Part shown: positions 1-52,471 of the stretch, one piece after another
Layout: the number at the start of each line of letters is the position of its first letter
How positions within the stretch are numbered: position 1 is the first letter of the stretch
NCBI GenBank assembly: GCA_017443345.1
Contig: JAFSNR010000191.1
Location: forward strand, 1-52,471
DNA from: Prevotella sp.
GTDB lineage: Bacteria; Bacteroidota; Bacteroidia; Bacteroidales; Bacteroidaceae
Reading direction: 5' to 3'
Length of the DNA stretch: 52,471 nucleotides
The notes under the pieces: model-generated
Seen by the model: only the letters and a program-made list of their open reading frames with translations
What the model was told of the DNA's origin: nothing
The model's database searches: none
Position numbers and translations under genes: made by a program

Positions 1-815
1 GCAGGCCAGCACTTGTTGGCCATAGCCACGAACTGACGAGAACCCTTGTGAGCCTCAATCCAGTCGGTCAGTGTCAGCTCGTACTGAGCCAGCTTAGGCA
101 GAACTGAAGGAATCTTGTTACCGTGACCCAGCTCAGCAGCCATTTCCTTCACAACATCGTCGATGCGAGGATCGCCCTGGTGCTTCTGGAAAGCCTCGAG
201 CAGGTCGAGCTCTGAGTTCTCCTCAATCTCCACGTCGAGATCATAGAGCGCACGGATAGGAGCGTTACAAGCCAGGAAGTTGTTGGGACGAGGACCGAAG
301 CTGATAATCTTCAGGTTCTGCAGACCTACGATAGCACGAGCGATAGGCAGGAACTCGTGAATCATCTCAGCACACTGTGCAGCGTCGCCAACGGGCTCCT
401 CTGGGATATAAGCGCGAGTCTTGCGCAGCGACAGAGCCTGGCTGGCGTTCAGCATACCACAGTAGGCATCACCACGACCATCGATCAGATTGTTCTGTGT
501 CTCCTCAGCTGCAGCGCAGAACATGGTTGGGCCCTGGAACCAGTCAGCAATCATGGTCTCAGAGATCTCAGGACCGAAGTTGCCGAGGTATACTACGAGG
601 GCGTTACATCCAGCCTTCTGAACATCGGCCAGTGCCTGCTGAGCGTGGATCTCACTCTCAACGATACAGATGGGGCACTCATAGATGTCAGCAGCATCGA
701 ATTTCTCTACATACTTAGCGATAACGGCCTTACGACGGTTAACTGCCAATGACTCAGGGAAGCAGTCGCGAGATACGGCGACGATTCCAACTTTAATTTT
801 AGGTACGTTGTTCAT
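1..815 (-). CDS. L-fucose isomerase-like protein (partial, 3' end outside window)
   Basis: The first about 271 residues are present; the C-terminus lies beyond base 1. The start is the ATG at 815-813, directly after an A/T-rich leader. The protein begins MNNVPKIKVGIVAVSRDCFP and continues with alternating hydrophobic strands typical of the Rossmann-like N-terminal domain of the L-fucose/L-arabinose isomerase superfamily (COG2407 type). Such enzymes interconvert aldoses and ketoses with a divalent metal in the cytoplasm. The metal ligands sit in the missing C-terminal part, so the substrate cannot be read here. It is divergent from a carbohydrate-type sensor/AraC regulator at 1002, which suggests sugar use under that regulator. 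Family call fairly sure, substrate unknown. Confidence 0.75.
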   Translation of the reverse strand, partial: MNNVPKIKVGIVAVSRDCFPESLAVNRRKAVIAKYVEKFDAADIYECPICIVESEIHAQQALADVQKAGCNALVVYLGNFGPEISETMIADWFQGPTMFCAAAEETQNNLIDGRGDAYCGMLNASQALSLRKTRAYIPEEPVGDAAQCAEMIHEFLPIARAIVGLQNLKIISFGPRPNNFLACNAPIRALYDLDVEIEENSELDLLEAFQKHQGDPRIDDVVKEMAAELGHGNKIPSVLPKLAQYELTLTDWIEAHKGSRQFVAMANKCWP

Positions 816-860
816 TTTGTATAAATTAATAAAAAGTAATGCTTAGTTGTTTACCGAATG

Positions 861-868
861 CAAAGATA
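861..868 (-). promoter_or_regulatory. -7 box of the isomerase-like gene
   Basis: On the minus strand this reads TATCTTTG, matching the Bacteroidetes TAnnTTTG box. No clear TTTG lies 19-21 bases further upstream, so the -33 element is weak. Transcription would start roughly 35-40 bases ahead of the 815 ATG. Confidence 0.5.
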
Positions 869-947
869 CAAATAATTCTTGATTTACTTCATTTCGCTCT
901 CGGATTTTATACAATTTTAGCTAAACAACCTGTTTTTAGACGAAAAA

Positions 948-979
948 TTTGGAAATACCGATGTTTTTCCCTAACTTTG
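948..979 (+). promoter_or_regulatory. Promoter of the AraC-type hybrid regulator
   Basis: TTTG (948-951), 20 bases, TAACTTTG (972-979): a full match to the Bacteroidetes consensus. The start codon at 1002 lies about 22 bases after the box, so the leader is very short. The intervening CATATCGATATATG is nearly palindromic. Confidence 0.75.
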
Positions 980-1001
980 CAGCGATAAGTCATATCGATA
1001 T

Positions 1002-3467
1002 ATGAAACTTTGGACTAAGGTAACCATATTACTCCTGTCGCTGCTGATGACTGGAACGCCTTCGATGGCAGAGCTGTCGAAGCGATATTTCAGGAACTAC
1101 AGTGCAGCTGACGGTCTGGCCGATAACAGTGCGCACACCATCACCTGTACCCGTACAGGCCGCATGGTCATCACGACGATGGGACAGATCAACTTCTATG
1201 ATGGACAAGGATTCAGCTATATCGATGCAGCCAACGAGAGCTATTATCCACTGCCCAACTATCATGGCAACTATCACCTCTATTTCGATAAATATCACCA
1301 CCTGTGGCTAAAGAACACGCACAACGTGACTTGTGTGAATCTGACGACAGAGCAATTCGTGAGCGCCATTGAGGATGAGTTCGCCAAGTTTGGTATGGAG
1401 AAAAAGGTGCAGGACATGTTCGTGGACAGCTACGGCATTGTGTGGCTATTGACGCAGGACGGGCTCTTCAACGTGGAGAACAAGAAGACGCTGAAGATCA
1501 GGCGCGACCTGAACCTGCAGGATCTCGAGGTATTCGACGAGAAGCTGTTGATGCTGTTCTATGAGAACGGTATGCTGGAGATGATTGACTTGCAGACGGA
1601 GAAACAGGTCTACGAGGGTAGGGCCTACGGCGAGAAGGATATACCTATTTATAATAAAAGCTCTGTGCTGCTACAGGACAAGACCAAGTTCTACCAGATC
1701 AGGAATGGTTCGAAGGAAGCTGTGCTCAATCTGTTTGATGTCCAGAAGCGTGAGTGGAAGGAGATTTTCCGTACACCCTACCACCTGAACAACATCGCTA
1801 TGAAGGAGGGTTGCGACACGCTGGTGTTCGTTTCCTGTGAATATGGTTATTGGGTGTATGAGACCTGGCGTGACAACCTGCGCCACTTCGATATCATGAA
1901 GATGGAATCTGGACAGCCCATCAGTACGAACCTGAACGTGATATGTTTCGATCGTCAAGGTGGTATGTGGGTAGGAACGGAGCGCAGAGGATTGCTTTAT
2001 TCTCGACCTTATCAGGCCCCGTTTACTGCTTACAGCTGGAATGACCGTGAGGCTGCGATCTATGCCAAGTATATGGATGACCTGCCGCAGTCGGCCAAGT
2101 TCAGGGATAAGGATGTGAACTGTGTCTATCGCGACTCACGAGGGTGGACCTGGGTAGGAACGTCACAGGGGCTGCAGCTCTATCGTAAGACTACGGACGT
2201 GCTGCCACAGATCATCACTAAGCGCGATGGTCTGCTGAACAACGTGATACACTCCGTCGTGGAGGATCAACAGCACAATATCTGGGTAGCTACGAGCTAT
2301 GGTGTGTCCTGTCTGATCTTCAAGGACCAGAAGGTGCACTACGTCAATTCGTACAACAAGTATGACAATGTGCCTAATGAATCGTTTATCAATGGCAAGG
2401 CCATCTGTCTGCAAGACGGTACCATCGCCATGCAGTCGATAGACCACGTGATCACCTTCAATCCCAATACGATGAAGACCCTCGACAACCATTACCCCTT
2501 CCAGATATATCCCAAGCTGGTGCGTCTGATGGTGAATGGTGTGACCATCAGGACGGGTGACGAGCTCGATGGTAACGTGATTCTCGAAAAGGCGCTGACA
2601 CGTACGAAGGAAATCGACCTGAACTACGACCAGAACTCCATCTCGCTGACTTTCTCGGCACTGAACTACTTCCGTCCTTCGCAGTCGTGCTATCGTGTGC
2701 GTGTGAAGGGACTCGACGATAACTGGCGCGTGTATACGCCCCATAACTCAGGTGGAATGGTGGACTCGAGGGGATTGTTGCATCTGCCACTGATGTCGTT
2801 GCGTCCAGGCTCTTACACCATCGAGTTGCAGGCCTCTATGGCCCACGATGTATGGGAGAGCAAACCCTATGAGTGGATCATCAACGTGAATGAACCCTGG
2901 TGGCGCACCACTGGTACGTTCCTCGCTTTCCTCGCCGTATTGCTGATACTCTTCGGCATCAATGGCTATTATTACATGAGGAATACGAACCTCAAGGCGA
3001 TGCGCAACAGTGGTGAGGTGGGAATGATCAGACGTATCAAACGATTTGCGGAACGATGCAGCAACCACTCCAGTGAACTGCTTGAGCCGTCATCCGATGA
3101 GATGATGGGCGTGACGAGTCAGCAGTACGATCTGTCGCCTGAGTTCATCGATATGATGACAAAGATTATGCCTCGTCTGTTGAAGTCGAACCAGAAAGAG
3201 CTCTCGATGCGTAACTTGAGTGAGATGTCGGGACTGAATGTACAGGATTTCTATACGCTGGTGAATGCCAATATCTATAAGAGTCCTCGTGCGCTGACCC
3301 GTAGGATGATGCTGCAACGTGCTGAAGACTTGCTTGCCCATTCTGACAAGCCTATTAACGAGGTGGCTAAGGAGTGTTGCTTTATCACGCCCAACTACTT
3401 TATCGCCGTCTTCTTCCATACCCACCAGATGACTCCAAAGGAGTATCGTGAGCAGCATCAGGCATAA
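1002..3467 (+). CDS. Hybrid sensor regulator: periplasmic beta-propeller, Y_Y_Y, AraC-type HTH, no kinase
   Basis: 821 aa. Residues 1-23 look like a signal peptide. About 24-540 carry propeller-type repeats (for example GGMWVGTERRGLLY, NIWVATSYGVS), followed by a Y_Y_Y-like domain at about 548-632, one membrane segment at about 636-658, and an AraC-type DNA-binding domain at about 733-819 (ELSMRNLSEMSGLN ... TPKEYREQ). It therefore joins an outside sensor to an inside DNA-binding domain across the membrane. Classical Bacteroidetes hybrid two-component systems have HisKA, HATPase and receiver domains between these parts; here only about 70 residues separate membrane and HTH. It probably senses a saccharide or cell-surface signal and may control the divergent isomerase gene; that link is inference from position. 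Confidence 0.8.
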   Translation: MKLWTKVTILLLSLLMTGTPSMAELSKRYFRNYSAADGLADNSAHTITCTRTGRMVITTMGQINFYDGQGFSYIDAANESYYPLPNYHGNYHLYFDKYHHLWLKNTHNVTCVNLTTEQFVSAIEDEFAKFGMEKKVQDMFVDSYGIVWLLTQDGLFNVENKKTLKIRRDLNLQDLEVFDEKLLMLFYENGMLEMIDLQTEKQVYEGRAYGEKDIPIYNKSSVLLQDKTKFYQIRNGSKEAVLNLFDVQKREWKEIFRTPYHLNNIAMKEGCDTLVFVSCEYGYWVYETWRDNLRHFDIMKMESGQPISTNLNVICFDRQGGMWVGTERRGLLYSRPYQAPFTAYSWNDREAAIYAKYMDDLPQSAKFRDKDVNCVYRDSRGWTWVGTSQGLQLYRKTTDVLPQIITKRDGLLNNVIHSVVEDQQHNIWVATSYGVSCLIFKDQKVHYVNSYNKYDNVPNESFINGKAICLQDGTIAMQSIDHVITFNPNTMKTLDNHYPFQIYPKLVRLMVNGVTIRTGDELDGNVILEKALTRTKEIDLNYDQNSISLTFSALNYFRPSQSCYRVRVKGLDDNWRVYTPHNSGGMVDSRGLLHLPLMSLRPGSYTIELQASMAHDVWESKPYEWIINVNEPWWRTTGTFLAFLAVLLILFGINGYYYMRNTNLKAMRNSGEVGMIRRIKRFAERCSNHSSELLEPSSDEMMGVTSQQYDLSPEFIDMMTKIMPRLLKSNQKELSMRNLSEMSGLNVQDFYTLVNANIYKSPRALTRRMMLQRAEDLLAHSDKPINEVAKECCFITPNYFIAVFFHTHQMTPKEYREQHQA

Positions 3468-3473
3468 GGAAGT

Positions 3474-4703
3474 CTACTTGAAAATCAATTGTCGATAGCT
3501 GACCAGACGCCAGGTCCGGTCCTCTGTACCTTTATAATATATATAGGCTTGATAGCGGTTCTCCGTCTGATAGAAACTGCCTTCAGAGGGAAGGAACTGC
3601 TGGTGGCCATCCTGATCCTGCCAGAGATACTGATAGGAGTAATAGCCCTGTTTCTGGAGGATGCTGGCGGTATAGAGCTGGGTGGCTGCGTCGTAGGTCA
3701 TCTTGTAGGTCTTAGAAGCCTCTGTGGTCCATTGTCCCTGAATCACGATATGTCCTGAGGGCAGGGTGGGTGACTTCAGACGATAATTCACCCAAAGGTA
3801 TTCGCTGGCGAGATCGTTCTCCACGTTGTCGCTGTTGCGGATATAGAAGGCACCATTCGAATCCTCGTCGTAGATGTAGTGGGGGCGTGGCTCACTGATG
3901 AAGGGGAACACCTGATACTGCTCTCCATCCCAATGGATATAGTCAATGCCCATCGTGGGGTGACTCGGATCGAGCACCTCGTACTTGCGGTATTCATTGC
4001 CAGCCTCGAAGATGAGAGGGCGACAATGCTGCCAACGGAGTCCGTTGTTATGGATAAAGGTTGGAGGAACGTCGCGACGGCAGTTGTCATCCCTGTCGTT
4101 CTGTCGCACCACCATCCGGATCTGTTCCTGGGGATTCGTCACCACCAGATTGCCATAGTTCAGTGTGATGTCGAGTTGCTGATGACTCGTGTTGAGATCG
4201 ATGTCGGTATTCGTTGTCGCCTCCATGAAGAGCGACATATTCTGCTCTGTCACCATGAACTCCACACAGGCCAGCTGCTCCTGCTGTTCATCGTCGACGA
4301 TATAGAGGCGGTAGTTGCCACTCATCTTCAGTCGGCACTGGTCGTTGGGAATCTGCAGCTGGTAGTGGGTATAGGGGATGATGGTGTTGATGGATGGCTC
4401 ATGATTATCAATCACGATGGCATTGAAGCCTGCCAGCCAGTCGCTCTCGAAGATATCCTGCGCTGGTGTCCAGTCGGCTTCGCAGCGTTCGAGGATATAG
4501 GTATAGCGATGGTAGTCGTGTGAGAGTTCGTCGAAGGCGATGTGCAGCACATCATCCGTTCCCATCCTCAAGACAGGAGGCGACATGAAATCCTGATTGA
4601 CCACAGCCTGCAAGGACTTGATCTGAGGGCTCAGGATTCTATGTCCCGCCATCAGTAACAGCGGGCATAAGAATGTGAGGATGAGGAACTTGATGCGTTT
4701 CAT
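3474..4703 (-). CDS. DUF5103 / type IX secretion plug-type protein
   Basis: 409 aa with an N-terminal signal peptide (about 1-20, KFLILTFLCPLLLMAG). The rest is beta-rich, with conserved-looking stretches such as YTYILERCEADWTP, SDWLAGFN and YWDGEQ-like segments that fit DUF5103, a Bacteroidetes family whose N-terminal domain is called the T9SS plug domain. In Flavobacterium a protein of this type blocks the SprA translocon. Last gene of the long leftward block; its start overlaps the fbp stop by 4 bases (ATGA), so translation is likely coupled. Family from memory, moderately sure; a role in secretion is inferred only. Confidence 0.7.
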   Translation of the reverse strand: MKRIKFLILTFLCPLLLMAGHRILSPQIKSLQAVVNQDFMSPPVLRMGTDDVLHIAFDELSHDYHRYTYILERCEADWTPAQDIFESDWLAGFNAIVIDNHEPSINTIIPYTHYQLQIPNDQCRLKMSGNYRLYIVDDEQQEQLACVEFMVTEQNMSLFMEATTNTDIDLNTSHQQLDITLNYGNLVVTNPQEQIRMVVRQNDRDDNCRRDVPPTFIHNNGLRWQHCRPLIFEAGNEYRKYEVLDPSHPTMGIDYIHWDGEQYQVFPFISEPRPHYIYDEDSNGAFYIRNSDNVENDLASEYLWVNYRLKSPTLPSGHIVIQGQWTTEASKTYKMTYDAATQLYTASILQKQGYYSYQYLWQDQDGHQQFLPSEGSFYQTENRYQAYIYYKGTEDRTWRLVSYRQLIFK

Positions 4704-6682
4704 CTGCGGCGTTCCTTGAGGATGCCATGACGATAGGCATAGAGCAGCTCCTTCAAGTCGGCTACCTGTGCCTTGAGCTCTTCGCCCTTGTCAGTATCAG
4801 CTACCAGCATGCGATGAGCAGACATCTCGATGATCTGAGTGGTCGACTTGATGTCGATCTCGCGTACGATAGCATCTTGTGTAGAGGTAAAGGGTTCGTG
4901 TTGTACCAGTTGGAAGCCACGAGAGTGGTACACCAAAGTATAGCCTGCGATACCTGTCTCAGAGTGGTAGGCCTCAGAGAAGCCGCCATCGATCACCATC
5001 AGCTTGCCGCCAGCCTTGATGGGGTTCTCGCCCTTAGAGGCATGAACAGGCACGTGGCCGTTGATGATATGACGGTTCTGACCTTTCACTTCAAAGGCAT
5101 CGAGGATGCGGTCGCAGATCTCCTCGGAGTCGCGCAACTTGAAATAGTTGCCTTTCTCCTCTTTATAGATGGCCTTGTCCTTGAGGAAATAGCGCTCGAA
5201 GGTGGCCATCTTTGACTTGTCGAAGAGTGGGGAGTCCTTACCACACCAGAGGTAGAGGAAGTAGTCACGGGCATAGTCGCGTGGATACTCGTCAGAGGGA
5301 CCTTCAAAGGCAGCACGAATCATCATGCCGATATTGTGCATCAGTTCCTTACCCGTATACTTCACACCTGGATAGATCTCCACCTCTTTCAGCGTGCCGT
5401 CATCGTTGAGTGGACAACTGGCGTGGAAGAGCAGATTGGAGTTGCTCACGGTGTACATACAACCATGTGAGAGCAGCGTGCGCATGTGCTTCTTCAGTTT
5501 CTCGCAGATGCGGAAAGAGTGGTGCAGCTTCTGCATGAGGTCGGCCTCGTCAGGTGTCAGTACGTTGGGGTTAGCAGGATCCACCGTGGGGAAGTGACAA
5601 CTCTTCATCTCGTAGTCGACACCATCGATGGTACAAATACCTTTCTCATAGTCCACGTGGTTGAAGAGACAGCGATCCTGCATCTGCCACTCAGGGCGAC
5701 GCTCGAAGATAGCTGCTTCCTCCTTGAACTGGATGACGGCAATGGCCTTGTGCATCTTGGCTGTCAGCTGACGGGTCTTCTCGTCCATCGAGTTGCCTGG
5801 GAGGATCTTGGGGAGAAACTCCTCGCAAGGATCGTCCTTATAGGCCTCGAGGGCAAAGGTGGCCAGAGGTACGAGGTTGATGCCATACTCCTCGATGGTC
5901 GTGAGGTTAGCATAGCGCAGACAGAGTCGCAGCACATTACAGATACAGGCATTATTACCAGCCGAAGCACCCATCCAGAGGATATCGTGGTTGCCCCATT
6001 GGATATCCCACGAGTGATACTGGCGCAGGGTATCCATGATGATATGGGCTCCAGGACCACGATCGTAGATGTCGCCCAGGATATGCAGCTGGTCGATGGC
6101 CAGACGCTGGATGACGTTACAGATGGCCACGATGAAATCATCGGCACGACCTGTAGAGATGATGGTATCAACAATGACACTGACATAAGCAGCCTTGTTG
6201 CCTTCGCCCAAACTCTCGTGAAGGAGTTCCTCGATGATATAGGAGAAGTCTGTTGGCAGCGACTTACGAACCTTCGAACGTGTGTATTTCGATGAGACAT
6301 CGCGACAGACCTTCACCAGTTGATGGATGGTGATGCGATACCAGTCCTCGATGTCTGGCTCACGTGCCTTAATGAGTTCCAGCTTCTGCTCAGGGTAGTA
6401 GATGAGCGTACAGAGTTCCTTCTTCTCTGTCTCACGGACATTGTTGCCAAAAAGTTCGTTCACCTTTCGCTTGATGTTTCCTGAAGCATTCTTGAGTACA
6501 TGACGGAAAGCCTCACTCTCGCCATGAATGTCTGCCAGAAAGTGTTCTGTGCCTTTGGGCAGTGCCATGATGGCCTCGAGGTTGATGATCTCTGTCGAGG
6601 CATCGGCAATGGTGGGGAATGACTGAGAGAGCAGCTGGAGATAGTGCATCGTCTCTGGGTCGTAATGATGAGTTGCTGTCAT
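4700..6682 (-). CDS. fbp: Fructose-1,6-bisphosphatase, class 3
   Basis: 660 aa, the length expected for the large class III (Firmicutes/Bacteroidetes) FBPase, unrelated to the E. coli type. It hydrolyses fructose 1,6-bisphosphate to fructose 6-phosphate in gluconeogenesis. Metallophosphatase motifs are visible: FLADIHGESEAF near the N-terminus, then LGDIYDRGPG and WGNHDILWMGA, with IINGHVPVHA in the C-terminal half. It overlaps its neighbours by 4 bases on both sides, so it is embedded in the operon. The opposing enzyme, pfkA, is at 19077 in a separate unit. Confidence 0.93.
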   Translation of the reverse strand: MTATHHYDPETMHYLQLLSQSFPTIADASTEIINLEAIMALPKGTEHFLADIHGESEAFRHVLKNASGNIKRKVNELFGNNVRETEKKELCTLIYYPEQKLELIKAREPDIEDWYRITIHQLVKVCRDVSSKYTRSKVRKSLPTDFSYIIEELLHESLGEGNKAAYVSVIVDTIISTGRADDFIVAICNVIQRLAIDQLHILGDIYDRGPGAHIIMDTLRQYHSWDIQWGNHDILWMGASAGNNACICNVLRLCLRYANLTTIEEYGINLVPLATFALEAYKDDPCEEFLPKILPGNSMDEKTRQLTAKMHKAIAVIQFKEEAAIFERRPEWQMQDRCLFNHVDYEKGICTIDGVDYEMKSCHFPTVDPANPNVLTPDEADLMQKLHHSFRICEKLKKHMRTLLSHGCMYTVSNSNLLFHASCPLNDDGTLKEVEIYPGVKYTGKELMHNIGMMIRAAFEGPSDEYPRDYARDYFLYLWCGKDSPLFDKSKMATFERYFLKDKAIYKEEKGNYFKLRDSEEICDRILDAFEVKGQNRHIINGHVPVHASKGENPIKAGGKLMVIDGGFSEAYHSETGIAGYTLVYHSRGFQLVQHEPFTSTQDAIVREIDIKSTTQIIEMSAHRMLVADTDKGEELKAQVADLKELLYAYRHGILKERRR

Positions 6683-7755
6683 ATCTTTAAGTGGTTTGTT
6701 AGAATTCTTCGAATGTGTTCTGTCTGCCTGTCGTCTTTAGGATCGAGAGGCATGTAGCCTTCGTCAAGAAGGGTCTGCTCACTGAGCACTTGCATCAGTC
6801 GTGCAGCGTCGTTGAGCAGTTTCTTGTCTTCAAGCTTTTCTATCAGGAGCTCGTCGTTGACATTATCGCGATAGAGCTCACGTGTCAGTTCTATAAGGTG
6901 GAGCAGCAGGGGCTGCTTGTTGATCTGTCGGATGATGCGCACCAGATAGTCCGTCTCGTTTCCTTCGTAGTCGCCCACCACTTCCTTGAGGGGCTTGGGC
7001 TGCTGATAGTGATCAGGGAAATAGGCTGCGATGCGGCTGACATCCAACGATGGGGTAGAGAGCCCCAGGATGCTAATGCCGTAGTCGACATAGTTGCTGA
7101 TGTGCTCGTGTTCTGCGTAGATGAGCAGACGGCGCCAGTCGATATGTGATTCGTCGATATCCAGATTCTTGATCCAGCGGCGATCGCCCATGATGCCTAC
7201 TTTGATCATGATGGCGAGGGCATGCAGACTGTCTTCGTCCAGCTGCTCGAGCGTATTCGAGTCCATCACCTTCTGATAGACGGTAAAGGTCTGGGTGCAC
7301 ATCTCTGCAGGCGTGATGGCGTTAGTGATAACGGCATTATGGATTTCCTCCACGCGCTGGTTCCAGCCCAACTTTCTGAAGTTGCTCATCTCGAGTTTAC
7401 CCAAAAGAATGACGGCATAGGCCCTTTCTACGGTTCGTCGCTGCCAGAGCAGGGTCTTGCTGAGATTTTCCTGCATGCTTTGTCGTTTGATGACCCACGG
7501 CTCGAGTTGTCCGTGTGGCGTCAGCACCACGCGTGCCTCATGCTTGATGGCATAAGAGGCTGCTCGTGCAATGAAGAACTGCCAACAGCCATGACAATGC
7601 ACGATATCGGGCTCCATCTCACGGAAGAGTTTCTTGAAGTTGGCAGCATTATCAGCAACCTTCACCTCAGCACTCTGTCGCATCCCCTCAGCCAGAAGCG
7701 TTACATGACGCTCGATGAGACTGTCGGATTTTGGGTAAACATGCAGGACTTTCAT
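6679..7755 (-). CDS. Glycosyltransferase family 4-like N-terminal domain with divergent C-terminus
   Basis: 358 aa. Residues 1-170 look like the N-terminal half of a GT-B fold: MKVLHVYPKSDS, DIVHCHGCWQFF, RVVLTPHGQLEPW. In GT4 enzymes a second Rossmann domain with a nucleotide-sugar EX7E motif follows. Here residues 180-358 are mostly charged and helical (for example KEVVGDYEGNETDYLVRIIRQ) and I see no such domain. The protein may bind an acceptor or act with the adjacent GT2 protein, or it may be a specialised enzyme. It overlaps fbp by 4 bases and follows the GT2 gene by 17 bases. Cytoplasmic; no signal peptide. Confidence 0.6.
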   Translation of the reverse strand: MKVLHVYPKSDSLIERHVTLLAEGMRQSAEVKVADNAANFKKLFREMEPDIVHCHGCWQFFIARAASYAIKHEARVVLTPHGQLEPWVIKRQSMQENLSKTLLWQRRTVERAYAVILLGKLEMSNFRKLGWNQRVEEIHNAVITNAITPAEMCTQTFTVYQKVMDSNTLEQLDEDSLHALAIMIKVGIMGDRRWIKNLDIDESHIDWRRLLIYAEHEHISNYVDYGISILGLSTPSLDVSRIAAYFPDHYQQPKPLKEVVGDYEGNETDYLVRIIRQINKQPLLLHLIELTRELYRDNVNDELLIEKLEDKKLLNDAARLMQVLSEQTLLDEGYMPLDPKDDRQTEHIRRILTNHLKI

Positions 7756-7772
7756 GGGCTTTCATTCTGCTG

Positions 7773-8426
7773 TTACTCTGTCACCAGTTTGGTGGTCGAT
7801 GAGCGCCTTAGGAGATTGTTCCAGAAGATGCCTATCCTCTTGCCCATCATCTTTCTCCGTGAGAATTTCTGTTCGAAGAGGTTCAGCACGTCGTAGGCCA
7901 CATCCTTCCTCATGATGATGAAGTCGTATCGTCCCCAGGCATAGTTCATGCGTTGTCGCTCGCGCACCTTCGTCAGCTTGCGCTCTATTCTCTGAATATG
8001 ATTTCTGGCCTCGCTGTAGGTGCTGAAGGGCTGCAGGCGGATGCCTTTCTTGACGTTATACCCCAGCATCAGCTCTGCCTCCTCGTCCATAGATTCTACA
8101 ATTGCCTTCAGGATATCGTTGGCGACAGGTTTCTTCTCGATTTTCGTGAACATAATCCACTCATTCTTAGCTGCTTTCACACCAATATGAAAGGCTAACT
8201 TCCTGCGGGAAATGAGTCTGTTGGGCCTGGGTATGAAGGTGGAGTAGAGGTGGGGATGGTCATTCTTGAGCAGTTTCAGCACATCACTCGTATCGTCTGT
8301 CGACGACTCATCGACGACAATCACCTCGTAGCCTGGCTCGTATTCCTGCTGGAGGAAGGCTGGCAGGTTTTCTGCGAGTTCACGCGCCTGATCGTAAACG
8401 ATCATAATGATGGAGAATTTCTTCAT
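7773..8426 (-). CDS. Glycosyltransferase family 2-like protein, short
   Basis: 217 aa, short for GT2. The N-terminus (MKKFSIIMIVYDQARELAEN, VIVVDESSTDDT) is the nucleotide-sugar-binding part of a GT-A fold. A metal-binding DxD is replaced by something not obvious to me (WIMFTKIEKKP where one would look). The C-terminal third is basic (MRKDVAYDV, KFSRRKMMGKRIG) and may sit on the membrane surface. The leader GTTTAGA lies right before the ATG and overlaps the end of lysA. Likely works on a cell-surface glycan; substrate unknown. Confidence 0.65.
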   Translation of the reverse strand: MKKFSIIMIVYDQARELAENLPAFLQQEYEPGYEVIVVDESSTDDTSDVLKLLKNDHPHLYSTFIPRPNRLISRRKLAFHIGVKAAKNEWIMFTKIEKKPVANDILKAIVESMDEEAELMLGYNVKKGIRLQPFSTYSEARNHIQRIERKLTKVRERQRMNYAWGRYDFIIMRKDVAYDVLNLFEQKFSRRKMMGKRIGIFWNNLLRRSSTTKLVTE

Positions 8427-8432
8427 TCTAAA

Positions 8433-9593
8433 CTATATCTCGTCACTCATATATCCAACGGGCAACTTACGACAATTGTACTGCGAAGCCATGATCTCAC
8501 CATAAGCACCAGCAGAACGGATTGCCAGTAGGTCACCACGCTGGGTCTTGTTCAGATCGATCTGCTTGGCAAACACATCTGTTGATTCACAGATGGGTCC
8601 CACCACATCGTAGGCCTCCAGGGGCTCCTCACTCGTGATGTTCTCAATCTTGTGGTAAGCCTGATAGAGGGCAGGACGGATCAGATCGGTGAAGCCTGCG
8701 TCCACGATGGCAAACTGCTTCAGCGCTCCCTTCTTAATATATAAGGTACGCGTGATAAGACTGCCACACTGTGCCACAACGGCACGACCCAACTCGAAGT
8801 GGAGAGTCTGACGGGGGCGCAGCTTCAGCTTCTTGGCGTAGGTGTTGAAGTAGGATTTGAAATCAGGGATAGACAGACGATTCGGATGTTCGTAGTCCAC
8901 ACCCAGACCACCGCCAACATTGATATGCTCCACGATGATACGACGTTTCTCCAACTTGTCCTGCAACTCGTTCACACGATTACAGAGAGCTTCGAAGTCG
9001 CTCATGTCGAGAATCTGTGAGCCAATGTGGAAGTGTAATCCAACGAACTTCACGTTCGCCAGTTTGTCAGCCTCGTCGATTACTGTATCCATATCACTCA
9101 TGGCGATGCCGAACTTGTTCTCTGCCAGTCCTGTGGTGATGTTCACATGCGTATGGGCACCCACGTTGGGATTCAGACGGAAGGCCACACGTGCCACCTT
9201 TCCCTTGGCAGCTGCTAATTCGTTGATCACCTCCAGTTCAGGGATACTCTCTACGTTGAAGCAGAAGATGTCGTTGTCGAGTCCGAGATTAATCTCCCAG
9301 TCGCTCTTGCCGACACCTGCATAGACGATTTTCTGACTGGGGAACCCAGCCTTGATACAAGCCTCGATTTCACCACCACTGACACAGTCGCAGCCTAAGC
9401 CTGCTTCACGGATGATGCGCAGCAGATGGGGATTGGCATTGGCCTTGACGGCATAATGCACCATGAACCCATCATGACGGCCTGCCTCCTCGTTGATCGA
9501 GCGCAGTGTCTGGCGCAATAGTTCCGTGTCGTAGTAGTAGAATGGCGTCTGAATCGACTGGAACTTATCTACAGGGAAATGTCCTTTAGCCAT
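8433..9593 (-). CDS. lysA: Diaminopimelate decarboxylase
   Basis: 386 aa, normal for LysA. It converts meso-diaminopimelate to L-lysine with PLP. The PLP lysine is K50 in HYAVKANAN; glycine-rich phosphate-binding sequence NVGGGLGVDY and the active-site GPICESTD are present. It follows lysC by six bases, so the first and last committed steps of the aspartate-to-lysine route are transcribed together. Start ATG at 9593. Confidence 0.95.
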   Translation of the reverse strand: MAKGHFPVDKFQSIQTPFYYYDTELLRQTLRSINEEAGRHDGFMVHYAVKANANPHLLRIIREAGLGCDCVSGGEIEACIKAGFPSQKIVYAGVGKSDWEINLGLDNDIFCFNVESIPELEVINELAAAKGKVARVAFRLNPNVGAHTHVNITTGLAENKFGIAMSDMDTVIDEADKLANVKFVGLHFHIGSQILDMSDFEALCNRVNELQDKLEKRRIIVEHINVGGGLGVDYEHPNRLSIPDFKSYFNTYAKKLKLRPRQTLHFELGRAVVAQCGSLITRTLYIKKGALKQFAIVDAGFTDLIRPALYQAYHKIENITSEEPLEAYDVVGPICESTDVFAKQIDLNKTQRGDLLAIRSAGAYGEIMASQYNCRKLPVGYMSDEI

Positions 9594-9599
9594 TCTCTC

Positions 9600-10922
9600 T
9601 TAATTCTTATAGAAAAGGTTATTACTCAGACTCTGGAGGGCACGCTTCTTGTCCTCTTCACGGATCAGGAAGGAGATGTTGTAGTTCGATCCTCCATAGC
9701 TGACCATACGTACGGGCACATCCTTCATAGCGTCGAGGGCCAATGACTCAAAGCCGATATTCGACCAGTCGAGGTCACCTACGACACAGATGATACACAT
9801 GTTGGTATCCACAGTCACCGTACCGTATTTCTTCAGTTCGTCGACAATCTCACCCAGATGTGCAGAGTTGTCGATACTCATGGACACACCGACCTCTGAG
9901 GTACAGATCATGTCGATACTGGTCTGATAGCTCTCGAAGATCTCGAACACCTTGCGCAGGAAACCTGTAGCCAGGAGCATGCGTGAAGACTTGATCTTGA
10001 TGGCTGTAATGTTGTCCTTGGCTGCCACAGCCTTGATCTTACCATATTCAGTGGCATTGCTGATGGTGGTACCCTCAGCATCAGGATCCATCGTGTTCAG
10101 CAGACGAACGGGGATACCAGCATACTTGGCAGGCTGTACACAAGTGGGGTGGAGGATCTTGGCTCCGAAGTAAGCCAACTCAGCAGCCTCCTCGAAGTGC
10201 AACTGGTGAACAGGCTCCGTCTTGTCAACGATACGTGGGTCGTTGTTGTGCATACCGTCGATATCTGTCCAGATCTGGATCTCCTCTGCATTGATGGCAG
10301 CACCCACGAGTGAGGCGGTATAGTCAGAACCTCCACGCAGCAGGTTGTCTACTTCGCCATAGGCATTGCGACAGATGAAGCCCTGAGTTAGATATACTTG
10401 TGCGCCCTCGTTCTCCTCCATCAGTGGTTTTAGCTTTTCCTTGATATAGACGGGATCGGGCTCCGAGTTCTTGTCTGTACGCATGAAGTCGAGTGCATTC
10501 AGCAGTACGGCGTTGATGCCCTGCTCCTTCATGTAGTTTACCACCATGTTGGTGGAGATCATCTCACCCTGGGCTACGATGCTCTTCTCCTCGAATGAGG
10601 TGAACAGTTCCTTGGTGAACGAACGGAGATAGTCGAACTCACCACGCAGGAATTCGCGCGTAGCAGCCTTCGTCTCTTCTTTCTCATACAGTTCGTCAAC
10701 GTGCTTGGCGTATTTCTGCTCCAGACGGTTGATGACCTCATTGGCACCATCGGGATTCTTCTTGTAGAGATAATCTGAGATCTCTACCAGTGAGTTGGTT
10801 GTGCCCGACATTGCTGAGAGCACCACGAATACAGGTTCGCCTGACTTTGTAACCAGTTTGGTTACTTCTTTCATTCTCTGGGGTGTACCGACGGACGTAC
10901 CGCCGAATTTCATCACTTTCAT
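9600..10922 (-). CDS. lysC: Aspartate kinase, monofunctional
   Basis: 440 aa. It phosphorylates L-aspartate, the entry to lysine, threonine and methionine synthesis. The N-terminal MKFGGTSVGTPQRM is the kinase signature; RGGSDYTASLVGAA carries further catalytic residues. Two ACT-type domains occupy about 300-440 (SIDMICTSEVGVSMSID, IICVVGDLDWS), implying allosteric feedback. There is no homoserine dehydrogenase domain. A GTTTAGA-type leader tract precedes the ATG. Confidence 0.94.
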   Translation of the reverse strand: MKVMKFGGTSVGTPQRMKEVTKLVTKSGEPVFVVLSAMSGTTNSLVEISDYLYKKNPDGANEVINRLEQKYAKHVDELYEKEETKAATREFLRGEFDYLRSFTKELFTSFEEKSIVAQGEMISTNMVVNYMKEQGINAVLLNALDFMRTDKNSEPDPVYIKEKLKPLMEENEGAQVYLTQGFICRNAYGEVDNLLRGGSDYTASLVGAAINAEEIQIWTDIDGMHNNDPRIVDKTEPVHQLHFEEAAELAYFGAKILHPTCVQPAKYAGIPVRLLNTMDPDAEGTTISNATEYGKIKAVAAKDNITAIKIKSSRMLLATGFLRKVFEIFESYQTSIDMICTSEVGVSMSIDNSAHLGEIVDELKKYGTVTVDTNMCIICVVGDLDWSNIGFESLALDAMKDVPVRMVSYGGSNYNISFLIREEDKKRALQSLSNNLFYKN

Positions 10923-10955
10923 AATCTTATTTATTTTATATCTTTAAACTCTAAA

Positions 10956-11708
10956 CTAAATCTCTTCTCTTTCAGAGTATCTGACGCGAATCTCATCCGT
11001 ATCAGGCCTGTCATCCACCAGAATCAAGTGATGGAAATCGTTCGTGACATCCTCCATCTTCTCATTCTGACAACGATAGGTGATACTTGGATGTTCACGG
11101 ATCAGTGCCAAGTTATGCGATGACATGACTACAGCCGTTCCTTCGGCAGAGATCTTGAAGAGCAGTTTGATGATCTCCTTGGAGGTCTCAGGGTCGAGAC
11201 TGCCTGTAGGCTCATCAGCCAGAATCAGTTTCGGATGATTCAGGATGGCTCTGGCGATAGCGATACGCTGCTGTTCGCCACCAGAAAGCTCGAAAGGCAT
11301 GCTACTGGGCTTGTCGTCCATCCCTACAGCCTTCAGCACCTGATGGATGCGCTCGTCGATCTCATTGTGCTTCTTCCAGCCAGTAGCCTTGAGCACAAAC
11401 TCCAGATTCTTATAGACCGTACGGTCTGCCAACAATTGGAAATCCTGGAAGACGACTCCCATCTCCCTTCTCAGGGAAGGAATCTCCTTCCTTCGGATAG
11501 TCAGCAGGTCGTGCCCCAGCACCATCGCCTCGTCAGCTTCGTCGACATCGAGCTCGCAGTAGAGCGTTCTCATCAAAGTAGTCTTACCAGAGCCCACACG
11601 TCCTATCAGATAGATGAACTGGCCTTCTTCGACTTGGAAGTTCACGTTCCTCAGCACGCAGATCCCATGTCGCTGGTAAATATTCGCATTCTTATAACTG
11701 ATCAGCAT
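10956..11708 (-). CDS. ftsE: ABC transporter ATPase, FtsE-like
   Basis: 250 aa from the ATG at 11708. The reading frame stays open back to a GTG at 11735 overlapping the hisIE stop, but MLISYKNANIYQRHG is the natural family start and sits after a GTTTAGA leader. Walker A GRVGSGKTT (residues 36-44), signature LSGGEQQR, Walker B LILADEPTGSLD. In Bacteroidetes this FtsE type is usually called the cell-division ABC ATPase pairing with the permease FtsX; no ftsX is adjacent here. ATPase certain, the FtsE role inferred. Confidence 0.75.
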   Translation of the reverse strand: MLISYKNANIYQRHGICVLRNVNFQVEEGQFIYLIGRVGSGKTTLMRTLYCELDVDEADEAMVLGHDLLTIRRKEIPSLRREMGVVFQDFQLLADRTVYKNLEFVLKATGWKKHNEIDERIHQVLKAVGMDDKPSSMPFELSGGEQQRIAIARAILNHPKLILADEPTGSLDPETSKEIIKLLFKISAEGTAVVMSSHNLALIREHPSITYRCQNEKMEDVTNDFHHLILVDDRPDTDEIRVRYSEREEI

Positions 11709-11731
11709 ATTATCTCTAAACTTTAAATATT

Positions 11732-12403
11732 TCACTTCATAAGGCCTTTTGCCTTAAGCTCTCGGCGCTTTTTGTCCCATTCCGGATCATGACGCTTGTG
11801 CAGCTCGTCTGCGACGTCTTCGATGCGCAGTTGCTTACTGGTAAGTAGCACGATGAGGTGGTACAACAGATCACTCGCCTCGTAAACCAAATGCTCTGAG
11901 GTACCGTTCGTAGCCTCGATGACGGTCTCCAAAGCCTCTTCGCCCACCTTTTGGGCTATCTTGTTGATGCCATCCTTAAACAGCTTCGTCGTATAACTTC
12001 CCTCTGGCATCTCCTCATGTCGTTTATCAATAAAATCCTGAAGCTCCTTTAAAAAGAGTAGGGGACTATCCTCAAAATTATTAATTCTAAATTCTTCATT
12101 CTCTTCGCCCCAACAGGTATCCGTTCCTGTATGACAGGTGGGTCCGTCAGGATGAGCTTTTACCAGAAGCGTATCGTTGTCACAGTCGACCTTGATATCC
12201 ACCAGATGGAGGAAATGGCCAGAAGTCTCACCCTTCGTCCACAGACAGTTGCGCGAACGACTCCAGAAGGTCACCTTCTTCGTTTCAATTGTCTTATCGT
12301 ATGCTTCCTGGTTCATATACCCCAGCATCAGCACATTCTTGGTCTTAGCATCCTGCACAATCGCCGGAACCAACCCATTACCTTTTTCAAAATCTATTTT
12401 CAT
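11732..12403 (-). CDS. hisIE: Bifunctional phosphoribosyl-AMP cyclohydrolase / phosphoribosyl-ATP pyrophosphatase
   Basis: 223 aa. Residues 1 to about 100 are HisI (MLGYMNQEAYDKT, FWSRSRNCLWTKGETSG, zinc-site Cys residues in HTGTDTCWGEE); about 115-205 are HisE (EGSYTTKLFKDG, KVGEEALETVIEA, LLYHLIVLL). It performs the second and third steps of histidine synthesis. The linker, about residues 101-112 (ENEEFRINNFE), is encoded by a copy of an A-rich repeat otherwise found in leaders (12074-12100). Leader heptads GTTTAGA precede the ATG at 12403. Confidence 0.94.
   Translation of the reverse strand: MKIDFEKGNGLVPAIVQDAKTKNVLMLGYMNQEAYDKTIETKKVTFWSRSRNCLWTKGETSGHFLHLVDIKVDCDNDTLLVKAHPDGPTCHTGTDTCWGEENEEFRINNFEDSPLLFLKELQDFIDKRHEEMPEGSYTTKLFKDGINKIAQKVGEEALETVIEATNGTSEHLVYEASDLLYHLIVLLTSKQLRIEDVADELHKRHDPEWDKKRRELKAKGLMK
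12074..12100 (-). repeat. A-rich leader-type repeat inside the hisIE linker
   Basis: In sense this reads AATGAAGAATTTAGAATTAA and continues with TAATTTT. The same kind of sequence lies upstream of atpE (24568-24600) and inside hisH (14151-14172). It is in frame and falls exactly between the HisI and HisE domains. Confidence 0.6.
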
Positions 12404-12436
12404 CCTCTAAACTATAAACTCTAAACTTTTCGCTTC

Positions 12437-13195
12437 TTAAACTCTCACATTAATGCCTTCGGCATGAAGGTATGCCTTTAGCTCTGGAATCGGAATCTCT
12501 CCAAAGTGGAACACACTCGCAGCGAGCGCAGCATCACTGTGTCCCTCGATGAACGTATCACGGAAGTGCTCCTTCTTCCCAGCACCACCACTGGCAATGA
12601 TGGGAATCGAGAGGTTGTCTGCCAGTTCGCGCAGTGCCTCGTTGGCATAGCCCTCCTTCACACCATCGTGGTTCATGCTCGTAAAGAGAATCTCACCAGC
12701 GCCACGCTCCTGAGCCTCGTGGGCCCATTCAAAAAGACCTCGCTCCGTGCGCTCACGACCACCTTTCAGATAGCAGTGCCAACCGTCTTCATCCAGACGC
12801 GCATCGATGGCACAGACACATACTTGAGAACCAAAACGACTAGTAATCTCATCGATCAGCTCAGGTCGACGGATGGCTGCACTATTCACGCTCACCTTGT
12901 CGGCTCCTGCATAGAGCAGGCGCTCCACATCGGCGAGTTCGTTCACGCCACCACCAACGGTGAAGGGGATATTGATCTCCTGGGCCACACGTGTCACCAT
13001 CTCTGTAAACGTCTTACGACCTTCGAATGAGGCCGTGATATCGAGAAAGCACAGTTCGTCGGCCCCCTGCTCACTATAGGCTTTGCCCAGTGCTACAGGG
13101 TCACCAGCACTTCGCAGATTCACGAAGTTCGTGCCCTTGACGGTCTCACCGTCCTTCACATCCAGACAAGGTATTATTCTCTTTGCTAAACTCAT
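12437..13195 (-). CDS. hisF: Imidazole glycerol phosphate synthase, cyclase subunit
   Basis: 252 aa from the ATG at 13195 (a GTG lies one codon upstream). HisF forms the imidazole ring from the HisA product with ammonia from HisH. Catalytic aspartates D12 (IPCLDVKDG) and D131 (CAIDARLD) are present, with the phosphate-binding VGGGVNEL and [12 protein letters not shown] loops of the beta/alpha barrel. Its 5' end overlaps the end of hisA by 50 bases, where a leader-type repeat serves both genes. Confidence 0.96.
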
Positions 13196-13913
13196 CACTT
13201 TTCACTTTTAACTTCTCAAGGTTAATGCGACCTTCATATATGGCCTTGCCAAAGACCACCGCAGGTATCCCAGCATCCTCGAGTGCCTTGATATCATCGA
13301 TTGATGACACGCCACCACTCGCTATCAGATGTAGATCTGGGTATCTGTCCAACACGCGTTTATAAAGGTCGATGGCAGGACCTGCGAGTGTTCCGTCTTT
13401 CGAGATCTCCGTACAGAGCACGTTCCTGACGCCTGCATCGATATATTTCTTGAGGAATGGCAGAAGGTCCTCTGTCGAGTCTTCCTTCCATCCGTTGATA
13501 CTGATCTTGCCATTTCTGACGTCTGCACCCAGGATCACTCTATCAGGACCATATTTCTGCAACCACCACATAAACAGCTGTGGCTGTGTAACGGCAATCG
13601 AGCCAATGGTCACCATTTTGGCGCCAGCATTGAAGGCTGCCTCTATGTCTTCCTGGGTTTTGATGCCGCCTCCAAAGTCTACACTCAGTTTGGTTTGGCT
13701 GGTAATCTCTTTCAGTACGGCGTCATTCACGATATGCTTCGACTTCGCACCATCGAGATCAACCACGTGCAGTCGTTTGAATCCGATGCGCTCAAATTCC
13801 TGTGCCATGCCTAGCGGCTTACCATAAACCGTCTTCTGGTCATAGTCGCCCTTCGTCAGTCTCACGCACTGCCCGTTAATGATATCTATCGCAGGAATCA
13901 GTTCTATCTTCAT
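13146..13913 (-). CDS. hisA: Phosphoribosylformimino-AICAR-P isomerase
   Basis: 255 aa from ATG 13913 ([15 protein letters not shown]). The frame is open further upstream to 13946, but that would overlap hisH and add a repeat-derived tail. Half-barrel signatures: [12 protein letters not shown] with D10, [29 protein letters not shown]. The last about 18 residues ([20 protein letters not shown] region) extend beyond the usual end and are read through the leader repeat of hisF. Confidence 0.95.
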
Positions 13914-13932
13914 TTTTACCGTTTTTTCCTTT

Positions 13933-14550
13933 TTACCCTTTAACATTCAAAAAATTCCGAAGAATTTTCTCTCCCACTTTTCCACTCTTCTCCGGATGGA
14001 ATTGGCAGGTATAGAAATTATCCTTATGCATCGCAGCAGAATAGGGTAGGATATAATCCGTCACCGCTATCGTCTCAGCGCATATTGGTACATAATACGA
14101 ATGCACGAAATACACATACGGCTCATCTCCCAAACACTCCATCAGCGGGTTAGATTCTCTTAATTCTTCATTTTGCGCAAAGTGCAAAGAGTTCCACCCC
14201 ATGCACGGTACCTTATCCTCATGCCTTTCAGGCTGGAAACGCTTCACCTCTGCATTAAAGATGCCGATACAGTCTGCATCACCTTCTTCAGAATGTTTGC
14301 AGAGCAACTGCTGCCCTACGCAGATACCGAATACGGGCTGCTTCAGGTCGCGGATCACCTCGTCCAGACGGCGTGCCTTCAGATAGTCCATCGCTTCTGC
14401 TGCATGTCCTTGTCCAGGGAAGAGCACACGGTCAGCCGTTTTCAGCTTCTCTGCATCGTCCGTCAGCAAGGGCTCAATCCCCATCCTTCGTAGTGCATTC
14501 ACCACCGAATAGATATTCCCCGCGTTATATTTTACAATTGCAACGTTCAT
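13933..14550 (-). CDS. hisH: Imidazole glycerol phosphate synthase, glutaminase subunit
   Basis: 205 aa. Class I glutamine amidotransferase feeding ammonia to HisF. Catalytic triad C77 (FGICVGQQLL), H185 and E187 (QFHPEKSG). Residues about 126-133 (QNEELRES) look like an extra segment between MGWNSL and the conserved YVYFVHSYY and are encoded by an A-rich repeat copy. A long GTTTANR heptad tract precedes the ATG. Confidence 0.95.
   Translation of the reverse strand: MNVAIVKYNAGNIYSVVNALRRMGIEPLLTDDAEKLKTADRVLFPGQGHAAEAMDYLKARRLDEVIRDLKQPVFGICVGQQLLCKHSEEGDADCIGIFNAEVKRFQPERHEDKVPCMGWNSLHFAQNEELRESNPLMECLGDEPYVYFVHSYYVPICAETIAVTDYILPYSAAMHKDNFYTCQFHPEKSGKVGEKILRNFLNVKG
14151..14172 (-). repeat. 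A-rich leader-type repeat inside hisH
   Basis: Sense AATGAAGAATTAAGAGAATC, in frame, encoding about NEELRES. It resembles the hisIE linker copy and the leader upstream of atpE. Confidence 0.5.
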
Positions 14551-14596
14551 ACTGTAAACTGTAATCCGTAAACTGTAAACAATAAACTCTAAACTA
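14551..14596 (-). repeat. GTTTANR heptad tract, hisH leader
   Basis: Between purU and hisH. In sense it contains GTTTAGA, GTTTATT, GTTTACA, GTTTACG, GATTACA, GTTTACA and ends directly at the hisH ATG. See findings for the other members of the family. Confidence 0.8.
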
Positions 14597-15457
14597 TCAA
14601 CTAAAAATAATGGTTTTATTTTTGTAAGTCAGAATCTTCCTCTGAATATGCTTCGAAACAGCGTGCGAAAGCACAATCTTCTCCAGATCCTTGCCTTTCA
14701 GCACAAGGCTTTCAGGCGTATCCTTATGCGTGATGCGCGTCACGTCCTGTTCGATGATAGGTCCTGCGTCGAGCTCTGCCGTTACATAATGACTCGTTGC
14801 ACCGATAATCTTCACGCCACGTTCGTAGGCCTGATGATATGGCTTCGCACCGATAAAGGCTGGCAGGAACGAATGGTGGATGTTGATGATGTGATGCGGA
14901 TACTCGGCAATCATCTCGTCACTGATAATCTGCATATAGCGTGCCAGTACGATAAACGAGATATCCTCCTTCTTCAGCAGATCCATCTCTGCCTGTTCCA
15001 CCTCGGCCTTATTCGAGTGATCCTTCTTGATGCTCCAGACATAGTAGGGGATACCAAACTGATCGGCCACATAGCGCAGATCTTCGTGGTTTGACACGAT
15101 ACAGGGGATGTCGCAATTAAACTCGCCAGCCTTCCAACGAGCCAGCAGGTCGTAGAGACAGTGACTCATCTTCGAGACGAAGATCGCCATCCTCGGACGC
15201 TTGTCGCTGTAGTAGAGCGAGAATTTCATTTGGTAACGCTGGGCATAGAGCGTGGTGATATAGTCATATAGCTTGTCACGAGGAATCAAGAACCCTTCGA
15301 GCTCCCATTCAATACGCATGAAAAACATACCGTCTACCTTGTCCACATACTGGTCCAGATAGACAATATTACCTTTGTTATCCGTGATAAATTTCGTCAC
15401 TTCCGAGATGATACCCTGCTGATCAGGGCAGTGCAAGAGCAAAATTGCAGTCGTCAT
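14597..15457 (-). CDS. purU: Formyltetrahydrofolate deformylase
   Basis: 286 aa. It hydrolyses 10-formyl-THF to THF and formate, balancing one-carbon pools and supplying formate to purine synthesis. N-terminal ACT domain (LLHCPDQQGIISEVTKFI), then a formyltransferase-fold domain with the catalytic region NIHHSFLPAF and HYVTAELDAGPIIEQD. First gene of the leftward block; linkage to the his genes makes sense because histidine synthesis releases AICAR, a purine intermediate that needs formyl-THF. Confidence 0.94.
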   Translation of the reverse strand: MTTAILLLHCPDQQGIISEVTKFITDNKGNIVYLDQYVDKVDGMFFMRIEWELEGFLIPRDKLYDYITTLYAQRYQMKFSLYYSDKRPRMAIFVSKMSHCLYDLLARWKAGEFNCDIPCIVSNHEDLRYVADQFGIPYYVWSIKKDHSNKAEVEQAEMDLLKKEDISFIVLARYMQIISDEMIAEYPHHIINIHHSFLPAFIGAKPYHQAYERGVKIIGATSHYVTAELDAGPIIEQDVTRITHKDTPESLVLKGKDLEKIVLSHAVSKHIQRKILTYKNKTIIFS

Positions 15458-15505
15458 ATAATAACTCTAAACTTTTAACTATAAATTCTAAACTCTAAAT
15501 TCAAG
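15458..15505 (-). repeat. GTTTANR heptad tract, purU leader
   Basis: Sense strand carries ATTTAGA, GTTTAGA, ATTTATA, GTTTAGA and then TTATTAT before the purU ATG. The transcription start implied by the box at 15509-15516 lies just ahead of it, so the tract would make up the whole 5' leader. Confidence 0.75.
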
Positions 15506-15508
15506 GCG

Positions 15509-15516
15509 CAAAGGTA
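15509..15516 (-). promoter_or_regulatory. -7 box for the purU-his-lys block
   Basis: Minus strand TACCTTTG. A TTTGG lies 12 bases upstream of it, too close for the usual spacing, so the -33 element is uncertain. It is the only good box found upstream of purU. Confidence 0.55.
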
Positions 15517-15980
15517 CAAAAAAAAATCCAAACCATGCTATATTTTCAAGAAATTGTGAATTATAGCTTAATTTCTTAAGAAATTATGCATTTTTATTCA
15601 TCTTAACACCATAAGAAAAGCGCATCTTATGAATTTTGTTCGTAATCTTTGGAAATAGAAGACTTTTGTTGACAATTTTTATTATTCTACTACTCTGCCT
15701 TCAGAATCACTTTAGAACTTTGTCTTAAAGGAAAATATTGCTATCATTAATGCTAGCAATTTTTAGATTTAATAGTCGCAATTATTATCCTTAATGATAG
15801 ATCTTCCGAAGTTTTCTTTCGAAAATTCAAGTGTACAAATTTTTCGGTATCTTTGAAAGTATGTCTCCCCAATGTACACATATTGCTACTCGATTCCCTC
15901 AAATCACGGTTACGGATGGGGCCAGAATATTTGTGATCTGAGGGAAAACGGGGCTCAATAGGCCTGGTTTAAGTTTTTTT
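15517..15980. other. AT-rich intergenic region with inverted repeats
   Basis: No gene seen. It holds an 18-bp perfect palindrome (15569-15586, TAATTTCTTAAGAAATTA), a 10-bp inverted repeat CTATCATTAA/TTAATGATAG (15741-15750 and 15791-15800), a lone TATCTTTG box (15848-15855) without a good -33 element, and a 14-bp stem with one mismatch (15894-15907 with 15933-15946, 25-base loop). The last two could mark a small RNA or leader transcript; evidence is weak. Confidence 0.5.
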
Positions 15981-16015
15981 ACGGAAAAGTTTTGGTCATT
16001 CAAAAACTTTTCCGT
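15981..16015. promoter_or_regulatory. 13-bp perfect inverted repeat overlapping the kinase promoter (candidate operator)
   Basis: ACGGAAAAGTTTT (15981-15993), 9 bases, AAAACTTTTCCGT (16003-16015). It covers the -33 element and the spacer up to the first base of the -7 box, the classic place for a repressor or activator site. No T-run follows on either strand in the right direction, so it does not look like a terminator. Confidence 0.6.
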
Positions 16016-16022
16016 ATCTTTG
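15991..16022 (+). promoter_or_regulatory. Promoter of the histidine kinase operon
   Basis: TTTG (15991-15994), 20 bases, TATCTTTG (16015-16022). A full consensus match. An upstream TTG start of the kinase frame would lie inside this box, which supports the ATG at 16047. Confidence 0.8.
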
Positions 16023-16046
16023 TACCCAAGTAAATTTCAACCTAAA

Positions 16047-17633
16047 ATGAAGTCGAGGTTATACGTTCTGATTCTGCTACTAGCAACTCTTGCCTTAGGG
16101 GCAAGGGCGGATAATCTCGGCTATACGAAAGAACACCCTCTGAAATTTGCGATTGACCTGGATTATCCTCCTATGGAGTTTGTTGACGATAATGGTAAAC
16201 CCAGTGGCTTCGACGTGGAGTTTACTGAGATACTGATGGAACGTCTGAATATCCCATTCACCTATGCACCCAATACTTGGGAGAATGTGGCCGATGATAT
16301 TCTTAAGAGTAGGGTTGACTTGGGCATGATGGTCTATTCGCCCTATCGGAAGCATATCACGAACTACTCAGAGGCGGTGTTCCGTCTCTATTACCAGTTG
16401 GTTAGTCGAAAGGGGCATGAGAACAAGGAAGGTCTGCGTAATGTGGAGGGAAAGACCTATGCCTTTATGAAATCGCAGCCCGTTATTGATACCTTGACAG
16501 CAGGTGGGGCTACTTGTGTACTGATTAAAGACCTGAAGAAAGCTCTCTATGAGTTGTCGAAAGGACAATACGACGGGGTGATCTGTTATCGTTATCAGGC
16601 CCGTTATCTGATTGAAACTTACCACTTGGGGAATCTTGTTCCGCAGGATCTGACACTGATGCCTCGCGAATATTGTTACGTGAGTCATGACAAACGCCTG
16701 ATCGAGGCCATCAACCAGGAGTTGGAAAAGATGGAAAAGGAGGGCGTGATCGATGATGTCTATGGTGAGGTTCGCTCGAAATTCGGTGATTTTGTGATTC
16801 CTGCGTGGATATGGGCCTTGATCGCTTTTATTATCATCGCATCGCTAGGTGCCATAATCATCCAGCAGAACAGGAGTCGTAAACGCGTGGAAAAGGAAAT
16901 GAGACGTGCTCAGGAGAATGAGCAGCGTGCGCTGAAGAGCGAGGAACTGAAGGATATCTTCCTCAATAACGTCAGTCACGCCTTGCGAACGCCTCTCAAC
17001 GCCATTATCGGATTCTCAGACTTGATGATGGAGACACCTCCAGAAGAGATGAAGGAGGATGAACGTCAGCAACTGCTCGGACTGATCAACTCGAATGGTC
17101 TGCAGTTGTTGCATCTGATCAATGAACTTCTGTCGCTCAGCAATATCGAGGGTAATGAGAAGTTGTTCAACCACCAGGTGACAGACATCGATCACGAGAT
17201 GGATAGCTATGCATCCGAGATTCGTCTGCAGCTGACAGAGGGTGTGACGTTGGAGGTGGAAGAACCAGCAGGAGGTATTCGTGCACTGACTGATCCGAAT
17301 ATGTTGCGTATGGTGATCATGCACCTGCTTGAAAATGCCCAACAGCATACCAAGAAGGGTAAGATCACGCTGACCTACTATGTGAAGGAAGGTGGTATCT
17401 ATACGGAGGTGAGAGACACAGGTGATGGTCTGCCCGAAGATCTGAAGGAGAATATCTTTGCCTTGCTCTCAGACAAGCATACCTACACCCAGGAGAATAC
17501 GCCTGGATTAGGTCTGAGTATCTGTAAGGCGATAATAGATAAGTCGGGTGGTAAGATTGGCGCCCGAGACAATGATATAGACGGACGAGGAAGTATCTTC
17601 TGGGTATGGATGCCGTCGGAGATTCTGAATTAA
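16047..17633 (+). CDS. Sensor histidine kinase with periplasmic solute-binding (SBP_bac_3) domain
   Basis: 528 aa from ATG 16047. Signal peptide about 1-22, solute-binding domain about 32-245 (FAIDLDYPPMEFVDDNGKPS, GVIDDVYGE), membrane segment about 254-272, coiled coil, then HisKA with phospho-acceptor H311 (NNVSHALRTPLNAII), and an HATPase domain (LLENAQQH, VRDTGDGLPE, TPGLGLSIC). The sensor half resembles amino-acid binding proteins. H+1 is Ala instead of the usual Glu/Asp, which may affect phosphotransfer. No response regulator is next to it, so it is an orphan kinase. It leads an operon with nhaD, pfkA and a CYTH gene. Confidence 0.88.
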   Translation: MKSRLYVLILLLATLALGARADNLGYTKEHPLKFAIDLDYPPMEFVDDNGKPSGFDVEFTEILMERLNIPFTYAPNTWENVADDILKSRVDLGMMVYSPYRKHITNYSEAVFRLYYQLVSRKGHENKEGLRNVEGKTYAFMKSQPVIDTLTAGGATCVLIKDLKKALYELSKGQYDGVICYRYQARYLIETYHLGNLVPQDLTLMPREYCYVSHDKRLIEAINQELEKMEKEGVIDDVYGEVRSKFGDFVIPAWIWALIAFIIIASLGAIIIQQNRSRKRVEKEMRRAQENEQRALKSEELKDIFLNNVSHALRTPLNAIIGFSDLMMETPPEEMKEDERQQLLGLINSNGLQLLHLINELLSLSNIEGNEKLFNHQVTDIDHEMDSYASEIRLQLTEGVTLEVEEPAGGIRALTDPNMLRMVIMHLLENAQQHTKKGKITLTYYVKEGGIYTEVRDTGDGLPEDLKENIFALLSDKHTYTQENTPGLGLSICKAIIDKSGGKIGARDNDIDGRGSIFWVWMPSEILN

Positions 17634-17668
17634 GAATGAAAAAATTGTAGCTTATAGTTTAGAGATAT

Positions 17669-19060
17669 ATGACGCTGATAATTGTGATATTGCTGCTGTT
17701 GGGCTACGTGGTGATTGCTACGGGGCACTTGACGGGTGTGAACAAGGCGGCTATTGCCGTCTTTATCGGAACCGTCGGGTGGGTGGTATATATCTGTTAT
17801 GGATCGGATTTCGTGATGGCGCGCCATCCGCAGGACTACGAGGAATTCCTGGGTGGTGACTTGCCTTCGAGTGACGCCGTGAAGCACTATATATATAATA
17901 ATGTATTCTTATATTATGTAGGGCGCGCTGCGAGTATCGTCATGTTTCTGTTGGCCACGATGAGTATTGTGGAGATCCTGAACAATAACGGATGCTTTGA
18001 CTTTATCTCCAAATGGATCCGAACCAGGAACTCGAAACGTCTGCTGTGGTCGATCACCTTCGCTACCTTTATCCTCTCTGCCAACCTCGATAACCTGACG
18101 ACTACGACGATGATGCTGGTGATTATGCACTCCATCGTTCAGAACCGTCGTCAGAGAATGTTGATTGGTACAGCGATCGTACTGGCTGCCAACTGTGGTG
18201 GATGTTTTACGGTGATTGGTGATCCGATAGGTCTGATCCTGTGGGGTGATGGTGCCGTTACTGCCACCAACTTTTCTTCGTATATGGCTCTGCCAGCGTT
18301 GTTGGCCTGGGTGATTCCTACGATTCTCATCCATCGTGAGTTGCCTGAAAGGATCGATACCCAATGGTCGCCGATGCCTTATCGGGGTGACGAGACGAAC
18401 CTGAGTCCTTGGCAGCGTGTGCTGATGCTCTTCGTGGGTATTGGTGGATTGTGGTTTATACCAACCTTCCATACGATCACCAAACTTTCGCCATTCCTCG
18501 GTGCCCTTTGTGTACTCAGTGTCCTGTGGGTGGTCAATGAACTGATGAACCGTAAGCTGATCAATGCGGACAGAATGTCAGAGAAGCGTGTGCCACTCGC
18601 CTTGCAGTATGGTACCATCCAGCAGATCCTCTTCGTGATGGGAATCATGCTCGCCATGGGTGTCGTCATGGAGACGGGGGTGTTCAGTGATGTGGCTGAC
18701 TGGATCAACCAGAACATCCATAGTGTCTGGGTGGTCGGTATCGTATCAGGTCTGTTGAGTGGACTGGTAGATACTTTCACCATCGCCATCAGCGACATCT
18801 CACTCTATCCAGTGGTGAAAGGTGCCCTGCCAGGTGACTATATCGGCAGTTTTATTACGAACGGTATCTATTGGAAGATCATCGCTTATACGACTGCCGT
18901 TGGAGGCTGTTTGCTCAGTGTCGGTTCTGTGAGTGGTCTTGCCCTGATGAAGATGGAACACATCCGTCTGGGTTGGTATGTGAAGAACATGACGTTGAAG
19001 GTGTTGGCTGGAGGCGTTGTGGGACTGGCTGTGCTTTGGATTGAACTCAATTACTTTTAA
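17669..19060 (+). CDS. nhaD: Na+/H+ antiporter, NhaD type
   Basis: 463 aa, about 11-12 hydrophobic segments, no signal peptide. Features of the NhaD/ArsB-like ion transporter superfamily include SANLDNLTTTTMM, ANCGGCFTVIGDPIGL and the second half GLVDTFTIAISD. It exchanges Na+ for H+ at the inner membrane, helping pH and sodium balance. A GTTTAGA heptad lies just before the ATG. Follows the kinase gene by 35 bases, so the kinase may influence its expression. Confidence 0.88.
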   Translation: MTLIIVILLLLGYVVIATGHLTGVNKAAIAVFIGTVGWVVYICYGSDFVMARHPQDYEEFLGGDLPSSDAVKHYIYNNVFLYYVGRAASIVMFLLATMSIVEILNNNGCFDFISKWIRTRNSKRLLWSITFATFILSANLDNLTTTTMMLVIMHSIVQNRRQRMLIGTAIVLAANCGGCFTVIGDPIGLILWGDGAVTATNFSSYMALPALLAWVIPTILIHRELPERIDTQWSPMPYRGDETNLSPWQRVLMLFVGIGGLWFIPTFHTITKLSPFLGALCVLSVLWVVNELMNRKLINADRMSEKRVPLALQYGTIQQILFVMGIMLAMGVVMETGVFSDVADWINQNIHSVWVVGIVSGLLSGLVDTFTIAISDISLYPVVKGALPGDYIGSFITNGIYWKIIAYTTAVGGCLLSVGSVSGLALMKMEHIRLGWYVKNMTLKVLAGGVVGLAVLWIELNYF

Positions 19061-19076
19061 TTAAAAACTACAGAAT

Positions 19077-20054
19077 ATGGCAAAGGTAAAAACAATTGGA
19101 ATTTTGACTTCTGGAGGTGATGCCCCCGGAATGAATGCTGCTATCCGTGCCGTGACCCGTTCCGGTATCTATAACGGATTCAATATCAAGGGTATTTATC
19201 GTGGCTACGAAGGACTCATCCACGGAGAAGTGAAGCCCTTCACCACAGAGAACGTCAGCGGTATCATCACTCGTGGCGGTACGATCCTGAAGACGGCCCG
19301 TTCTAAGGACTTCATGACTCCCGAGGGTATGCAGAAGGCTTACGAGACCATTCAGAGGGAAGAGATCGATGCACTGGTGGTGATTGGTGGTAATGGCTCG
19401 CTGACGGGTGCAAGGAACTTCGGTATGGAGTTCGACTTCCCCTGTATCGGACTACCAGGAACCATCGACAACGACCTCTATGGCACAGACAATACCATTG
19501 GATACGACACGACGATGAACACCATCATGGAGTGTGTAGACCGTATCCGTGACACTGCCAACTCGCATGAGCGCATCTTCTTCGTAGAGGTGATGGGTCG
19601 CGATGCAGGCTTCCTGGCACAGAACTGCGCCATCGCCTGTGGTGCAGAGGCCGCCATCGTGCCTGAAGAGTCAACCGATGTCGACCAGCTGGCAGCATTC
19701 ATGGGTCGTGGTATCCGTAAGTCGAAGAAGTCTTGTATCGTTATTGTGTCGGAGAGCCCGAAGTGTGGTGCCCTCTACTATGCCGACCGTGTAAAACATG
19801 AGTTCCCAGAGTTTGATGTACGTGTATCGATCCTGGGTCACCTGCAGCGTGGTGGTACGCCCTCGGCCCGTGACCGTATTCTGGCCAGTTGTACTGGTGT
19901 GGGCGCTATCCAGGCCATCCTGCAGGGACAGCGTAACGTGATGGTGGGCGTGAGAAACAACGAGGTGGTTTATGTGCCTTTCTCGGAGTGTATCCGTACC
20001 GACAAGCGCTTCGACAAGCGACTGATTAATGTCCTCGACGAATTGAGTATATAG
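19077..20054 (+). CDS. pfkA: 6-phosphofructokinase
   Basis: 325 aa, normal for bacterial PfkA. It phosphorylates fructose 6-phosphate. [15 protein letters not shown] (ATP loop) and the catalytic PGTIDND with D131 are present; the Gly of PGTIDND points to ATP rather than pyrophosphate as donor. The Mg-ATP motif usually GGDGS reads GGNGS (residues 104-108), an Asp to Asn change that I believe also occurs in other Bacteroidales. C-terminal [14 protein letters not shown] is the substrate site. Confidence 0.94.
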
Positions 20055-20056
20055 GA

Positions 20057-21157
20057 ATGCCGGAGATTAAGAAAATCGTTTTGACTGGTGGGCCGTGTGC
20101 AGGGAAGACGACGGCGCTGGTGAAGATTATCGAATACTTCTCGGGGATGGGGTACAAGGTTTTCACCATCCCTGAGGTTCCTACGCTTTACAGCACTGGC
20201 GGATGGAACTATCTGACGCCTAATCGTGAGCTTTATTACGAAGGTGAGCGTGCCATTCTTGAGACACAGTTGGCACTCGAGGACCAGTTCTATCGTCTGG
20301 CAGAGGTTTGCCAGAAACCCGTCCTGATTGTCTGCGATCGTGGTGCGATGGATATCTCAGCCTATATCAAACCAGAAGAATGGCAGGAGATTACGGAGAT
20401 GGCTGGTACGGACTCAGACAGACTCCGTCAGCGTTATGACGCCGTACTCCATCTGGTGAGTGCTGCCGATGGCGCAGAGCAGTATTACACGACCGCTACG
20501 AATGCCACCCGTTATGAGAAGGCTGACGAAGAAGGACTTCGTATGGCTCGAGAATTGGACAAAAAGGTGATCAACGCCTGGTCTGGACACTCGCACCTGC
20601 GCGTCATCAACAACCATGATGACTTCAACGCCAAGCTGAATCGTGTGATCAAGGAAATCAGCAACGTGCTCGGTTTACCCCAGCCCCTGGAGAAGGAACG
20701 TCTCTACAAGGTGGAGGTGATCGGAGAAATCCCCGGTGCCATTGAGAGCGACATCACTCAGACCTATCTGGTGGCAGAACCGGGTTGTGAGATCCGCCTC
20801 AGACGTCGTCAGTGGAGTGGGGGAAAGGTGGTCAATGTACACCGTTCGAAGAAGCGCATCTCTGAGACTGAGGAGTTGGAGACTGAGCGTAAGGTTGACA
20901 ACAATCTCTACGAACAGATGCTCCAGCAGGCTGATCCCTATCGTGCTACTATCAAGAAGAAACGTCAGAGTTTCATCTGGAAGGGCCAGCATTTTGAGGT
21001 AGACACCTTTATCGAACCAGTGAGCGACCTCGTGATCCTACAGTCAAAGGGTGTTGCAGAGCAGGAAAGTGTGAAATTCCCACCGTTTATCAAAGTCCTC
21101 GAAGATGTCACAGGCAATAGCCGATATTACAACTATAATATCGCATTGCGGAAATAA
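20057..21157 (+). CDS. P-loop nucleotide kinase-like domain fused to CYTH (triphosphate tunnel) domain
   Basis: 366 aa. N-terminal P-loop LTGGPCAGKTTA (G11-T18) and VCDRGAMD suggest a small-molecule or nucleotide kinase fold (AAA_28-like) to about residue 205. The C-terminal half has CYTH-type features: alternating basic strands (EIRLRRRQW, TIKKKRQSFIW), an acidic ERK segment (ELETERKV) and HFEVDTF. The usual first ExExK motif is degenerate (YKVEVIGE). CYTH proteins hydrolyse or cyclise triphosphorylated substrates. The combination recalls plant TTM1/2 (uridine-kinase-like plus CYTH). It starts two bases after pfkA, so it is co-translated with it. Confidence 0.7.
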   Translation: MPEIKKIVLTGGPCAGKTTALVKIIEYFSGMGYKVFTIPEVPTLYSTGGWNYLTPNRELYYEGERAILETQLALEDQFYRLAEVCQKPVLIVCDRGAMDISAYIKPEEWQEITEMAGTDSDRLRQRYDAVLHLVSAADGAEQYYTTATNATRYEKADEEGLRMARELDKKVINAWSGHSHLRVINNHDDFNAKLNRVIKEISNVLGLPQPLEKERLYKVEVIGEIPGAIESDITQTYLVAEPGCEIRLRRRQWSGGKVVNVHRSKKRISETEELETERKVDNNLYEQMLQQADPYRATIKKKRQSFIWKGQHFEVDTFIEPVSDLVILQSKGVAEQESVKFPPFIKVLEDVTGNSRYYNYNIALRK

Positions 21158-21213
21158 TCGGGGTGGAAATGATAAATTATGTAAAAATTTTCTTTAATTG
21201 AGAAAAAAATAAC

Positions 21214-21221
21214 TATCTTTG
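21214..21221 (+). promoter_or_regulatory. -7 box of the ATP synthase operon
   Basis: TATCTTTG about 64 bases before the atpD ATG. The expected -33 position has TTTTC rather than TTTG, so the promoter is imperfect. Confidence 0.6.
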
Positions 21222-21266
21222 CAATCGTCTAAAACTTAAGAGTTGAACTACAAAACAAACAAGTAA

Positions 21267-22811
<1,545 letters not shown>

Positions 22812-22842
22812 TTGTTTACGGTTTACAGTTTACGGTTTACAG
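22812..22842 (+). repeat. GTTTACR heptad tract, atpC leader
   Basis: Four regular 7-base units (GTTTACG, GTTTACA, GTTTACG, GTTTACA), followed by GAT and the atpC ATG at 22845. The cleanest example of the family. Confidence 0.85.
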
Positions 22843-22844
22843 AT

Positions 22845-23087
22845 ATGTTACAGCTTAAGATAGTTTCGCCCGAGAAGGTTGAATACGACGGAGTAGTCGA
22901 GAGCGTCCTGGTACCAGGTACTATGGGACAGTTCGAGATACTGAACGACCACGCGCCCATCATCTCCACCCTTCAGAAAGGAGTTGTGGAGTATGTGAAC
23001 CAGGAGGGAAAGAACAGTCTGAACATCCTTGGTGGTTTCGTGGAAGTGCAGAAGAATGTGGTAAGTCTTTGTGTAGAGATTGGCTAA
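22845..23087 (+). CDS. atpC: ATP synthase F1 subunit epsilon, short form
   Basis: 80 aa starting MLQLKIVSPEKVEYDG. Only the N-terminal beta-sandwich is present (VPGTMGQFEILNDHAPIIS); the C-terminal helical domain that inhibits ATP hydrolysis in E. coli is absent, as in other Bacteroidetes. The frame is open upstream to 22812, but those codons are the heptad leader, so the ATG at 22845 is preferred. Confidence 0.93.
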   Translation: MLQLKIVSPEKVEYDGVVESVLVPGTMGQFEILNDHAPIISTLQKGVVEYVNQEGKNSLNILGGFVEVQKNVVSLCVEIG

Positions 23088-23093
23088 AAGGAA

Positions 23094-23486
23094 ATGAATT
23101 TCAATCAGTTAAGCAAAAGTTACATGCGACAGCAGTTATACCTGACAGCAGCCCTGTTTCTCATCAGCCTTCTGGTGATGAGGGTGTGGTTTATCGATGG
23201 TATGCTGGTGCCTGCGATTATCAGTGCAGCTTTCACCCTCGTGATTGCTACAGTGATTGGCATCGTGTGGCGTCGTATTGCAACACAGGCTCCAGACAGT
23301 CTGCCGACATTCTTTACGGCTGTCTCAGGCTTCCGTCTGCTGCTGGCTTTGCTGGTGATGTTCATCTATTATCTGGTCTATGGCCGAGATAACATGCTGA
23401 TCTTCTTCCTGGTGTTCATGGTGTTCTATTTCGCATCACTGACACACCATTCCGTATTCTTCGCCAAAGTGTCGAACCGCTCTTGA
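23094..23486 (+). CDS. Small membrane protein of the atp operon (AtpI-like position)
   Basis: 130 aa with four hydrophobic segments (about 16-32, 38-58, 73-92, 98-118). It lies six bases after atpC and before atpB, the place of the poorly conserved atpI/AtpZ-type protein in other operons. Sequence similarity to AtpI cannot be judged by eye; the call rests on size, topology and position. It may help c-ring assembly or ion supply. Confidence 0.65.
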   Translation: MNFNQLSKSYMRQQLYLTAALFLISLLVMRVWFIDGMLVPAIISAAFTLVIATVIGIVWRRIATQAPDSLPTFFTAVSGFRLLLALLVMFIYYLVYGRDNMLIFFLVFMVFYFASLTHHSVFFAKVSNRS

Positions 23487-23518
23487 CGTAAAAGTTTGCT
23501 TACACATATTAGAGAATA

Positions 23519-24567
23519 ATGAAACAATTAAAGTCGATAATCCTCCTGATGATGGTAGCCCTGCTGCCGATGCCTGCCCTTGCAGAGGAAGGTGGTGAAG
23601 GTGAGAAGATCAATATCCCTGAGATCGTTCTTGAGCACCTGGCCGACTCGTATGAGTGGCACATCGCCTCTTACGAAGGTAAGCATCTGAGCATTCCGCT
23701 GCCTATCATCATCCGTAGTGAGAATACCGGAGAATGGCATTTCTGTACGGCTCACAGTCTGCCTGAGGGCTTCTTCTTCAGTGAAGAGCATCATGGTAAG
23801 ATCTACGAGCGTATGGCTGATGGCAGTGAGGTGCGCCCCCTCGACCTGAGTATCACGAAGAGTGTGCTCCAGATCTGGATTGTGGTGGCTATCCTGATCA
23901 TTGTCTTCCTCAGTTGTGCCCGCTGGTATAAGAAGCACGACGTGAAGGACCAGGCACCTGGAGGTTTCGTCGGAGCTATGGAGATGATCGTAATGATGAT
24001 TCACGACGACCTCATCAAGTCGTCGATCGGAGAGAAGCATTACAAGCCGTATGCACCTTATCTGCTGACGGTGTTCTTCTTCATACTGACGTGTAACCTC
24101 ATTGGGTTGATACCCGTCTTCCCTGGTGGTGCCAACGTGACTGGTAACATCAATATCACCTTCTTCCTGGCACTGTGTACGATGTTGGCCATCAACATCT
24201 TCGCCAACAAGGAGTACTGGAAGGAGATATTCTGGCCTGAGGTGCCTCTGTTCCTGAAGGCCTATCCTGCACCAGTGATGCCGCTCATAGAGCTCTTTGG
24301 TGTCTTCACGAAGCCCTTCGCCCTGATGATCCGTCTCTTTGCCAACATGATGGCAGGGCACGCAGTGATGCTCAGCTTCACTTGTGTGATCTTCCTGGGT
24401 TGGTCGATGGGTGTCGGATTTGGTCTTGGTCTGAATGCGTTCAGCATCCTGATGCTCCTCTTCATGAATCTGCTGGAGCTTTTGGTTGCCTTCGTTCAGG
24501 CTTACGTCTTCACCATGCTGAGTGCAGTGTTCATTGGGCTTGCCCATAAAGAGCATCACGCTGAGTA

Positions 24568-24568
<1 letters not shown>
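23519..24568 (+). CDS. atpB: ATP synthase F0 subunit a
   Basis: 349 aa, longer than E. coli (271), because of a cleavable-looking signal (residues 1-22) and an extra soluble segment (about 23-115) before the membrane part. The essential arginine is in MIRLFANMMAGH. C-terminal VQAYVFTMLSAVFIGLA is typical. It forms the proton half-channels against the c-ring. The long antisense reading frame across it is a shadow. Confidence 0.95.
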
Positions 24569-24890
<322 letters not shown>

Positions 24891-24935
24891 CAGTGACAAT
24901 TCATTCACATTTAGTAAGATAAAACATTACAGCGA

Positions 24936-25451
24936 ATGGATTTCAGTAAACTGCCAGCAATCCTTACCCCTGATCTGGGACTCTTGTTCTGGATGCTCCT
25001 GGCGTTTGCCGTAGTCTTCTTCGTGCTTGCCAAGTATGGATTCCCTGCTATCACGAATATGGTAGAAGAGCGGAAGAAGTACATCGATGAAAGTCTGCTC
25101 AAGGCCCACGAGGCCAGTGAGCGACTGGAGAACATCAAGCAGGAGGGTGAGGCAATACTGCAGGAGGCCCGTGACCGTCAGGCGCAGATTCTCAAAGAAG
25201 CTGCCGAGACGCGTGACGCCATCGTAGAACAGGCTCAGCAGAAGGCCCGTGAGGAAGGTGCCCGCCTCCTGAGTGATGCGAAAGTCGCCATCGAACAGGA
25301 GAAGAGGGCTGCCATCGCCGACATCCGTCAGCAGGTCGCCACACTTAGTGTGGAGATTGCTGAGAAGGTTCTTCGTCAGAACCTGAAGGATGACAAGGCT
25401 CAGATGGCTTTGATCGAACGCATGCTGGATGAGGTTTCTACTGACAAATAA
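24936..25451 (+). CDS. atpF: ATP synthase F0 subunit b
   Basis: 171 aa. One N-terminal membrane helix (about 12-35, LGLLFWMLLAFAVVFFVLA) followed by a long charged coiled coil (KKYIDESLLKAHEASERLEN ... EKVLRQNLKDD). It forms the peripheral stalk with delta. Position and topology leave little doubt. Confidence 0.94.
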   Translation: MDFSKLPAILTPDLGLLFWMLLAFAVVFFVLAKYGFPAITNMVEERKKYIDESLLKAHEASERLENIKQEGEAILQEARDRQAQILKEAAETRDAIVEQAQQKAREEGARLLSDAKVAIEQEKRAAIADIRQQVATLSVEIAEKVLRQNLKDDKAQMALIERMLDEVSTDK

Positions 25452-25461
25452 GCGATAACGT

Positions 25462-25998
25462 ATGGATATAGGAGTCATATCGGTAAGATACGCCCGTGCA
25501 CTTCTGAAGAGTGCAACAGACGCGAAAATCGAGGATGCTGTCTACACGGAGATGCAACAGCTCACCAAGAGTTATGTTGACGTGCCACAGCTGCGGTTTA
25601 CGATAGACAATCCGATGCTCTCGAAGGACAAGAAGGAGATGCTGCTGTTGACAGCAGTCGGCTCTAAGCCCTCTGACCTGACCAAGACCTTTATCCAGCT
25701 CGTGCTGAAGGAGGACCGTGAGAGTGTGATGCAGTTCATCGCCAATTCGTACGTCACGCTTTACCGCCAACAGAAGAATGTCATCCGAGGACGTCTCATC
25801 ACCGCTGCAGCCGTTTCTGCTGATACCGAGCAGAAGATGCGTCAGATGGTGGAGAGTAAAACTAATGGAACAGTGGAGTTTGAGACCGAGGTGAATCCCG
25901 ATATCATCGGTGGCTTCATCCTCGAGTACGACAGCTATCGTATGGACGCCAGCGTCAAGACGAAGCTCAACTCCATTCTCACAACCTTGAAAAAGTAA
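25462..25998 (+). CDS. atpH: ATP synthase F1 subunit delta
   Basis: 178 aa. N-terminal helical bundle (ISVRYARALLKSATDAK) and C-terminal GGFILEYDSYRMDASVK, the conserved end of the OSCP/delta family. It joins the peripheral stalk to the F1 head. An A-rich leader with GTAAAAA units follows before atpA. Confidence 0.94.
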   Translation: MDIGVISVRYARALLKSATDAKIEDAVYTEMQQLTKSYVDVPQLRFTIDNPMLSKDKKEMLLLTAVGSKPSDLTKTFIQLVLKEDRESVMQFIANSYVTLYRQQKNVIRGRLITAAAVSADTEQKMRQMVESKTNGTVEFETEVNPDIIGGFILEYDSYRMDASVKTKLNSILTTLKK

Positions 25999-26024
25999 AA
26001 AGGTAAAAAATTAAAAAGGAAAAA
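25999..26024 (+). repeat. A-rich GTAAAAA leader of atpA
   Basis: Purely purine-rich with GGTAAAAAATTAAAAAGG directly before the ATG at 26025. Similar leaders precede hisA (13914-13932, minus) and gyrA (33339-33372). Confidence 0.55.
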
Positions 26025-27611
26025 ATGTCAGATAAGATTAAACCAAGCGAAGTATCCCAGGTCCTGCTCGACCAGCTCAAGGGAATCTCCAATGCAGAGA
26101 AGTTCGACGAGGTAGGAACCGTGCTCACCGTGAGTGATGGTGTGGCTCGTATCTACGGACTGCGCCATGCAGAGGCCAACGAGTTGCTGGAGTTTGAGAA
26201 CGGGACGATGGCCATCGTGATGAACCTGGAGGAAGACAACGTGGGTTGTGTGCTTCTGGGTACCACTTCAGGCATCAAGGAGGGTATGGTCGTGAAGCGT
26301 ACCAAGCGTATTGCCAGTATCCGTGTGAACGACAATATGCTGGGTCGTGTGATCAACCCGCTGGGACAGGCTATCGACGGCAAGGGAGAGATCGATCTGA
26401 GCGATGCATTTGAGATGCCACTCGATCGTAAGGCTCCTGGTGTGATCTACCGTCAGCCCGTGAAGGAGCCTCTGCAGACAGGTCTGAAGGCCATCGACTC
26501 GATGATCCCCATCGGACGTGGACAGCGTGAGCTCATCATTGGTGACCGTCAGACGGGTAAGACCGCCATTGCTGTGGATACCATCATCAACCAGAAGAGT
26601 TTCTATGAAGCAGGCAAGCCTGTTTATTGTATCTATGTAGCCATCGGCCAGAAGGCCAGTACCGTTGCTGCCCTCGTGAGCACACTCCAGGAGCATGGTG
26701 CCATGCCTTACACCATCGTGGTATCAGCTACCGCTGCTGATCCTGCAGCCATGCAGTACTATGCACCTTTCGCTGGTGCTGCTATCGGTGAGTATTTCCG
26801 TGACCGTGGTCTGCCAGCACTCGTAGTATATGATGACCTCTCTAAACAGGCTGTGGCCTATCGTGAGGTATCACTGATCCTGCGTCGTCCTTCCGGACGT
26901 GAGGCCTATCCTGGCGACGTGTTCTATCTCCACTCACGCTTGTTGGAGCGTGCAGCTAAGATGAATGAGCAGCAGGAGGTGGCTGAGCAGATGAACGACC
27001 TGCCAGAGTGTATGAAGGGTCATGTGAAGGGTGGTGGCTCACTCACCGCTCTGCCTATCATCGAGACTCAGGCTGGTGACGTGTCAGCATACATTCCTAC
27101 TAACGTGATCTCCATCACCGATGGTCAGATCTTCCTTGAGTCAGACCTCTTCAACCAAGGCTTCCGTCCTGCCATCAACGTAGGTATCTCCGTATCTCGT
27201 GTGGGTGGTTCAGCACAGATCAAGTCAATGAAGAAGGTGGCTGGTACACTGAAGATCGACCAGGCACAGTATCGTGAGCTAGAGGCATTCTCGAAGTTCT
27301 CTTCAGATATGGATGCCGTGACAGCGATGACACTGGATCGTGGACGTAAGAACAACCAGTTGTTGATTCAGCCTCAGTACAGCCCGATGCCCGTAGGTGA
27401 GCAGATTGCAATCCTCTATTGTGGTGTGCATGGTCTGATGCGTGAGGTGCCCATCGACAAGGTGCGCGAGTGCCAGACAGCCTTCCTCGACAAGTTGCGC
27501 TCAGCCAATCCTGAAGTCATCCAGACGCTTGCCAGTGGCAAGATCGACGATGAGACGACAGGCAAGATCGAGGCAGTGATGGCCGACATTGCAGGAACCT
27601 ATAAAGCCTGA
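26025..27611 (+). CDS. atpA: ATP synthase F1 subunit alpha
   Basis: 528 aa. Non-catalytic nucleotide-binding subunit; P-loop [11 protein letters not shown], and the alpha signature [17 protein letters not shown] is complete. Followed by atpG after six bases. Confidence 0.97.
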
Positions 27612-27617
27612 TAGCCT

Positions 27618-28589
27618 ATGCCCAGCCTGAAAGAAATTAAAGGCCGCATAGCCTCAGTCAACTCCACGCGGAAGATTACTTCTGCGATGAAGATGGTGGC
27701 TTCCTCCAAGTTGCATCATGCACAGGTGGCAATCCAGAACATGTTGCCCTATGAGACCATGCTGGAGCACATCCTGAAGTCGTTTCTTGCTGCAGAGGCA
27801 GAGGCTCATACGATCTATGATCAGGAGCGCCCTGTCAAGCGTGCAGCCCTCGTCGTGTTCACCTCGAACTCTTCACTCTGTGGTGGTTTCAATGCTAACA
27901 CCATCAAGATGATGTTGAATGCGGTTGAAACCTATGCCCAGGAGATCGGACGTGAGAATGTGGAGATCTATCCCATCGGACGTAAGGTCTATGAGAAGGC
28001 GAAGAAGATGGGACTTAATGTGCAGGGTGAGTTCTCTGCGTTGGCAGACAAACCCAATGTGCAACAGTGCATCGATATCGCTATGGAGCTCGGAGAGAAG
28101 TTCTACGAAGGCAAGATCGACAAGGTTGAGCTGATCTATCACCACTTCAAGAGTGCAGGCTCACAGGTGCTCACCCGTAAGACCTTCCTGCCTATCGACA
28201 TTGAGTCGGAGCTGAAGGCTGACCATGAGCGCGACCTGACGAGCATCATCGCCACGAAGGAGTCGCAGGAGTATCTCAAGAAGCGTGGAGAGCGTGAAAC
28301 CGAGAAGAAGCAAGAGGATGTGAAGCCACTCAACGATAACTTCATCGTGGAGCCCGACATGAACACCGTGCTGACGGAGCTCTTACCGAAGATGGCTCAC
28401 CTGATGCTCTACACGGCTCTGCTCGACTCGAACGCTTCTGAGCATGCAGCACGAATGGTGGCCATGCAGACGGCAACTGACAATGCCGACGAACTGTTGC
28501 GCGAACTCAATTTGCAGTACAACAAGAGTCGTCAGCAGGCAATCACCAACGAACTGCTCGACATCGTCGGAGGTTCTGTCAACAACTAA
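27618..28589 (+). CDS. atpG: ATP synthase F1 subunit gamma
   Basis: 323 aa, about 35 residues longer than E. coli. N-terminal MPSLKEIKGRIASVNSTRKI and C-terminal MQTATDNADELLRELNLQYN / RQQAITNELLDIVGG form the rotating coiled coil. An insertion rich in charges (KKRGERETEKKQEDVKPLND) sits in the central domain, about residues 218-240. Last gene of the operon; a strong terminator follows. Confidence 0.96.
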   Translation: MPSLKEIKGRIASVNSTRKITSAMKMVASSKLHHAQVAIQNMLPYETMLEHILKSFLAAEAEAHTIYDQERPVKRAALVVFTSNSSLCGGFNANTIKMMLNAVETYAQEIGRENVEIYPIGRKVYEKAKKMGLNVQGEFSALADKPNVQQCIDIAMELGEKFYEGKIDKVELIYHHFKSAGSQVLTRKTFLPIDIESELKADHERDLTSIIATKESQEYLKKRGERETEKKQEDVKPLNDNFIVEPDMNTVLTELLPKMAHLMLYTALLDSNASEHAARMVAMQTATDNADELLRELNLQYNKSRQQAITNELLDIVGGSVNN

Positions 28590-28603
28590 AAACAGCAGAA
28601 AGA

Positions 28604-28638
28604 AGCCCGAACTTTTGGTAGTTCGGGCTTTTTTTTTT
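28604..28638 (+). terminator. Intrinsic terminator of the atp operon
   Basis: Perfect 10-bp stem AGCCCGAACT / AGTTCGGGCT with a 6-base loop and ten T residues. The loop carries the TTTG and the T-run abuts the -7 box of the nadE promoter, so the two signals overlap. Confidence 0.92.
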
Positions 28639-28645
28639 AACTTTG
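28614..28645 (+). promoter_or_regulatory. nadE promoter nested in the atpG terminator
   Basis: TTTG (28614-28617) in the terminator loop, 20 bases, TAACTTTG (28638-28645). The spacing is exactly consensus. The start codon at 28669 lies about 23 bases after the box. Confidence 0.75.
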
Positions 28646-28668
28646 CCCCCGAATAAACCAAACTTGCA

Positions 28669-30606
28669 ATGAAATACGGATTTGTCAATGTGGCTGCAGC
28701 CGTTCCTACGGTGAAGGTAGCCGATGTGGAGTACAATGTACAACAGCTCGAGAGCATCATCGCTCAGGCCGAGGGACGAGGCGTGGAAGTGATCGTCTTC
28801 CCTGAGCTCTGTCTGACGGGCTATACCTGCCAGGATCTTTTCAAAGAGCAACTGTTGCTCGACCGTGCAGAAGAAGCCATTATCATGTTGCTCGATTTCA
28901 CACGTAAGCTCGATATCATTTGTATTGTTGGTACTCCACTATTAATCAATGGATTATTATATAATTGTGCAGTAGTAATTCAAGGTGGTAATATCATGGG
29001 TATTGTCCCCAAGACCTATCTGCCCAACTATGGTGAGTTCTATGAGAAGCGTTGGTTTGCCTCTGCTCAGGATCTGAATCCTGCTGATATCTACTTTGCA
29101 GGTAGCACGATCCACGTGAGTGCTGAGCCTCAGATCTTTGTGACTGGCGATGGTATGAAGTTTGGTGTCGAGATTTGCGAAGATGTCTGGGCACCTATTC
29201 CTCCCAGCAACAATCTGGCTCTGGCAGGAGCTGATATCATCTTCAACCTCTCTGCCAGCGACGAGCTTATTGGAAAACACGCTTATCTCAAGTCGCTCCT
29301 GGCCCAGCAGAGTGCACGCCTGATCAGTGGCTATGTTTATGCCAGCAGTGGATTTGGTGAGTCTACTCAGGATGTGGTCTATGGTGGCAACGCGATGTTG
29401 TTCGAGAATGGCAAATTGCTGGTCGAAGGCTCACGTTTCTCCCTACAGCCACAGATCCAGTCGTGTCAGATCGATATCGAGAAACTGCGTGCTGAGCGTC
29501 GTGAGAACACCACGTTCATCAATGCCCAGCGAGGTGCTCATGCTTCTGAGACAGCTCTCAAGCATGTCACACCACGCGACTTTGTCCTGACGCGTGACAT
29601 CGATCCCCATCCGTTTATTCCGAAAGACGATGATATGCAGGCCTCCTGCGAGGAAATCCTGAATATCCAGGTGGCAGGTCTCGTTAAGCGTCTCTACCAT
29701 ATCAATGCCCAGAAGGCCGTGATTGGCATCAGTGGTGGACTCGACTCCACACTGGCCCTGCTCGTGACGGTGAAAGCCTTCGACAAACTCAATATCGATC
29801 GCAAGGGCATTATCGGTATCACGATGCCTGGTTTCGGAACCACGGACCGTACTTATCAGAATGCCTTGAAGCTGATGCAGACACTTGGGGTCTCTATCCG
29901 TGAGATCAGTATTGGCAAGGCTGTTACCCAGCATTTCGAGGATATCGGTCAGGATCCGAAGGTACACGATATCACCTACGAGAACTCGCAGGCTCGCGAA
30001 CGCACACAGATCCTGATGGACGTTGCCAACAAGGAGAATGCGATTGTCGTGGGCACAGGCGACCTCTCAGAGTTGGCCTTGGGATGGGCCACCTATAATG
30101 GCGACCACATGTCGATGTATGGTGTGAACGCAGGTGTTCCCAAGACGCTTATCCGTTATCTCGTCAGCTACGTGGCAGGTGAGATGGCTACAGAGACTCT
30201 GCTCGACATCATCGATACCCCGATTTCGCCTGAGTTGATCCCTGCTGACGAGATGGGAAACATCAAGCAGAAGACAGAAGATCTGGTGGGTCCTTACGAA
30301 CTCCACGATTTCTTCATCTATTACTTCATGCGTTATGGTTTCAGTCCCAAGAAGATTTTCCTGTTGGCCCAGCGTGCCTTCTGTACACCTTCTCCCGTAA
30401 CAGGTCGTGAGGAACTCTATACGGAGGATGTCGTGAAGAAATGGCTCACCACCTTCTGTCGACGTTTCTTCACCCAACAGTTCAAGCGCAGTTGTCTGCC
30501 CGATGGCCCAAAGGTGGGTAGTGTGAGCCTCTCGCCTCGTGGTGACTGGCGCATGCCCAGCGATGCCTCTTCTAATATCTGGTTAAAGGAGTGCGCAGAA
30601 CTATAG
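28669..30606 (+). CDS. nadE: Glutamine-dependent NAD+ synthetase
   Basis: 645 aa. The N-terminal nitrilase-type glutaminase (about 1-290) has E46 (VFPELCLTG), a Lys in VPKTYLPNY and catalytic C170 (GVEICEDVW). The C-terminal synthetase domain has the pyrophosphate loop ISGGLDSTLAL (about 354-364). It amidates nicotinic acid adenine dinucleotide with ATP and glutamine, the last step of NAD synthesis. It converges with clpC. Confidence 0.95.
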   Translation: MKYGFVNVAAAVPTVKVADVEYNVQQLESIIAQAEGRGVEVIVFPELCLTGYTCQDLFKEQLLLDRAEEAIIMLLDFTRKLDIICIVGTPLLINGLLYNCAVVIQGGNIMGIVPKTYLPNYGEFYEKRWFASAQDLNPADIYFAGSTIHVSAEPQIFVTGDGMKFGVEICEDVWAPIPPSNNLALAGADIIFNLSASDELIGKHAYLKSLLAQQSARLISGYVYASSGFGESTQDVVYGGNAMLFENGKLLVEGSRFSLQPQIQSCQIDIEKLRAERRENTTFINAQRGAHASETALKHVTPRDFVLTRDIDPHPFIPKDDDMQASCEEILNIQVAGLVKRLYHINAQKAVIGISGGLDSTLALLVTVKAFDKLNIDRKGIIGITMPGFGTTDRTYQNALKLMQTLGVSIREISIGKAVTQHFEDIGQDPKVHDITYENSQARERTQILMDVANKENAIVVGTGDLSELALGWATYNGDHMSMYGVNAGVPKTLIRYLVSYVAGEMATETLLDIIDTPISPELIPADEMGNIKQKTEDLVGPYELHDFFIYYFMRYGFSPKKIFLLAQRAFCTPSPVTGREELYTEDVVKKWLTTFCRRFFTQQFKRSCLPDGPKVGSVSLSPRGDWRMPSDASSNIWLKECAEL

Positions 30607-30610
30607 AAGA

Positions 30611-30641
30611 AAAATGAGCTAGCTGAATGCTAGCTCATTTT
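30611..30641. terminator. Bidirectional terminator shared by nadE and clpC
   Basis: Perfect 13-bp inverted repeat AAAATGAGCTAGC / GCTAGCTCATTTT with a 5-base loop and T-rich flanks in both directions. It includes the last codons and stop of clpC (ending at 30619), so coding and terminator sequence are shared. Confidence 0.85.
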
Positions 30642-33150
30642 CTTTCAATGTGATATGAATCGTGGCGCCTGGTTCGAGGTTGCCATTGACGATCAGGTCG
30701 CTGATACCATCCTCGATATAATTCTGGATGGCTCGTTTCAGAGGACGTGCACCAAACTGTACATCGTAGCCCTTCGTCGCCACAAACTCCTTGGCATCTT
30801 CTGCGAGGTCGATGTGATAGCCCATCTGTTCAATGCGCTGATAGAGTCCCTTCAGTTCTACGTCGATGATCTTCTTGATAGCCTCCAGATCGAGCTGGTC
30901 GAAGGTGATGATCTCATCCAGACGGTTCAGGAACTCAGGCGAGAACTGCTTCGAGAGTGCCTTCTGCACGATGTCACGAGCGTGCTGCTTGTCCTTCTCG
31001 TTCAGTGCCAGTGCCGAACTGTTGCCTGCACTGAAGCCCACACCACGTCCGAAGTCCTTCAGTTGTCGTGTTCCTGCGTTTGAGGTCATGATGATCACCG
31101 TATTACGGAAGTCGATGAATCGTCCGTTACCATCCGTCATGCGACCCTCGTCGAGCACTTGCAGCAACATATTGAACACGTTGCCATGCGCCTTCTCGAT
31201 CTCGTCAAGCAGTACAATGGAGTAGGGATGACGACGTACGCGCTCTGTCAGCTGTCCGCCTTCCTCATATCCTACGTATCCTGGAGGTGCACCGATCAGT
31301 CTCGAGGTGTTGAAGCTCTCTGTATATTCGCTCATATCGATACGGATCAGGGCGTCACTACTGCCAAACATGAACTCAGCCAGTTTCTTGGCGAGATAGG
31401 TCTTACCCACACCCGTAGGTCCGAGGAACATGAACACGCCAATCGGGTGGTTGGGATCCTTCAGTCCTACACGGTTGCGCTGGATGGCCTTCACCATCTT
31501 CTCGATAGCTGCATCCTGACCGATAACAGCGTTCTTCAGTTCCTGGGCCATACCCTTCAGACGGATACCTTCCTCCTCAGCCATCCGCTGGGCAGGTACA
31601 CCTGTCATCATCGAGACAACCTCAGCCACTTGTTCGGCATCGACCACCTGGCGCTCCTCGCCTTCGCCCTTCGTCCAACGCTCGTTGAGCAGCTTCAGTT
31701 CCGTCTCAAGCACCGTCTGACGGTCTCTGTAGCCAGCTGCGAGTTCAAAGTTCTGATTTCTCACTGCCAACTGCTTCTTCTCCTTGATGCTGGCAATCTC
31801 CTTTTCCTTCTCAGCGATCTCTGGTGGCATCTGTGTATTACCAAGATGTACGCGCGAGCCAGTCTCGTCGAGTGCGTCGATGGCCTTGTCGGGCATAAAG
31901 CGGTCTGTCACATAGCGGTCTGTCAATTTGACACATGCCATGAGCGCCTCGTCCGTATAGCTCACGTGGTGATGCTGCTCGTAGCGGTCCTTGATGTTAT
32001 GGAGTATCTGCAGCGTCTCCTCGTTGGTCGTAGGCTCCACCTGCACCTTCTGGAATCTGCGTTCCAGGGCTCCGTCCTTCTCAATCGAGTTACGGTATTC
32101 GTCGAGCGTTGTGGCTCCGATACACTGGATGGTACCACGTGCCAGCGCAGGTTTCATGATGTTGGCTGCATCCATCGAACCAGGTGTCGAACCAGCTCCG
32201 ATGATGGTGTGAATCTCGTCGATGAAGACGATGACGTCAGGGTTCGACTCGAGTTCTTTCATTAGTGCCTTCAGACGTTCCTCAAACTGTCCGCGATACT
32301 TCGTGCCTGCTACGACACCTGTCATATCGAGCGTATAGATACGCTTGCCGAAGAGCATGGGACTCGTGTGGTGCGAGTTGATCAGCTGTGCCAGTCCTTC
32401 TACGATGGCGCTCTTACCCACACCAGGCTCACCGATCAGGATGGGGTTGTTCTTCTTCCTGCGTCCCAGGATCTCGATGATGCGCTGTATCTCGCGCTCG
32501 CGACCTACGCAGGGGTCGAGCTTACCTTCTGCTGCTGCCTGTGTCAGGTCCGTACCGAAGGTGTCGAGTACTGGCGTCTTCGAACTGGTCTTCTTCTGGG
32601 CAGTGGTCGTGGTGCTACCAGCATTGTTGGTGGCGCCTGGCTTGCTACCCGTCTCCTCGTATTCATCCTCATCCTCGTCTGGAAGTCCGATGCCGTTGGT
32701 CACATTATTGTTTTGCGGGGCGAAAAGCATCGCCATCGCATCATCATAATTCATATTGTTCAATTCTAATACTTGTTTGGCCCCGTTGTTCACTGCGTCG
32801 TGCAGGATGGCGAGCAACAGGTGCTGTTCGTCTACTTTGGTCGTTCTCTGTATTCTGGCTTCGAGCACGGCCAGCTTCAGGATGTTGCTGGCTTTCTCGT
32901 TGAGCACGAGGTCGGTGGTGTGTATAGGCACGTTGATCTCGTCTTCCCTCACACGCTGTTCCAGTTCGTACTTCACCGCCTGCAGGTTCATGTCGAGCCT
33001 GTGGAAGAGGTCTATCACGGGGCCTCCCTTGCTTCGGAGCATCCCCAGCAACAGGTGTTCGGGGCCTACGCTCCGACTCGCCAGTCTGGCTGCTTCCTCG
33101 CGCGAAAAGGCAAGAATCTCAGAGACTTTTGGTGAAAACTGACTTGTCAT
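30619..33150 (-). CDS. clpC: ATP-dependent Clp protease ATP-binding subunit, ClpC type
   Basis: 843 aa from ATG 33150 ([13 protein letters not shown]); the frame runs up to 33207 but that passes through the -7 box. Clp N-domain repeats at about 1-140, an acidic and Gly/Thr-rich linker, NBD1 with Walker A GEPGVGKS, a UVR-like segment ([12 protein letters not shown]), NBD2 with GPTGVGKT and IDMSEYTE. The VGF tripeptide in GRGVGFSAG is at the place of the ClpP-binding loop, which argues for ClpC over the disaggregase ClpB. It unfolds proteins for ClpP. Confidence 0.9.
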
Positions 33151-33177
33151 ATTACTACTATATTCCTTTCTATGTTG

Positions 33178-33185
33178 CAAAGATA
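33178..33185 (-). promoter_or_regulatory. -7 box of clpC
   Basis: Minus strand TATCTTTG, followed 27 bases later by the ATG at 33150. TTTG copies occur 12 and 24 bases upstream, neither at the ideal distance. No CIRCE-type hairpin is seen. Confidence 0.6.
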
Positions 33186-33250
33186 CAACATTTTCTGCAA
33201 ACATCATGCCAAAAAAGGATAAAAACTTTCATTTAAAATAGCTTAAAAGG

Positions 33251-33282
33251 TTTGGTAAGTCGGAAAAAAATGAGTACCTTTG
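33251..33282 (+). promoter_or_regulatory. gyrA promoter
   Basis: TTTG (33251-33254), 20 bases, TACCTTTG (33275-33282): full consensus. The leader is about 85 bases and ends in an A-rich tract with GTAAAAAAGTAAAAAAATAA before the ATG. Confidence 0.82.
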
Positions 33283-33372
33283 CACGGTTTAAAACGCGTC
33301 AGAGGGGCTGAAAAGTGCCTTAAACGCAAAATCTTGAAAAAGTACAAAGGTAAAAAAGTAAAAAAATAAGAA

Positions 33373-35913
33373 ATGGATCAAACATTTGACAACGACAGAA
33401 TTATTAAGATCAACATCGAGGAGGAAATGAAGTCCAGCTACATCGACTACTCTATGTCAGTCATTGTGGCACGTGCCCTTCCCGATGTTCGCGACGGCTT
33501 TAAGCCCGTACATCGCCGTATCCTCTACGGTATGATGAACATCAACAACGTCTCCACCCAACCTTATAAGAAATGTGCGCGCGTCGTAGGTGAGGTGCTT
33601 GGTAAGTACCACCCTCATGGCGACTCCTCAGTCTATGGAGCCCTCGTCCGTATGGCTCAGGACTGGAACATGCGTTATACGCTCGTTGATGGTCAGGGTA
33701 ACTTCGGATCTGTCGACGGTGACTCGCCTGCAGCCATGCGTTACACTGAGTGCCGTCTCTCCAAGATGGGTGAGCATATCATGGACGACCTCGACAAGGA
33801 GACCGTTGATATGGCCCCCAACTTCGACGACTCGCTGACAGAGCCCACCGTCATGCCTACCAAGATTCCTAACCTGCTGGTGAATGGTGGTAACGGTATT
33901 GCCGTCGGTATGGCTACGAACATGCCAACTCACAACCTGGCAGAGGTCATCGATGGCTGCTGTGCCTATATCGACAACCCCGATATCGATACCGACGGAC
34001 TGATGGAGTTCATCCCAGGTCCCGATTTCCCCACTGGTGCCTATATCTATGGACTCCAGGGTGTGCGCGATGCCTACGAGACAGGTCGTGGCCGTATCGT
34101 GATGCGTGCGAAGGCCGAGATTGAGAGTGGTGAAACCCACGACAAGATTGTCGTCACCGAGATTCCCTATGGCGTCAACAAGGCCGATCTCGTGGCTTAT
34201 ATTGCCGATCTGGCCAACCAGCATAAGATTGAGGGCGTGGCCAATGTCAACGATGAGTCAGGTCGTCAGGGTATGCGTATCGTGGTCGATGTGAAGCGCG
34301 ATGCCAATGCCAATGTGCTGCTCAACAAACTCTTTAAGATGACCGCTCTTCAGAGCTCATTCTCAGTGAATAACATTGCTCTGGTCAAGGGTCGTCCTCG
34401 TCTGCTTTCTCTCAAGGAGTGCGTCAAGTATTTCGTCGAGCATCGTCACGATGTGACCATCCGTCGCACGAAGTACGATCTGCGTAAGGCCCAGGAGCGT
34501 GCCCATATCCTCGAAGGCTTAATCATCGCCGTGAACAATATCGACGAGGTGGTTCGCATCATCCGTAACAGTGATACACCTTCTGATGCCCAGCGTAACC
34601 TCGAGCAGCGTTTCAACCTCGACGAGCTCCAGTCAAAGGCCATCGTCGATATGCGACTCTCTCAGCTGACAGGTCTGCGTGTCGAGCAGCTTCATCAGGA
34701 GTTCGACGATCTGCAGAAGCTCATTGCCGACTTGCAGGAGATTCTCGACAATCCTGAGCGTTGCAAGGAAGTGATGAAGAACGATCTGCTCGAAGTGAAG
34801 GAGAAGTATGGCGACGAGCGTCGCACGGAGATCATTCCCTTCGATCACGAGTTCAATGCCGAGGACTTCTATCCCGATGATCCTGTGGTCATTACGATTT
34901 CTCACATGGGCTATATCAAGCGCACCCACCTCGACGAGTTCCACGAGCAGGGCAGAGGAGGCGTCGGAGCCAAGGCAGCCCGTCATCGCGACAACGACTT
35001 CACCGAGTATATCTATCCTGCCACGATGCACAACACGTTGCTCTTCTTCACCCAGAAGGGACGCTGCTACTGGCAGAAGTGCTACGAGATTCCTGAGGGC
35101 GACAAGAACTCGAAGGGTCGCGCCATCCAGAATATGCTCAATATCGAGCCCGACGACGCCATCAACGCCGTTCTGCGCATCAAGAACTTCAACGACAGCG
35201 AGTTTGTCAACTCCCACTATGTGGTCTTCGCCACGAAGCAGGGTATCATCAAGAAGACCTGTCTCGAGGCCTATAGCCGTCCACGTGCCAACGGTGTGAT
35301 CGCCATCAATATCAACGAGGGCGACGAGGTGGTAGGCGTTCGTCTGACCAACGGCCATAACGAGCTCTTGCTGGCCAATCGTAACGGCCGTGCCGTACGC
35401 TTCGATGAGAATGATGTACGCACGATGGGCCGTGTGGCTACTGGTGTCATCGGTATGCGTCTCGACGGAGGCGACGATGAGGTCGTAGGTATGGTTTGCG
35501 TCAACGATCCTCAGGCTGAGACCATCATGGTTGTCAGCGAGAATGGCTACGGCAAGCGTTCCGAGGTCGAGGACTATCGCAAGACCCTGCGTGGTGCCAA
35601 GGGTGTTAAGACCCTCGCCATCACTGAGAAGACAGGCCGTCTGGTGGCCATCAAGGTGGTGACCGACGAGAACGACCTGATGATCATCAACAAGAGTGGT
35701 ATCCTCATCCGTCTGAAGGTGGCCGATGTTCGTGTCATGGGCCGTAACACCCAGGGTGTGCGCCTGATCAACCTCACGAAGAAGAACGACACCATCGCCA
35801 GTGTCTGCAAGGTACAGCACACGGAGGATGATGACGATATCGAGGAGGCTGAGATCGCTACTGAGGCATCAGCCGAGGCCGATGCCCCGTTGATTCAGAC
35901 CCCCGAGGATTAA
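33373..35913 (+). CDS. gyrA: DNA gyrase subunit A
   Basis: 846 aa. Catalytic Tyr124 is in [10 protein letters not shown]. The GyrA box-like [11 protein letters not shown] in the C-terminal half and an acidic tail ([19 protein letters not shown]) support gyrase rather than ParC. In the quinolone-determining region [11 protein letters not shown], Ser85 matches E. coli Ser83 and Gly89 stands where E. coli has Asp87. Introduces negative supercoils with GyrB (not in the window). Confidence 0.95.
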
Positions 35914-35989
35914 ACCATCGTGACACTCATACGTCAAACGAGAAAAAAGTGTAAAATAACAATAGTTCTAACCAAATTTTTAAAGGCTT

Positions 35990-37204
35990 ATGAAAAAATT
36001 ATTGATGATGGCAGTGATGCTGGTAGCCAGCGCTACAGCATTTGCCGGTGACAGTGACGCTTTGAAGGCTATCCTCAAGGCAAAGACCTATGCAGAAGCC
36101 GAGCAGCTCGTTAAGAGCAGCATCGACCAGCTTGCCAATGCTCAGGAGAAGGCTAAGGCCTACAACAAGCTCGTTGACCTCGCTTACGAGGCATTCAGTG
36201 AGCAGAGCGCTATCCAGACCGAGAACCAGGTAGCCAAGCAGATGGGTAAGGAAGAGAAGCCCGTCGACGAGAAGCTCATGTCAGAGATGGCTTATGCTGC
36301 TCTCATCGCTGCTCAGGAGTGCGACAAGTTCGACCAGCAGCCCAACGAGAAGGGTAAGGTTTCTCCGAAGTTCGCCAAGAAGAATGCTGAGCGTCTGTGG
36401 ACAGCTCCCCGTAACCAGCTCGTCAATGCCGGTCAGGAGGCTCTCACCGCTCGCGACAACGCTATGGCACGCAAGTACTGGCAGCTCTTTGCTGAGTCAA
36501 ATCAGTTCGCTATGTTCAAGGAGTGCGACCGTGAGGCTCAGAAGCCATTCTTCGGTCAGGTAGCTCGCTTCGCTGCTGTCTTCGCTTTCCAGGATAAGGA
36601 TATGGACAAGGCCCTCGAACTGGCCGAGATCGCTATGCAGGATCCTGAGGAGAAGGAGAACGCCCTGAACCTCAAGCTCGAGATCCTCGGTGGTGAGCTC
36701 AAGACCAAGGACGACTCAGTGAAGTTCTGCAACCAGCTGAAGGAGATCTATGCCAACGACAAGAACGACGGTGTGATGGAGAAGCTCTACAACGTACTGC
36801 TCGGCCTTGGCGACGAGGCTGCTGCTTACAAGATCCTCGACAACGCCCTCGCAGAGAACCCCAACAACTTCGTAGCCCTCGCTGACAAGGGTCTCGCCCT
36901 GCTTCAGGCATCAAAGGCTGCTGAGGCAGTGACCTATCTGAAGAAGGCCTTCGAGGTAAAGCCCGACAATGCTATCATCGCCACCTATGCAGGTACCGCT
37001 TTCAGCGTACAGGCTCAGGTGACAGAGGATGCAGCCAAGAAGAAGGAGCTTTACAAGCAGGCCATCGAGTTGTTCGACAAGGCTAAGGAGCTCGATCCCG
37101 ACCGTCTGCAGAGCAACTGGGGTTACAACCGTTACAATGCCTACTACAACTACTACGGTGCAGATGCACCTGAGACTCAGCAGGCAGAGGCCGACAGCAA
37201 ATAA
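35990..37204 (+). CDS. TPR-repeat periplasmic protein
   Basis: 404 aa with a signal peptide (about 1-19, MMAVMLVASATAFA). The rest is alpha-helical with TPR-like pairs in the second half (ALAENPNNFVALADKGLALL, AVTYLKKAFEVKPDNAIIAT, AIELFDKAKELDPDR). The C-terminus is NY-rich (GYNRYNAYYNYYG). No enzyme motif. Probably an exported scaffold protein. It follows gyrA by 76 bases and ends at a strong terminator. Function unknown. Confidence 0.75.
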   Translation: MKKLLMMAVMLVASATAFAGDSDALKAILKAKTYAEAEQLVKSSIDQLANAQEKAKAYNKLVDLAYEAFSEQSAIQTENQVAKQMGKEEKPVDEKLMSEMAYAALIAAQECDKFDQQPNEKGKVSPKFAKKNAERLWTAPRNQLVNAGQEALTARDNAMARKYWQLFAESNQFAMFKECDREAQKPFFGQVARFAAVFAFQDKDMDKALELAEIAMQDPEEKENALNLKLEILGGELKTKDDSVKFCNQLKEIYANDKNDGVMEKLYNVLLGLGDEAAAYKILDNALAENPNNFVALADKGLALLQASKAAEAVTYLKKAFEVKPDNAIIATYAGTAFSVQAQVTEDAAKKKELYKQAIELFDKAKELDPDRLQSNWGYNRYNAYYNYYGADAPETQQAEADSK

Positions 37205-37225
37205 TGCCCCCGTCAGTCTTAAAAC

Positions 37226-37263
37226 AAAATCCCCGTCCACATTTTCTGGACGGGGATTTTTTT
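37226..37263. terminator. Terminator after the TPR gene
   Basis: Stem AAAATCCCCGTCCA / TGGACGGGGATTTT with a 7-base loop and T-run to 37263. A-rich bases on the left side give a usable T-run on the minus strand too, so it can serve the smalltalk gene at 37276 (minus). Confidence 0.9.
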
Positions 37264-37275
37264 AGACTTCAGGTC

Positions 37276-37377
37276 CTATAGACCCATGCAACTCGTAGCA
37301 CCCAGTGCTGTCAGCACAGCTGAGATAATCGAAGCGAGAATCTGCAGCGACCACTTAAGCGTTTCCTTCTTCGTCAT
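37276..37377 (-). CDS. Smalltalk-family mini-protein
   Basis: 33 aa: starts MTKKETLKWSLQILAS and ends ATSCMGL. A basic N-terminus, one membrane-length hydrophobic helix (about 9-27) and a cysteine near the end match the Bacteroidales small proteins that NCBI calls 'smalltalk'. These usually sit beside a HU-like gene and an amidase or peptidase gene; here the HU gene is directly upstream. An extended Shine-Dalgarno AAAGGAGGTGA lies just before the ATG, rare in this phylum, and strongly supports translation. Role unknown; a holin-like or membrane-signal role is only speculation. Confidence 0.72.
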   Translation of the reverse strand: MTKKETLKWSLQILASIISAVLTALGATSCMGL

Positions 37378-37380
37378 AGT

Positions 37381-37391
37381 TCACCTCCTTT
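37381..37391 (-). promoter_or_regulatory. Perfect Shine-Dalgarno of the smalltalk gene
   Basis: Minus strand AAAGGAGGTGA, four bases from the ATG at 37377. Immediately upstream is a heptad tract (GTTTACAGTTTACGG). Confidence 0.8.
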
Positions 37392-37419
37392 CCGTAAACT
37401 GTAAACCGTCAACTAAAGA

Positions 37420-38028
37420 CTAGTTGCCAAGGTCAAAACCACCGCTGTTCTCGGAACCCGAACCACCGGTCTCTGAGCCCGTCGAAGAGCCTCCGTTCTG
37501 CGCCTTCCACTCTGCCACAGCAGTGGCGATGGGCTTCAGGGTGGTCACGCTCTTCTCCTTGCCGTTGATAACGACCTTCTGAGTCGCGATGATGTTGCGA
37601 AGCTCCAGCGTGCAGTGATCCTTGAAAGCAGGGCCACAAAGGTTATCCAGCTTCGTGGAGTCAGGCAGGAAACGGATGTGGATTGCCTTAACGACATCGT
37701 TCGGATTCAGACCGTCCATAGCCGCAATGTTTGGTACAGCTGCATCCTTCTTCACCTCAGCGGTGGGGTAGAAGGTTCCCAGACTGCCCAGCTGAACGGG
37801 CACGCCCTGTGCGACGAGTTCGGGAAGACACTCAGTGATCTGCATCAGCACGCCCTCGACAATGGCACGTCCGTAGATCGAGCCGTGATCTGTCATGTGC
37901 TGTGCGAAACCTCGCAGACTCAGGGTCTTCTGCTGGTCTACCTCAGGATAATACTTACCATAGGCTGATGAGCCCTCGATTTTGTTCTGTCGGAGATTAA
38001 TCCCCATTGCAATTTTCTGTGTTGACAT
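37420..38028 (-). CDS. HU-HIG family DNA-binding protein
   Basis: 202 aa. The N-terminal two thirds (GINLRQNKIEGSSAYGKYYP ... GSLGTFYPTAEVKK ... IHIRFLPDS) fit the HU-like fold of the Bacteroidales HU-HIG family. The tail (GGSSTGSETGGSGSENSGG) is the glycine-rich type. Such proteins bind and bend DNA; they are common in phage-like and primase-containing modules of Bacteroidales. It is co-transcribed with the smalltalk gene and lies next to the palindrome/repeat region at 38244-38615, a possible binding target (inference). Confidence 0.82.
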   Translation of the reverse strand: MSTQKIAMGINLRQNKIEGSSAYGKYYPEVDQQKTLSLRGFAQHMTDHGSIYGRAIVEGVLMQITECLPELVAQGVPVQLGSLGTFYPTAEVKKDAAVPNIAAMDGLNPNDVVKAIHIRFLPDSTKLDNLCGPAFKDHCTLELRNIIATQKVVINGKEKSVTTLKPIATAVAEWKAQNGGSSTGSETGGSGSENSGGFDLGN

Positions 38029-38147
38029 AATTTTAAAATGTTGTTCGTAATATTAGATTCTGTGCGACCATCTACACCGGCTGGCCACCTACCGCTTTTT
38101 TATGTCTCTCATGATTGACTTTGCATTGTGATCTCTTAATCACACTG

Positions 38148-38179
38148 CAAAGGTACAAAAAAAAATAATACAAACCAAA
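38148..38179 (-). promoter_or_regulatory. Promoter of the HU-HIG/smalltalk operon
   Basis: On the minus strand TTTG (38179-38176), 20 bases, TACCTTTG (38155-38148). Full consensus. The leader is about 110 bases and contains a small GTGAT/ATCAC inverted repeat. Confidence 0.82.
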
Positions 38180-38243
38180 TTTTTCGCGAATTATTTTTCA
38201 ATTATTTTAGGGTATAAACATCCTCAAAAGGAGGTCATTTAAC

Positions 38244-38301
38244 CAGGTCGGCTACGATCGTCGATCAGGTCGGCTACGACTGCCCGCTTAGTCGGCTACG
38301 G
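38244..38301. repeat. Three direct repeats at 22-bp period, left of the palindrome
   Basis: CAGGTCGGCTACGA starts at 38244 and again at 38266; TTAGTCGGCTACGG starts at 38288. The 14-base core is conserved and the following 8 bases vary. The start-to-start distance is exactly 22 bases, two DNA turns, as in iterons. Confidence 0.8.
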
Positions 38302-38329
38302 TCATCATTCAGCTTCTAGAAGTACAGGG

Positions 38330-38497
38330 CGTAACACCGTAACACCGTAACATTAGGTTTTTTGTTTATACAAGCAAATGCTCTATATAATATATATCAT
38401 TAATAATATATTATAATATATTATTAATGATAATAAATAGTATGATTATTTAATCCACTATTGATTTTTCCTAATGTTACGGTGTTACGGTGTTACG
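38330..38497. repeat. Concentric double palindrome (28-bp arms plus 38-bp core)
   Basis: Outer perfect 28-bp inverted arms at 38330-38357 and 38470-38497, each made of CCGTAACA-type iterations ending in TTAGG. Inside lies a perfect 38-bp AT-only-core palindrome (38395-38432) with no loop. Both share the same centre, 38413.5. The 37-base segments between arm and core are unrelated but equal in length. It resembles a replication origin, recombination site or large hairpin element. Confidence 0.9.
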
Positions 38498-38517
38498 GCG
38501 TTGATTTTGAATGTCCA

Positions 38518-38615
38518 GTTGATTGACTTTCCTGATATGGTTGACATCCTTTTCTGAACAAGTTGACATCCTCATACTGGAATCGTTGACACTCTTCCTG
38601 AAAAAGTTGTCAATG
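38518..38615. repeat. Four to five direct repeats at about 22-bp period, right of the palindrome
   Basis: Units begin GTTGATTGAC (38518), GTTGACATCC (38540), GTTGACATCC (38562), GTTGACACTC (38585), with a partial GTTGTCAATG (38606). Steps are 22, 22, 23 and 21 bases. Each unit carries a later CTG(A/G)A motif. Confidence 0.78.
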
Positions 38616-38726
38616 TAAAATAAAATAGGGCGTGCATAACTGCAACTCACAAAGAAATCTATTTAATCTTTGACGGCTACAAAGATAGACATTTGTTTCC
38701 ATTTCTCCAAATTTCCAGCCATATAT

Positions 38727-38757
38727 TTTGTATCTTCGATAAAAACCATTATCTTTG
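38727..38757 (+). promoter_or_regulatory. Promoter of the 38798 lipoprotein gene
   Basis: TTTG (38727-38730), 19 bases, TATCTTTG (38750-38757). The ATG follows 40 bases after the box. Confidence 0.8.
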
Positions 38758-38797
38758 CAGAAACATTTATAAATTAAAAGACTAGAAAACTATAGTT

Positions 38798-39184
38798 ATG
38801 AAGCCAAAGTATTTTCTTATCATGTTAACTCTCGCGATGGGCTTTGCCTTAACGAGTGTGATGACTTCCTGTTCGAAGGAGGAGAGTCCATACATAAAAA
38901 GTAGTTTAGATGTAACGGATCCTGATGGAACGTTAGAGGTTAGCGAAACTAATATCAGACTCCCTTCTGATGGTAAACCTGTGAAATTAATTGCAACGTA
39001 CAAAAGCTCAAAAGGACTATATGAACCAACTGCGATTACTATGTGTGATGAAGATGGAAACAAAGTCATTGGTGTTCAAGATGGTGATAACATGACATTT
39101 GATATAGTTAGGGAAGGCACATACACCGTCAGTGCAGGTAGTTTAAGTCTTAAGGTAATTGCGATCTCTATGGGGTCCAATTAA
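38798..39184 (+). CDS. Small lipoprotein, function unknown
   Basis: 128 aa. Lipoprotein signal peptide with lipobox VMTSC (Cys about residue 26). The mature part is short and beta-rich (LEVSETNIRLPSDGKPVKLIATY, GTYTVSAGSLSLKVIAIS), like a single Ig-type fold. Lower GC than the housekeeping neighbours. It has its own promoter. No family recognised. Confidence 0.7.
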   Translation: MKPKYFLIMLTLAMGFALTSVMTSCSKEESPYIKSSLDVTDPDGTLEVSETNIRLPSDGKPVKLIATYKSSKGLYEPTAITMCDEDGNKVIGVQDGDNMTFDIVREGTYTVSAGSLSLKVIAISMGSN

Positions 39185-39305
39185 ACTTATTTGTTCAGCG
39201 AATCGGCCAGATATAAAGAAAGGAGGTGCATCACTGCAGCTTACCGAAAAAACAGTTGCAAAGGTAGTACAATTCGAGCGAATCGCTAAATTTTACCCGA
39301 ATTAT

Positions 39306-39337
39306 TTTGTTTTATCCACAAAAATACATTATCTTTG
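39306..39337 (+). promoter_or_regulatory. Promoter ahead of a short reading frame
   Basis: TTTG (39306-39309), 20 bases, TATCTTTG (39330-39337). A full consensus match upstream of the 38-residue frame at 39349. Confidence 0.65.
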
Positions 39338-39348
39338 CAAACTAAAGT

Positions 39349-39465
39349 ATGAATATTACCTATAATCATATAGTAACGACTGAGTCCATTTTTGGACGGA
39401 ATGTCAGCAAACTCTGTCAATCGATGGAGTCAAAATTCTTTACACTCTTTTTAGGGGGTGGGTAA
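39349..39465 (+). CDS. Short reading frame behind a consensus promoter, doubtful
   Basis: 38 aa (MNITYNHIVTTESIFGRNVS ... FLGGG). It starts 12 bases after a good -7 box, so a leaderless-like transcript is possible. No motif is recognised. It may instead be the start of a lost gene whose later parts are the fragments at 39458-39821. Confidence 0.25.
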   Translation: MNITYNHIVTTESIFGRNVSKLCQSMESKFFTLFLGGG

Positions 39466-39821
39466 AAATTGTTTACAAGAATTATTAATATCATTTGATA
39501 ATGCTAATGCCCTGAACCCTCAGGACATAAATGGCGTGGGCGAGGCTCCGTCTGGCAAGATTTACTTCTATGCCGACGGAGCTGTTTTTGTGTCATTATC
39601 CGAATCGAGCTATGAGTGAATCCGTCGATTATAAGAAGAAATACATGGAGGCTCAGCTTGAACTGATCGACACAAAAGCCCGACTGGCTACGATCGAGTC
39701 GATGTACTGGAAGCAGCAGAAGATGATGAATGACGATCAGGATAGCCGCTGGGACAGGTGCTTGGGTATGTGGCGGACAGAAAAAACACGTTTCTTTTTA
39801 GGGAGTTTTAGGGTTGTGTAA
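39458..39821 (+). pseudogene. Remnant of a small two-frame gene pair, possibly from an insertion sequence
   Basis: Frame 1 (to the TGA at 39617-39619) encodes a tail ending GKIYFYADGAVFVSLSESSY. Frame 2 starts at ATG 39612, overlapping in ATGAGTGA, and encodes 69 aa (MSESVDYKKKYMEAQLELID, then a coiled-coil-like stretch). The overlap is typical of coupled small genes. Frame 1 lacks a proper start and frame 2 ends abruptly. I suspect a decayed IS accessory region but do not recognise the family. Confidence 0.35.
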
Positions 39822-39900
39822 TGAAATAGTTATTTGTATATCAGGCATTTAAGATTGTTTCCCGGAGAAACATAGAATATTCATTTTATGTGAATAATCT

Positions 39901-39931
39901 TTTGTGTTATTTGATAATTTAAGTACTTTTG
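39901..39931 (+). promoter_or_regulatory. Promoter of the 40031 lipoprotein operon
   Basis: TTTG (39901-39904), 19 bases, TACTTTTG (39924-39931). The transcript would have a leader of about 93 bases. Confidence 0.75.
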
Positions 39932-40030
39932 CAGTGCGAAAGTTTAAATATTCATAAAAGAGCCCCCAATCCGTGCAAGTTTTTAGGTGCTCGACAGTTA
40001 TATAAGAAAAAGAAACAAAATTATATAGTC

Positions 40031-41734
40031 ATGAAGATACGTTTTTCAACTGCAACGTTAATGATGATGGCGGTATTCCTGCTGTCCGGATGTGATGATC
40101 GTGATAATCCTGTTTATGGGGAGGACGATGTGGATTATCAAGAATGGGCTGTCAGGAAAGTACCATTCTCAAAATCCAGGTATCTATTGGACAGTTGGAC
40201 AATATCCGATAAGGAGCATTATGCAGCCGATGACTATTTTGTTCCAAAGTTCTATCTCCAGTTCGACGACGAGGGACACTTTGAAGGAGGTGTGTTTGAT
40301 GGTGTAAACTGCCATGAAGCCTGTAGTGGAACTTATACGACGTCGTCCATGAAGTCGACAAGTGGAGTCGTCTATACCTTGGAGGGAAAAATCAAGTTGA
40401 TTCTTTCTGAGGAGAGTAAGATTCTGGCATCTTCTCATCAAGAAGCCAAAGCATTTCTGGATTATGTTGAAAACGTGAATACATTCTATTATTGTTCAGA
40501 CGAGACCTTATCGCTAAAGATTGAAGATAGTCGTGGATTCTACTTTTCAACAGAACTGAGACATTTATGGGATTATCAGGGTTATTATCCCGACATTGAT
40601 GGCCTTGGAGAGGGTCAGGAAATATTGTTAGACGATTTTAAGACTTACACGAAGGGGTATGGATGGAAGGAAGTTGAGAGGCATTCGGTGAATAAGGATG
40701 GAACATACGAAGAAAAGAATGCTTGGGATCAGAATAGTGACGTAACACCAAACTGTTATGAATTCGGTGACAATTGGGTTACTGGCTATTTCGTAACAGA
40801 AGGTGAAAAAACGCCCTATCATGCTAATTGCACGATGCATCTGGTTCATAACAACAAGAGGTTGTGCTTTAATTATTCAGAGTCGATGCTCCTCCTTTCC
40901 CTGAGTGATCAGGAGATCAAAGCCTTGGATGTAAGCAAAGGTAGTACTTACTACGTCGTTCTTCATCGGATGACTGACGAGGAACTGCAGAATGTAAGAG
41001 ATCTCCATCAAAGAGACAACTATGACATGAGGTTTGGTAAAAGGACTTATGAGGACAATCCAGACAAGCCTGCGTACCCATCATTCCCTGCCAACCCTAT
41101 TTATGAAGAAACGATCACAAAGCCTGAAGTAGATATATCAGCGATGGTCACCAGGTATATCAATGGAGAAATAGCTTCGATGTCACTCTGGTGGGGCATG
41201 GATCCGCAGCCGATCTCAGCTTCAGAGGTTTTCAGTCAGTATGTGAAGCATCCGCTTGAAGAGAATTTCCGTTTCCTGTATGGAGAGAATGGCTTTGCAG
41301 CTAATGAGGTAAACGACTATTATATGCAATATTATAAAGATGTGGCGGTGCCTCAGGGGGGATATCACCTTTATGTATTTGGTGGAATAACAAACAAACT
41401 GGAGGGTAACTTTATTCAGATTTCCGACCTCAATGTCGTTCCTGCCATTGACGAACAGAAGGCAAAAGAAATCTATGCTGACTATCTGAAGGTATCTGTC
41501 GATGATATTGAGAGTGGCAAGATGTTCGACGATGTGGCAGATGCCTTGATGATTATTGAGATTCCTGAAAAGTGGGGTTCTGACAAGTTTGCCCCTCGTC
41601 TGGTCTATGGCCTAACCTATAAGGAAAACAGTTATGAGGGAAACTGTTTCATAGATGCCCAAACAGGTAGGATTCTAAGGACCTGTCCGAACTTCAACTA
41701 TAAGATTTTCTTAAAACCCTGGCAAATAATGTAG
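40031..41734 (+). CDS. Large lipoprotein with a C-terminal PepSY/propeptide-like domain
   Basis: 567 aa from ATG 40031; the frame is open further upstream, but MKIRFSTATLMMMAVFLLSG with lipobox LLSGC is the evident signal. The N-terminal half (about 30-330) is Trp/Tyr-rich and unassigned. The end (about 480-555: DEQKAKEIYADYLKVSVDDI ... NCFIDAQTGRILRT) resembles PepSY/FTP-type domains found as propeptides or inhibitors of secreted proteases. Predicted in the outer membrane or at the surface. Co-transcribed with the next lipoprotein. It may be a protease inhibitor or chaperone; not certain. Confidence 0.6.
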   Translation: MKIRFSTATLMMMAVFLLSGCDDRDNPVYGEDDVDYQEWAVRKVPFSKSRYLLDSWTISDKEHYAADDYFVPKFYLQFDDEGHFEGGVFDGVNCHEACSGTYTTSSMKSTSGVVYTLEGKIKLILSEESKILASSHQEAKAFLDYVENVNTFYYCSDETLSLKIEDSRGFYFSTELRHLWDYQGYYPDIDGLGEGQEILLDDFKTYTKGYGWKEVERHSVNKDGTYEEKNAWDQNSDVTPNCYEFGDNWVTGYFVTEGEKTPYHANCTMHLVHNNKRLCFNYSESMLLLSLSDQEIKALDVSKGSTYYVVLHRMTDEELQNVRDLHQRDNYDMRFGKRTYEDNPDKPAYPSFPANPIYEETITKPEVDISAMVTRYINGEIASMSLWWGMDPQPISASEVFSQYVKHPLEENFRFLYGENGFAANEVNDYYMQYYKDVAVPQGGYHLYVFGGITNKLEGNFIQISDLNVVPAIDEQKAKEIYADYLKVSVDDIESGKMFDDVADALMIIEIPEKWGSDKFAPRLVYGLTYKENSYEGNCFIDAQTGRILRTCPNFNYKIFLKPWQIM

Positions 41735-41762
41735 TTAAAGAACCATAGAAAAGAAAGCAAAG

Positions 41763-42311
41763 ATGAAAAAGATTTATTCGTTATCAACTTTAGCACTGCT
41801 GGCAGTGGTATTGTTATCGGCTTGTAGCAAGGATTCAGATGAAGAGGACATTGTTCCGGGAATTATCATTGATGAAGTAAAATGTGATCCTATGATAACT
41901 GACTTCTTCAATAAGAAAGTATATACAGAGAACCTTTATCCTATTACCGCTGGTTTTCAACCTCCCTTTTATGACGAAACAACGGGAGAAATAAGATACA
42001 TCGTTATCATAAACAATGAAGAAGAGTTATTAAACATCTTTCCTGATGCTGGCGAACTGCCCAAAATAGACTTTTCTAAATACTCGGTACTAATTGGCTG
42101 TACGCCTTTCAGCTCAGGTCTTGAAGATAAGATACCCAGAGAATTGAAACGAAAGGTTATGTACATGAATAATAATCAATATACATTAGCCCTTTACTTT
42201 TCTTATACTTTTCCTGAAATAGGATGGGACATGCAACAATATGTTTTAACTTGTGGAATTTATCCCAAACTAAGCAGCGACTCAATAAGTATCATTTTAA
42301 AATTTGTATAA
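41763..42311 (+). CDS. Lipoprotein, function unknown
   Basis: 182 aa. Lipobox VLLSAC (Cys about residue 21). The mature part contains YIVIINNEEELLNIFPDAG and IDFSKYSVLIGC, a pattern I associate with Bacteroidales hypothetical lipoproteins. Starts 28 bases after the previous lipoprotein gene, so one operon. AT-rich compared with core genes. Confidence 0.65.
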   Translation: MKKIYSLSTLALLAVVLLSACSKDSDEEDIVPGIIIDEVKCDPMITDFFNKKVYTENLYPITAGFQPPFYDETTGEIRYIVIINNEEELLNIFPDAGELPKIDFSKYSVLIGCTPFSSGLEDKIPRELKRKVMYMNNNQYTLALYFSYTFPEIGWDMQQYVLTCGIYPKLSSDSISIILKFV

Positions 42312-42381
42312 TGATGGTTAAACCTCACAGGGTATCAGGCACTTTGCAACTAGGAGCAAGAACAAAATAATTAAATTAATT

Positions 42382-42507
42382 ATGGAAAAGAAAAGTTTAT
42401 TTGTAGTATTAATAGCTGCGGGAAATGGAATTCCAGACAAGGAAAAGACATTTGTACTCATGGAGCCTTACACTATAACGAAAACACAGGTACTGGCGGA
42501 ATTATGA
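42382..42507 (+). CDS. Short reading frame of 41 codons, doubtful
   Basis: MEKKSLFVVLIAAGNGIPDK continues to TKTQVLAEL. A/T-rich leader with TTAATTAATT before the ATG. It may be a small peptide or the truncated 5' end of a gene. No homology recognised; could be chance. Confidence 0.25.
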   Translation: MEKKSLFVVLIAAGNGIPDKEKTFVLMEPYTITKTQVLAEL

Positions 42508-42690
42508 AAAGATCAAGGGGACTATCGCCAAAACGAATCATCCCTCTCGCCGGTGAGAAGGATGGTATATGGGGGGAATGATCAAAGAATTCGCATAAAA
42601 TAACATGAAGTCAAATCCTTTAAACCCTGAAAATGGCATGAGTCCGTAAGATAATTAGCAAAAAGTATCGGAATGTGAAGGAAAATAAGT

Positions 42691-42698
42691 ACCTTTGC
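42691..42698 (+). promoter_or_regulatory. -7 box ahead of the structured RNA
   Basis: TACCTTTG, followed by CACCC as in several other promoters here. No TTTG at the -33 position. It would start a transcript at about 42705 that includes the folded region and the 42975 gene. Confidence 0.5.
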
Positions 42699-42808
42699 AC
42701 CCGTAGACATATAAAAAGACGAAGCAACCGCAGCTTTTGTTAGTCTCCCGAACGGCAAATTCAATAAGACTTCATAGAAGCGATGGCTGCCTGCTCACGC
42801 ATCCCATA

Positions 42809-42905
42809 ACGGAGGCGTGGGCATTTGGCAGTAGCAGTATCTATGAAAGGTTTGCCGACCTGGGAGCTTGCTGTGACACCAAATACACCCCACCACGTCC
42901 TCCGT
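42809..42905 (+). ncRNA. Predicted structured RNA or leader
   Basis: Nested stems by eye: P1 of 12 bp with one bulge (42809-42820 with 42893-42905), P2 of 6 bp ATTTGG/CCAAAT (42823-42828 with 42879-42884), P3 of 5 bp (42833-42837 with 42868-42872), P4 AGGT/ACCT hairpin (42848-42851 with 42858-42861). It lies between a -7 box and the 42975 gene. One frame through it spells THPITEAWAFGSSSIYERF, a phrase I recall seeing in hypothetical Bacteroides proteins, which suggests a widespread element rather than a protein. Confidence 0.6.
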
Positions 42906-42974
42906 TTCTTTCTCTCCCGCTATTGCGGCGTATTATATGTGTTCAACAATCAAAGAAGAAAACGGAAACGAAAA

Positions 42975-43457
42975 ATGAATTTCGATAACGACGAGGATGC
43001 CCTCGAATTCATCAACCGTCTGCTTGAGCGGCTGCATCAGGCAGACTATTTCAATCAAGGCAGCAAAATAGAAGTAGTGTATGTCGCCTCTGGCGGACAG
43101 CATGTGGAGACGCAAATAAATGTTGGAGAGACCCTCCCTGGACCTCCCTGTTTAGGGAGGGAGAAAGCGAAGGAGCGGCCAGCACTTCCTGATGTGCTTT
43201 GCACTGAGGAGGCAATGGCACTATGGGAGAAGGTGCAGAGGGCAGGCTATGTGGATGACAATTATCAGCCACTGATTTCTCGTACCCAATCGGCACTGTT
43301 AGCCGACGCGATGGCTGAACGATTAGGCATCCGTGAGAAGTGGAAGGTGTTCGAGACGTTGTGGAACAGGAAGTATATGCGGAGCGATTATAATCTGGCT
43401 CTTACCAGGAAGCAGTCGCTGGATTTTCAAGATGAGTTGAAAAGCATATTTCAGTAA
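42975..43457 (+). CDS. Conserved Bacteroidales hypothetical protein (DUF6043-like)
   Basis: 160 aa from ATG 42975 after an A-rich leader (AAACGGAAACGAAAA). The C-terminal half (ALWEKVQRAGYVDDNYQPLI ... LWNRKYMRSDYNLALTRKQS) resembles a small Bacteroidales family I recall as DUF6043; function unknown, often in mobile regions. Residues about 56-66 (GETLPGPPCLGRE) are encoded by a CCTCCCT/AGGGAGG hairpin repeat inserted in frame. A strong terminator follows. Confidence 0.6.
   Translation: MNFDNDEDALEFINRLLERLHQADYFNQGSKIEVVYVASGGQHVETQINVGETLPGPPCLGREKAKERPALPDVLCTEEAMALWEKVQRAGYVDDNYQPLISRTQSALLADAMAERLGIREKWKVFETLWNRKYMRSDYNLALTRKQSLDFQDELKSIFQ
43143..43160 (+). repeat. In-frame hairpin repeat in the 42975 gene
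   Basis: CCTCCCT, loop GTTT, AGGGAGG, preceded by another ACCCTCCCTGG. Intergenic repeats of this type are familiar in Bacteroidales. The reading frame is kept open. Confidence 0.6.
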
Positions 43458-43466
43458 ATCCAAATT

Positions 43467-43499
43467 AAAGTCCCGGTGCTCACGCATCGGGACTTTTTT
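43467..43499 (+). terminator. Terminator after the 42975 gene
   Basis: 13-bp stem with one G-U pair (AAAGTCCCGGTGC / GCATCGGGACTTT), loop TCAC, T-run to 43499. Confidence 0.9.
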
Positions 43500-43508
43500 A
43501 AGTGATCT

Positions 43509-43934
43509 TTAAATATATTGTGGAACTGGCCTGTCTATCAGGAGACCAGCATCAATATCCATTTTATACTTATCAATGGCATCCTTTACTTTCTTGATAG
43601 TAGTTTTGGTGGGTGATTTCAATCCACAGGCATACTGGCGAAGAAGCGATGCATTCATGCCAGCATAAGCCGCAAAGGCCGAAACATTAATCATGTAGTA
43701 ACTGAAGAATGCCCCTATGTCAAAGATAAACTTAAATTCCAAATCTGGCACTTCTACGCCCTTTTCCCTGCAATCTTGTTTCTCCTCTTCATAACAGATA
43801 TAGAAGTCGTCAATGGCTTTACGAGCGGTCTTACCATCACCATGAAGACCAGTGATTCCTGCATCTTCGCCCACCATAAAGCAAGAGAATAAATTCTTGC
43901 CTGTCTCTACAATTACTTTTATCTTCTTTGCCAT
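43509..43934 (-). CDS. hicB: HicB-type antitoxin
   Basis: 141 aa. N-terminal HicB domain (KIKVIVETGKNLFSCFM, GLHGDGKTARKAIDDFY) and a C-terminal helix-turn-helix-like part (YAGMNASLLRQYACGLKSPT). It should neutralise HicA and repress the operon. Follows hicA by 65 bases, i.e. toxin first, the common hicAB order. Confidence 0.85.
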   Translation of the reverse strand: MAKKIKVIVETGKNLFSCFMVGEDAGITGLHGDGKTARKAIDDFYICYEEEKQDCREKGVEVPDLEFKFIFDIGAFFSYYMINVSAFAAYAGMNASLLRQYACGLKSPTKTTIKKVKDAIDKYKMDIDAGLLIDRPVPQYI

Positions 43935-43999
43935 ACTTATATTCTATATAAAAGTGACCTTTACGTATCTTGACTTTCTCATGGAAGAGGAACACGGGC

Positions 44000-44182
44000 C
44001 TAAAGCCCGAGTTCCTGATAGATAGATTTCAAAGTACCTATTGGTACTTCTTCAGTTCCATGCCGTCCGACTCTTGTCTGCTTCCCATTACTGGGGTTCA
44101 CCCAAAGGTCATGACGAGCACCATGATGAAGTAAGGAGCAACCTGCTTTCCTTAACTTCTTGTACAACTCGTTGTACTTCAT
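44000..44182 (-). CDS. hicA: HicA-type mRNA interferase toxin
   Basis: 60 aa, the normal size. dsRBD-like fold with the catalytic histidine in LLHHGARHDLWVNPSNGK and conserved TRVGRHGTEEVPIGTLKSI. HicA cleaves mRNA until bound by HicB. Leader of about 40 bases from a consensus promoter. Confidence 0.9.
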   Translation of the reverse strand: MKYNELYKKLRKAGCSLLHHGARHDLWVNPSNGKQTRVGRHGTEEVPIGTLKSIYQELGL

Positions 44183-44223
44183 GTCTCAATACATTTAAGA
44201 TCACTTTGTCATTTCTGACGGTG

Positions 44224-44255
44224 CAAAGGTAACAAATTTGTTATTATCGTCCAAA
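44224..44255 (-). promoter_or_regulatory. hicAB promoter with operator-like palindromes
   Basis: On the minus strand TTTG (44255-44252), 20 bases, TACCTTTG (44231-44224). The 14-bp palindrome TAACAAATTTGTTA (44230-44243) lies between the boxes. A related copy GGTAACTTTTTTGTTATT is 34 bases further at 44262-44279. Both are good candidates for HicB binding. Confidence 0.75.
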
Positions 44256-44304
44256 TATTTTGGTAACTTTTTTGTTATTTTGTCGATTAATTAACATTTC
44301 AGAC

Positions 44305-44341
44305 CGTAGTACCCTCGCGTAGTACCCCCGTGGGTAGTAGG
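44305..44341. repeat. 13-bp tandem repeat upstream of the primase cassette
   Basis: CGTAGTACCCTCG, CGTAGTACCCCCG, then TGGGTAGTAGG. The last unit is partly an inverted copy (TACCC...GGGTA). It lies just before a TACATTTG box (44358-44365) and about 170 bases before the cassette. Confidence 0.7.
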
Positions 44342-44357
44342 AATGAAAAGCTCTTTG

Positions 44358-44365
44358 TACATTTG
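44358..44365 (+). promoter_or_regulatory. -7 box of the antirepressor-primase cassette
   Basis: TACATTTG. The -33 region is occupied by the GTAGTACC repeats instead of TTTG, as if an activator or replicator protein bound there. A second repeat-like stretch ACACGTACGCATACACGCAT lies at 44467-44486. Confidence 0.5.
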
Positions 44366-44512
44366 CAACCGAAAATCTTCCGAGTGAGGAAGTGATTAGG
44401 CTTTTCTCTCGATGATGCGGTCTTTGACTTCTTGACACAACTTACACTTCGAAAAGTTTTCCTCTTACACGTACGCATACACGCATGTACGGGTACATTA
44501 TTTTAATTTTAA

Positions 44513-44959
44513 ATGAAAATGAAAACAGAACAACAGAATAAGGATTTGATGCGTCGGGCCGTGCGACACCTGCTGGTGACGGATGACGACGTGATGAATG
44601 AGGCGGAGCGCATCGTGGGGCACACCCTGCAGCGCGAAAACCAAGGTGATAACGGATGCCTGACGGTGACGGAGATTGCCAGGGAGCTGGATATGGAAGC
44701 CAGAGACCTGAACTCGTTTCTCCGCGACATGGGTATCCAACGGTGGAAGCAAGGTCAGTACAGACTCACTCCCCAATATGAGGGCAGAGGGCTGACGCAC
44801 GACAGGCTTTTCATCTACTACTCGACGAAGGACGGGAAAAAGAAACGTCAGACCTATCTCGTCTGGACTCCCAAAGGTCTGGAATTTATAAGGAGTTTGA
44901 TTAGAGGAAAAGGCAAGGATAATTCAAAACAGGTTAAAAGAAATGGAAAAGACTGTTAG
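44513..44959 (+). CDS. Phage antirepressor-like protein (KilAC/ANT domain)
   Basis: 148 aa. Residues about 45-140 (GCLTVTEIARELDMEARDLN, YSTKDGKKKRQTYLVWTPKG, EFIRSLI) match the C-terminal KilAC/ANT domain of phage antirepressors: a helix-turn-helix followed by a beta wing. The N-terminal Bro/KilA-N part is absent. First gene of a cassette; the next starts inside its end (17-base overlap). Likely a DNA-binding regulator or replication accessory. Confidence 0.75.
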   Translation: MKMKTEQQNKDLMRRAVRHLLVTDDDVMNEAERIVGHTLQRENQGDNGCLTVTEIARELDMEARDLNSFLRDMGIQRWKQGQYRLTPQYEGRGLTHDRLFIYYSTKDGKKKRQTYLVWTPKGLEFIRSLIRGKGKDNSKQVKRNGKDC

Positions 44960-45236
44960 AATTTTGGAGCAGTCGGCGCTTTCTACAAGAAAGTACACCG
45001 ACAAAAAGACTGGTCAGGAAAAGGTGATGAATGCCGTTACCTTTAAGCTGACTGATGGTATCGACACGTTCTTGGGCGAGGTGACAGGCGAACGAGCTGT
45101 TAACTGTCCGATGTACGACAAGAACTGCTTCTACAGGGTACAGTGCTCTATGGTTGTCAGGGACTGGATGTCTCAGCAAACAGGAGAACAGATGCAGGCT
45201 ACGACTATTTATATCGACAAGATCAATGTTGCATGA
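44943..45236 (+). CDS. Small conserved protein, possibly OB-fold
   Basis: 97 aa. MEKTVRILEQSALSTRKYTD, then GIDTFLGEVTGERAVNC, NCFYRVQCSMVVRDW and a last strand TTIYIDKINVA. The strand pattern and position in a primase cassette would fit a single-strand DNA-binding protein, but no diagnostic motif is visible. Overlaps both neighbours, so translation is coupled. Confidence 0.6.
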   Translation: MEKTVRILEQSALSTRKYTDKKTGQEKVMNAVTFKLTDGIDTFLGEVTGERAVNCPMYDKNCFYRVQCSMVVRDWMSQQTGEQMQATTIYIDKINVA

Positions 45237-45763
45237 CGTTAGAATATCTTGAATTAATGGAAGAGATTAAGAAGCAGGAGAACGAGGTGCAAGGCACCTC
45301 TTCTCCACGTAGGAAGCTGCAGAGATCGTTTAAGTCGAACACTCGCATCTATGATGACGGTTCGATAGAGGTTGACCCACAGGCTCAGGGCGAGCCGAGT
45401 CAGAAGGATGTGAAGAAGGTGGGTAAGTCGAAGCGGTATATTACCAACGGTAAGAACCCGCTGACGTGTGTGGAACTGAAATGTCCTGAGGATGTGCCCG
45501 ACAAGGCTGCCTTCTTCCACAAGGAACTGGCAAAGCTGACGAAGGACATTCAGATCGAGGAGCCGGAGATGCCTGAGGGTGAGTTCCTGTTGGATGAACC
45601 CTGCGTGAAGGTACGCTTTGCGGCAAAGGAGCACAAGGTTGTGGCCTGGCTCACATTCGAGGCTAAAGGATTGATAGACGTAAGGAGAGAGCTGTACAAT
45701 CTAACAAGCAAGATTGACAAATGTTTTGTTATCAACGAAGCTTCGGTTTGCCAACTGAGGTAG
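45233..45763 (+). CDS. Hypothetical protein of the primase cassette
   Basis: 176 aa from the ATG at 45233, in the ATGA overlap with the previous stop. Frame open further upstream, but that would run inside the previous gene. N-terminal charged coil (EEIKKQENEVQG), a basic region (RRKLQRSFKSNTR, KKVGKSKRY), then an alpha/beta part (CVKVRFAAKEHKVVAWLTFE). No family recognised. Ends six bases before the primase ATG. Confidence 0.65.
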   Translation: MTLEYLELMEEIKKQENEVQGTSSPRRKLQRSFKSNTRIYDDGSIEVDPQAQGEPSQKDVKKVGKSKRYITNGKNPLTCVELKCPEDVPDKAAFFHKELAKLTKDIQIEEPEMPEGEFLLDEPCVKVRFAAKEHKVVAWLTFEAKGLIDVRRELYNLTSKIDKCFVINEASVCQLR

Positions 45764-45768
45764 TAACG

Positions 45769-48252
45769 ATGGAACAGTTCAGGGCGCTCATTTCGGCGCC
45801 CCGAACTGTTCAACAAGTGAAGGAGGCTCGCGAGGCTCTGGCTCGTGGCGACAAGAAGACCTACGATGCCAAGAAGAAGGGGCTGCCCCTGGCAATCTTT
45901 ATCGGCACCTTTGAGGAGTCGGTAAAGGTGTTTGAGGATAAAAAGACTGGCGAGAAGAGGGAAGTAAAAGGCTGCTGGCGACTGCAGAAGCATTGCAGGC
46001 TGAATGGGTTGTGCGTGATTGACTTTGACCATGTTGAGGGCGATGTCCGTAAGGTGTGGCAGGAGGCTTACGAGAAGCTTTCGGACGAGGACAAGGCGAG
46101 GATTCTCTTCGTGTTCGTAACGCCAAGTGGGCATGGATTGAAAGTGGTTTTCATAGCCGATGCTGCGGTAGGCAACCTGATAGACAATCAGATTGTCTTT
46201 TCGCGGAAGCTTGGGCTCAACCCTGATGAGGCCTGCAAGGATGCCAGTCGTGGGGCATTCCTGACTACGAGTGACGACATTATTTTTATTGACGAAGAAA
46301 GACTGATTAATTATGAAAGTGAAGAATTTGGTAGTAAGTATGATGCTGAGTATCATGCTGGTCATAGCCAGCCTACTATTGACGTTGCTAAGAGCAGTGC
46401 TGATGGTGCTGATATGGCCCATGTGGAAGGTGCTGCAGAAGACCGACATGCTGTATCAAGAAGTGATGGAGAGAACAAGTTGGTTGTTGATGCTCTGACG
46501 TATCACAACGTGCCGTACAGCAGGATTGTGGAGGCATGGGTTGGCGACAAGAAGATTGAGCAGGGCGACAGGCATAGGACAAGTCTGGTGCTGGCCGACC
46601 ACCTGCGATACATCACGGATAACGACCCAAGACTGATAGAGCAGATTCTGAGAGAGACTCCCTTTGTGAAGGAGATTATCGAGGAACGAGGCGAGGATGT
46701 GGCTCAGACCGTGAAGAGTGCCCGGGGGTATGAGTTTCTGAAAGGTATTCCCAAGCGGATGCAGCAGGCGCTGAAGGCTGCTGGAGCCCTGTCATCTCGA
46801 CCTTGTGGAGAGATCTCAAGAGATTCCTCGACTTCGCTCGGGATGACAAGTGGGGGAACGCTCGGAATGACAGGGGGCTCTGAGGACATCTACGCAGCGA
46901 TGCCACTGGATAAATGGGCTGAAGAGTTGCTGGAGATGGCGGAGTATTATCCCTGCTTGAAGGAGTTGTTCCTGAATGTGCATCCGCATAAGTTGCCAGC
47001 GGTGTGGTTCTCTTCGGCAGCGATGTTCGGCACGCTGATGACTCGTGCGTGGTATCATTTTTGGTACGAGCCGGAGATTATCAGGCGACTGAATTACAGC
47101 ATCTTTATCATCGGTGATCCCGGAGCAGGCAAGAACGTCATCGAGAAGTTCTACAAGAAGATTGCCGACCCGATGATCCAGGCCGACCAGTGCCTGATAG
47201 CCGCTGTGAACCGCTACAAGGAGGGCCGCACGGAGCGAACTACTTCGACAAAGGCTCAGAAAGCGGAGGCTCTGAAAAGGCCTGTCGTGGGTATCCGAGT
47301 GCACCCAGCTCGAACGGCTACCGGTGAGTTTATCCGCCACATGAATGCGGCTATCGAGACGGTTCAGGGGCAACCTCTGAATCTGCACATGTTCTCGTTC
47401 GATGCAGAGTTGGACAACGTTACCAAGCAGAATAAGGGTGGCGACTGGAAGGACCGCGAAATCCTTGAATTGAAGGCATTTCATAACGAGGAAGACGGTC
47501 AGATGTATGCCAATCAGGAATCGGTTACCGGTATGTTCAACGTGTTCTGGAATTTCATCTATACCGGCACGCCCTATGCCCTGCACCGTAAGGTGAATCA
47601 ACGGAATTTCGGTACTGGTATGTCGACCCGTCTGGCTGTGATTCCATTGCCCGATATGGGCATGGCAAAACGGCATCAGCAGGTGGATTCAAATAGTAAC
47701 GAGATGCTGAAGACATGGGCTTACAGACTGGATCGTGTTGAGGGTGAGATCCCTATCGAACCGCTGAACGACGAGACTTTCGAATGGCAGTCGAACCATC
47801 TCGAGATTGCTGAATTCAATGGCGACAAGGCAGACAGGACTCTGCTGAAGCGAATTCCGTATTACGGCATCGGCATCTCTCTTCCGTTTATCCTGATGCG
47901 TCATTGGGATGAGTGGCAGGAGTCTCGCAGTCTGACAATGGATGACAGAGATAAGCGTTTATGCCGTCTGGCTATGGAGATTCAGTACAAGTGCCAGCAG
48001 TTCTTCTTCGGCGAAATGGCATTCAATTATTTTGCCGACCAGAACAAGGAGTTCGTTGTCAGGAAACGCAGCACCCGCTACAGTGAGTGCTTCCGTAAGC
48101 TGCCCGATGAGTTCAAGACGCAACAGTTCATGGATTGCTTCGGATGTTCTCAACCTTCAGCTTCTAAGGCTATCACTCGCTTTCAAAATGACAAAATTGT
48201 CGAGATAGTGAAATATGGACTTTATCGTAAACTGGTGCAGGAACTACCATAG
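45769..48252 (+). CDS. BT4734/VirE N-terminal-type primase fused to helicase-like ATPase (DUF3987-like)
   Basis: 827 aa from ATG 45769 (MEQFRALISAP). The archaeo-eukaryotic primase (AEP) domain has the DxD pair D85/D87 (CVIDFDHV) and sxH H122 (TPSGHGLK); then a helical linker, and an ATPase with Walker A IIGDPGAGKN (about 448-456). BT4734-like AEP proteins belong to mobile or cryptic replicons of Bacteroidales and are thought to prime and unwind DNA. Residues about 341-369 are encoded by a REP-like element inserted in frame between the two domains. The ATG at 45721 is less likely because it overlaps the previous gene. The long minus-strand frame across it is a shadow. Confidence 0.85.
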   Translation: MEQFRALISAPRTVQQVKEAREALARGDKKTYDAKKKGLPLAIFIGTFEESVKVFEDKKTGEKREVKGCWRLQKHCRLNGLCVIDFDHVEGDVRKVWQEAYEKLSDEDKARILFVFVTPSGHGLKVVFIADAAVGNLIDNQIVFSRKLGLNPDEACKDASRGAFLTTSDDIIFIDEERLINYESEEFGSKYDAEYHAGHSQPTIDVAKSSADGADMAHVEGAAEDRHAVSRSDGENKLVVDALTYHNVPYSRIVEAWVGDKKIEQGDRHRTSLVLADHLRYITDNDPRLIEQILRETPFVKEIIEERGEDVAQTVKSARGYEFLKGIPKRMQQALKAAGALSSRPCGEISRDSSTSLGMTSGGTLGMTGGSEDIYAAMPLDKWAEELLEMAEYYPCLKELFLNVHPHKLPAVWFSSAAMFGTLMTRAWYHFWYEPEIIRRLNYSIFIIGDPGAGKNVIEKFYKKIADPMIQADQCLIAAVNRYKEGRTERTTSTKAQKAEALKRPVVGIRVHPARTATGEFIRHMNAAIETVQGQPLNLHMFSFDAELDNVTKQNKGGDWKDREILELKAFHNEEDGQMYANQESVTGMFNVFWNFIYTGTPYALHRKVNQRNFGTGMSTRLAVIPLPDMGMAKRHQQVDSNSNEMLKTWAYRLDRVEGEIPIEPLNDETFEWQSNHLEIAEFNGDKADRTLLKRIPYYGIGISLPFILMRHWDEWQESRSLTMDDRDKRLCRLAMEIQYKCQQFFFGEMAFNYFADQNKEFVVRKRSTRYSECFRKLPDEFKTQQFMDCFGCSQPSASKAITRFQNDKIVEIVKYGLYRKLVQELP
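46790..46872 (+). repeat. REP-like repeat inserted in frame in the primase gene
   Basis: 46790-46848 is a 59-bp unit ending in near-perfect 11-bp inverted arms (TGTCATCTCGA / TCGGGATGACA), with a partial second unit CTCGGAATGACA (46861-46872). Read backwards it spells VIPSEVEESLEISPQGRD, the known signature of a widespread intergenic repeat. Confidence 0.85.
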
Positions 48253-48299
48253 TTATTCACTTATTCAGTTATTCACTTTGGACATTAAGTTTTTTAAAT

Positions 48300-48803
48300 A
48301 TGGAACAGGTAAGTATCAATAAACAAGCGAAACTCTCTGAACACTTTGTGCTCGGGGAGTTGACGAAGACGAAGTACAAGACTGCGGATGGGAATATTCC
48401 GAGTCATGTGGTGATTGAGAATTTGAAGCGGATTTGTGAGAATTGGCTGGAGGATCTGAGGTACAGCTATAATACGCTGTATTGCTTAGAGCCTGGGGAG
48501 GATTATGAATCTTCCAAGAACGTTGAGCCTCTCGTTATAAACTCTGGGTATCGTTCGCCAGCGGTTAATAAATTAGCGGGCGGGGCTGCAAATAGCAATC
48601 ATTTGACAGGTTGTGCGGTGGATATCCGCTGCACGGGGAAGGAGCAGATGATACGCTATGCGTCGATACTGCTCGACATTGCCGATGGTACCAAGCAGGA
48701 ATTTGACGAGCTGCTATTAGAGCAGCATGGCAACGTCTGCTGGCTGCACTTCGCGGTAAGGCCGAAGGATAATCGGAGGAAAGTGGCGTTCCTGCAGACG
48801 TAG
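48300..48803 (+). CDS. M15-type peptidoglycan peptidase
   Basis: 167 aa. Zinc site SNHLTGCAVDI (H101, D108) and WLHFAV (H150) match the D-Ala-D-Ala/L,D-carboxypeptidase M15 group. N-terminal KLSEHFVLGELTKTKY is typical of the phage-like Peptidase_M15 family of Bacteroidales modules. No signal peptide is seen, so export would need a holin-like or other route. It is 47 bases after the primase; the gap holds TTATTCACT repeats. Confidence 0.85.
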   Translation: MEQVSINKQAKLSEHFVLGELTKTKYKTADGNIPSHVVIENLKRICENWLEDLRYSYNTLYCLEPGEDYESSKNVEPLVINSGYRSPAVNKLAGGAANSNHLTGCAVDIRCTGKEQMIRYASILLDIADGTKQEFDELLLEQHGNVCWLHFAVRPKDNRRKVAFLQT

Positions 48804-48852
48804 ACGGCAATACAATTGGCAAGACACAGCAAATCGCTGAATAAAATAAGAA

Positions 48853-48873
48853 AGCCGCTGAAACTCAGCGGCT
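48853..48873. terminator. Bidirectional hairpin between the peptidase and OmpH genes
   Basis: AGCCGCTGA, 3-base loop, TCAGCGGCT. The stem is perfect; T-rich flanks (CTCTTATTT and, on minus, TTTCTTATTTTATT) serve both converging genes. Confidence 0.82.
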
Positions 48874-48883
48874 CTCTTATTTA

Positions 48884-49498
48884 TTACTTCTTGTCTTCTT
48901 TCTTCTCGGGCTCGGCTTTCTTGGCAGCGGGCTTGTAGCGCTTGTTCAGACCGTTGATGACGTCCTGGGTGATGTCGAAACGCTGATCGGCCATCAGGAT
49001 ATTGTCGCCTGCCTTAGAGAGGATGAGGTCGTACTTCTTGTCGGCATTGTAGTCCTTCAGGAAGTTCTGCAGTGAGTCGCGGAGGGCCTCGTTGAACTTA
49101 GCGGTCTCGTTGGCGAGCTCACCCTCGAGACGAGCCTGCAGGTCCTGCAGGTCGCGCTGCTGGCGCTCGATGGCAGCCTGTACGCTGGCAGCCTGCTCAC
49201 GGCTCTGGAATCCGTTGTTGTTCAGCTTCTGCTGGAAGTTGTTCACAGCGGCCTGAAGGGCGTTACCCTTCTGAGTCAGTGTGTTGCGGGCGTTGATTGA
49301 CTTCTTCTGGAGTGACTCGCTGTAATCCTTGGCAAAGTTGAACTGAGTCATCAGTGAGTCGACCTCTACATACGCGATCTTCATACCTGCACCGCTGGTG
49401 TTGCCTGCTGCGGGCTGATTGTCCATCTTCGGACTTGCATTGTTGCACGATACCATCATGGCTGCGATGGCCAGTGCTGAGAAAATGTACTTTTTCAT
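48884..49498 (-). CDS. OmpH/Skp-like periplasmic lipoprotein
   Basis: 204 aa. Lipobox MMVSC (Cys about 18). Starts IAYVEVDSLMTQFN, the usual beginning of the OmpH family, followed by a long coiled coil (QREQAASVQAAIERQQRDLQ-like), then a beta part (YDLILSKAGDNILMADQRFD) and a Lys/Glu-rich tail. Skp-type chaperones hold outer-membrane proteins in the periplasm. Lipid anchoring is unusual compared with E. coli Skp. Confidence 0.85.
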   Translation of the reverse strand: MKKYIFSALAIAAMMVSCNNASPKMDNQPAAGNTSGAGMKIAYVEVDSLMTQFNFAKDYSESLQKKSINARNTLTQKGNALQAAVNNFQQKLNNNGFQSREQAASVQAAIERQQRDLQDLQARLEGELANETAKFNEALRDSLQNFLKDYNADKKYDLILSKAGDNILMADQRFDITQDVINGLNKRYKPAAKKAEPEKKEDKK

Positions 49499-49511
49499 TT
49501 CTGATTCTTAC

Positions 49512-49712
49512 TTATTTTAATTTTAATAATTTCTTCTCTCGCATCTCGCGGTCCTGATCCATCACGCAGTGGATGCCGCGCTCCTTCATCGCCTCAGAGT
49601 CGTGAATATGCTGCGACTTGAACTTGCCTTGCTTCACAAATAGTACCCTTACCAGAAAAAATACCATCGCTATAGCAATTATTAACGTGCTGAAGAGCAG
49701 AGTTTCAATCAT
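49512..49712 (-). CDS. Small membrane protein, conserved-looking
   Basis: 66 aa with one N-terminal membrane helix (about 4-26) and a charged cytoplasmic tail (QGKFKSQHIHDSEAMKERGI). I recall similar proteins in Bacteroidales but know no function. It shares the promoter region with pepD and is co-directional with ompH (14-base gap). Confidence 0.65.
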   Translation of the reverse strand: MIETLLFSTLIIAIAMVFFLVRVLFVKQGKFKSQHIHDSEAMKERGIHCVMDQDREMREKKLLKLK

Positions 49713-49718
49713 TTTTTG

Positions 49719-49750
49719 TACTTTTGCACTTGTAATTCGGGCACAAAGGT
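49719..49750. promoter_or_regulatory. Overlapping divergent promoters of pepD and the 66-aa gene
   Basis: Plus strand TACTTTTG (49719-49726) for pepD; minus strand TACCTTTG (49750-49743) for the small membrane gene. The start points would lie within a few bases of each other, so the two units may compete. -33 elements are not clear. Confidence 0.55.
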
Positions 49751-49790
49751 ACGAATAAATTTACGAATTCTATTAAAAAATACATTAATA

Positions 49791-51251
49791 ATGAATAAAA
49801 ACGATTTAAAACCTGCTATTGTCTTCGAAGAATTTGCGAAGATTAACGAAATTCCCCGTCCATCGAAGCGCGAGGAGAAGATGATTGACTACCTCAAGAA
49901 CTGGGGCGAGAGTCATGGACTCGACACGAAAGTCGACGAGACTGGCAACGTGATTATCCGCAAACCTGCCACCAAGGGCATGGAGAATCGCCAGACGGTA
50001 ATCCTGCAGAGTCACATGGATATGGTGTGTGACAAACTCGTCGATGTGGAGTTCGACTTCGACAAGGATTCCATCAAGACTTATGTCGACGGTGAGTGGC
50101 TGACAGCTGAGGGAACGACGCTGGGAGCCGATGACGGTATCGGCTGCGCCATCGAACTGGCTATCCTGGGTTCTGACGACGTGGAGCATGGTCCGATTGA
50201 GTGTGTCTTCACCCGCGACGAGGAGACTGGGCTCACGGGTGCCGAGGGTATGAAGGCTGGCTTTATGACAGGCGACTATCTCATCAACCTCGACTCGGAG
50301 GATGAGGGTGAGATCTTCGTCAGCTGTGCCGGTGGACGTAACACTATGGCGAAGTTTACCTTCAAGCGCGAGACGGCTCAGGCAGGCAGCTTCTTTATCA
50401 AGGGTGCCCTGAAGGGTCTCGTGGGTGGACACTCGGGCGACGACATCAACAAGAAACGTGCCAACGCCATCAAGATACTGGCCCGATTCCTCTTCCAGGA
50501 GATGAAGCGCTATGAGGGCATCCAGCTCTGCCAGTTCCACTCGGGTAAGCTGCACAATGCCATCCCTCGCGACGGCTACTTCGTGATCGGCGTACCCAAC
50601 GACCTGAAAGAGAACATCCGTGCCGACTGGAACATCTTCGCCTCGGAGGTAGAGGACGAGTTCCACGTAACTGATACCCAGATGGAGTTCGCGATGGAGT
50701 CGACGGAGGCTGAAACCATCATTGAGCCCGCTGTAGCCCAGCGTTTCGTATGGGCCCTGCAGGCAGTTGACAACGGCATCTATGCCATCTGCCAGGATCT
50801 GGCCCTGGGTGGTATGGTGGAGACCTCGAGCAACATCGCCAGCGTCCACACCTCGGAGACCACGATCGACATTCTCTCGTCGCAGCGTTCGAACGTGATG
50901 TCGAACCTCGATAATATGTGTGCCACGATTCAGGCCGTCTTCGAACTGGCTGGTGCCGAAGCCGTCAGCGGTGAGGGCTATCCTGCCTGGAAGATGCGTG
51001 CCAACTCGAAGCTGCAGGAGATTGTCGTTGCCTCGTACAAGAAGCTCTTCGGGCACGAGCCCGTGGTTCGCGGTATCCATGCAGGACTGGAGTGCGGTCT
51101 GTTCTCGGAGCGCTATCCCCAGCTCGACATGGTCAGCTTCGGACCCACCTTGCGGTTCGTTCACACGCCCGACGAGCGTCTGCATATCCCCACCGTACAG
51201 ATGGTATGGGATCACCTGCTCGATGTACTTAAAAACATCCCGCAGAAATGA
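49791..51251 (+). CDS. pepD: Cytosolic dipeptidase (aminoacyl-histidine dipeptidase), M20C
   Basis: 486 aa from ATG 49791 (MNKNDLKPAIVFEEFAKINE), the usual length. Metal ligands: SHMDMV, LGADDGIG, DEETGLTG, INLDSEDEGEIF; C-terminal HAGLECG and a late His. It cleaves dipeptides such as carnosine-like X-His with zinc. The upstream frame to 49716 would read through the promoter and is rejected. Confidence 0.94.
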   Translation: MNKNDLKPAIVFEEFAKINEIPRPSKREEKMIDYLKNWGESHGLDTKVDETGNVIIRKPATKGMENRQTVILQSHMDMVCDKLVDVEFDFDKDSIKTYVDGEWLTAEGTTLGADDGIGCAIELAILGSDDVEHGPIECVFTRDEETGLTGAEGMKAGFMTGDYLINLDSEDEGEIFVSCAGGRNTMAKFTFKRETAQAGSFFIKGALKGLVGGHSGDDINKKRANAIKILARFLFQEMKRYEGIQLCQFHSGKLHNAIPRDGYFVIGVPNDLKENIRADWNIFASEVEDEFHVTDTQMEFAMESTEAETIIEPAVAQRFVWALQAVDNGIYAICQDLALGGMVETSSNIASVHTSETTIDILSSQRSNVMSNLDNMCATIQAVFELAGAEAVSGEGYPAWKMRANSKLQEIVVASYKKLFGHEPVVRGIHAGLECGLFSERYPQLDMVSFGPTLRFVHTPDERLHIPTVQMVWDHLLDVLKNIPQK

Positions 51252-51607
51252 GACTCACGCGCGTATATATAATAATAGGTATAGCAACGCTGCTTCTCGC
51301 CTCGTGCGGGAAGCAGCATGATGCCGAGAAGACGGTAGAGGCTTTCGTCGACCAGTATGTGGAGGATGCTGCCTCGATGAAGGGCATCGACTTCGCCGAT
51401 ATCGGGACAACGCGTCATATTAGCGACTCTCTGATTCAGGTGATGCGTCATCGCGGTGCGCCACTCTTCAAAAAGGGAATTACCTATGGTCAGGTGCCCG
51501 AAGGTGAGCTTTACTATCTGAGAATGAGATTCATACACAAGGGCGACACCCTTCAGAATACGTTCTATCTCGATCAGGAACTGAAGGAGGTAGTGGCCTT
51601 TAAATAA
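51248..51607 (+). CDS. Small lipoprotein
   Basis: 119 aa. Lipobox LLLASC (Cys about 20). The mature part starts with a helix (AEKTVEAFVDQYVEDA) and ends in strands (GELYYLRMRFIHKGDTLQNT). Start overlaps the pepD stop (ATGA), so it is coupled. Function unknown. Confidence 0.7.
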   Translation: MRLTRVYIIIGIATLLLASCGKQHDAEKTVEAFVDQYVEDAASMKGIDFADIGTTRHISDSLIQVMRHRGAPLFKKGITYGQVPEGELYYLRMRFIHKGDTLQNTFYLDQELKEVVAFK

Positions 51608-51634
51608 CTTTTTTCAAAAAAAGTTGTCGAAAAA

Positions 51635-51666
51635 TTTGCAGGATTCGAAAAATAGTCGTACCTTTG
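51635..51666 (+). promoter_or_regulatory. Promoter of the tRNA operon
   Basis: TTTG (51635-51638), 20 bases, TACCTTTG (51659-51666). Full consensus, about 50 bases before tRNA-Ser. Confidence 0.85.
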
Positions 51667-51714
51667 CACCCGCATTTGAGGAGATAACCCCTCGGTTTTA
51701 AGCGCAAGGCATCT

Positions 51715-51801
51715 GGAAGGATGGGTGAGTGGCTGAAACCAGCAGTTTGCTAAACTGCCGTACGGGTTCCCGTACCGGGGGTTCGAATCCCCCTCCTTCC
51801 G
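51715..51801 (+). tRNA. tRNA-Ser (anticodon GCU)
   Basis: Acceptor GGAAGGA/TCCTTCC, anticodon loop TTGCTAA, long variable arm CGTACGGGTTCCCGTAC, T-loop GGTTCGAATCC. CCA is not encoded. Confidence 0.95.
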
Positions 51802-51912
51802 CACTGAGGGGATTTCTCTGAGAATCGTGTTCTTTGAAAAGGTTCGATTGACTTCCAGTCTATCTCCCTCGCGACTCGGCAATTCAAATAAGTTTGATTG
51901 CTCTCGCTGCTC

Positions 51913-51984
51913 GGTCGATTCATCTAATGGTTAGGATACAAGATTCTCAATCTTGGCATAGGGGTTCGATTCCCCTATCGACTA
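51913..51984 (+). tRNA. tRNA-Glu (anticodon CUC)
   Basis: Acceptor GGTCGAT/ATCGACT with one G-U pair, D-loop AATGGTTAGG, anticodon loop TTCTCAA, T-arm AGGGGTTCGATTCCCCT. CCA is not encoded. Co-transcribed with tRNA-Ser; the 111 bases between hold nothing else I recognise. Confidence 0.93.
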
Positions 51985-51990
51985 CAAAGG

Positions 51991-52019
51991 GCTTCAGAAG
52001 AAATTCTGAAGCTTTTTTT
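51991..52019 (+). terminator. Terminator of the tRNA operon
   Basis: GCTTCAGAA, loop GAAA, TTCTGAAGC, then seven T residues. Confidence 0.93.
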
Positions 52020-52079
52020 GTTATTATATCTCCGTCGGTTGGTGGTGAAAATGAAATCCCCGCTGGTTGGCGGGGATAT

Positions 52080-52112
52080 AAAAAAGTAACACCCCCTTGG
52101 AGGGAGTGTTAC
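52080..52112 (-). terminator. Terminator of the PFOR gene
   Basis: Minus strand stem GTAACACTCCC / GGGGGTGTTAC followed by TTTTTT, 14 bases after the stop. A second small hairpin ATCCCCG/CGGGGAT (52056-52077) follows. Confidence 0.85.
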
Positions 52113-52126
52113 CGGGTTAGATCTAT

Positions 52127-52471
52127 TTATTCGCCCCAGTTCTCCTGAGTCTTGCGAACGTAAGTCTTGTAGCGGAGCTGGGCCATCTTCTGGGCCTCGG
52201 CAAAGAGTTCCTCAGCCTCGTTAGGATAAGCCTTCTTGACAGAGAGGTAACGAACCTCACCGAGCAGGAAGTCGTGGAAGTTCTCCCAGTTAGGCTCCTT
52301 AGAGTCGAGTGAGAATGGGTTCTTGCCTTCCTCGGCGAGTGCTGGGTTGTAACGCCACAGGTGCCAGTAACCGCACTCAACAGCCTTCTTCTCCTCAGCC
52401 TGGCTCTTACCCATACCGCCCTTGGCCTTCAGACCGTGGTTGATACATGGAGCGTAAGCGATGATGATTGA
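52127..52471 (-). CDS. nifJ: Pyruvate:ferredoxin (flavodoxin) oxidoreductase, C-terminal part
   Basis: The last 114 residues are present; the gene extends beyond the right edge. IIIAYAPCINHGLKAKGGMG and ECGYWHLWRYNPALAEEGKN are the conserved end of the single-chain PFOR, including a cysteine of the C-terminal cluster region. It oxidises pyruvate to acetyl-CoA with reduction of ferredoxin, a central step in anaerobic metabolism and a sign of an anaerobe. The ATG at 52414 is internal. Confidence 0.92.
   Translation of the reverse strand, partial: SIIIAYAPCINHGLKAKGGMGKSQAEEKKAVECGYWHLWRYNPALAEEGKNPFSLDSKEPNWENFHDFLLGEVRYLSVKKAYPNEAEELFAEAQKMAQLRYKTYVRKTQENWGE

What the first reader, a model, noticed from the sequence alone, without database searches (positions are those of the whole stretch)
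38330..38497. Concentric double palindrome: 28-bp GC-richer arms around a perfect 38-bp AT palindrome
Two independent perfect inverted repeats share the same centre (38413.5): outer arms 38330-38357/38470-38497 built from CCGTAACA iterations, and an inner loop-free 38-bp palindrome. The connecting segments are 37 bases on each side and not complementary. A shared centre with equal spacers is unlikely by drift and suggests a functional origin, resolution or cleavage site, or a folded RNA/DNA hairpin.
Basis: seen in the sequence. Interest (0 to 1): 0.85.

Follow-up and report, generated by a model that had tools for sequence, protein, structure and literature searches.

The report
Repeat-armed palindrome beside a HU gene
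In Prevotella bacteria, a DNA palindrome with repeated arms often sits just upstream of a family of HU-type DNA-binding genes and keeps its shape while its letters change in step in both arms, which suggests that the folded shape rather than the letters is what matters.

Summary
The double palindrome is real: 28-bp perfect arms (38330-38357/38470-38497) around a 38-bp perfect AT-rich palindrome (38395-38432), centre 38413.5. It belongs to a family of elements in Prevotella: an AT-rich, often palindromic core between inverted arms of tandem 7-9-bp units. The unit differs between copies but is mostly the same in all units of both arms. Paralogous loci show the unit switched in both arms with the AT palindrome unchanged. 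The elements are linked to HU-HIG genes: 5 of 6 in 1.33 Mb of regions not fetched for holding one lie within 1 kb 5' of a HU-HIG start. In a scan of 84,980 species genomes, 17 of 65 stretches hold a HU-HIG gene, all 17 with the 5' end facing the element. The element lies 5' of the HU-HIG -7 box; in the window HU-HIG is followed by a smalltalk gene. Solitary copies with no common neighbour also exist. Best reading: a DNA foldback at the upstream end of HU-HIG cassettes, arms homogenised by template switching, probably bound as a structure by HU-HIG. Binding and regulation are inferred. The exact shared centre is not a family trait (9 of 71).

The parts
38330..38357 (+). left arm: tandem octamers of type CCGTAACA x3 plus TTAGG
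38470..38497 (-). right arm: exact inverted copy of the left arm
38395..38432 (.). perfect 38-bp palindromic core, 36 of 38 bases A/T
   Evidence: AT-rich core shared by the family
38358..38394 (.). left spacer, 37 nt, not complementary to the right one
38433..38469 (.). right spacer, 37 nt
38148..38155 (-). TACCTTTG, Bacteroidota -7 box type (motif recalled), promoter candidate of the HU-HIG gene, between element and gene
   Evidence: read; a TAnnTTTG lies between arm and start codon in 16 of 17 linked loci
37420..38028 (-). HU-HIG gene (PF18291, E 2.5e-11); its start lies 302 bp from the element
37276..37377 (-). smalltalk small-protein gene, 33 aa (NF033879, E 3.3e-8, above cut-off), downstream of HU-HIG
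38527..38609 (+). array of about 22-bp units ending in GTTGACA; copied together with the right half of the element at contig C14
38244..38312 (+). array of 22-bp units (GTCGGCTACGA...), also found elsewhere in the genome without this element

Best explanation
The feature is the upstream end of a HU-HIG cassette (foldback element, promoter, HU-HIG gene, often a smalltalk gene) found in Prevotella. Shown: the element has an AT-rich, often palindromic core and inverted arms of tandem 7-9-bp units; where linked to HU-HIG it lies 5' of the gene and its promoter box; the arms stay complementary while their unit changes in the repeats of both arms. Inferred: the structure is kept by replication template switching across the hairpin. 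Because the arms are tandem, an out-of-register switch can spread a changed unit to all repeats and both sides. Inferred: what is recognised is the fold (hairpin or supercoil-extruded cruciform at the AT core), not the letters, most likely by the HU-HIG protein of the same cassette, which would sense or hold the fold and tune its own promoter. Solitary copies would be escaped, MITE-like duplicates.
For: Family and co-occurrence of arms and core. Complementarity with changing letters: 24 of 29 arm pairs have at most 3 mismatches in 23; 92.4% of cells paired and covariation score 0.470 against 0.138 shuffled, 0 of 500. Concerted switch with unchanged AT palindrome: L110 against L111, L116 against L118, HU-HIG proteins 97% identical in both pairs, which argues against letter-specific binding by HU-HIG. 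Link to HU-HIG; units of different sequence and length (7 and 9 bp) occupy the same place in other genomes. A TAnnTTTG box lies between element and start codon in 16 of 17 loci. In G077 the homology of two duplicated cassettes begins in the left arm and runs through HU-HIG, with a further homologous piece over the smalltalk gene. [quoted passage not shown] template switching homogenises inverted-repeat arms (PMC8604942, start of abstract).
Against: No binding, expression or cruciform data. Most HU-HIG genes read have no detectable element: 3 of 45 have one in the 40 regions of G045, G076, G024 and G075, 5 of the 10 read of 12 in G117, 3 loci for 26 HU-HIG hits in the window's genome, 0 of 20 outside the genus. 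48 of 65 named stretches show no HU-HIG gene, no remnant in 118 kb around them and no common neighbour family; these stretches are cut at 8-kb tiles or contig ends, so 17 is a lower bound. In G167 no pattern hit lies near a HU-HIG gene; in the window's own genome the CGCTCCA element on C195 (L013) is also unlinked. In one search two of five measures (pairs with a two-sided change, further pair types) do not exceed the shuffles. L043 and L030 have arms that do not match each other.
Confidence: 0.42

Rival explanations
1. A foldback-type MITE: a non-autonomous mobile element whose ends are the tandem arms, moved by an unidentified enzyme, with a target preference or hitch-hiking bias for HU-HIG cassettes and no regulatory role.
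For: In G157 copies L099 and L108 share only the element, from arm to arm; so do L084 (G018) and L093 (G007); solitary copies between unrelated genes; clusters in G167 (L122); the gene beside the window's cassette is followed by other genes, without HU-HIG or element, in the two relatives in which I could read its flank (L131, L134).
Against: No target-site duplication could be recognised and no transposase with such ends was seen (no dedicated search); elements of unrelated sequence (7, 8, 9-bp units) occupy the same 5' position of HU-HIG; 17 of 17 HU-HIG genes face the element with their 5' end.
Confidence: 0.32
2. A set of iteron-like operators: a cognate protein (HU-HIG or other) reads the tandem units as letters and both arms are its binding arrays.
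For: Tandem short units 5' of a promoter resemble iteron or met-box operators (recalled); conserved CG and CA positions in one subfamily.
Against: Two changes per unit between L116 and L118 with HU-HIG 97% identical; the CG/CA positions were fixed by my search pattern, so their conservation is partly built in; other loci have unrelated units.
Confidence: 0.12
3. A structured RNA or bidirectional terminator.
For: Very stable RNA fold.
Against: Lies 5' of the -7 boxes on both sides and of a box in 16 of 17 linked loci; near absence of G-U pairs; no Rfam match there; no terminator-like site in 38000-38850.
Confidence: 0.05
4. Neutral by-product: hairpins and short tandem repeats that feed on replication slippage and need no function.
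For: Template switching and slippage can produce both features; other short tandem arrays exist.
Against: 0 such elements in 400 kb of G117 control DNA at core AT 0.68 or more (2 at AT 0.60-0.62), 0 in 1.66 Mb of DNA shuffled within 200-base windows; place 5' of HU-HIG; AT palindrome identical between paralogues whose flanks differ.
Confidence: 0.07

Closest known systems
BrickBuilt MITE of Porphyromonas gingivalis (PMC4596501; outline with abstract, and passages)
   Same: Bacteroidota, intergenic, multi-copy, tandem direct repeats combined with small inverted ends, promoter activity reported
   Different: There the 23-nt repeats are internal and the inverted ends are separate; here the inverted ends themselves are the 7-9-bp repeats, the core is AT-rich and often palindromic, units switch in concert, and HU-HIG is linked
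Foldback (FB) elements and MITEs (recalled)
   Same: Inverted arms made of short direct repeats; dispersed copies
   Different: No target duplication or transposase recognised; upstream link to one gene family
REP palindromes (PMC3733652, start of abstract in a listing only)
   Same: Extragenic palindromes
   Different: REPs are 20-40 bp by that abstract; the elements here span well over 100 bp, with tandem arms of variable sequence; a RAYT partner was not searched for
Iteron-type partition or replication sites and met boxes (recalled)
   Same: Tandem short units next to the promoter of a DNA-binding protein gene
   Different: Unit letters change while the HU-HIG protein stays 97% identical

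Membership tests
MITE / foldback element | terminal inverted repeats | tested here: met
MITE / foldback element | dispersed copies sharing only the element | tested here: inconclusive
   met for L099/L108 and L084/L093; L093/L104 and L095/L105 share further short flanking pieces; homology of HU-HIG-linked L110-L112 runs on through the gene
MITE / foldback element | target-site duplication | tested here: inconclusive
   inspected by eye in the output; none recognisable, tandem arms hide the exact ends
MITE / foldback element | autonomous partner with the same ends | not tested
   none seen in the loci read; no dedicated search was made
MITE / foldback element | empty and filled orthologous sites | tested here: inconclusive
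   one genome per species; synteny broken at L104; in L131 and L134 other genes follow the neighbour of the window's cassette, without an aligned junction
HU-HIG cassette | HU-HIG gene (PF18291) | tested here: met
HU-HIG cassette | smalltalk gene next to it (NF033879) | tested here: met
   window. Elsewhere by a home-made motif only: 8 of 15 element-linked HU-HIG genes of the named stretches, 9 of 45 genes in the 40 further regions, of which 3 have an element
Structured RNA | match to a known family, or wobble-tolerant covariation | tested here: not met
Sequence-read iterons | unit conserved along with its binding protein | tested here: not met

The most novel reading that the evidence does not exclude
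Each HU-HIG cassette carries a self-rewriting structural tag: an inverted pair of tandem arrays whose unit can be replaced in all repeats of both arms in one copying event (hairpin-templated or reverse-transcriptase-like), so that cassettes in one genome keep the same fold but different letters and do not recombine or cross-talk.
Probability: 0.13. Interest if true: 0.9.

Novelty: new variant of a known kind. Interest (0 to 1): 0.7.

Why it matters
It gives HU-HIG, a multi-copy family whose role is not known to me, a candidate cis-element in native loci, and it offers natural pairs of loci in which shape is kept while sequence is switched. That makes it directly testable whether a HU-type protein reads a cruciform in a promoter region, and how fast inverted tandem arrays are rewritten in bacteria.

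Tried and rejected
Sequence-specific co-evolution of units with HU-HIG: rejected, because paralogous pairs with 97% identical HU-HIG have switched units.

RNA: judged unlikely on position and on the lack of G-U pairs. Rfam finds only two tRNAs in the window.

Replication origin near a primase: the BT4734-like gene (45721-48252) is 7 kb away. The neighbours of other elements were looked at mostly as the first residues of reading frames; of the Pfam families of 52 neighbours only the first 25 of 75 were shown, no primase among them.

Plasmid or phage: window 38310-38640 has no match in the plasmid or phage collections (BLAST's low-complexity filter was on); 0 matches of a 19-base pattern in viral contigs.

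Wide spread: outside the genus the generalised pattern gives 3 matches in 293 genomes against 3 of the reversed control in the same call of 296. I read all three: L207 is a plain tandem array, L208 and L209 hold no element by my detector. HU-HIG loci outside the genus: 0 elements in 270 kb with 20 HU-HIG genes.

Decayed HU-HIG beside solitary elements: none at E 0.05 in 118 kb. Common neighbour of solitary elements: none, at most 2 of 52 proteins in the families shown. BRO-N-like reading frames (name recalled) beside some elements of G167 and G002 were seen by eye and not followed.

Empty-site test: failed for lack of synteny. Print: the listings of six text searches showed no paper on these elements; the HU-HIG paper that I recalled is not held.

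Full report
OBSERVATION. The arms, the 38-bp palindrome (36 of 38 bases A or T) and the common centre are exactly as described. As single-stranded DNA the element folds far better than shuffles (z -13.4).

SETTING. The window is contig 170 of a 4.16-Mb genome of 204 contigs. No call names it; two contigs of same-genus genomes have the lengths of named Prevotella or Prevotellaceae MAG contigs (G007:C10 64,989 and L291; G047:C1 42,503 and L268), so I take the genus to be Prevotella in the wide sense. The element stands in a gap of about 770 nt between a HU-HIG gene on the minus strand (37420-38028, PF18291 E 2.5e-11) and a small lipoprotein-like reading frame on the plus strand (no Pfam match). 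Boxes of the Bacteroidota -7 type (motif recalled) lie at 38155-38148 (minus) and 38750-38757 (plus), so the element is outside both expected transcripts. Downstream of HU-HIG is a 33-aa smalltalk gene (37276-37377 minus, NF033879 E 3.3e-8).

A FAMILY. The exact arm (three CCGTAACA, up to one mismatch) occurs in 6 of 150 genomes of the genus, in several of them as inverted pairs about 200 bp apart. Several copies have a related core but other units (CGCAACA, CGCTACA and so on). A generalised pattern (CG...CA three times) hits 17 of 100 genomes, 47 places, against 2 for the reversed pattern. The pattern fixes CG and CA, so only the freedom of the other positions is a result. A motif-free detector (perfect arms of at least 14 bp, period 7, 8 or 9, AT-rich core) finds elements with quite different units: TTCTTACT, TTCGTACG, ACTTACTC, TCTTACAG, TTCAGTA, TGTGACAGT, TTTTGGTCA, and in the window's own genome GGTCTCAC and GGATTTTG. 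It is strict and will miss decayed copies.

ARMS CHANGE TOGETHER. For 29 elements of the CG..CA type, inner 23-nt arms differ from perfect complementarity by 0 in 13, 1-3 in 11, 6 in 4 and 15 in 1. The last five are L043 and L030 (truly different arms), L106 and L013 (one-base register shifts) and L089 (decayed right arm). On the alignment of all 29 (23 distinct), 92.4% of cells pair, with 107 two-sided changes and only 6 one-sided ones. Paired cells, two-sided cells and covariation score exceed all 500 shuffles and all slid versions; the number of pairs with a two-sided change (11 against 10.8) and of further pair types (27 against 29.2) do not exceed the shuffles. The rows are related, so shuffle counts are not probabilities. 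The strongest evidence is paralogous loci inside G117. L110 and L111 differ by A to G in all three aligned left and all three right units, while the 52-bp AT palindrome is identical. L116 and L118 differ by T to G changes through nearly all units of both arms, while a 50-bp AT palindrome is identical. In L084 and L095 mixed units are mirrored in both arms.

LINK TO HU-HIG. In G117 (one contig, 12 HU-HIG hits) all three pattern pairs lie just 5' of HU-HIG genes. Around the ten HU-HIG genes read there, the detector finds 7 elements in 193 kb, 6 of them with midpoints 296-618 bp 5' of a HU-HIG start (5 genes) and one 3.2 kb away; it finds none in 400 kb of spaced control DNA at core AT 0.68 or more, and two weaker ones at 0.60. 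In 40 regions of G045, G076, G024 and G075 picked by listed HU-HIG hits, 800 kb with 45 HU-HIG genes (47 with my first profile) hold 3 elements, all three 332-494 bp 5' of HU-HIG. Leaving out the three regions fetched because they held elements, 5 of 6 elements (5 of 8 at the looser AT limit) in 1.33 Mb lie within 1 kb 5' of HU-HIG, where about 4% of the sequence lies. Two limits: G117 itself was chosen because it has elements, and the element of L231 had been seen before its region was fetched. In another collection, a 19-base pattern scan of 84,980 species genomes gave 65 stretches, all titled Prevotella, Prevotellaceae, Bacteroidaceae or Bacteroidales, from uncultured assemblies but for one complete isolate, Prevotella communis E15-14; titles that name a source name ruminants. 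17 of 65 hold a HU-HIG gene by my profile; in 17 of 17 its 5' end faces the element, 38-774 bp from the nearest arm, and one of these stretches (L253) has a further single arm 6 kb off on the other side. In 16 of 17 a TAnnTTTG box lies between. The remaining 48 show no HU-HIG and no common neighbour, but the stretches are cut at 8-kb tiles or contig ends. In the window's genome 3 loci (C170, C108, C168), for 26 HU-HIG hits, have an element 5' of the gene; a fourth detected repeat (C52, L177) lies downstream of its gene, and the element on C195 (L013) is unlinked.

COPIES AND BOUNDARIES. L099/L108 and L084/L093 share sequence only from arm to arm; L093/L104 and L095/L105 share further short pieces. 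Linked copies are duplicated with the gene: in G077 homology begins in the left arm and continues through HU-HIG with a further piece over smalltalk; in G117 (L110-L112) it begins about 14 bp outside the arm, in L116/L118 farther out. In the two relatives in which I could read the flank of the gene next to the window's cassette (L131, L134), other genes follow it, without HU-HIG or element. In 13 of 65 named stretches the contig itself ends within 92 bp inward of the arm, as contig 14 does here, so assemblies often break in the core and copy numbers are lower bounds.

MECHANISM. Structure kept and letters exchanged points to recognition of the fold and to upkeep by template switching across the hairpin, which homogenises arms (PMC8604942, start of abstract). 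HU proteins bind without sequence specificity and avidly bind four-way junctions (PMC5683647, start of abstract). Their gene being the recurrent neighbour makes HU-HIG the best candidate reader, acting on its own promoter region. This last step is inference. The main rival is a foldback MITE with a bias for this place. I cannot exclude that both are true: a mobile cassette end that also regulates.

WHAT I DID NOT SHOW. No target duplication, no aligned empty site, no binding, no expression. Distribution outside the genus was tested only with the CG..CA pattern and at 20 HU-HIG loci.

Noticed in passing
window 38244-38312: Array of 22-bp units (GTCGGCTACGA...) with short arrays of the same or related units (AGCTTCCCAAGGG...) elsewhere in the genome, e.g. 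C43, C73, C155, C195, C200.
   Followed up: partly
window 38527-38609: Second array of about 22-bp units ending in GTTGACA, duplicated with the right half of the element at contig C14.
   Followed up: partly
L006 (C43 end) and L007 (C49 start): Two contig ends with arms of 7-bp unit CCTTACA running into AT-rich DNA: probably two more elements at which the assembly broke.
   Followed up: partly
window 14551-14602 and 22814-22842: Heptamer arrays (ACTGTAA / GTTTACG type) in gene gaps; no inverted partner was reported near them by my repeat script.
   Followed up: partly
window 44513-48803: Gene cluster with a KilAC-domain gene, a BT4734-like gene and an M15 peptidase gene.
   Followed up: no
L144 (C43:60951-61514) and L004: Near-identical paralogue of the window's HU-HIG gene (95%) in whose upstream region a two-unit arm remnant of another unit (CGCTCCA) lies.
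   Followed up: partly
L122, L107 (G167:C1): Several elements in a row, some enclosed by inverted heptamer arrays (GAGCAAT type); BRO-N-like reading frames (name recalled) near elements of G167 and G002.
   Followed up: no
L043 and L030 (G002): Elements whose two arms carry different units; real exchange or chimeric assembly in the core cannot be told apart.
   Followed up: no
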